DNA of 40,122 bases, from assembly GCA_022763285.1 (NCBI GenBank), contig JALEHB010000017.1:1-40122 (forward strand), read 5' to 3'. Positions 1 through 40,122 of this stretch are shown in pieces; the first letter of the stretch is position 1; every line of letters starts with the position of its first letter. Source of the stretch: Pseudomonadales bacterium. Lineage in GTDB: Bacteria > Pseudomonadota > Gammaproteobacteria > Pseudomonadales > Pseudohongiellaceae. The notes beneath the pieces are model-generated. The model had not been told where the DNA came from and ran no database searches. It was given only the letters and a program-made list of their open reading frames with translations. The translations under genes and the position numbers were made by a program.

Positions 1-1967
1 AAATTGACCCCCAGACCCTGGTAAACATGGCTGCGATTCAGCACCATCGGGGCCCTGACGGATTTGGCTACCAGATATTTCCCGATCACAGCGTTGGCTT
101 CAGCCACGCCCGCCTGTCCATCATCGACCTGGATGAGAATCGCGGCAAGCAACCTTTCGTCAGTCAGGACGGTAACCTGATGCTGGCACACAACGGTGAA
201 TTCTATGACTACCAACGCATCCGGGCCCGTCTGACGGCACAGGAAGCACGTTTCTCCTCCAAGAGTGACTCGGAAATCATCCTGCACCTGTTCCCTCGTC
301 TCGGTATCGAAGGCACCGTAGAACAACTGCGGGGAGAGTTTGCCTTTTCGCTCTATAACAAAGAAGAAGACAGCCTCTATCTGGTTCGTGATCGCTTTGG
401 CGTCAAACCGCTATACTGGACCCAGATTGGCGACACCGTGGTTTTCGGCTCCGAACTCAAGGTGCTTTTTGCCCACCCTGACGTTAAACCCGAGTTCACC
501 TCCGAGGGCCTGTATCACCAACTTATTCAGGTCATGGTGCCAGGTACCACCGCTTTCAAAAACATCAATCAGGTAAAACCCGGTCACATTGTCAAGATCA
601 AACGCCAGGGCGGCAAGCTGGTGGTCAGCGAATCCAAATACTGGGATCTGAACTTTCCCCGTGAAAGCGAACGCAAGCCAATGACCGAGGAAGAGGCTAT
701 TGAGCGTACCCGTGAGGAATTGCTCAATGCGGTCGCCCATCGACTCGAGGCAGACGTTCCGGTAGGCAGTTATCTTTCCGGAGGCATCGATTCCTGCGCC
801 ATTATCGGCCTGGCTTCTGCCTGTCGACAGGGGCCGGTGCGAGCGTTCACCATTGGCTTTGACGATGCCAAATACGATGAGAGCGGCATCGCCCAGCAGA
901 TGGCCGAAAGTTGCGGCGCCGAGCAGGACATCATGCGACTGTCCGGTAATGAACTGTATGGCCACTTCGAAGAAACCCTCTGGCACACCGAACGAACCAT
1001 TTATAACACCCTGGCAGTAGCTAAACTGTTGATGAGCCGACATGTGAACAAGAGCAATTACAAGGTGGTAATGACCGGTGAAGGCTCTGATGAACTGTTT
1101 GGCGGCTACCCGGCTTTTCGCCGCGACATGTTTCTGCACGGCCTCGACTCCCTGTCGGCCGCCGAGCGTGCCAACTGGCAATCCCTGCTGAATGAAAGCA
1201 ATGCCATGTTTACTGGCGCCATGCTGTCGGAAAACCAGATCGATGATACGGCCCTGCATTTTACCGTCGGCTTTACCCCCAGCTGTCTGCAACCCTGGCT
1301 GGCCTGTGCCGATCTGGTTCCTGATCTGCTGGCGGCTGATATTCGCGAGGAATTGAAGTTCTATCGCCCCGGCGCTGCCATCGCTGATACGCTGGATACC
1401 GATCAACTACAGGGCCGCCATGCCCTGGACAAGGCACAATATGTCTGGTGTAAAACCATGCTCGAAGGTCAGATCCTGACCTGGGGTGGTGACCGCGTCG
1501 ATATGGCCAATTCCATGGAAGCGCGCCCGGCCTTTCTTGATCACCATCTGGCCGAATTTGCAGTACAGATTCCACCGGAGCATCGGATCAAGGGACGCAC
1601 CGAAAAATATGTACTGCGCGAGGCCATGAAAGGCATTCTGCCGGAAGTGCTGTACAAGCGGGAGAAGTTTGCCTTCATGGCACCTCCAGCTCACACCGAT
1701 GAGACCAAATGGAATCAGATGCGCGAACTGTCGGAAAAGCACCTGTCCAAAGAACGCATCGAAGCCACCGGCATGCTTTCCTATGAAGGTGTCTGCGCCC
1801 TCTTCGATCGCCACGACGATCCCAATACCAGCGCGGCCGAGCAGGTACAGATGGATGCCGTAATCAATCACCTGATTGGCGTTCAGGTTCTGCATCAGCA
1901 TTTTGTGGAAGCCGATATTCCGGCCCTGGCAAAACAGCGTGCCGATGAGTTAGGATGGGCTGCATGA
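1..1967 (+). CDS. asnB: Asparagine synthase (glutamine-hydrolysing), 5' end truncated by the window
   Basis: ORF 27..1967 has HRGPDGFG, ARLSIIDL, HNGEFYDY and SGGIDS motifs typical of class II GATase plus Asn synthase. The frame stays open upstream of the ATG (IDPQTLVNM) and the usual MCGIAG start is missing, so the true start lies outside the window. Confidence 0.92.
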   Translation, partial: IDPQTLVNMAAIQHHRGPDGFGYQIFPDHSVGFSHARLSIIDLDENRGKQPFVSQDGNLMLAHNGEFYDYQRIRARLTAQEARFSSKSDSEIILHLFPRLGIEGTVEQLRGEFAFSLYNKEEDSLYLVRDRFGVKPLYWTQIGDTVVFGSELKVLFAHPDVKPEFTSEGLYHQLIQVMVPGTTAFKNINQVKPGHIVKIKRQGGKLVVSESKYWDLNFPRESERKPMTEEEAIERTREELLNAVAHRLEADVPVGSYLSGGIDSCAIIGLASACRQGPVRAFTIGFDDAKYDESGIAQQMAESCGAEQDIMRLSGNELYGHFEETLWHTERTIYNTLAVAKLLMSRHVNKSNYKVVMTGEGSDELFGGYPAFRRDMFLHGLDSLSAAERANWQSLLNESNAMFTGAMLSENQIDDTALHFTVGFTPSCLQPWLACADLVPDLLAADIREELKFYRPGAAIADTLDTDQLQGRHALDKAQYVWCKTMLEGQILTWGGDRVDMANSMEARPAFLDHHLAEFAVQIPPEHRIKGRTEKYVLREAMKGILPEVLYKREKFAFMAPPAHTDETKWNQMRELSEKHLSKERIEATGMLSYEGVCALFDRHDDPNTSAAEQVQMDAVINHLIGVQVLHQHFVEADIPALAKQRADELGWAA

Positions 1968-3223
1968 ACCAGAAACTTCAGATGTCATCGAACTTAACGA
2001 TCAATCTGGAGCGGGTCAAACAGGACCTCTACAATCTGGCCCGCTTTGGCTATAACCCTGATGATCAGGGTATCTACCGTCAGGGCTTCAGCGACGAAGA
2101 CATGAAAGCCCGCCACTGGTTAATGGACCAGATGGAGGGCTATGGCCTCAAGGTGCGCATGGACGGCGCCGGCAATGTCATTGGCCGCTATGGCAGCGAC
2201 GATCAGAAAGCACTTCTCATTGGCTCACACCTGGACTCGGTCCCCGCCGGGGGCATGTTCGACGGTGTGCTTGGCGTTGTCGCCGGCCTGGAATGCATTC
2301 GTGTGTTACAGGAAAACAACATAGAGCTGAAACACGCCATTGAAGTCATTGGCACCTCCGAAGAGGAAGGCCGTTTTGGCGGCATGCTCGGTGCCCAGGC
2401 CCTCACCGGCAACCTGAAACTGGACTGGCTGGAGCGCGCCCAGGATCACAGTGGCGAGATGCTCCGCGACGCCATGGCCAAGTGCCAACTCCCCTATCAC
2501 CTCGCCATGGAAGCGGCCCGGGACCCCGAAGACCTGGTGGGTTTTCTGGAACTGCATATTGAGCAGGGACCGGTGCTTGAAAAAACCAATAACACCATCG
2601 GTGTAGTAGAAGGCATCTCCGGTGTTTTCAAATGGCTGATCAAGTTTATTGGCAAGGCGGATCATGCCGGCACGGCACCCATGGATCTTCGCAGTGACGC
2701 CTTCATGGGCGTGGCAGACTTTGCCCATGAAATTTCCCGCATCATTGATGAAGAAGGCACCGACAAGACACGCCTCACAATCGGCAGCGTCGAATTGAAA
2801 CCCGGTTTTGCCCATACCGTGCCAGGTGAAGCAGATTTTACCCTGGTGGGTCGTGATATGAGCGAGGAAGTCATGCGCAACCTCGCCGATTCCTGTCGCA
2901 AGGTCTGCTCGTCCATTGCCCGCAAACACAAACTGATGTTTGAGTACGAGCAAATGAGCTGGCTGGAACCCAGGCCCTGCACAGCGGAAATGGTCGAATT
3001 GCTGGAACGCCATTCCCGGGCGCGGGACTACAAGACTCTGCTGATGCCCAGCGGCGCCGGCCATGATTCACAGTTTTTTACTGATATCACGCCCACCGGC
3101 CTGCTGTTTATCCCCAGTGTCGGCGGCGTCAGCCACGCCCCCGATGAGTGGAGCCACTGGCACGACGTCGAAAAGGGCTGCAATGTTCTGCTGGATGCGA
3201 CTCTGGAGTTGATCGCGGCCTAG
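1964..3223 (+). CDS. M20-family Zn-dependent hydrolase (allantoate amidohydrolase / N-carbamoyl-L-amino-acid hydrolase type)
   Basis: GSHLDSVPAGGMFDGVLGV, EEEGRFGG, ELHIEQGPVLE and GISG motifs. ATG at 1964 overlaps the asnB stop (ATGA). Confidence 0.9.
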   Translation: MNQKLQMSSNLTINLERVKQDLYNLARFGYNPDDQGIYRQGFSDEDMKARHWLMDQMEGYGLKVRMDGAGNVIGRYGSDDQKALLIGSHLDSVPAGGMFDGVLGVVAGLECIRVLQENNIELKHAIEVIGTSEEEGRFGGMLGAQALTGNLKLDWLERAQDHSGEMLRDAMAKCQLPYHLAMEAARDPEDLVGFLELHIEQGPVLEKTNNTIGVVEGISGVFKWLIKFIGKADHAGTAPMDLRSDAFMGVADFAHEISRIIDEEGTDKTRLTIGSVELKPGFAHTVPGEADFTLVGRDMSEEVMRNLADSCRKVCSSIARKHKLMFEYEQMSWLEPRPCTAEMVELLERHSRARDYKTLLMPSGAGHDSQFFTDITPTGLLFIPSVGGVSHAPDEWSHWHDVEKGCNVLLDATLELIAA

Positions 3224-4497
3224 TTGTCTGGCACCCGGTTGCCAGCGATCCACACGCTGTCGATACTGCGGGTATTGTCGATGGCTTCCAGGGGATTGTT
3301 TTCCAGCACCACAAAATCAGCCCAGTTGCCAGGCTCCAGGCTTCCTATCATGGAGTTGCCCATGCAATCGGCCGCTACTGAAGTAGCAGATTGAATGGCC
3401 TGCATCGGGTTCATCCCCGCCTCCACCATCATGCTCAGTTCCATATGTTCGAAAAAACCCTGGAAGCGCGCTGGCGGGCCACTGTCAGTGCCCATGGCAA
3501 TGGGCACATTGGCCGCCGCCAGACGACCCACATTCTCCATGGCCACTTCCAGACCGGCCTTGTAGCCCTGGGCCATGCTGCTGTTGGCCATGCGTGCCAT
3601 CCGCTCTGGTTCGGTCAGGGTATCGATGGTGGACTGCTGCACTTCCTGTCGAAAAAACGGGTGGGAGAAAAAGCCAGGCTCATTCTCGTAAACAAAGGTG
3701 GAAACTTCCCGGGTCAGGGTGGGCACATAGCAAACCTGCTTGTCCCTGATCAGTTCGATGAAACCATCATCCACCGGCAGATCCCTGATGCTGTGGGCGA
3801 TGAGATCGGCACCCGCTTCCAGCACATAGCGGGCATCGTCGAGATAGAATAGGTGTACCGCCAGGGGCGAGCGTCGGCTATGGGCCTGGGCCAGGAGAAC
3901 ATCAAACAACTCGCGGGGCATTTTCGGTGTCCGACCGAGATTGTCATCCACCCGCACCTTGATGAAATCGGCGCCCCGGTCAGCATTGTCATTCACCTGT
4001 CTGACAATTTCCGCCTCGGTATTCCCGGTTACCACCGACCCGGCTACATACAATCGTGCTCGATCGAGACCGGCATGGTCCTGCTCATTGCGCAGGGCAA
4101 ATCCTTCCGGGCCATCGCCGCCCAGGCTGTAGACGGTGGTTACGCCATAGCGGGCATAGAGTGCCAGTTGTCTGAGCAGGTTGTCGCGATTGTATTGGTC
4201 GGTCTGCAGGCCATAGGTGCCCCCCACATGACCGTGGGCATTAATCAGGCCGGGAATGACTGTCTTGCCGCCGAGATCAATGGCTTCATTATACTGCTCG
4301 ACGCTGACATCCTCTCGCCTGCCAATGGCACGAATACGCCCATCGGTCACCACCAGGGCTGCATTTTCAAGGGGCGGCGCGCCGGTGCCATCAATCACCG
4401 TGGCACCATAAAAGACAACGGTACCTTCATTGGCCCAGGCAGTGCCCAGGGAATAGCCCAGCACCAGCAATGACAGAATTGTGCGAATCAGCCACAT
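3220..4497 (-). CDS. Secreted amidohydrolase-family protein (imidazolonepropionase-like)
   Basis: N-terminal signal peptide (MWLIRTILSLLVLGYSLGTAWA); VIPGLINAHGHVGG metal-binding motif; C-terminal GSLEPGNWADFVVL. Confidence 0.88.
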   Translation of the reverse strand: MWLIRTILSLLVLGYSLGTAWANEGTVVFYGATVIDGTGAPPLENAALVVTDGRIRAIGRREDVSVEQYNEAIDLGGKTVIPGLINAHGHVGGTYGLQTDQYNRDNLLRQLALYARYGVTTVYSLGGDGPEGFALRNEQDHAGLDRARLYVAGSVVTGNTEAEIVRQVNDNADRGADFIKVRVDDNLGRTPKMPRELFDVLLAQAHSRRSPLAVHLFYLDDARYVLEAGADLIAHSIRDLPVDDGFIELIRDKQVCYVPTLTREVSTFVYENEPGFFSHPFFRQEVQQSTIDTLTEPERMARMANSSMAQGYKAGLEVAMENVGRLAAANVPIAMGTDSGPPARFQGFFEHMELSMMVEAGMNPMQAIQSATSVAADCMGNSMIGSLEPGNWADFVVLENNPLEAIDNTRSIDSVWIAGNRVPDN

Positions 4498-4597
4498 GGA
4501 TCAGTCCTCCCTTGCTTGCAAGACTGTGAAAATGACGCAAGTGACGGCCGAAGGCAAGCGCCCTCTGATGCAGGAACTGTGGCTACAACCCCTTCGC

Positions 4598-6577
4598 TCA
4601 ATACTCGCAATGCAAATGCTGCAGATGCAACTCGAACTGGTTAAGGATGTCATTGACCAGTTGGTCGCGGGAGTAGCCGGCCACATCATAGTGCTGCGGG
4701 CCCTGCACCAGATAAACTTCGGCGCGCCAGTAACTGCGCTCCTGGGATTTACGCGGAATCTCCGGAAAGGCCACTGCTGCCGTGGAGTACTTGCGCAGCC
4801 TCACCTTGTAAAAGAATTCGCTGACTTCCTCCTGGCCTACCAGTAGCTGAATCTCCTCACCGCTCTCTTCAATGGAGGCATAAAGGGATTGGGCTCGCAG
4901 TTGCTCTGCCACCGCTTCCATGGCGGGTCGTACAGTGCCGCGCAGATAGTCGCGCACCGTTTGCTCATTGTGATGCCCCAGCAGCGCTTTCAGTCGTGTT
5001 TGCCAGACTCCCGGCGAAGACGGTGGTACCGAAGGTGTAGTAATCACCGGCACCAGGCCCACCGACTCCTGTTTAAGACCCCGCAGCAAGCCATAGCAAA
5101 TCAACAGCATGATAAAGGCAAAGGGTAAGGCACTGGTGATGGCCGCCGTCTGCAAGGCGCTGAGTCCACCGGCCAGCAATAACACCGCTGCCACCACTCC
5201 TTCAGAGATAGCCCAGAAAACCCGTTGCCAGACCGGCGGCTCTTCCGCTCCGCCGGAAGTAATAATATCGATCACCAGCGAACCGGAATCCGACGAGGTG
5301 ACAAAGAAAGTGACCACCAGCACGGTAGTCAGCATGGACATCAGAGTGGTCAGTGGCAACTGTTCCAGCAGGACGAAGATAGCAGTGGGCATATCTTCCT
5401 GCACCGCCACTGCAATGCCATCACCAAGCCCCTGCAATTCCAGATGCAGGGCGGTATTGCCGAAAAAGGTCAGCCACATGAAAGTGAATCCACTGGGCAC
5501 CAGCAGCACCCCCGCCACAAACTCCCTGATAGTTCGGCCACGGGAAATCCGAGCGATAAACATGCCCACAAACGGTGACCAGGAAATCCACCAGGCCCAG
5601 TAGAACAGGGTCCAGTCTGCCATCCAGTCATTGGGTTCGTAGGCATAGGGATTGAGGGTCATCTCCACCATATTGGAAAGATACAGACCGAGATTCTGAA
5701 TCAGACTGCCCAGCAAGGTCACCGTAGGACCCACCAGCAGAATGAAAGTCAGCAGTATCAGGGCCATTACCAGATTCAGTTCGCTGATGCGGCGGATGCC
5801 ACCATCCAGACCGGCCACCACCGAGGCGGTTGCCATGGCCGTAATGGCCGCGATCAGACCAATCTGTACCAGGGTGCTGACAGGGATTCCAAACAGATAG
5901 GACAGGCCGGCATTCACCTGCATCACCCCGATTCCCAGGGAAGTAGCGACGCCGAACATGGTGCCCAGCACGGCAAACACGTCTATCGCATGGCCGATGG
6001 GGCCATGAATGCGATCACCGATAATGGGATAGAGAGCCGAGCGAATGGTAAGCGGCAATCCGTGACGGAAGGAGAAATAGGCTAGCGCCAGACCCACCAC
6101 GATATAGATAGCCCAGGCCTGCAGTCCCCAGTGAAAAAAGGTCAGCTGCATGGCCTGGCGCGCGGCTTCGGCATCGCCACCCTCGCCCACCGGCGGAGTG
6201 AGAAAATGAGTCACCGGTTCGGCCACACTGAAAAACATCAAACCGATTCCCATGCCCGCACTGAACAGCATGGCAAACCAGCTCACATAGCTGTAATCAG
6301 GTTCGGAATCATCCGGCCCCAGCTTCACCTGACCGAAACGGGAAAAGCCCAGATACACCACGAAACCAAAGAAGAGTGCCACGACACCCATATAGAACCA
6401 GCCAACATTGGTAATCAACCAGGATTGCACCGCCGCAAATGTGCCAGCTGCATGTTCACTGAAGCCGCCACCATAGACACTGAATAGAACAATCAGGGCG
6501 GCGGAAATAAAGAACACCGGCTTACTGATCGTGGCTTGCTCTGTCTCTTCCGGAGTCACCGGATTGGGCTGATTCAT
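4598..6577 (-). CDS. BCCT-family (betaine/carnitine/choline) transporter with C-terminal cytosolic extension
   Basis: Multi-TM; FFxWGLQAWAIYIVVGLALAYF, WTLFYWAWWISWSPFVGMFIARISRGRTIREF signature; about 110 aa soluble BetT-like tail. Confidence 0.93.
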   Translation of the reverse strand: MNQPNPVTPEETEQATISKPVFFISAALIVLFSVYGGGFSEHAAGTFAAVQSWLITNVGWFYMGVVALFFGFVVYLGFSRFGQVKLGPDDSEPDYSYVSWFAMLFSAGMGIGLMFFSVAEPVTHFLTPPVGEGGDAEAARQAMQLTFFHWGLQAWAIYIVVGLALAYFSFRHGLPLTIRSALYPIIGDRIHGPIGHAIDVFAVLGTMFGVATSLGIGVMQVNAGLSYLFGIPVSTLVQIGLIAAITAMATASVVAGLDGGIRRISELNLVMALILLTFILLVGPTVTLLGSLIQNLGLYLSNMVEMTLNPYAYEPNDWMADWTLFYWAWWISWSPFVGMFIARISRGRTIREFVAGVLLVPSGFTFMWLTFFGNTALHLELQGLGDGIAVAVQEDMPTAIFVLLEQLPLTTLMSMLTTVLVVTFFVTSSDSGSLVIDIITSGGAEEPPVWQRVFWAISEGVVAAVLLLAGGLSALQTAAITSALPFAFIMLLICYGLLRGLKQESVGLVPVITTPSVPPSSPGVWQTRLKALLGHHNEQTVRDYLRGTVRPAMEAVAEQLRAQSLYASIEESGEEIQLLVGQEEVSEFFYKVRLRKYSTAAVAFPEIPRKSQERSYWRAEVYLVQGPQHYDVAGYSRDQLVNDILNQFELHLQHLHCEY

Positions 6578-8613
6578 AGGGATTCCTGTAGTGCTTTTGA
6601 TTCGTGGCTTGCAGATTGCGCCAGCACCTCTGATGAAGACAGCTCTGCCAGCGGCCCCAGCGCATCTACCAGGGGCGCCAGCCAGGGTTCATAATTTCGC
6701 CACTGATCGATACCTGCACGGCTTAGTGGCTTGCGAACCTGTTCGGCACTGGGCGTGCGAATATCACGCTCGGTTTCATAGTAGCGCAGGCACTGCTCTT
6801 CAAACGGCAGACCGCAGTAGTCCAGCATCCGTCCTAACTGATTGTCAAAATCATCGATCAGGACTTCGTTTTCCACTGTGAGAATTTCGCCGGGCAATAC
6901 TCCGTCCCAATGCTGCATCAGGGACACATAGTCCCGGTAGTAATGCCCAATATCTTCCAGAGAGTAACTAAATTCCTGACCCTCTGCGAACAGCTGTTTG
7001 AATCCGCTGAAACAACAGGCCATGGGGTTGCGCCGGGCATCAATTATTTTGGCATTGGGCAGGATCATCTTGATCAGGCCGATATGACGAAAATTATTGG
7101 GCATCTTGTCGATAAAGAACGGCGCAGCCTGACGGTGTACCCGGGTATCCTCAATATACTCTTCACCTAGCTCACGCAGTTCACTGTCACTGAGATCGGC
7201 GAGTAATGCCGGATAGGGGCGGGAATCACCTTGTCGCTCCCGCCGTCGCAAACGCTGGGACAGGGACAGGATATTGGGCAATTCCAGGGTTCCGTCCACC
7301 ATGCTGTGGGACGCCAGAATCTGTTCCAACAAGGTCGAGCCTGCCCTGGGCAGACCGACGATGAATATGGGATCGCCTGCCTGGCAACCGGCTGTTTTAC
7401 CCCGGGCCAAAAGCTCTGCCGTACAGATCTTTTGCTGCTGCTCAAACTCAGCAGTGATGATGTCCGCGCGATAGCGACTCTGGGCTTTTTTCAGGGCATT
7501 GCCGAGCTGATAGTTGTCAAAGGATTGCTGATAGTCCCGGGAGTCTTCAAAGGCCTTGCCCAGTGCGAAATGAATATAGACCAGATCCATATGAGACAGA
7601 TTACTGTTCTTGCCCAGAGACTGCATGGTGGCAATTTCCTGCTGTGAAAACTTGTAGGTCTTCAAATTGGCCAGGGAATAATAGGCCTCACCATGAAAGG
7701 GATGGGCCTTGATGGCGGCCTTGTAGGTGGCAATGGAGGCCTGGGCGTCGCCCTGGGTCTTGTAGGCATGCCCCAGTGAAGTGAGTGTGACCGGGTCATT
7801 GGGCAGGGTGTCCAGAATCGCCTTGAAATGACTGATGGCCTGGTCAAATTTTCCGGTTTGCATACACTCCACTGCAAAAATCGATTTGAATCTGGGGTTA
7901 TCTGGCGCCTTTTCCAGCAGTTTCTCAGCCTCCCCCAGAGCGGCAAAGAATTTCTGCCGCTTGCGCAGTGCCTGAATATAATCGATTCTTGCCTCGATAT
8001 TTTCCGGCTCGAATTCAACCGCCGATTCCAGCAAAAACTCAGCATCTTCAAGCACACCCAGGCGAATACCAATATCCGCCAGCAATCGCATGGCTCTTAC
8101 ATGGCTGGGGTTTTTCTGCAGGAACTTGCGACAGAGAGCCTCCGCCTGCAGCAATTTGTTCTGGGCGATCAGATCGATCACCGCCACCAGTGGTCGAGGC
8201 GTGGCCTGCAACTGCGCCAGCTCTGTACGCAGTTGATCTGACCGTGTCTTGTTGCCCCGGCTATCCAGTATTTCGATTTGCGCCCTCAAGCTGGCCTCCA
8301 GAGCCGGGTTGTAATAACAGGCCCGCCCGTAAGCTCTGAGTGCCTCGTCAAGGCGCCCCAGGCTGCGATACAAATGCCCCTCTTCCTGATGGGCGCGACC
8401 ATGGCCCGGCACCAGTCGTTTCAATGCCTCCAGATCTTCCAAAGCCCGCTCGGGCAATTTCAGGTAGCGCTGGCAGACCGCCCGCATATACAGGGCTTCG
8501 GCATTGCCTGGATCCTTGTCCAGAATATGGCGCAGACTGTCCAGCGCCGTGGCAAAATCGCCGCTCTGGATAGTTCGCTGAATATCTGCCAGTGCTGTTT
8601 CTTGCTCACTCAT
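6574..8613 (-). CDS. TPR-repeat sulfotransferase family protein
   Basis: N-terminal TPR-like repeats; PIFIVGLPRAGSTLLEQILASHSMV (5'-PSB PAPS-binding loop) and later sulfotransferase motifs. ORF opens at a TTG (8643); the start is more likely ATG at 8613 (MSEQETALAD). Confidence 0.9.
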   Translation of the reverse strand: MSEQETALADIQRTIQSGDFATALDSLRHILDKDPGNAEALYMRAVCQRYLKLPERALEDLEALKRLVPGHGRAHQEEGHLYRSLGRLDEALRAYGRACYYNPALEASLRAQIEILDSRGNKTRSDQLRTELAQLQATPRPLVAVIDLIAQNKLLQAEALCRKFLQKNPSHVRAMRLLADIGIRLGVLEDAEFLLESAVEFEPENIEARIDYIQALRKRQKFFAALGEAEKLLEKAPDNPRFKSIFAVECMQTGKFDQAISHFKAILDTLPNDPVTLTSLGHAYKTQGDAQASIATYKAAIKAHPFHGEAYYSLANLKTYKFSQQEIATMQSLGKNSNLSHMDLVYIHFALGKAFEDSRDYQQSFDNYQLGNALKKAQSRYRADIITAEFEQQQKICTAELLARGKTAGCQAGDPIFIVGLPRAGSTLLEQILASHSMVDGTLELPNILSLSQRLRRRERQGDSRPYPALLADLSDSELRELGEEYIEDTRVHRQAAPFFIDKMPNNFRHIGLIKMILPNAKIIDARRNPMACCFSGFKQLFAEGQEFSYSLEDIGHYYRDYVSLMQHWDGVLPGEILTVENEVLIDDFDNQLGRMLDYCGLPFEEQCLRYYETERDIRTPSAEQVRKPLSRAGIDQWRNYEPWLAPLVDALGPLAELSSSEVLAQSASHESKALQESL

Positions 8614-8641
8614 CGGGTTTTGATTTCTCTCGGCCGGTAAC

Positions 8642-8671
8642 AAAAAAGGCGCCCCATCGCTGAGGCGCCTT
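8642..8671 (-). terminator. Intrinsic terminator downstream of TonB receptor
   Basis: AAGGCGCC-N10-GGCGCCTT stem followed by a T-run on the minus strand. Confidence 0.75.
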
Positions 8672-8696
8672 GCGATACATGGGAGATCAATATCTC

Positions 8697-11171
8697 CTAG
8701 AAGTCATAACTGACCCGGACACCCATGGTCAGGGGTCGGGCGTAAGTGACCCGCTCGCGGTCGAACACGAAGGAGCGGGCAATCTCGGCGCGCTCATCAG
8801 TCAGGTTCTCGGCGAACAGCTCGGCCGACCACATGTCGGAACTGACTCCGGCGGTAAGCCCCCACATCGTCCAGCTGTCAATCAGGTCGCGATTGATGCT
8901 GATGATATCGCTCCAGGACTCATCGGAGTAAGTCACATGGGGCATGACATGGGCAGTCAAACCGGAATCAATGGTCCATTCGTATCGTGCCCGCAGATTG
9001 AATTGTACTTCCGGCGCAAAGGCCAGGGAGTCGCCCACCTGCACATCATTGGTTGGCGTGATAACCCGGGTGATTTCAGTATCCAGGAAGGAGAATGCAC
9101 CTACCACATTGAGTCCGGGCATGGACGGCGGCGCCCAGATGAAATCACCTTCCACACCGGTAACCTCGGCATCGGCCGCGTTATCCGAGAAGAACAGGTT
9201 GGTAATGCTCGGGTCGAAGATGGTGGTCTGCATCTGTTCAATCTCGGATGCGAAGATGGCACCGTTGAAGCGCAGGGTGTAGTCCAGCAGATCTACTTTC
9301 CAACCCAGTTCGATATTGGTCATGTCATCGGTATCGATGGCATAGGGAACGGTGAAGCTGCCATCAGGACTGACCGAGCCGCCCGGGCGATTGAGAATTC
9401 CCGGCCGGAAACCTTCGGAGTAAGTCGCATAAACCAGCTGATCCGGCGTGGGTGACCAGTTGACACCAAACTTGGTGATCACACCGTCGGTCTGGGCAGA
9501 CGCGGGATTCGGCGCGCTGAACAACTGGTCCAGATTGTTACCGGCATTATTGTCTTCGCTGGCACCAAAGTTACCAAAGGAGCCTGCTGCACTACCCTTC
9601 AGATCAACCTCGATATCGTACCAGCGTGCACCCAACAGAATGGAGAACTGGTCGCTGACATCGAAGGTTGCCTCGCCAAAGATACCCAATTGCTCATCGG
9701 GTCGATAGACATCGTTACGGAAGATGACACCTTCCGGCCACACCGCAGTGTCAGCCGCGGAAGAGCCCTGGGCCGAGTAGTTCGGGCCATAACCCACATT
9801 GCCATTAAAGGCGATTGCCTGCTCTGAACCAGGATAGGTGAAACTGTTCAGCTCGCGCAGATCCAGCTTGCTGTAGAAACCTCCAAAGGTTGCATGAATC
9901 GGACGGTCAGGATTAGTGGCAAAGCGCAGCTCATGGGATTGCACGTCAACACCGGTGGTACTGCTGACAAACAATTCAGGTGACTGACAGGTGCCGCTGG
10001 GATCACCGGAAGGATAGGTCACTGAACCATCACAAATGTAATAAGGCAGATACTGGCCTACAAACAGGTAATCGCTGTAGTCAACGATTTGCTCGGCATC
10101 ACGTTCGGTAAAGGCACCGGCGTAGACGGCTTCCAGTTCACCGATACGACCAGTCAGGGTCCAGTTGGTATTGTTGAAACCGTCTTCGAGGCGGTCATCG
10201 GAATAGCGCTGAATTTCCAGATCGCCAAGGTCAGGATCGGCAAAGAACACGCCATCGCTGTCCAATTGCTGGCTGGTATGGGAAACCAGTAACGACCAGT
10301 CAACATTGAACTCATACAGACCGGATACACGGATACCGGCATAGGTCAGGTCATTGAAGTTATCTTCAACACGATTGCCATTGTCGGCCTCAATAAAAGT
10401 GACATCGCTCAGGTCGGCCGTTGACTGGAATCCGGCTCGCCCTGCACTCACTGGCAGACCATTGGCGCGCACCGTACCTTCAGGCCGGAAACGCGCTGAC
10501 TCACGCGCAGTGCGGCTACCCTGGACATTGTCGATATAACCACCCTGGTTATCGACATAGGCCACTGCCCGCAGCGTAAACTGGTCGCTTACCGGAAAAT
10601 TGACCACTGCCTCGACGTTATTGCTCATCTCACCATCGGGGGTGAAGGAGGTGCCAAATTTCAGGCCTGCAGAATTGGCATTGGGATCCGGCTTGTTGGT
10701 AATCAGCCTGACGGTACCGGACTGGGAACTGGCGCCAAACAGGGTTCCCTGTGGGCCCGCCAGAACTTCGACCCGCTCCAGGTCGGCGGCATAGACATCC
10801 AGGTTACGACCAGGCTGGGCCAGGGGCTGCTCATCGAGATAGAAGGCCACGTTGGGAGACAGACCTGCTACACCGGCAACGGTGAGATTGGGAGTGGTTG
10901 AGGCTACACCACGAATATAGATGGTGTTTTGGCCAGGGCCACTGCCGCCAGCGGTCACGCCGGGCAGTTGCAACATATAATCTTCAAAATTGGTGACACC
11001 GGTTTGCTCCAGTGTTTCGGCGGTCAGTGCCGAGACGGCCACGGGAACATCCTGCAAGGATTCCGGTCGTTTGGTGGCGGTGACGACAACCTCTTCAATC
11101 TGGGCATGGGCGGTAAGGGAACTGGTGGATGCCAGGGCAATGGCAAGACAGAGTTGTTTTTTGCGAAACAT
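8697..11171 (-). CDS. TonB-dependent receptor (824 aa)
   Basis: Signal peptide, IEEVVVTATKRPESLQDVPVAVSALTAETL plug, C-terminal beta-strand ending in F. Confidence 0.95.
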   Translation of the reverse strand: MFRKKQLCLAIALASTSSLTAHAQIEEVVVTATKRPESLQDVPVAVSALTAETLEQTGVTNFEDYMLQLPGVTAGGSGPGQNTIYIRGVASTTPNLTVAGVAGLSPNVAFYLDEQPLAQPGRNLDVYAADLERVEVLAGPQGTLFGASSQSGTVRLITNKPDPNANSAGLKFGTSFTPDGEMSNNVEAVVNFPVSDQFTLRAVAYVDNQGGYIDNVQGSRTARESARFRPEGTVRANGLPVSAGRAGFQSTADLSDVTFIEADNGNRVEDNFNDLTYAGIRVSGLYEFNVDWSLLVSHTSQQLDSDGVFFADPDLGDLEIQRYSDDRLEDGFNNTNWTLTGRIGELEAVYAGAFTERDAEQIVDYSDYLFVGQYLPYYICDGSVTYPSGDPSGTCQSPELFVSSTTGVDVQSHELRFATNPDRPIHATFGGFYSKLDLRELNSFTYPGSEQAIAFNGNVGYGPNYSAQGSSAADTAVWPEGVIFRNDVYRPDEQLGIFGEATFDVSDQFSILLGARWYDIEVDLKGSAAGSFGNFGASEDNNAGNNLDQLFSAPNPASAQTDGVITKFGVNWSPTPDQLVYATYSEGFRPGILNRPGGSVSPDGSFTVPYAIDTDDMTNIELGWKVDLLDYTLRFNGAIFASEIEQMQTTIFDPSITNLFFSDNAADAEVTGVEGDFIWAPPSMPGLNVVGAFSFLDTEITRVITPTNDVQVGDSLAFAPEVQFNLRARYEWTIDSGLTAHVMPHVTYSDESWSDIISINRDLIDSWTMWGLTAGVSSDMWSAELFAENLTDERAEIARSFVFDRERVTYARPLTMGVRVSYDF

Positions 11172-11392
11172 AGATTTCCTGTTGTGGGTTTCTGAAGAAT
11201 AATGTGGGTAAGCGCGGCATTATATATAGATATGAATGCTTTTTCATCCCGGCGAGCCCGGCAGACAGCGCCGAACCATGATATTTAACAATTATATTTC
11301 AATAGCTTACATAGCATCTTCGCCGAAAAAGCAGGTATCCGCTGTGATACATAGAGCATTTGCTCAGTTGTTATGTAAAGGGTTGAATGTTT

Positions 11393-11412
11393 CTGGCTCA
11401 GTCCTGAGTCAG
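11393..11412. promoter_or_regulatory. Candidate operator: near-perfect 20-bp palindrome upstream of marR-like gene
   Basis: CTGGCTCAGTCCTGAGTCAG: CTG.CTCAG/CTGAG.CAG arms, located in the divergent TonB/MarR intergenic region. Confidence 0.4.
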
Positions 11413-11471
11413 TATTTCAAGGGATAATCAGGTGATAATGCGACTTTCACCGGGGACTATGGAGCTTGCCC

Positions 11472-11957
11472 ATGAAGGACTATGAAGAACTACTGGTGGC
11501 CCTGCGCCAGATTACTCGCGCCATCGATTTGCACTCCCGGCAATTATTGCGCGAAACCGGACTCACCACCTCGCAACTGCTGATTCTCCAGAACATCGCC
11601 CAGCATCAGCATGCCACCCCCACCGCCATTGCCCGGGATATCCATTTGTCCCAGGCCACGGTCACCAATGTCATCGCCCGCCTGGAAAGCAATGGCCTGG
11701 TGAGTCGGGAGAAATCCGCTGGCGACCGGCGTAGTACCGAGGTGCGGCTCACTGAGGCCGGGGCTGAGAAGATCGCCTCTGCGCCAGAACCCCTGCAGGC
11801 CGACTTTCTGGAGAACTTCCGCAAGCTGGAGCCCTGGGAAGCGAATATGATGCTGAGTTCGCTGCAGAGACTGGCGGCGATGATGAATGCTGAGGGGATG
11901 GATGCCTCGCCGATTTTGGCGGTTGGGGAGATTGTTGGGGGTGGGGGAAAGGAGTAG
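11472..11957 (+). CDS. MarR-family transcriptional regulator
   Basis: LLILQNIAQHQHATPTAIARDIHLSQATVTNVIARLESNGLVSREKSAGDRRSTEVRLTEAG is a winged-HTH MarR signature. ATG at 11472 preferred over the upstream TTG. Confidence 0.93.
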   Translation: MKDYEELLVALRQITRAIDLHSRQLLRETGLTTSQLLILQNIAQHQHATPTAIARDIHLSQATVTNVIARLESNGLVSREKSAGDRRSTEVRLTEAGAEKIASAPEPLQADFLENFRKLEPWEANMMLSSLQRLAAMMNAEGMDASPILAVGEIVGGGGKE

Positions 11958-12054
11958 GTTTGGTTTGTCGCAGCTAATGCATGTGGGGCTACTATTGGTT
12001 TTGAGTATTTTTTGAATTCAGCACCGTAGCCGGTACTGGGGCTGCGGGAGGTCG

Positions 12055-12320
12055 GGCCCGCCTGCGGCGGGCTGCACCCGGCACGATTGATTCGGGGCAC
12101 CGCTTCGCGCTGCCTTAGAACAGAGCTCCTGGGATCGGCCGGGGGAGCCATTTAGATTGAACCCGCTTTGAACGGCGGTGCATCCGGGTAGATCGCTCGG
12201 CACGATTGATTCGGAATTGAGCTAAGCTCAATTCCTCACCCCTTCGGGGCCGCGCTTTGCGCGGTCTGCGCCGCTGCGCGGCTTTCGAACGTGGCACGTG
12301 GAATCGGCCGGGGGAGCCAT
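12055..12320 (-). repeat. Two tandem tRNA-Arg-derived repeat units downstream of tRNA-Arg
   Basis: Two copies of ATGGCTCCCCCGGCCGAT (12130-12150, 12299-12320 as reverse complement), each followed by a T-loop-like TTC(G/T)AA...CGAATCAATCGTGCC. The distal unit ends in ATCGTGCCGGGTGC (12074-12087), identical to the tRNA-Arg 3' end, and a GCCCGCC/GGCGGGC hairpin. Confidence 0.8.
12207..12289 (-). repeat. Multi-hairpin T-loop element, tRNA-Arg locus long copy
   Basis: Reverse complement: TTCGAAAGCCGCGCAGCGGCGCAGACCGCGCAAAGCGCGGCCCCGAAGGGGTGAGGAATTGAGCTTAGCTCAATTCCGAATCA. Same architecture as the tRNA-Ser copies. Confidence 0.85.
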
Positions 12321-12321
12321 A

Positions 12322-12350
12322 AAAAAAGCCCGCCAAAGGCGGGCTTTTTG
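12322..12350. terminator. Bidirectional terminator-like hairpin downstream of tRNA-Arg
   Basis: AAAAAAGCCCGCC-AAA-GGCGGGCTTTTT. Confidence 0.8.
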
Positions 12351-12352
12351 TA

Positions 12353-12429
12353 TGGCGCACCCGGCACGATTCGAACGTGCGACCACCTGATTCGTAGTCA
12401 GGTACTCTATCCAGCTGAGCTACGGGTGC
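12353..12429 (-). tRNA. tRNA-Arg(ACG)
   Basis: GCACCCGTAGCTCAGCTGGATAGAGTACCTGACTACGAATCAGGTGGTCGCACGTTCGAATCGTGCCGGGTGCGCCA folds as a cloverleaf; anticodon loop CTACGAA; encoded CCA. Confidence 0.97.
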
Positions 12430-12569
12430 TTGTTTGTTTTGGGGCGGCTCTGGGCTGCCCTGAAACGAGGGCGGTATTATAGCGAAATTGCTGATTTTTC
12501 ATAGTCATAAATGACATGTTTGTCGCAGAGAGGTTTTCCCGGGGGGTTGGCTGTAATACCATGGTTTGT

Positions 12570-13154
12570 ATGATGTTTTTCAGAGTTAAAGCGCTTGTTT
12601 TGCTGGTCCTTGGGGGATTGCTCTTCTGCCCTGCCCTGTATGCTGACTATGAGGAAGGGGTTAATGCGGCTTTTGCCGGGGATTTTGACACTGCCTTCCG
12701 GGAATTCAGTCTGGCGGCCGAGGACGGGTTGATGATGGCTCAGTACAATCTGGCGATTCTGTATTTTACCGGCCAGGGTGTCGAGCGGGATATGGACCAG
12801 GCCTTCAGGTGGACTGAGGCTGCGGCGCAGCAGGGGCATAGTGATGCCCAGTACAATCTGGGCTCATTGTATCTGGCCGGTGACGGGGTGGCGCGGGATG
12901 CTGAACAGGCCGTGGCCTGGTTTGGCAAGGCGGCAAGGGCCGGGCATGCCAATGCCGCCTATGCGCTGGCCGATCTCTATCAGAAAGGTGATGACATTGG
13001 CCGGGACCGGATCACTGCCCATGCCTGGGCCAGCCAGGCGGTGTATAACCAGCACCCGGATGCGGAGCAGTTAAAGCAGGACATTGAAGGCAGACTCGAT
13101 GACGAGGAACTGAGTCAGGCGCGGCGCTTGTTTGCGCGCTGGCAGATACAATAA
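12570..13154 (+). CDS. Sel1-like repeat (SLR/TPR) secreted protein
   Basis: Signal peptide (MMFFRVKALVLLVLGGLLFCPALYA); repeats such as AQYNLAILYFTGQGVERDMDQAFRWTEAAAQQGHSDAQYNLGSLYLAGDGVARD. Exact start uncertain (12561/12570/12573). Confidence 0.88.
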   Translation: MMFFRVKALVLLVLGGLLFCPALYADYEEGVNAAFAGDFDTAFREFSLAAEDGLMMAQYNLAILYFTGQGVERDMDQAFRWTEAAAQQGHSDAQYNLGSLYLAGDGVARDAEQAVAWFGKAARAGHANAAYALADLYQKGDDIGRDRITAHAWASQAVYNQHPDAEQLKQDIEGRLDDEELSQARRLFARWQIQ

Positions 13155-13291
13155 CAGCGCCAGCTACTCAGCGTTTATGTCGCCGACTCCTGCCTCTGTT
13201 TCATTGCTCTTTCCTATTCCCTACACCCCTGCTATCCCGATATCCTGATCTCTTCCTGTCTCCCCATCAAGTGCCATTGAGCTGCCACAAT

Positions 13292-13312
13292 CCATTACTT
13301 GTCAGGTAATGG
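13292..13312. promoter_or_regulatory. Candidate autoregulator operator, 21-bp palindrome
   Basis: CCATTACtTGTCAgGTAATGG, about 60 bp upstream of the XRE start codon. Confidence 0.4.
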
Positions 13313-13372
13313 TTTCCATGAACTTGGAGCGCTACACTGCTTCCATCAATTGCCAGCAAGAGGACATGGCGT

Positions 13373-14152
13373 ATGGCGGCTGTAGGTACCCTGCTCAGTG
13401 AATTCCGCAAGCGCAAGCGCTTGTCGCAACTGGATCTGTCCCTGATGGCGGATGTGTCCTGCCGACATATCAGCTTTATTGAAACCGGGCGCAGCCAACC
13501 CAGTCGCGGCATGTTGCTGCGCCTGGCGGAAGTGCTCAATTTGCCCCACAAGGACAGCAATCTGTTATTGCATTGCGCCGGTTTCGCCGCCGCCTACAGC
13601 GATCTGGACCTGGAGTCTGAAGAACTGGCTAACATCCGCGCCGCTCTGCAGATGATGCTCGAAAACCACGAGCCCTACCCGGCCCTGGTCATGGATGGCA
13701 ATTACAATTTGCTGATGGCCAATGGCAGCCAGCAGAGGCTGTTGGCGATGATTGCCAGCCCGCCTGTGCAGCAACCACTGAATATGCTCGAAGCAGCCTT
13801 TCGTGATGACCTGTTCAAGCCCCTCATCGCCAACTGGGATGAAGTCGCCAGCCATTTGCTGCGCCGCCTGCGCAGACAACTACTGGCCTATGATACCGAG
13901 GCCCACAAACAGCTTTTTGATCATCTGCTTGAACTCGGCGCGCCCGAAGACTGGCAAACACCCACAGACAACAGCAATGACGGCCCGGTGCTCACTATTG
14001 ATATCAAGCTGGGGGGTCTGCAACTGAGCCTGTTCACCACCGTCAGCCAGTTCGGCACGGCGCTGGACATCGGCATGGAAGAAATCCTGATCGAAAGCTA
14101 CTTCCCTGCCAATGATCAGACCCGGGATTTTTTCCACAGTGCTCTGAATTGA
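13373..14152 (+). CDS. XRE-family transcriptional regulator with MmyB-like ligand-binding domain
   Basis: LLSEFRKRKRLSQLDLSLMADVSCRHISFIETGRSQPSRGMLLRLAEVLNLP HTH, followed by the EPYPALVMDGNYNLLMAN... ligand-domain pattern. Confidence 0.9.
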   Translation: MAAVGTLLSEFRKRKRLSQLDLSLMADVSCRHISFIETGRSQPSRGMLLRLAEVLNLPHKDSNLLLHCAGFAAAYSDLDLESEELANIRAALQMMLENHEPYPALVMDGNYNLLMANGSQQRLLAMIASPPVQQPLNMLEAAFRDDLFKPLIANWDEVASHLLRRLRRQLLAYDTEAHKQLFDHLLELGAPEDWQTPTDNSNDGPVLTIDIKLGGLQLSLFTTVSQFGTALDIGMEEILIESYFPANDQTRDFFHSALN

Positions 14153-14204
14153 CAGTGAACCGAATTGACAGTGAACCGAATTGATAGCGAACTGAATTGA
14201 TAGC
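14145..14204. repeat. 16-bp tandem repeat, about 3.75 copies
   Basis: (C/T)GAATTGA(C/T)AG(T/C)GAAC repeated at 14145, 14161, 14177 and 14193. Confidence 0.85.
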
Positions 14205-14218
14205 GCCCGGGGTTGTAC

Positions 14219-16357
14219 TCAGAACGTGCCACGCAAACGCAACAGGAACTGACTGCCCCGTTCATCACAGCGCCGTTCAACTTCGCTGAGCTGGCCCGTA
14301 GCCAAACGGTCATCAAAGCGAAAGCGATCAATACACATACCCCGGTCGAGAATATTGTTCACTTCCAGCCTGGCCACCAGTCCCAGGCTGCCGATGGAAT
14401 TGCGCTCTATAAAAACCGACAAATCCTCACGGGCGTCAATATGGTCGATGCGGTTAATGTCATACAGGGGGCGGTTTCCCTGGGATGCCCCGAGATAGTC
14501 GATACCGTAGTTCAGATTGAGGGCGGTCAGGTCATGGCGCAAGCCCATGCTGTAATAACCCCGGTCATTGGGTACCAGGCGACGCTCGACACCACTGAAA
14601 GGATCTGTCACTTCTGAAGCACGCATCAGGGCAGCCGCCGATACCAGCAGATTGGGCGTGATGCGATAGCTGGAGTTGAGCTGCAGGGCCATCACCTCGC
14701 CATCGCCGATATTACCGGAGGCAGATTCCAGCGGGCCGCCCGGATCAGACACGTCGATGCGACCGATTGCGTCACTCACGTCCCAGTACCAGGCCCGTGC
14801 ATTGATCACTCCCCGGTTATCCGCAAAGCGGTAGTCCAGATTGGCACTGTAACGCCAGGATTGCTGCTGCCGCAGTTCCGGATTACCCGCCACAGTATCC
14901 CGGTCTTCATCGCGGGGATCGGTATTGGCGGCAAAATCGGCGAAGCTCAATTGCGCCACAAATTTTTCGATACTCAGTTGCAATTGCAGATTGGGCATAA
15001 TGTCGTAGCGGAAATCCACTTTCGGACGCAGGAAATTGAAATCGCGACTGCGCTGGACATCGCCAAACTGGGAGATCTCTGACACTTCATAAAGCAAGGT
15101 AGTTTCCAGCTTCATGGCCTCGTTCAGCTGCCAGTGATGCACCACAAAGCCTTCGTAACGCAATTCTTCAATGCGGGAGTTGGCATTGGGCACAGGCACA
15201 GACTGCAGCTCAGTACCGCCCGGTGGCAGGCGCGACAAGCCCAGTTCGGTCTCGAGAATGGTCTGGGCTCGCTCGAGGCCAAACTCCAGATCATGGCCAG
15301 CAGCAATAGGACGGGTATAGACGCCTCGATAGATGCGTTCCGTCTCGACAGTGTCATTACGTAGCAGCAAGTCTTGCAACAGGGTTTCAGTGTCGCCCTG
15401 CCCGGTCTGTACCCGGAATCGATTACGTTCGTTGTCAAAATCCTGCTGGTTGTTGATGGCCAGCAACTGTAATTGACTGTCATCATTCAGGCGCCAGTTG
15501 TAATCCGCACCCAGCTCCCAGTTACTGCGTTGGGCGGCGCTGAATTCCCGCTCGCGAAATACCGCCGGCGGTTGAAAGTCGTAGTCCAGAATTGTGCGCT
15601 CAAGCTGATTGGGAGGATCGGTCTCTTCCCATAGCAGGTTCAGGGTAAAATTCTGCGAGTCGGAAAAGGCCCAGTTCAGGTTGGAGTTGAAAATATCGTT
15701 CACCTGATCGGTGACTGTCCTGACCTGACGCAGATCATTGGGTGAAAAATCACCGATGCCGTTAACGCTTTCCTCGATACTGTCCACCACCCGGTAGGCA
15801 GGCGCACGCTCCAGACTGACACGGTAATCAAAATCATTGGCCGAGCCATTGAAGATCAGCGCGCCACCGGGTTCGGTATGGCCATCCTGGTAACGACTGA
15901 TGTCACCGGACACAGTCACGGACAACTCATTGCTGCTGAGGGTGACTACATTGACGATCTGCCCTTCATTGCGCACTCCGACCAGTTCTGTGGAAGTGCC
16001 GCGAATGATTTCTATATGGGAGACCTGCTCGAAGGAAATTCTGCTGAGCTGGGCGGTGGCATCATTATCCTTGCCACTGAGGCGTCGGCCATTGATCAGT
16101 ATGTTCTCGGCACTGCCAAGGCCGCGATTGTTCTGATTGCCTCCGCCGGAATCATCCAGGGCAATGGCGATACCGGGAATCCTGTCGATCATGTCGGCTA
16201 CTGTCACCGGATTCCACTGACTGAAATAGTCCGCCGGATAGCTGACTGTGCTCTGTTGCTGCGCTGCGAGCGGCAAACTCAGAAACAGGCCAATAACGAT
16301 GCCCGAAGAAACAAGCAGCCTCTTGCGGGCGCGGTCAGGAAATTCAGGTAACTTCAT
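14219..16357 (-). CDS. TonB-dependent receptor (plug-containing outer-membrane protein)
   Basis: Signal peptide, plug ADMIDRIPGIAIALDDSGGGNQNNRGLGSAENILINGRRL, C-terminal RLRGTF. Likely start MKLPEF at 16357. Confidence 0.88.
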   Translation of the reverse strand: MKLPEFPDRARKRLLVSSGIVIGLFLSLPLAAQQQSTVSYPADYFSQWNPVTVADMIDRIPGIAIALDDSGGGNQNNRGLGSAENILINGRRLSGKDNDATAQLSRISFEQVSHIEIIRGTSTELVGVRNEGQIVNVVTLSSNELSVTVSGDISRYQDGHTEPGGALIFNGSANDFDYRVSLERAPAYRVVDSIEESVNGIGDFSPNDLRQVRTVTDQVNDIFNSNLNWAFSDSQNFTLNLLWEETDPPNQLERTILDYDFQPPAVFREREFSAAQRSNWELGADYNWRLNDDSQLQLLAINNQQDFDNERNRFRVQTGQGDTETLLQDLLLRNDTVETERIYRGVYTRPIAAGHDLEFGLERAQTILETELGLSRLPPGGTELQSVPVPNANSRIEELRYEGFVVHHWQLNEAMKLETTLLYEVSEISQFGDVQRSRDFNFLRPKVDFRYDIMPNLQLQLSIEKFVAQLSFADFAANTDPRDEDRDTVAGNPELRQQQSWRYSANLDYRFADNRGVINARAWYWDVSDAIGRIDVSDPGGPLESASGNIGDGEVMALQLNSSYRITPNLLVSAAALMRASEVTDPFSGVERRLVPNDRGYYSMGLRHDLTALNLNYGIDYLGASQGNRPLYDINRIDHIDAREDLSVFIERNSIGSLGLVARLEVNNILDRGMCIDRFRFDDRLATGQLSEVERRCDERGSQFLLRLRGTF

Positions 16358-16412
16358 TACTATCACCCGCCGGACTTGTCCGGGCTGAAGCATTTAAAGA
16401 CTCAAAGAAAAG

Positions 16413-16448
16413 AAAAATGCCAGACGCCCTGTTGAGGCGCCTGGCATT
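16413..16448 (-). terminator. Intrinsic terminator
   Basis: AATGCCAGGCGCC...GGGCGTCTGGCATTTTT on the minus strand, downstream of the 1002-aa receptor. Confidence 0.75.
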
Positions 16449-16469
16449 GATGGCTTGCTCAAATCACAA

Positions 16470-19400
16470 TCAGAAGTTGTAATTGACGCGGGCGTAAACC
16501 ACGCGACCCAGAGCATCCTGTAGCTGTGCCTCAACCCCGGCAATCATCCCGACTTTTTGAGGCATGCGGTCGAAAAGGTTGCGGGCACCAACAGTAAAGT
16601 TGAATTCACCATCCCACATCTCAAGACCGGAATAGCTGTAAAAGGCATCCATCTGACTCCAGGCATTAATGACGTCAGTAGATTGCCAGGTGCTGCCGGG
16701 CAGAAACTGCTGGAAGCTGAATTCATTGGCATCAAAATCAACCTCGTCCACATAGCGGGCCGTGGCACTCACGCTGTGTTGACCCAGAGTCCAGGCAACG
16801 CGGAAGTTACTCCGAATCTTGGGAATTGCTGGTACAGCGCCGTAATCGTTGTTCTGATTGCCAACAGCTTCCAGTACCGGATCATCGGCTGAAAGCTGAA
16901 ACTGATAGGAATCAGTGTAAGTGGCCTGAAGATTCAACAGAATATCGCCCCAATCACCGAGCCCAATATCACTCAGGGAGAAGCCATAACTGAGTTGGGT
17001 ATCCCAGGCCTGTACCAGCATGCTAGAGGCATTTGAATCACTTTGATTGATTCTGACAGTCGTAGTGATGTCATTCGGGCTACGAATGATTCGCTTGTCT
17101 GACCGGGGATCAGCAACCCATGCCTCAAGTTGTGCAACCGAGGGATACGGGTTCGCGTCTGTTGGCATAAATCCGGTCGCTTCCTGGAAGTTACGGAAAT
17201 CGGACCGCACAATGTCCTGGGTCGTAGTGCTTACGATACGGTCTGTAAAATCTGTCTCGCTCCAGGTCACACTCCAGACCAGGTCATCGAACAAGGTCAG
17301 GTCAAAACCGGCCGAGATGCTCTCGGAAGTTTCCGAAGACAAATTCTGGTTACCTGTGATACAGGATGTAATAAAACCGGAAAAAGTCGTGAACAGATCA
17401 TCCACATTGCTCAAACCACAGGATTCCGGACGAAAAAGCTGTGTAAGGGTAGGAACAATAAAAGCTTCGCCGGAGGTTAATCGCAAATTCAGCATGTCGT
17501 TGGCACGATAGATAATGCCGTATTTGTCGATGACCTTACCCTGCCCCGTGCTGTAACTCTCATCTCGCACTGCTGCGGTGAGTTCCAGATTACTCAAGAG
17601 AGGAAAAGAGAATTCTGCGAACCAGGAGTTGCTGAATCTGTTTGCTTTGTTTGGCAGCACTTGCGTACCAATGAGTTGATTATTGGCAACAAAATTGGCT
17701 GGCGGATTATTATCCTGGGTTTCGTCGCGTCGCTGGTAACCAATTGCAGCAGCAATCGCTCCGCCTGGCAATTCAAACCCACCGAGCGGAAGATCACCAT
17801 TCACGATCACATCAAAAGTTTGCAGCTTGTACAAATCATTATTACGAAAATGATTAAATACGGCGTCCGCCACATGCTGCGGCGTACGCAATTGCGGATC
17901 TACTGCTGCAAAGGGGTTGAAGCAGCTGTCCACATCATTGACGACATCACAGTTCAGCCCCTGAACAACTGCGTCAAAAGTAAAACTCTGATTACTTAGG
18001 TCTTGTTGACGTTCCTGGCCATAGGTGTAATAGGACGTACCTTCCCAGCCTTCAACAAATGGTACAGTAAAGTCGGCAGTCAGGGAAAAGCGCATGGTGC
18101 GCTTATCGTCGTTTTCGATGTTGAGGCCATCATTCGCCGCAAACGCTGCTGGCTGGGTGTTGGCTTCGATCTTTCCAAATGGCAACCAGGCACCGATACG
18201 CACATCTTCCCTGAATGGAATACCGCCAAGGGGATCATCGTCAAGGGAAGAGAATTGATTATTAGCCAGCACAACTACGCCGTCACTATTACGCATCGGT
18301 AGAGGTTGGCCAAAGCCGTCGGTAACGATGTTGCCATTGCCATCACGCAGTGGCTGCGCGAACAATGGTTGGCCTTCGGAATTAGTGGCGCGGAATGTAT
18401 TGCCGGGTAATTCTCCTCGCACTGTCGGCAGATCCGCCACACGGGCCCCAGGGTTACCCGGGTTTTCCCGCCCACGCACGACCTGACGGTTGTACATCAT
18501 TTGTGCCGACAAGGTCAGGTCGGCGCTGGCATCCCAACTAATATTGCCGTAAAGAGAGGTTGAATCAATGGCCTCCATAAAGTCCCGCGTATCACCGAAA
18601 CTCAGCCAGCAACGACCCAGAGCATTGGTACCCCAGGGCGATGTACCAAACGTGGCCTGATTGGGATCTTCATTCAGCCCGCAATTGGGATCTGCACGGT
18701 TGGCGAATGCACCAGTCAGATTACCGTCTGCATCTCGCTGGGGAACTTCAAAGTTACCGGGATTTGAACCGCTATTGTGGGTCAGGCCGGCTTTTACCCA
18801 TTCAGGTCGCTCATGCCAGGCCAGAGTCCCACCGTTTTGATAAGAACCCGCAACGACGATATCGACGTCACCAAAACTGCTGCCCGCCAGGAATGACGTC
18901 TCGTTTTTGCGATAGTCACCCCGACTGTCGCCTTCTTCGTAATACTCAAGCTTGAATCCATCGTAGGATTTGTAAGGCACCATATTAACCACACCGGCCA
19001 CAGCATCGGTACCGTACAGTGCTGCTGCCCCATCGGTCACAATATCCATACGCTGCAGCGCCATTGTGGGAAGCAATTGCTGCACATTCAAGGTTGGTAC
19101 GCGCTTTCCGTCAATTAGCGGCAAGGTGGCGCGTTCACCGAGACCACGAAGATTGAAACTTGCGATCTGATTCGTCACACCCTGAATTGAATTGGACACC
19201 GAAGTGCCGTTATTGAAAGTCAGATTTTGCACCACCTGGGCCATATCAATAGTGCCCTGCGATTCAATATCTTCAGCGCTATAACTGACAACCGGTGACG
19301 CCGCTGAAATACCCTCAGTGCGTCGAATAAACGAACCAGTCACCACCACTTCCTCAACTTCTGGTTCATTTTGCTGAGCCTGAGCAGTTAGAGGGCTAAT

Positions 19401-19478
19401 TAAAGCCAGTGAGATAGCGGCCGTGAGTGATTTGAGGGGGAAATTCTGTATTTTGCGCTTGTGGGCAGGCGTTTCCAT
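16470..19478 (-). CDS. TonB-dependent receptor (1002 aa)
   Basis: Signal peptide, VEEVVVTGSFIRRTEGISAASPVVSYSAEDI plug, YGTDAVAGVVNMVPYKSYDG, C-terminal YARVNYNF. Confidence 0.95.
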   Translation of the reverse strand: METPAHKRKIQNFPLKSLTAAISLALISPLTAQAQQNEPEVEEVVVTGSFIRRTEGISAASPVVSYSAEDIESQGTIDMAQVVQNLTFNNGTSVSNSIQGVTNQIASFNLRGLGERATLPLIDGKRVPTLNVQQLLPTMALQRMDIVTDGAAALYGTDAVAGVVNMVPYKSYDGFKLEYYEEGDSRGDYRKNETSFLAGSSFGDVDIVVAGSYQNGGTLAWHERPEWVKAGLTHNSGSNPGNFEVPQRDADGNLTGAFANRADPNCGLNEDPNQATFGTSPWGTNALGRCWLSFGDTRDFMEAIDSTSLYGNISWDASADLTLSAQMMYNRQVVRGRENPGNPGARVADLPTVRGELPGNTFRATNSEGQPLFAQPLRDGNGNIVTDGFGQPLPMRNSDGVVVLANNQFSSLDDDPLGGIPFREDVRIGAWLPFGKIEANTQPAAFAANDGLNIENDDKRTMRFSLTADFTVPFVEGWEGTSYYTYGQERQQDLSNQSFTFDAVVQGLNCDVVNDVDSCFNPFAAVDPQLRTPQHVADAVFNHFRNNDLYKLQTFDVIVNGDLPLGGFELPGGAIAAAIGYQRRDETQDNNPPANFVANNQLIGTQVLPNKANRFSNSWFAEFSFPLLSNLELTAAVRDESYSTGQGKVIDKYGIIYRANDMLNLRLTSGEAFIVPTLTQLFRPESCGLSNVDDLFTTFSGFITSCITGNQNLSSETSESISAGFDLTLFDDLVWSVTWSETDFTDRIVSTTTQDIVRSDFRNFQEATGFMPTDANPYPSVAQLEAWVADPRSDKRIIRSPNDITTTVRINQSDSNASSMLVQAWDTQLSYGFSLSDIGLGDWGDILLNLQATYTDSYQFQLSADDPVLEAVGNQNNDYGAVPAIPKIRSNFRVAWTLGQHSVSATARYVDEVDFDANEFSFQQFLPGSTWQSTDVINAWSQMDAFYSYSGLEMWDGEFNFTVGARNLFDRMPQKVGMIAGVEAQLQDALGRVVYARVNYNF

Positions 19479-19819
19479 AGGTGTTTACCTCTACTTCTTC
19501 TAATTAAATTTCTTATAATTTTATGGTTTTTCAGGTTTCAGACTACGAATCCTGCATTCAATAAATCACAGCTTTACGCAAATTGCTAACTCTTTATGAA
19601 ACAACGACGAATTACAGAATCCGTCACCCCTTTAGCGGGCGATATTTTCGCCTGCGAAGCACCTTTTCCGGGCACAAAGGGAATGACCGACAAGCAGTCA
19701 GTAGAAAAAGAAGGGAATTTGATTGAAGATCAACCCGTTTGATGGGCCATCAGGCCTGCCTGTGGCCGCCCTGCTGCTCCTGCTGGAGCAGCCAGTCGCT
19801 GGACAGGCCCGACCAGGGC

Positions 19820-20665
19820 TCAGTTGGCTGAGGCGCGCTCTTGCTCCAGCTTGGCCTCAGCATTGCTTCGCAGGGTTTCCAGCCAGGCGGTCCAGCCCTC
19901 GGGGTCGACGAATGGATGGGGGTCATCCTCACCACGTTGCTGCAGCATGGCGGCGCGTTCGAAAAAATCCTCGGACGGATGATTGGTGATATTGACGTCG
20001 ATGTCCTGCAATTGCTGCATGCGGGCAATACTGTCGATATACAGCTCGGTGCGCTCGACACCGCTGAAGTTCAAGCCAACCCCGCCGAACAGCATGGCAT
20101 TGTAGGGATAGCCGTTGTCATACACTGTAAAGAGCGTGGAAAGCACGCCCGGCGTATGCCCCGGAGTTGTCATGAATCGCAATCGATCACGACCAAGATT
20201 GAGCGTGGCACCATTGCTGGCACTGAGATGGCGAATCGGAGTGGGATACTCACGGTAGACAGCCGGCTCGGTGGTCATTTGCCAGTCTTCCTCGGTCATC
20301 ATGGTGACCGCCGCAAATTCTTCCTGAAAACGCCTGGCGCCGCCTACATGGTCATAGTGAGCGTGACTGACGATCAGGTAACGGATGTCATCGGGATCAA
20401 AGCCCAGGTCACGAATATTATCGATTGCCATGTCAGTAAGCTCATCATAGAGCGCGTCAAAGACGATCAGCCCTTCGTTGGTCACCAGCAACCAGCTCGA
20501 TACCCAGCGAGCGCCGATATAGTAGAGATTATCGAAAACCTGGAATGGCTCCACATACTGCGATTCGGGATCATCCCGTTCACTCGGCTCCTGCGCCATG
20601 CCGGGAAGGCTGAACAGGCACAGCAGCGTGAAGAGGGTAATCAAATGACGAAAACGACTGGACAT
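19820..20665 (-). CDS. Secreted MBL-fold metallo-hydrolase
   Basis: SHAHYDHVGG (HxHxDH) and TTPGHTPG motifs; signal peptide from the internal ATG at 20665 (MSSRFRHLITLFTLLCLFSLPGMAQ). Confidence 0.88.
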   Translation of the reverse strand: MSSRFRHLITLFTLLCLFSLPGMAQEPSERDDPESQYVEPFQVFDNLYYIGARWVSSWLLVTNEGLIVFDALYDELTDMAIDNIRDLGFDPDDIRYLIVSHAHYDHVGGARRFQEEFAAVTMMTEEDWQMTTEPAVYREYPTPIRHLSASNGATLNLGRDRLRFMTTPGHTPGVLSTLFTVYDNGYPYNAMLFGGVGLNFSGVERTELYIDSIARMQQLQDIDVNITNHPSEDFFERAAMLQQRGEDDPHPFVDPEGWTAWLETLRSNAEAKLEQERASAN

Positions 20666-20896
20666 AAGCGCAAATTCCCGGCTAAAAAAGCAGTGATAAA
20701 ACCTGTGATTGGAAGTGGCTTTATATACGATATACACTCGTTTTGAAACCGCTGTCCTGTACGAGTTCCCCTGCTACAGCAAGGCTATCCCGAGCCCGAC
20801 GGCCCGGCGACGAGGTACTGTGGTCAACAGAAAACAAGCAGACGAATTGCTATAAAGACCAGACAGGTTCAGGAAAAAAGAGAAGAGAGAATTGCC

Positions 20897-22030
20897 ATGA
20901 AAATCGCTTGCCCAAAGGAATCCAAGGCCCAGGAACATCGCGTCGGACTGACGCCGGAATCCGTGAAGGTTCTGGTGGATGACGGTCATGAGGTCTGGAT
21001 TCAAAGCAATGCAGGCCTCGGTATCGGTCAGGGCGACGAACGATACCGGCAAGCCGGCGCAGAGATTGCGGCTGACCTCGATGAAGTCTTCGCCCGTGGC
21101 GAATTGATCATCAAGGTCAAGGAGCCCAATGCCGAGGAGCGCAGCAAGCTGGCGCCCGGTCACACTCTTTTCACCTATTTGCACCTGGCTTCCGACCCGG
21201 ATCAAACAAAAGACCTGGCCGACAGCGAAGCGATTTGCATTGCCTATGAAACCGTCACCGACAAGGATCAGCGCCTGCCCCTGTTAACTCCCATGTCGGT
21301 TATCGCCGGTCGACTGTCGGTTCAGGAAGCTGTCATTCATCTTGAAAAACACCATGGTGGACTCGGGGTTTTGCTCAGCGGTGCGCCGGGTGTAGAGTCC
21401 GAGTCTGTGGTGATTATTGGCGGTGGTGTGGTAGGCAGCAATGCCGCCAGAATCGCCCTGGGCCTGGGTGCCAGGGTCACCATACTGGACCGTTCCCGGA
21501 GTCGTCTGGAAGAACTCAATGAGGCCTTCTCCGGTGCGGTGAATTGCCTTTACTCCGATCAGGAAAATCTCGCCACGGCGATCAGGGATGCCGCCCTGGT
21601 GATTGGCGCGGTGCTGATTCCCGGCAGCCGGGCCAACTATGTGATCAGCAGCGACATGGTGAAGACCATGCGTCCGGGCTCTGTCATCGCCGACGTGGCC
21701 ATTGACCAGGGCGGTTGCTGCGAAAACTCCAGACCCACCACCCACGATCAGCCCACCTTCGTCAAAGACGGTGTGATCCATTATTGCGTTGCCAATATTC
21801 CCGGCGCCGTGCCCGTTACAGCTTCGCAATCACTCAACAGTGCCACGTTGCCTTATATACGGGATCTGGCTGGCAAAGGCACTAAACGGGCACTGACGGA
21901 AGATGCGCATTTGCTGAATGGGCTGAACGTTTGTCGCGGCCATCTCACCCGTGCCGAGATTGCCGAGGATCTGAAATCTCTGAGTCTGCCCTATCGGCCT
22001 GCTGCCGAGGCTGTGGCGGCCTTGAATTGA
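20897..22030 (+). CDS. ald: Alanine dehydrogenase
   Basis: MKIACPKESKAQEHRVGLTPESV; GGGVVGSNAARIALGLGARVTILD; IADVAIDQGGCCENSRPTTHDQPTF; YCVANIPGAVPVTASQSLNSATLPYI. Confidence 0.95.
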   Translation: MKIACPKESKAQEHRVGLTPESVKVLVDDGHEVWIQSNAGLGIGQGDERYRQAGAEIAADLDEVFARGELIIKVKEPNAEERSKLAPGHTLFTYLHLASDPDQTKDLADSEAICIAYETVTDKDQRLPLLTPMSVIAGRLSVQEAVIHLEKHHGGLGVLLSGAPGVESESVVIIGGGVVGSNAARIALGLGARVTILDRSRSRLEELNEAFSGAVNCLYSDQENLATAIRDAALVIGAVLIPGSRANYVISSDMVKTMRPGSVIADVAIDQGGCCENSRPTTHDQPTFVKDGVIHYCVANIPGAVPVTASQSLNSATLPYIRDLAGKGTKRALTEDAHLLNGLNVCRGHLTRAEIAEDLKSLSLPYRPAAEAVAALN

Positions 22031-22034
22031 AGCC

Positions 22035-22943
22035 TTAAGCGGAAAGTTCCTTGATGCGCTCGGCCCGAAGCAGAACCTCGCTGGCCTGTTTCAGATGCGG
22101 CGCATCCACCAGGCGGCCCCGCCAATTGAATGCCAGCTTGCCCTGTTGCTCGGCCTCGGCAAATGCTTCCACCAGCGCCCGGGCCTCGGCAACTTCCTCG
22201 GCAGTGGGCGTGAAGGCAGCGTTAACAATCTCAATCTGGGCCGGATGAATGGTCAACTTGCCGCGAAAGCCCATATCGGCGGCACGGCGGCATTCACGTT
22301 CCAGACCGGCCAGATTTTCAATATCCACATAAACCGCATCGATGGCCTGCACCTCTGCAGCCGCGGCACTGAGCAGGCAGGTGGAACGGACATAGCTGAA
22401 CACTTCCAGATAGTCGCCCTGCTCATCCCGTTTGGCCCTGGCCCCGAGCGCACTGGACAGATCCTCCGCGCCCCAACTGATGCCATTGATGCGCCTGTTG
22501 CGGGCCATCTGTGGCAAATTGAAAACAGCCTCGGGGGTTTCTGTGGCGATCAGCACAAGCTCCACAGAACCCGGCTCCAGGCCATGCTCGGCCTCCAGCA
22601 CATTCAGAATCTGCTCGATGGCATCCACCGAAGCACGGGTACTTACTTTGGGCAGCACCAGGCCATCTGGCCGGGCGGCAACCACCGCCTCAAGATCATC
22701 ACGCCCCCAGGAAGTATCCTGGGCATTGATGCGCACCAGTTTCTGCTGACGACCGAAATCCGCCTGCAACCATTCGCAGACTGCATCACGGGCTGCTTCC
22801 TTATTGTCTGCGGTGACTGAATCCTCCAGATCCAGAATCAGGGCATCGGCGGCCAGACCGAGCGACTTGTTAAACATGTGTTCACTGCCCCCCGGCACAA
22901 AATGCAGGGATCGACGCACCGTCACAGGACTGGATTCGCTCAT
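22035..22943 (-). CDS. HpcH/HpaI-family CoA ester lyase (CitE-like; malyl-/citramalyl-CoA lyase type)
   Basis: RRSLHFVPGGSEHMFNKSLGLAADALILDLEDSV; GLVLPKV; INGISWGAEDLSSALGA; GKLTIHPAQIEIVNAAFTPT. Confidence 0.93.
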   Translation of the reverse strand: MSESSPVTVRRSLHFVPGGSEHMFNKSLGLAADALILDLEDSVTADNKEAARDAVCEWLQADFGRQQKLVRINAQDTSWGRDDLEAVVAARPDGLVLPKVSTRASVDAIEQILNVLEAEHGLEPGSVELVLIATETPEAVFNLPQMARNRRINGISWGAEDLSSALGARAKRDEQGDYLEVFSYVRSTCLLSAAAAEVQAIDAVYVDIENLAGLERECRRAADMGFRGKLTIHPAQIEIVNAAFTPTAEEVAEARALVEAFAEAEQQGKLAFNWRGRLVDAPHLKQASEVLLRAERIKELSA

Positions 22944-23087
22944 GGTGATATTCCGCGTTCAGAAAACCGGGCCAGACTGCTGGCCTGTAAAAACTATTGC
23001 ACTGGATACTAAAGCGCCGGACCACGGCTAGCAACTCGCCCGGGCTTCTTATACATTGCAGGAGTTATTCGCAGGAGTATCAGGATC

Positions 23088-23930
23088 ATGACAGAAGATT
23101 TCCGGCAATGGGTCGGACGCCAGCAAGTTACCGAAGAAGTACTGCATCCCTTTCCCCTGCGGGCAATGGCAGCCACCCTCGACCGTGGCAGCAATGAATT
23201 TGATGAGCATTCCATACTGCCGCCGCTGTGGCATTGGCTTTATTTTCTCGACACTAGCGGACAATCAAACCTGGCCCGGGACGGGCATCCACAGCGGGGC
23301 GGTTTCTTGCCCCCCAGCCATCTGGACCGTCGCATGTGGGCCGGCAGCCGGCTGTCATTTGCAGCACCACTGCAGTGTGGCCAGGCCACCCGGCGGCTTT
23401 CGCAAATCGAATCCGTCACGCCCAAACAGGGCAAGTCCGGCGAGCTGCTGTTTGTCACTATCAGTCACCAGATTTCCCAGCAGGGCAAGCTTTGTATTGA
23501 AGAACTGCAGGATATTGTATTTCGTGACAACCGGTCCGACGGGATTGCCAGCAAGATCAACACAATTGATCTCAATCCGGATTTTGATTGCTCCATCGAG
23601 CCGGACAGTCGCCTGCTGTTCAGATACTCCGCCCTGACCTTTAATGCGCATCGCATTCACTACGATCGCGATTACGCCCGGGAGCAGGAAAACTATCCCG
23701 GGCTACTGGTTCATGCCCCGCTGCTGGCCACCCTGATGCTGGAATTGCTTGGCAATAACGCAGACCTTGCTGCCCTCCGCGAATTCAGCTTTCGGGCCAT
23801 GGCGCCGGTGTTCGATCAGCAGCCCTTCCGGGTCTGCGGGCAGAAACCGGATTCCCGGGGGCACTGCCAGCTCTGGGTAGAAACCCCGGAGCAGGGAATG
23901 CATTTTCAAGGAGAGGCAGTACTGGCCTGA
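23088..23930 (+). CDS. MaoC/FAS1-like hydratase (mesaconyl-C4-CoA / itaconyl-CoA hydratase type)
   Basis: Length about 280 aa; LPPLWHWLYFLDTSGQSNLARDGHPQRGGFLPP and FNAHRIHYDRDYARE...YPGLLVHAPLLATLMLELL motifs. Confidence 0.82.
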   Translation: MTEDFRQWVGRQQVTEEVLHPFPLRAMAATLDRGSNEFDEHSILPPLWHWLYFLDTSGQSNLARDGHPQRGGFLPPSHLDRRMWAGSRLSFAAPLQCGQATRRLSQIESVTPKQGKSGELLFVTISHQISQQGKLCIEELQDIVFRDNRSDGIASKINTIDLNPDFDCSIEPDSRLLFRYSALTFNAHRIHYDRDYAREQENYPGLLVHAPLLATLMLELLGNNADLAALREFSFRAMAPVFDQQPFRVCGQKPDSRGHCQLWVETPEQGMHFQGEAVLA

Positions 23931-23939
23931 TAAAGCTGA

Positions 23940-25130
23940 ATGAGCAAGGATCAGACACAGGCCCTGAGTGGCATCACGGTATTGTCTTTCGAGCACGCCA
24001 TCGCCGCCCCACTCTGCAGCCGACAACTGGCCGATCTTGGCGCCCGGGTCATCAAGATTGAAAGGCCCGATGGGGGTGATTTCGCCCGGCACTACGATCA
24101 ACGAGCCAAGGGCCAGTCCTCACATTTTATCTGGACCAACCGGGGCAAGCAGAGCCTGAGCCTGAATTTCAAGGCAACCGGGGCAAGGGAAATCCTGAGG
24201 CGCCTGCTTGAACGCAGCGATGTTCTACTGCAAAACCTGGCTCCCGGAGCCATAGAACGACTGGGTCTGAGCTGGCAAGCACTGCAGGCAGACTATCCCC
24301 GCCTGATTCATTGCAGCATCAGCGGCTATGGCCAGACCGGCCCCTTGGCCGGGCGCAAAGCCTATGACCTGCTGATCCAGGCCGAATCCGGTTTTCTGTC
24401 GGTCACCGGCAACCAGGCCGGCCCGGCCAAGGCCGGTATATCCATCGCCGATATTGCCGCCGGCAGCCAGGCTCATAGCGCCATCCTGGCGGCCCTGATC
24501 AAACGCCAGCACAGCGGACGGGGCAGTGAAATCTCTATCTCCATGCTGGAAGCAATGGTGGAATGGATGGGTTTTCCCCTCTATTACGCCTGGGATGGTC
24601 AACAGCCACCTGAGCCACTGGGCACTGACCACGCCAGCATCTACCCCTATGGCAGCTTCTGCTGCCAGGACGGCCAGCAGTTGATTATCGGCATCCAAAA
24701 TGAGCGGGAATGGCAAAGCTTCTGCAGCCAGGTGCTCGAAGCTCCGGAACTCGCAGAAAATCCGGACTACGCCAACAACCCGGCACGCTCAAGCAATCGC
24801 CAGCCACTCAAAGCCCGCATAGACCAGGTCCTGTCCAGCCTGGACAGCGAGACTGTAGCCAACAGGCTGGATCAGGCCAACATCGCCTGGGCCCGGGTGA
24901 ACGACCTCAAATCAGTCTGGAATCACCCCCAGTTACAGGCGCTGAACAGGTTTACCGAAATCCAGACCCCAAACGGTCCCATCCAGTCCTTCCTCCCCCC
25001 GGGCCAAGCCGCTCTGCCAAATGCAGCCCGGCAAGTACCGGCCCTGGGCCAACACAACGAGCCCCTGCTCCAGGAGCTGGGCTACAGCCCGCAGGAAATC
25101 AGTCAATTAAAAGAATCAGGCTGCATCTGA
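23940..25130 (+). CDS. CaiB/BaiF-family CoA transferase
   Basis: LSGITVLSFEHAIAAPLCSRQLADLGARVIKIERPDGGDFAR; YDLLIQAESGFLSVTGN; LEAMVEWM. Confidence 0.94.
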   Translation: MSKDQTQALSGITVLSFEHAIAAPLCSRQLADLGARVIKIERPDGGDFARHYDQRAKGQSSHFIWTNRGKQSLSLNFKATGAREILRRLLERSDVLLQNLAPGAIERLGLSWQALQADYPRLIHCSISGYGQTGPLAGRKAYDLLIQAESGFLSVTGNQAGPAKAGISIADIAAGSQAHSAILAALIKRQHSGRGSEISISMLEAMVEWMGFPLYYAWDGQQPPEPLGTDHASIYPYGSFCCQDGQQLIIGIQNEREWQSFCSQVLEAPELAENPDYANNPARSSNRQPLKARIDQVLSSLDSETVANRLDQANIAWARVNDLKSVWNHPQLQALNRFTEIQTPNGPIQSFLPPGQAALPNAARQVPALGQHNEPLLQELGYSPQEISQLKESGCI

Positions 25131-25234
25131 ATCAGATAAAATAGACACAAATTCCCCGTTCATAATCCACAATTGCCTGTGCTATCATTCGCGCCCACGA
25201 GTTGAGACCGGGTTGCAGACCGCAATCCCAAAGT

Positions 25235-25360
25235 GTTTTTACTCCAGATCCCTGCCAAGAATAGATAGGTCAATACCTACCGGGGATCGAAAACAGCACA
25301 TATCGCCCATAGCGGCATTCCGAAGAGGTGCGTAATTGCCTCTGGAGCGCAAAGCGCTCC
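25235..25360 (+). pseudogene. Decayed tRNA-Ser-derived repeat unit
   Basis: CCCTGCCAAGAATAGATAGGTCAATACCTACCGGGGATCGAAAA resembles the anticodon, variable and T arms of the intact tRNA-Ser. It is followed by a decayed element and the GGAGCGCAAAGCGCTCC hairpin. Confidence 0.65.
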
Positions 25361-25396
25361 TAAAACGACATGCAAAGTGTCGAACAAAGAGTTTAC

Positions 25397-25615
25397 GGAG
25401 AGATGGCCGAGTGGCTGAAGGAGCAACCGGTGCTGGTAGTGACCGGGTTACAGACAGCGAGACCGAAGTGCTATCAGACTCCGGATCCCCTGCTAAGGGC
25501 GTATAGGTTAACACCTATCGAGGGTTCGAAAGCTGCGAAGCAACGCAGACCGCGCAAAGCGCGGCCCCGAAGGGGTGAGTAATTTGGCTCAGCCAAATTG
25601 CGAATCTATCCCTCT
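25397..25615 (+). pseudogene. Disrupted tRNA-Ser(GCT) copy: insertion before the anticodon arm and multi-hairpin element in the T-loop
   Basis: GGAGAGATGGCCGAGTGGCTGAAGG (25397-25421) and CCCCTGCTAAGGGCGTATAGGTTAACACCTATCGAGGGTTCGAA (to 25530) match the intact tRNA. They are separated by about 61-65 nt and interrupted again at the T-loop. Confidence 0.8.
25525..25606 (+). repeat. Multi-hairpin T-loop element, Ser copy 1
   Basis: TTCGAAAGCTGCGAAGCAACGCAGACCGCGCAAAGCGCGGCCCCGAAGGGGTGAGTAATTTGGCTCAGCCAAATTGCGAATC. Confidence 0.88.
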
Positions 25616-25669
25616 GGAGCGCAAAGCGCTCCTAAAAGCGGCATGCAATATGTCGAACAAAGAGTTTAC

Positions 25670-25759
25670 GGAGAGATGGCCGAGTGGCTGAAGGCGCGCC
25701 CCTGCTAAGGGCGTATAGGTTAACACCTATCGAGGGTTCGAATCCCTCTCTCTCCGCCA
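25670..25759 (+). tRNA. tRNA-Ser(GCT)
   Basis: GGAGAGATGGCCGAGTGGCTGAAGGCGCGCCCCTGCTAAGGGCGTATAGGTTAACACCTATCGAGGGTTCGAATCCCTCTCTCTCCGCCA: acceptor GGAGAGA/TCTCTCC, anticodon stem CGCCC/GGGCG with loop CTGCTAA, long variable arm, encoded CCA. Confidence 0.96.
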
Positions 25760-25814
25760 CACACAAAAGAGCCCGGCTATGCCGGGCTTTTTTGTGTGTG
25801 GCGGAGAGAGAGGG
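25744..25814 (+). terminator. Terminator extended into a long inverted repeat that includes the tRNA-Ser 3' end
   Basis: 34-nt arms (33/34 complementary) with a 3-nt TAT loop: CCCTCTCTCTCCGCCACACACAAAAGAGCCCGGC / GCCGGGCTTTTTTGTGTGTGGCGGAGAGAGAGGG. Confidence 0.9.
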
Positions 25815-25831
25815 TGAGAGCCCCCTCGCGG

Positions 25832-25919
25832 TTCGAAAGCCGCGTCAGCGGCGCAGACCGCGCGCAGTCCGCGCGGCCCCGAAGGGGTGAGTAATTTGGC
25901 TTAGCCAAATTGCGAATCA
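25832..25919 (+). repeat. Multi-hairpin T-loop element, Ser copy 2
   Basis: TTCGAAAGCCGCGTCAGCGGCGCAGACCGCGCGCAGTCCGCGCGGCCCCGAAGGGGTGAGTAATTTGGCTTAGCCAAATTGCGAATCA. Confidence 0.88.
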
Positions 25920-26035
25920 ATCCCTCTGGAGCGCGCAGCGCTCCCAAAAGCACCAACAAGATCCCAACAGAGCCCCATCTCCACTGCCGGGCTTTTTTGT
26001 GTGTGGCGGAGAGAGACGGCTGAGAAACCTCGCGG

Positions 26036-26118
26036 TTCGAAAGCTGCGAAGCAGCGCAGACCGCGCAACGCGCGGCCCCGAAGGGGTGAGTAATTTGGCT
26101 TAGCCAAATTGCGAATCA
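26036..26118 (+). repeat. Multi-hairpin T-loop element, Ser copy 3
   Basis: TTCGAAAGCTGCGAAGCAGCGCAGACCGCGCAACGCGCGGCCCCGAAGGGGTGAGTAATTTGGCTTAGCCAAATTGCGAATCA. Confidence 0.88.
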
Positions 26119-26235
26119 ATCCCTCTGGAGCGCAAAGCGCTCCCAAAAGCACCAACAAGATCCCAACAGAGCCCCATCTCCACTGCCGGGCTTTTTTGTG
26201 TGTGGCGGAGAGAGAGGGTGAGAGCCCCCTCGCGG

Positions 26236-26318
26236 TTCGAAAGCTGCGAAGCAGCGCAGACCGCGCAAAGCGCGGCCCCGAAGGGGTGAGGATTTTGGCT
26301 TAGCCAAAATGCGAATCA
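26236..26318 (+). repeat. Multi-hairpin T-loop element, Ser copy 4
   Basis: TTCGAAAGCTGCGAAGCAGCGCAGACCGCGCAAAGCGCGGCCCCGAAGGGGTGAGGATTTTGGCTTAGCCAAAATGCGAATCA. Confidence 0.88.
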
Positions 26319-26430
26319 ATCCCTCTCTCAGGAGCGCAAAGCGCTCCCAACAACATCACCAAAACCCCAACGACCCAACTCCACCACCAGTCTTTCCAAA
26401 AAACCGCACCAAAAAAAAGCACACCCCCAA

Positions 26431-26457
26431 AAAACAAAAAACCCGACATAAGCCGGG
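26431..26457 (-). terminator. Probable csrA terminator
   Basis: Minus strand CCCGGC-TTAT-GTCGGG followed by TTTTTTGTTTT. Confidence 0.6.
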
Positions 26458-26526
26458 CCTCTGTCCCCGGCCACTTCACAAATTCGGGCCCGGGTCTGAA
26501 AATTCTGTTACCAACAACCACCTGTC

Positions 26527-26721
26527 TCAGTCGCTGCTGTCTGTCTCTTCTTCAGATTTTTCTTTCTGAATCCTCTGATATATCTCTTCCCGGTGTACAG
26601 CTACTTCCTTGGGGGCGTTGACACCAATTCTCACCTGGTTCCCTTTAACACCCAATACTGTCACCGTTACATCATCGCCAACCATCAATGTTTCGCCGAT
26701 CCGGCGTGTCAGTATTAACAT
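26527..26721 (-). CDS. csrA: Carbon storage regulator CsrA/RsmA
   Basis: [52 protein letters not shown]. Confidence 0.98.
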
Positions 26722-26981
26722 TGAGATCCTCCATTGCTCATTCCTTTGTACATCCCTTCAATCCGACCCTTTAACGGCAAAAAATCGTTCATTGCCGCCC
26801 TCGCTCGGATCAACAAGCGCGTCCGGTGGCCTGCAAGCCCTCCGGCATGCTAATCAAGGCATCAACGCGCCTGACAACCCTGACATCTGCTTTCCGGGCT
26901 GTCATAACACCCTAGTATCTGCCCCTGATCTGTCCTTGCCAACTGTTTCAGGGGCATAAACCGGGTTAATTTTCTGCCTGA

Positions 26982-28229
26982 CTAGTCTTCAATACTGCGG
27001 GCGGGAGATTCTGGATCACCGAGGTCGAAAGCACTGTGGAGGGCGCGAACCGCCAGTTCCAGGTACTTCTCCTCAATAACCACGGAAATCTTGATCTCGG
27101 AGGTGGTAATAATCTGGATGTTGATTCCTTCATCCGCCAGGGCCTTGAACATCTTGCTGGCAATGCCGGCATGGGAGCGCATACCGACCCCCACCAGGGA
27201 AACCTTGCAAATCCTGGTATCCACATCCACTTCCCGGGCTTTCAGGGAAGCTGCAACATCGGTGATGATTTTGTGGGCTCGATCGCTTTCCGCCCGTTTG
27301 ACGGTAAAACTGATGTCATTACTGCCATCGGCGGCGGCGTTCTGCACGATCACATCCACTTCGATGCCGGCTTCGCTGACCGGCCCTATGACCTTGTAGG
27401 CAATACCAGGTACATCAGGCACCCCGGCAACAGTGAGTTTGGCCTCATCTCGCTCGAAAGCGATTCCGGCGATGGCGGGATCTTCCATATCTGATTCTTC
27501 CTCCAGAGTGATCAATGTCCCTGGTCCGTCTTCGAAACTGGACAGTACGCGCAGGGGAACCTTGTATTTTCCGGCGAACTCGACGGAGCGGATTTGCAGA
27601 ACCTTGGCACCGAGACTGGCCAGCTCCAGCATTTCCTCAAATGTAATACTCGTCAGCAGCCGTGCATCATCCACAACCCGGGGATCGGTGGTATAGACAC
27701 CCTTGACGTCGGTATAGATCTGGCACTCATCGGCTTCCAGCGCCGCCGCCAGGGCCACCGCAGTGGTGTCCGAACCGCCCCGACCCAGGGTGGTGATATT
27801 GCCCTGATCATCGACCCCCTGAAAACCGGCTACCACCACCACATTGCCCTGCTCGAGCTGGGCATGGATGCGGGTACCGTCGATTTCGCGGATTCTGGCC
27901 TTGGTGTGAGAGGTGTCGGTAAGGATTTTCACCTGCCCCCCGGTGAAGGAGCGCGCCGAAAAACCGCGCTTTTCCAGCGCCATACACAACAGGGCAATAG
28001 TGACCTGCTCACCGGTGGACAGCAGGACATCCATTTCCCGCGGCGTGGGCTGGTCCATCATTTCCCGCGCCAGTGCGGTCAGGCGATTGGTTTCACCGCT
28101 CATGGCAGACACCACCACCACGATATCATCGCCCTGCTCCCGGAAGCGGATAATCTTGTCGGCCACTGCCTCGATGCGCTCGACGCTGCCGACAGAAGTG
28201 CCGCCGTATTTTTGTACGATTAAAGCCAT
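26982..28229 (-). CDS. lysC: Aspartate kinase
   Basis: Starts [25 protein letters not shown] (28229, not the ORF's upstream start); [16 protein letters not shown]; two C-terminal ACT domains. Confidence 0.97.
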
Positions 28230-28242
28230 AGCAAATTCCGTT

Positions 28243-30855
28243 TCAGAGTTTTCCTTCCAGCCAGGGTTTGACACTGTCCAGTGCCGCGCCCACGGCTCCG
28301 GCATCGCTGCCTCCGGCCATGGCCATATCGGGACGGCCACCACCTTTGCCGCCCACTTGCTGGGCAACCATATTCACTAGCTCACCGGCCTTGACGCGGT
28401 CGGTGAGATCCTTGCTGACACCAGCCACCAGAGAGACCTTGTCGCCCTCCACATTGGCCAGGACGATGACAGAACTGCCCAGCTTGTTCTTGAGCTGATC
28501 CACTGTGTCGCGCAGGGCCTTGGAATTAAAGCCCTCCAGGCGTGACACCAGCAGATTGTGGTCACCGATTTTCTCGGCCTGGGAACCCAGGTCATCACCG
28601 GCACTGGAAGCCAGTTTGGCCTTCAGCTGCTGCAATTCCTTCTCCAGTGCCCTGTTGCTGGCAGCCAGTTGTTCAACCTTGTCCGCCACATCTTCAGGGG
28701 AAGACTTGAGAATCCCGGCGGTTCTGCGCAACACCTCTTCTTCCCGGGCAATGACAGCCAGTGCGCCCTGCCCGGTAACAGCCTCGATCCGGCGGACACC
28801 GGCTGAGGTGCCGGTCTCGGCAGTTATCTTGAACAGACCGATATCACCGGTACGATCAACATGGCAGCCGCCACAAAATTCCACCGAGTAATCTCCGCCC
28901 ATGGAAACCACGCGCACTTCATCGCCATACTTTTCGCCGAATAGTGCCAGGGCTCCCTTTTTGCGGGCAGCGTCGATAGGCATGACTTCCTTGCTGACTT
29001 CGCTGTTGGCCAGAATTTGCTGATTGACGATGTTTTCAATCTCTCTCAGCTCCTTCTCGCTGACCGGCGCAGAATGGGAAAAATCAAAACGCAAACGGTC
29101 CGCTGCCACCAGGGAGCCCTTCTGACTGACGTGCTCGCCCAGCACCTTTCTCAGGGCGGCATGCATCAGGTGGGTAGCCGAATGGTTCAGGGTAATGGCG
29201 GCGCGGTCATCCCCGGCCACCCGGGCAGAAACCCGGTCACCTGGCTTCAGACTGCCACTGGCCAACTCGCCCCGGTGCACCATGACATCAGCCTGTTTCT
29301 GGGTATCACGAACCTCGAAGCGGCAGTGCTCGTTTTCCAGTACGCCGTGGTCACCGACCTGACCACCGGACTCGCCATAAAAAGGGGTGGTGTCCAGCAC
29401 TATCAACGCTTCAGTGCCAGCTTCCAGACTGTCCAGCCGCTCATTGCTGAGCGAGAAGATAGCCTCAACAGTGGCCTCGCCTGCCAATTCCTCATAACCG
29501 ATAAAATCGGTGGCAGCATCGGCATCGATGTCCAGTTTTTCCACCGCCGAAAACTGGCTGGCAGCCCGCGCCTGGTCTTTCTGTACGGCCATGGCCGCAT
29601 CGAAACCTTCCATATCAAGGGTCAGGCCATCTTCCCGGGCCACATCGGCGGTCAGATCCACCGGAAAACCATAGGTATCGTAAAGTTTGAAAACGGTTTC
29701 TCCGGGCAACACCTTGCCATCGAGATCGCCGATGGCTTTTTCCAAAATTGCCATGCCGTTTTCCAGGGTTCGGGCAAACTGCTTTTCTTCCTCTTCCAGC
29801 ACTTTTTCAACCTGGGCCTGGCTGGCTTTCAGTTCCGGGTAGGCCTCGCCCATCACATTCACCAGTGACTGCACCAGCTTGTAGAAGAAAATATCTTTCA
29901 CACCCAGCTGGTAGCCATGGCGAACGGCGCGGCGAACGATGCGTCGCAGCACATAGCCGCGCCCTTCATTGGAAGGCAGCACACCATCCACAACCAGAAA
30001 GGCACAGGAGCGAATATGGTCGGCGATAACCCTCAGCGAGGTATTTTCCAGATCAGATTCACCGGTAACGGCAGCGACATCCTTCAGTAGCGCCTGAAAC
30101 AGGTCAATCTCATAATTGCTGTGAACATTCTGCAGCACCGCTGCCAGGCGCTCGAGACCGGCACCGGTATCCACCGATGGCTTCGGCAAGGGCGTTAATT
30201 TGCCTTCGGCCGAACGTTCGTACTGCATGAAAACCAGGTTCCAGATTTCAATATAACGGTCACCATCTTCGTCCGGGCTACCCGGTGGTCCACCCGGTAC
30301 ATCGGGACCATGGTCATAGAAAATCTCGGAACAGGGGCCACAGGGTCCGGTGTCACCCATAGCCCAGAAATTGTCTTTTTCACCCATGCGCGAAAAGCGC
30401 TCGGGGTCCACTTTCATCTCGTCCAGCCAGATGGCTGCTGCCTCATCATCATCCTGAAAAACCGTAACCCAGAGTTTCTCTTCCGGCAGGCCGAATTCCT
30501 TGGTTAACAGCTCCCAGGCAAACTGAATCGCTTCGCGCTTGAAATAATCGCCAAAGGAGAAATTACCCAGCATTTCGAAGAAGGTGTGATGGCGGGCGGT
30601 ATAACCGACATTTTCAAGGTCATTATGCTTGCCCCCTGCCCGCACACAGCGCTGGGAACTGGTGGCCCGGTTGCTGGCGCGCTTCTCGCTGCCAAGAAAG
30701 ACATCCTTGAACTGAACCATGCCCGCATTGGTAAACAGCAGGGTTGGGTCATTGCCAGGCACGAGGGGGCTGCTGGGCACAATCTCATGTCCGCGGGCGG
30801 CGAAGAAATCCAGGAATTTCTGGCGTATTTCGGCGCTGGTCATCACTTGGCTCAT
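28243..30855 (-). CDS. alaS: Alanyl-tRNA synthetase
   Basis: [65 protein letters not shown]-terminal DHHA1. Start 30855 or 30843. Confidence 0.98.
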
Positions 30856-30972
30856 TTCGAATCCTGATAATCTGACTGAATTTCGAGCCCCGGCACGGGC
30901 AAGGGAATCCGGCCCGGAGCAAATCAAAAAAGCGCACGATTATAGCGTGCAAATGCCTTCAGGTGCAGACCC

Positions 30973-32097
30973 TCAGGGCGATTCGCTGCCTTCTTTTTGC
31001 CCCGCTTCCAGCAGCTTGCTGTCCGGATTCAGGGAAAAATTGCCAAAGGCTTCCTGCTTCGGCACCACCAATTTGCCATCGCGGGACAGAATGATGGCGA
31101 TGGGCCGGGTCTGCGGGAAGTAACTGAGGATGATGGTGATGATGATCAGGAAAGGCACACAGAGGAACATGCCCGGCACTCCCCAGATATAGCCCCAGAG
31201 GGCCAGATTCAGGAGGATGATTATGGGGGACATATTGAAGCGGGAGCCCATCAGCCTCGGCTCGAGGATATTGCCGACACAGATCTGGATGGCGCCGATG
31301 CCCAGGAGTACAACCAGAAACAGGGTATAGCCCTCCGACTGGGCCAGGGCGATCATGGCAGGGAAAATCGTGGCAATGATAGAGCCCACCGTGGGAATAA
31401 AATTGAGCAGGAAAATCAGCAGCCCCCAGACGCCGGCGAAATCCACCCCCAGCAGCCGCATGACGATATAGCTGAGAATGCCGGTCAGGGCACTGGTAAA
31501 CATCTTGATGCCAATATACTTCTGAATATCCCGGCGGATGCGATCGAGAATCTCGTTGACGTCATCTTCCTTGCCCTTGCTGGCCAGAGCAGTGATTTTC
31601 GATTTGAAGTGGTTCTGCTCCAGAAACAGAAAACCAATATAGATGAGAATCAAACCACCGCTGGCGAGAATGCCGGCAAAAGAGGCCGCCACCGAGGTGG
31701 CATAACTGGGAATGTCGATCCAGTCCGTCAGCAATTGCATCAGGTTCATTTCCTGGAACTGCGCCAGATCGACAAAAGGCAGGGCTTCAATCCGGTTGAT
31801 CAGATTGACCTGATAAACCGGTGCCACTTCCAGCACCGCCTGCACCCGGCCACTGAGGAAATTGATCAACGCCCAGACCAGAAACAAAAAGGTGAAAACC
31901 GAAGCCACAAGACAGAGCGGGAACGGCAAATTGTACTCGCCCAGCCGGATGGCAGCGAAGGCGGCTGCCAGGGTATTGATCAGATACCAGAAGGCTATGG
32001 CAATCACCAGGGGCAACAGCAGCGCCTCGCCAACGATCAACAGATAGAAAACGAGCACGACAAACAGGGCTGAGGCAGTGAAATTAAGGACTTTCAT
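30973..32097 (-). CDS. AI-2E/PerM-family transporter
   Basis: Eight-TM-like protein with LLIFLLNFIPTVGSIIATIFPAMIAL and EPRLMGSRFNMSPIIILLNLALWGYIWGVPGMFLCVP. Confidence 0.92.
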   Translation of the reverse strand: MKVLNFTASALFVVLVFYLLIVGEALLLPLVIAIAFWYLINTLAAAFAAIRLGEYNLPFPLCLVASVFTFLFLVWALINFLSGRVQAVLEVAPVYQVNLINRIEALPFVDLAQFQEMNLMQLLTDWIDIPSYATSVAASFAGILASGGLILIYIGFLFLEQNHFKSKITALASKGKEDDVNEILDRIRRDIQKYIGIKMFTSALTGILSYIVMRLLGVDFAGVWGLLIFLLNFIPTVGSIIATIFPAMIALAQSEGYTLFLVVLLGIGAIQICVGNILEPRLMGSRFNMSPIIILLNLALWGYIWGVPGMFLCVPFLIIITIILSYFPQTRPIAIILSRDGKLVVPKQEAFGNFSLNPDSKLLEAGQKEGSESP

Positions 32098-32282
32098 CTT
32101 CTGAAAATGCTAGCCAGTTCGCGCTTTTGCACACCTGTAAAATTTTTTTACACCCCGACCGGGGTTTTGCGAAGAATATCACATATTTAGCAAGCACCAC
32201 TCATTTAGTCTACTGCTTGGGTCAGTTTAGAAACGGCCTGTCGTAATAAGGAATGCAGTAAAGCAGTAATGAAGTGAGAACC

Positions 32283-34139
<1,857 letters not shown>

Positions 34140-34891
34140 CACTGGCATTCGTCGCCAGCACAACGAAGATCATATTGGCTACAACCAGGACCTGGGCATT
34201 GCAGTATTGGCCGACGGCATGGGTGGCCACCAATCCGGTGAGATCGCCTCCCATATGGCTGTGGAATCGGTGCTGGAAAGCCTCAAATCCATGGCCAATG
34301 GCGATGCCTCCGGAGCGATAACCAGTTCTCAGTTATTGGAATTTGTCTCCAATACAATTTCTGACAGTAATAGTCTGATATTCAATGCTGCCGAACAGCT
34401 CGAACAGCATCGGGGCATGGGCACCACACTGGTAGCCACCATGATTCAGGGTGGTCGCCTGTATGCTGGCCATGTTGGTGACTCCCGGCTATATTTGTAT
34501 AGGAATCAGTCGCTTAGCAGAGTTACGAAAGACCACAGCCTGGTTCAGGATCTGGTGGATCGCGGCTTTTACACAGAAGAGGAAGCCCGGGTTGCCAGTG
34601 TTGGGCATATCGTCACCCGGGCACTGGGCACCAAGCCCGAAGTGGAAGTGGATACCCTGGAAAAGGATCTGGAACCGGGCGATGTACTACTGCTCTGCTC
34701 CGACGGCCTGTCGGATATGGTGGCAGATTGGCATATCGAGGAAATGCTGCGCGAAGGCGAAGGTGAATTGGAACAAACGGCCCAGAGACTAGTGGACCAG
34801 TCCAACAGGAATGGCGGCAAGGACAATATTTCGGTGATACTGATCCAGGTCAGCAGACCGACTGCAGAGACGGATCAGAGGTGAGTTAGCA

Positions 34892-35593
34892 ATGCCAGGC
34901 AAACTAGAGTTCAGTTTTAATTCCAGCAAACTCGGCGAGTTTATTCTCGACAAGGAAGTCATGACCATCGGCCGCAAGGAAGACAATGACATCCGTATCG
35001 AAAACCTGGCAGTGAGCGGTCATCACGCCAAATTGCTGACCATCTTCGAGGACTCCTTCCTGGAAGACCTGGACAGCACCAATGGCACCTTCGTCAATGG
35101 CAAACCCATCGACAAACACCCTCTGCGCAACGGTGATGTCATCACCATCGGTAAACACGAACTGCGTTATGTCAATGAAGCAACCGGTGTCGGCGAAGAC
35201 GAGGACAAAACCGTTCTGATTCGCAAGAAACCGGAACAGCCTGCTTACTCGGCCGCTCCGGCAGCGACGGACAACAGCATTGATTTTGAATCATCCGACA
35301 AATCCCAGACCCCTGCCCTGGAAGCGGCCAAGCTGCAGATTCTCAATGGCTCAGGTGCCGGCAAGGAATTGCCCCTGGTGAAACCTTCGGTAAAACTGGG
35401 TCGCTCCGGAGCAGAAGTGGTGCAGATCAATCGCCGCCCGGATGGTCACTTTATTGTCTGCCTGGATTCCCCCAACAGCGAATCCCAGCCCAAGGTCAAC
35501 GGTGAGGCCATCGGTTCCCGCGCCGTCAAGCTCGAGAACCATGACGTCATCGAAATCAATCGCCTGAAGATTGAGTATTATCTGGAAGGCTGA
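34892..35593 (+). CDS. FHA-domain protein (one canonical and one degenerate FHA)
   Basis: MTIGRKEDNDIRIENLAVSGHHAKLL...DLDSTNGTFVNGKPI; a second region KLGRSGAEVVQINRRPDGHFIV...KVNGEAIGSRAVKLENHDVIEI. Confidence 0.92.
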   Translation: MPGKLEFSFNSSKLGEFILDKEVMTIGRKEDNDIRIENLAVSGHHAKLLTIFEDSFLEDLDSTNGTFVNGKPIDKHPLRNGDVITIGKHELRYVNEATGVGEDEDKTVLIRKKPEQPAYSAAPAATDNSIDFESSDKSQTPALEAAKLQILNGSGAGKELPLVKPSVKLGRSGAEVVQINRRPDGHFIVCLDSPNSESQPKVNGEAIGSRAVKLENHDVIEINRLKIEYYLEG

Positions 35594-35636
35594 GAAGAAA
35601 GCCGGCCGCCAGGCTCAGCGCCGCGCTGACAATCAA

Positions 35637-36701
35637 TCACAATTCTGTTTGCGCTTGTTGCAATGCTGCCAGGGATTCCTCGCTGGCCCGTCGCAGCGGT
35701 AGCAGAATCGCTTCCTCCACCAGATCATAGATACGGCGCAAATGACCACGGCGCTGCGGGTCCGGATCGCTGTCAGACGTGGCAACCACCACCAGATCCA
35801 GTTCCTGCACCACAAAGATCAACTGCCCGCCATAGCCCCAGGCCACCGGCACCTGCATGCCGGCCAGATCCCGCAACCACCAGCCATAACCGTAGAAGCG
35901 GCCCTGACCGCGGGGCGAGCGGGCATGGGCCTGATAGGAACGCTCGACCCACTGCGCTGACAGAATCTGCTCCCCTTCGTGCTTTCCATTGTTCAGATAC
36001 AATTCGCCAAACAGCAACATCTGCCTTGGCGTCATCTCCATATCATTGCCACCAAAGTAAATGCCCTGGGGGTCCTGTGACCAGTAGGACATGGAGTAGC
36101 CCAGGGGTCGGGTCAGGGCCTGCTGGGCAAATTGCTTGGTATCCATACCCGTGGCCCGGGTAAGAATGGCAGACAACAGATGGGTACTGCCGGTGCTGTA
36201 CAGCATGCGGGTACCGGGTTCGGCCACCAGTGGTTGATCGATGGCAAATTCCACCCAGTTATCACTCAGCACCCAGCGACCGTAGTTGCGGTTACTGGTG
36301 GTTTCCAGGCCCGACTGCATGGTGAGCAGATCTTCGATGGTAATGCCCAGTTTGTCGCTATTGCGCTCGGCAGAAATATATTCCGGGAAGTATTCGGCAA
36401 TGGGCGTATCGACAGATTCGATATAGCCCTGCTCTACCGCCAGCCCCACCAGCGCGGAGATCACACTCTTGGAGGCCGACTTCATATTGGCGGGGCGACG
36501 GGGATCGGTGCCATTGTAGTACTGCTCGAAGACCAGTTCCCCGCCATGGCTGATCAACAGGCTCTGCAAGCGCGGCAGAGACTGGGCGCGCTTATGGGCC
36601 GCGCTGAAATCGGGCGCGCCGGTCTCCGCCGCCAGGGCTGGCAGCGGTAATAAGAGAATCAGTAAATACAGGCAGGTTTTACTCGGGCGCAATCGATTCA
36701 A
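35637..36701 (-). CDS. Serine hydrolase (class C beta-lactamase/esterase-like)
   Basis: Signal peptide; ANMKSASKSVISALVGLAVEQG (SxxK); YSTGSTHLLSAILTRATG (YSxGS); FYGYGWWLRD. Confidence 0.9.
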   Translation of the reverse strand: MNRLRPSKTCLYLLILLLPLPALAAETGAPDFSAAHKRAQSLPRLQSLLISHGGELVFEQYYNGTDPRRPANMKSASKSVISALVGLAVEQGYIESVDTPIAEYFPEYISAERNSDKLGITIEDLLTMQSGLETTSNRNYGRWVLSDNWVEFAIDQPLVAEPGTRMLYSTGSTHLLSAILTRATGMDTKQFAQQALTRPLGYSMSYWSQDPQGIYFGGNDMEMTPRQMLLFGELYLNNGKHEGEQILSAQWVERSYQAHARSPRGQGRFYGYGWWLRDLAGMQVPVAWGYGGQLIFVVQELDLVVVATSDSDPDPQRRGHLRRIYDLVEEAILLPLRRASEESLAALQQAQTEL

Positions 36702-36709
36702 TCCCTGAC

Positions 36710-39637
36710 TCAGATATTTTCAAAGGCTTCCGTGAGAATGCCCGGCGTCAGGATCTGGGGCAAGATGATTGGCTCGGCATTCTCATCCCCCGGGTAGAGT
36801 ACATACAGCGGCACCGAGGGACGGTTGAACTGTTCCAGCACCGCCGTGATCTCTGGATCCTCATTGGTCCAGTCACCTTTCATATAGGTAATGTCATTGT
36901 CCGCCATCACCTGCTTGACCCGATCAGTACTGAGACTGGTCTGTTCATTGGCAAGGCAAGTGATACACCAGTCGGCAGTCATATTCACAAATACCGGTCG
37001 TCCCGCGGCTCTCAGCTCGGCCACGCCGGCACTGCTGAAAGGAATAAACTCTGCATTGACCGGTTCACCATCGGCGCCGATCTCAAGCTCCGCCACGGCG
37101 GGTGCCTGGGGACTCAGGAAAGGGGTCTGCAAGGCATAAACAGCTACCAGCAGCACCAGGGCGGCAGTGGCTGCCGACATGGTCCGGAAAATGGGACCAA
37201 AGCTGAAGCGGCGCTGGTACAACCAGGCGGCAAAGGCCATCAGCACACAAATCGCCAGCACCAGGGACATACCCATGACACCCACCTGGTTACCCAGTAC
37301 CCACAGGAAGAACAGAGCCGACAGGTACATGGGGAAGGCCAGCACCTGCTTGAAGGTTTCCATCCAGGCGCCGGGCTTGGGCAGATAGGATGTCAGCACC
37401 GGGGCGAAGGACAGCAGCAGAATAGGCAGAGCCATACCCAGTCCCAGAGAAACGAATACCGCCATGGCCACAAACCAGGACTGGGTCAGGGCGAAACCGA
37501 TGGCTGGCCCCATAAACGGCGCCGTACAGGGTGTGGCAACCGTGGTGGCCAAAACGCCGGTAAAGAATGAGCCCTGGTACCCTTTGCGGGTCGTCAGGCC
37601 GGAACCGGCATTCATCAAGCCGGTACCAATTTCAAAAACACCGGACAGGCTCAAACCCATCAGGAAGAACAGATAAACAATAAAGGCCAGGAACCAGGGC
37701 TGCTGAAACTGGAAAGCCCAGCCGATGGCTTCACCACCTGCCCGCAAGGCAATCAATACCGAGGCCAGGGCCATGAAGGCCAGCACTACGCCAGCGGTAT
37801 AGACCAGACCGTCGAGCCTCTGTCGGCGTCTGCTTTCGCCCACATTTTTGGCAATGCTCAGCGCCTTGATTGAAAGCACCGGGAACACACAGGGCATCAG
37901 GTTCAGAATCAGGCCGCCCAGCATGGCAAAGCCCATATACAGGAAGATATTGCCCTCTACGCCGGAGCTGCCGCCACCACCGGCCGAATCACTGCTGACC
38001 GAGGCCATTGGCGCGATCGTGGTAGTGCTGGCATTGCTGGCGGGATTATCGAATTCAAAGGCGCGACGATTGCCATCGGCATCGGCCAGCACCAGCACAC
38101 CGAAGGCCTCCGGATTGTCCAGCATGCGTCGGGGTTGCTGATGGGTAATTTGCAGGAGGTTTGCCTGGATGCTGACATCACGCAGCGGCCCCGGACTGAT
38201 AATGCGTCGCTGCTCCGGAAAGAACCAGGCGTCTGCATAGTCACTGAACAAGACCTCAGTGGATTCAAAACCAAGGCTGACCCGCTCACCCGCCACGGCA
38301 ATCAGGGATTCGATATCGTGGTCGGTTTCCGGCAGTTGCTCGCGGGCTGCCGCAAACTGTGCAGCAGTGCCGGCATCCAGCTCGGCCGCATCAGTAACCG
38401 GCAGAGTCAGCTCAAGACGCTGCTCACCGGGAATACAGATCTGGTCACAGACATTCCAGTAGGCCAGGGTGCTCAATTCAACGCTGTCAGCCTGGTAATC
38501 CGCCGGCAGGGTTACCGCAACCGGTAACAGTACTTCTTCCTCATAGCCGAAATTCACCAGGTCGGTGTCATAGAATGGCAGCCAGTGTGGGGCCGGCCAC
38601 TGAATCTCGCCAACCTCGGTGCCCTCAGGTGCCTGCCATTCATTCAGACTGGTGGGCTCGCCACTGTCCCCCCCCATGCGCCAATAGGTATGCCAGTGTT
38701 CTTTTGGCTGCAGCCGCAGTCCCAGCCAGAAGGTCTCGCCGGGGGCCACGGAACTGTTCTCCGACAGCAGCTCCACTTCAATACTGTTATCCCAGGCCAC
38801 AGAACTGCGCCGGGCTTCGATGTCATAACCCTGCCAGTTGCCCTCGTCATCGACGAAGGCCAGCAGACCGGCCATCTCCTCCAGCCCGTCATAGCGGCGG
38901 TGCTGTTCGGTGCTGATCTGTACCCGATTGCCATCCAGCATCACATCCCGAAAGGGTGCATAGCGCATGATGCGGCGCTCGGTGGGGAAGAACCAGGCCT
39001 CATCGGCATCGGCAAACAGCTCTTCATCGGCGGCAACCATGACATTGATCTTGCCATCATGGTCATTGAAACTGGCCTGGAGCTGGTGCTCGGAAGCAGG
39101 AACCGGAGTATGGGCGCGGGCATCGGCAAAGCCCTGCTGCCAGCGGGGATCAATTTCCGCCTGTTCCCCTACCGGCAGGGAAAGGGAAAAGTCGGCCTCG
39201 CCGGGAATACAGATTTCATCACACACCTGCCAGGCGATGTGAGTGCCAATGTCAAAGCTGTCACTGTCCAGATCCGCCGGCACCGACACGGGAATGGGCA
39301 GAAAGATCTCCCGTTCATAGGTAAAGGTCACCAGTTCAGATCCCAGGAACGGCGTCCATTCCGGAATCGGCCAGACAATATCGCCGGCTTCGGCACCGGC
39401 AGGCAGCTGCCAGTCGCTGGCTTCGGTGGCTTCACCACTGTCGCCGCCAAATTTCCAGTAGGTATGCCAGTGCTCGATGGGATCGAGGCGAATGGCGAGC
39501 CACAGGGTTTGCCCCGGCACCACGTTGCGGGTTTCGGAAATCAGCTCCACTTCAATTTGATCGGTCTTGTGCACATTGCCCAGCAACAAGCCGGGAAACA
39601 GCAATAACGCCAAATAAATCAATATATTACGAAGCAT
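36710..39637 (-). CDS. DsbD/ScsB-like protein-disulfide reductase with duplicated N-terminal periplasmic domain
   Basis: Two copies of a (VELxSE...EHWHTYW...GGDSGE...CDxICIPGE) domain; DsbD TM core (LILNLMPCVFPVLSIKALS, ATPCTAPFMGPAIG); C-terminal thioredoxin-like domain with ADWCITCLANE. Confidence 0.93.
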   Translation of the reverse strand: MLRNILIYLALLLFPGLLLGNVHKTDQIEVELISETRNVVPGQTLWLAIRLDPIEHWHTYWKFGGDSGEATEASDWQLPAGAEAGDIVWPIPEWTPFLGSELVTFTYEREIFLPIPVSVPADLDSDSFDIGTHIAWQVCDEICIPGEADFSLSLPVGEQAEIDPRWQQGFADARAHTPVPASEHQLQASFNDHDGKINVMVAADEELFADADEAWFFPTERRIMRYAPFRDVMLDGNRVQISTEQHRRYDGLEEMAGLLAFVDDEGNWQGYDIEARRSSVAWDNSIEVELLSENSSVAPGETFWLGLRLQPKEHWHTYWRMGGDSGEPTSLNEWQAPEGTEVGEIQWPAPHWLPFYDTDLVNFGYEEEVLLPVAVTLPADYQADSVELSTLAYWNVCDQICIPGEQRLELTLPVTDAAELDAGTAAQFAAAREQLPETDHDIESLIAVAGERVSLGFESTEVLFSDYADAWFFPEQRRIISPGPLRDVSIQANLLQITHQQPRRMLDNPEAFGVLVLADADGNRRAFEFDNPASNASTTTIAPMASVSSDSAGGGGSSGVEGNIFLYMGFAMLGGLILNLMPCVFPVLSIKALSIAKNVGESRRRQRLDGLVYTAGVVLAFMALASVLIALRAGGEAIGWAFQFQQPWFLAFIVYLFFLMGLSLSGVFEIGTGLMNAGSGLTTRKGYQGSFFTGVLATTVATPCTAPFMGPAIGFALTQSWFVAMAVFVSLGLGMALPILLLSFAPVLTSYLPKPGAWMETFKQVLAFPMYLSALFFLWVLGNQVGVMGMSLVLAICVLMAFAAWLYQRRFSFGPIFRTMSAATAALVLLVAVYALQTPFLSPQAPAVAELEIGADGEPVNAEFIPFSSAGVAELRAAGRPVFVNMTADWCITCLANEQTSLSTDRVKQVMADNDITYMKGDWTNEDPEITAVLEQFNRPSVPLYVLYPGDENAEPIILPQILTPGILTEAFENI

Positions 39638-39895
39638 TCTTAATCCTGGTGAAGAATCTGGTTGAAGAGTTTAAGTTTATGCCCTTAATTAGCGCAAAGA
39701 TTGTCAAAAAGTAACAAAAGCTACATTAACTGTCATGGAAAGTCGGCAGAGATGGGCCCGTTCTTGATGCGGTCCGGCCTGTTTTCCCAAGGCACAGGAA
39801 GATGGCCGCAACAGCAGTCCGGAGCCGGTTTATTGCCAGCCACATAAACAACTGAACAAGTAGACCCGATTTCCGCAAAAATCGTGCAAACGAAT

Positions 39896-40122
39896 TCAAC
39901 GACTGGCAATAATATGCTCGACCATGAGTTGCAGGCTGCTCTGGCCACGAAACTCATTACGCTCCAGACGGTAGACAAGATCGATCTCACTGGCATCAGC
40001 GGCGGGCCAGTCCTCGGCCGCCACGTTGAAGGCAATGGCGTCCAGGCAGTGCTGGGGATCATTCGGTGGGCAGAGCAGCAGTTTCAGATGGCCCTTGCCC
40101 ACTTCCCGCTGCTCAAGAATTC
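39896..40122 (-). CDS. recJ: RecJ single-stranded-DNA exonuclease, C-terminal fragment (5' part beyond window)
   Basis: Frame open to the window edge: ILEQREVGKGHLKLLLCPPNDPQHCLDAIAFNVAAEDWP...LVYRLERNEFRGQSSLQLMVEHI, a RecJ C-terminal pattern. Confidence 0.85.
   Translation of the reverse strand, partial: ILEQREVGKGHLKLLLCPPNDPQHCLDAIAFNVAAEDWPAADASEIDLVYRLERNEFRGQSSLQLMVEHIIASR

Follow-up and report, generated by a model that had tools for sequence, protein, structure and literature searches.

A family of four-hairpin DNA elements in the T-loops of tRNA and tmRNA genes, probably related to the rtT repeats of Escherichia coli

Elements at two tRNA genes and their anatomy

The window analysed here, a stretch of 40,122 nucleotides from a Pseudomonadales bacterium of the family Pseudohongiellaceae, contains an intact tRNA-Arg(ACG) gene and, about 13 kb away, an intact tRNA-Ser(GCU) gene, both accompanied by copies of a short element made of four hairpins (Table 1). 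The sequence-only reading had held that an 83-nucleotide stretch at the Arg locus (reverse complement of 12207-12289) has four homologues at the Ser locus while being flanked by tRNA-Arg sequence; the homology is borne out (85-88%, E 1e-21 to 1e-24), and the Arg copy indeed lies between the two halves of the tRNA-Arg(ACG) T-arm, in the arrangement CACGTTCGA-core-ATCGTGCC. The proposed unit stands as an element but its boundary does not, five of its nucleotides (TTCGA) belonging to the target and leaving a core of 78 bp. Tandem units, also claimed for both loci, are present at each: the Ser array has a period of 199, and the degenerate second Arg unit ends in Arg 3'-half sequence. The tRNA-Ser pseudogene carries about 60 extra nucleotides near its anticodon arm, and at window positions 14146-14200 lies a short repeat with a period of 16 in 3.4 tandem copies.

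Table 1. Features at the two tRNA loci of the window, and long variants of the element at other loci
Feature	Position	Strand	Basis
Intact tRNA-Arg(ACG)	12353..12429	-	ARAGORN; Rfam RF00005
Terminator-like stem 3' of tRNA-Arg	12321..12352	-	sequence
tRNA-Arg 3' end (acceptor + T-arm), degenerate inverted copy, with short hp0 hairpin	12290..12320	-	sequence; general for family
Left target TTCGA = T-loop nt 54-58	12285..12289	-	sequence; flank counts across copies
Arg copy of four-hairpin core	12207..12284	-	84 bits, E 1.6e-18
tRNA-Arg 3' half, displaced, from nt 59 (ATCGTGCC..)	12194..12206	-	sequence; right-flank match
Arg unit 2, degenerate, with ..GAATCA/ATCGTGCCGGGTGC	12056..12152	-	sequence
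tRNA-Ser(GCU) pseudogene, 5' part, core in T-loop	25400..25529	+	sequence
Ser core copy 1, upstream of intact tRNA	25530..25607	+	core search
Intact tRNA-Ser(GCU)	25670..25759	+	ARAGORN
Giant hairpin: tRNA-Ser 3' end, terminator, inverted tRNA 3' end	25744..25814	+	sequence
Ser core copy 2	25837..25919	+	core search
Ser core copy 3	26041..26118	+	core search
Ser core copy 4	26241..26318	+	core search
Ser tandem array, ~199-bp units	25780..26371	+	TRF
Long variants	L022:6998-7134; L021:5541-5678; L023:5856-5997 and 9299-9441		

An alignment of 57 copies from related genomes defines the core, in the family about 75 bp long, as an ordered series of modules: hp1 (closing GC-GNA-GC), GAC, hp2, hp3 (CCC-GNA-GGG), TGAG, hp4 (GGC-TNA-GCC) and a terminal GAATCA, with compensatory double-sided changes in 17 of the 22 stem pairs. 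In long variants, hp3 and hp4 are separated by some 60-75 additional bases, in most cases starting with ATCGTC. Among the loci retrieved, the left flank is TTYGA/C in 110 of 172 distinct copies and the end of another core (GARTSA) in a further 35, which results in head-to-tail arrays; on the right, agreement with tRNA nt 59-70 at no fewer than 9 of 12 positions is seen in 97 of 169 copies, as against 1% of random sites. Together these counts place the core between nucleotides 58 and 59 of the T-loop (TTCGA-core-ATC..), and its orientation is nearly always that of the tRNA, despite the palindromic nature of TTCGAA. A few copies lie in the anticodon loop instead (locus L058), and some genomes have copies away from tRNAs (loci L037 and L053 and the L220 group). 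At L037:1478-1553 and L053:1450-1524, both in genome G021, related four-hairpin elements are found inside a dispersed ATTCTGCG-type repeat unconnected with tRNAs.

The arrays usually adjoin an intact tRNA. In the common form, the tRNA is followed by a terminator, an inverted copy of the tRNA 3' end, a small GAACC-NNNN-GGTTC hairpin, GA, the core and a displaced tRNA 3' half, with a median tRNA-to-core distance of 74 bp. The inverted copy has a median score of 12.0 for tRNAs with an element, against 6.2 for shuffled sequence, and no such copy is detectable behind element-free tRNAs (6.0 against 6.2). In an alternative form, the intact gene is preceded by a complete copy of the tRNA whose T-loop is filled, as in the window (25400-25640), in four copies in genome G025 and at tRNA-Arg(CCU) in genome G579. 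Elements directly behind a tmRNA gene were seen at loci L223 and L183, the former also with the inverted 3'-end anatomy.

Distribution, spread between loci and the level of selection

Two covariance models were used: R1 describes the core only and contains no tRNA sequence, while R2 includes the flanks with about 12 nt of the tRNA 3' strand and is thus biased toward tRNA contexts. In the source genome (3.4 Mb in 293 contigs, 91% complete), strong matches are confined to five tRNA loci, namely Arg-ACG and Ser-GCU in the window, Ser-GGA (contig C117), Ser-UGA (C164) and Arg-UCG (C126), and everything outside them is noise (E about 0.9 or worse). The idea that one family is associated with different tRNAs therefore extends to three loci beyond the original two, and the elements amount to more than a single local duplication. 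At genus level, R1 finds elements in 54 of 84 Pseudohongiella-like genomes; a pattern scan returned host names from Pseudohongiella and related Gammaproteobacteria. At order level, R1 matches occur in 61 of 390 genomes, and 20 loci picked by score and tandem arrangement, before any inspection for tRNAs, included 16 with a tRNA or tmRNA, the first core lying 74-95 bp behind that gene in 15 of the 16. At class level, the tRNA-biased R2 matched 45 of 369 genomes, with a tRNA or tmRNA gene in 25 of 29 loci. The anticipated enrichment 3' of several tRNAs is thus seen in the source genome and at order and class level. Across order and class, the neighbours of weaker relatives are tmRNA and tRNAs for Ser, Arg, Lys, Met, Ala, Val, Gln and Pro. 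A plasmid search gave matches confined to the tRNA-Arg part of the query. A search of the openly accessible literature, with subscription papers mostly outside its reach, returned no description of the T-loop family.

Core identity is 83.0% between copies at tRNAs for different amino acids in one genome, and 74.6% between genomes, whether the amino acid is the same or different (74.6% in each case); none of 500 label shuffles matched the within-genome excess. As similarity is found within genomes, and sharing the same tRNA adds none, the cores belong to genomes rather than to tRNAs, and this shows movement or conversion of the core from locus to locus; transposition as such would be a further step of interpretation. 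Homogenisation between loci may be caused by gene conversion between existing copies, whereas gene conversion alone cannot explain how many different tRNAs came to be colonised at one exact nucleotide. The suggestion that the element is mobile accordingly gains indirect support from the way in which unrelated tRNA loci of one genome come to share a homogenised core, and from the head-to-tail arrays.

The stems of 189 elements contain 42 G-U and 27 A-C in 3519 pairs, compared with 75 G-U and 4 A-C in 1615 pairs of tRNA stems from the same genomes (Fisher test, p=3e-7 for the G-U/A-C ratio and 4e-13 for the G-U share). Selection on RNA tolerates G-U but not A-C pairs; the near symmetry in the elements hence indicates DNA hairpins, or palindrome correction during replication, and points to selection or correction acting on DNA and not on RNA. 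These figures bear directly on whether the elements are functional regulatory RNAs like rtT, whose copies would have been duplicated along with tRNA genes for the sake of expression and tRNA-3'-end processing. Such a role would agree with the transcription of rtT in E. coli (RttR annotation), with the possible part of rtT in the stringent response that PMC2965389 credits to Bosl and Kersten, with the sRNA annotation of AaHKsRNA22 and with the retention of elements at orthologous tRNA loci in many species. It fits poorly with stems that avoid G-U and have A-C almost as often, unlike the tRNAs of the same genomes, with the terminator that precedes many units and with the freedom with which copy number and host tRNA vary between species. 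We regard it as improbable for the family at large; E. coli rtT being a known RNA product, a role as RNA may apply in some lineages. A T-loop RNA intron was also considered and rejected, because the acceptor strand that follows the core is in most cases degenerate and the stems avoid G-U pairs.

Cargo, candidate enzymes and the route of spread

At the loci inspected, the intervals between copies often contain defence and toxin-antitoxin genes. In the source genome, 3' of tRNA-Arg(UCG) (L023:4451-9209, contig C126), a CBASS system (SMODS-AGS_C cyclase, SLATT_6), a DEDDh/BRCT exonuclease and Shedu are found between or beside copies; elsewhere the cargo comprises a PifA-like KAP and a TIR protein with a tyrosine integrase (L127), SIR2-HerA (L125) and HigB toxins (L128, L232), while ordinary genes fill other intervals (L130, L131, L144). 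Some copies sit on tRNA halves displaced from the anticodon loop onwards, of the kind that islands leave. These displaced halves, which flank defence islands, and the integrase beside a unit at L127 could mean that the units are attachment sites at which tyrosine integrases delimit cassettes. However, most loci lack both cargo and integrase, the core sits in the T-loop and not in the anticodon loop, from which the displaced halves run, the number of integrases does not track that of elements (r 0.09, a statistic that ignores phylogeny), and the lone island integrase has no relative at other loci, so that tyrosine integrase was rejected as the mobilising enzyme and attachment sites appear very improbable.

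Other enzymes were sought in the same genomes. No reverse transcriptase (RVT_1) was found in the source genome, and RVT_1 is present in 9 of the 84 genus genomes; a reverse transcriptase or group II intron was rejected, the enzyme being nearly absent. The number of Y1 transposase genes tracks that of elements (partial r 0.44, p 3e-5, after correction for size and completeness, phylogeny being ignored), and a weak association appears at class level (Y1 in 35 of 45 element-bearing genomes against 198 of 324 others, p 0.03, again ignoring phylogeny), 10 of the 45 having no Y1 gene. In the source genome, at 91% completeness, no Y1 transposase was detected at E<1e-4. Y1 as a flanking partner was rejected, the surroundings of 12 Y1 loci containing no convincing core (one weak match, E 0.029). 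Of the candidates, the strongest, if a tentative one, is a Y1/HUH (RAYT-like) transposase that acts in trans; host replication and recombination alone, through template switching, ranks next.

Host processes could in principle account for the whole arrangement, if tRNA 3' ends were duplicated in tandem, replication switched template by fold-back at terminator hairpins, and gene conversion acted between loci (RecA, replication slippage), with no transposition at all. The tandem period of ~199 bp, the inverted tRNA 3' end preceding the core and the near-perfect hairpins, such as palindrome correction would produce, are what this passive amplification would leave behind; it needs no dedicated recombinase or reverse transcriptase in the source genome, and the genes beside the elements are not shared, a search for a common neighbour having yielded only conserved chromosomal ones. 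It has difficulty with a core placed at one exact nucleotide of Ser, Arg, Lys, Cys, Met, Ala, Val and Gln tRNAs and of tmRNA, whose sequences have too little in common for conversion to found a new site, and with the cores that some genomes have away from tRNAs; we consider it rather unlikely.

The reading that we favour, and hold to be probable with considerable room for doubt, is that the cores belong to an old, non-coding family of DNA hairpins with homology to rtT, whose members reside in tRNA and tmRNA T-loops between nucleotides 58 and 59 in one orientation and were spread by a single-strand DNA process. A process recognising hairpins in single-stranded DNA would spread the core, joining it 3' of TTCGA; the tRNA would survive because the insertion event itself duplicates the half that would otherwise be lost or, alternatively, because a template switch by fold-back, coupled to the event and located at the terminator hairpin, does so. 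Insertion as an event is something we infer, as no pair of empty and filled sites was observed. A bolder version, possible but doubtful, would have a class-wide family of mobile single-stranded hairpins that recognises the folded T-arm, inserts between nucleotides 58 and 59, carries or triggers the replacement of the destroyed half and seeds sites for defence cassettes, the tyrT repeats being an enteric remnant. The range of the family, its target rule and the DNA-level evidence are new; the mechanism is one that we infer. The richest genomes, at about 20-30 copies, offer a testable setting, and where defence and toxin-antitoxin islands gather at tRNA genes, the family may account for part of the repeats and scars seen there.

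Relation to known repeat families

Mini-elements derived from IS200/IS605 (PATEs) make no target duplication and are characterised by a fixed left oligonucleotide, subterminal hairpins and head-to-tail junctions. The T-loop cores share all four traits, their fixed short target being the TTCGA 3' of which they lie without duplication. The difficulty with a PATE model is that TTCGA alone is too common to explain specificity for tRNAs, and no autonomous insertion sequence with tnpA between matching ends was present among the ORFs near the elements. REP/BIME repeats with their RAYT (Y1) enzymes are similar in being short, palindromic, non-coding and homogenised in a species-specific manner, with numbers that track Y1 genes; REPs, however, are dispersed between genes, whereas the T-loop cores occupy one position, have four hairpins and gave no convincing match around Y1 genes. 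Integron attC sites are a poor match: the junctions read GAATCA followed by A/C in place of a GTTRRRY core site, and no shared integrase, as IntI would be, lies near the copies.

AaHKsRNA22 (RF02902) is a further relative of the family: its weak matches fall exactly on the window elements, and its places in genome G579 coincide with those of R2. It differs in that most of the 13 copies in one genome adjoin an uptake-like word of Pasteurellaceae (AAAGTGCGGT) and not tRNAs. At L220-L231 (genome G715), RF02902-type copies abut AAAGTGCGGT, which resembles the Pasteurellaceae DNA uptake word.

The closest comparison is with the tyrT/rtT repeats of E. coli (RttR, RF00391); PMC2965389 reports a resemblance of some enteric BIME-like repeats to the rtT transcript. 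The tyrT and window units share one order: inverted tRNA 3' end, TGAG, a GAACC..GGTTCGA hairpin, CCC-GAA-GGG hairpins, TGAG, GAATA and then the tRNA from nt 59 to CCA, with a tandem period of ~178 in tyrT and ~199 in the Ser array. As in rtT, units start with tRNA nt 59-76 and stand in tandem behind a tRNA. R2, trained without enterics, recovered all four tyrT repeats in register (in 5 kb, E 1.4e-5 for the best and 0.02-0.1 for the other three); it was needed because R1 alone gave no E. coli match at E<0.1. Conversely, many matches of the Rfam RtT model over 30 genomes coincide with R1/R2 coordinates, including the only two places in the source genome at E<=0.05 (C117:5822-5932 and C241:25999-26110). 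The copies in the window and its genome score 25-29 bits, under the Rfam gathering score of 45 bits, which 4 of the 30 related genomes reach. RtT itself is present in 4695 of 5426 E. coli genomes, at 1-14 places each; 18 RtT places in that collection are on plasmids. Judged from these sequences, the T-loop elements and the tyrT repeats most probably share common descent as distant members of one family. They differ in that the E. coli copies, examined only at tRNA-Tyr, are annotated as sRNA or cis-regulatory, whereas the family described here is found at many tRNAs and tmRNA, with near-perfect DNA hairpins, a core common to several loci, tandem arrays of solo cores and cargo between copies. 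From an isolated curiosity of E. coli, rtT would thus become part of a class-wide family with a precise rule (the T-loop between nt 58 and 59, with the tRNA preserved), for which DNA, rather than RNA, is indicated as the level of selection.
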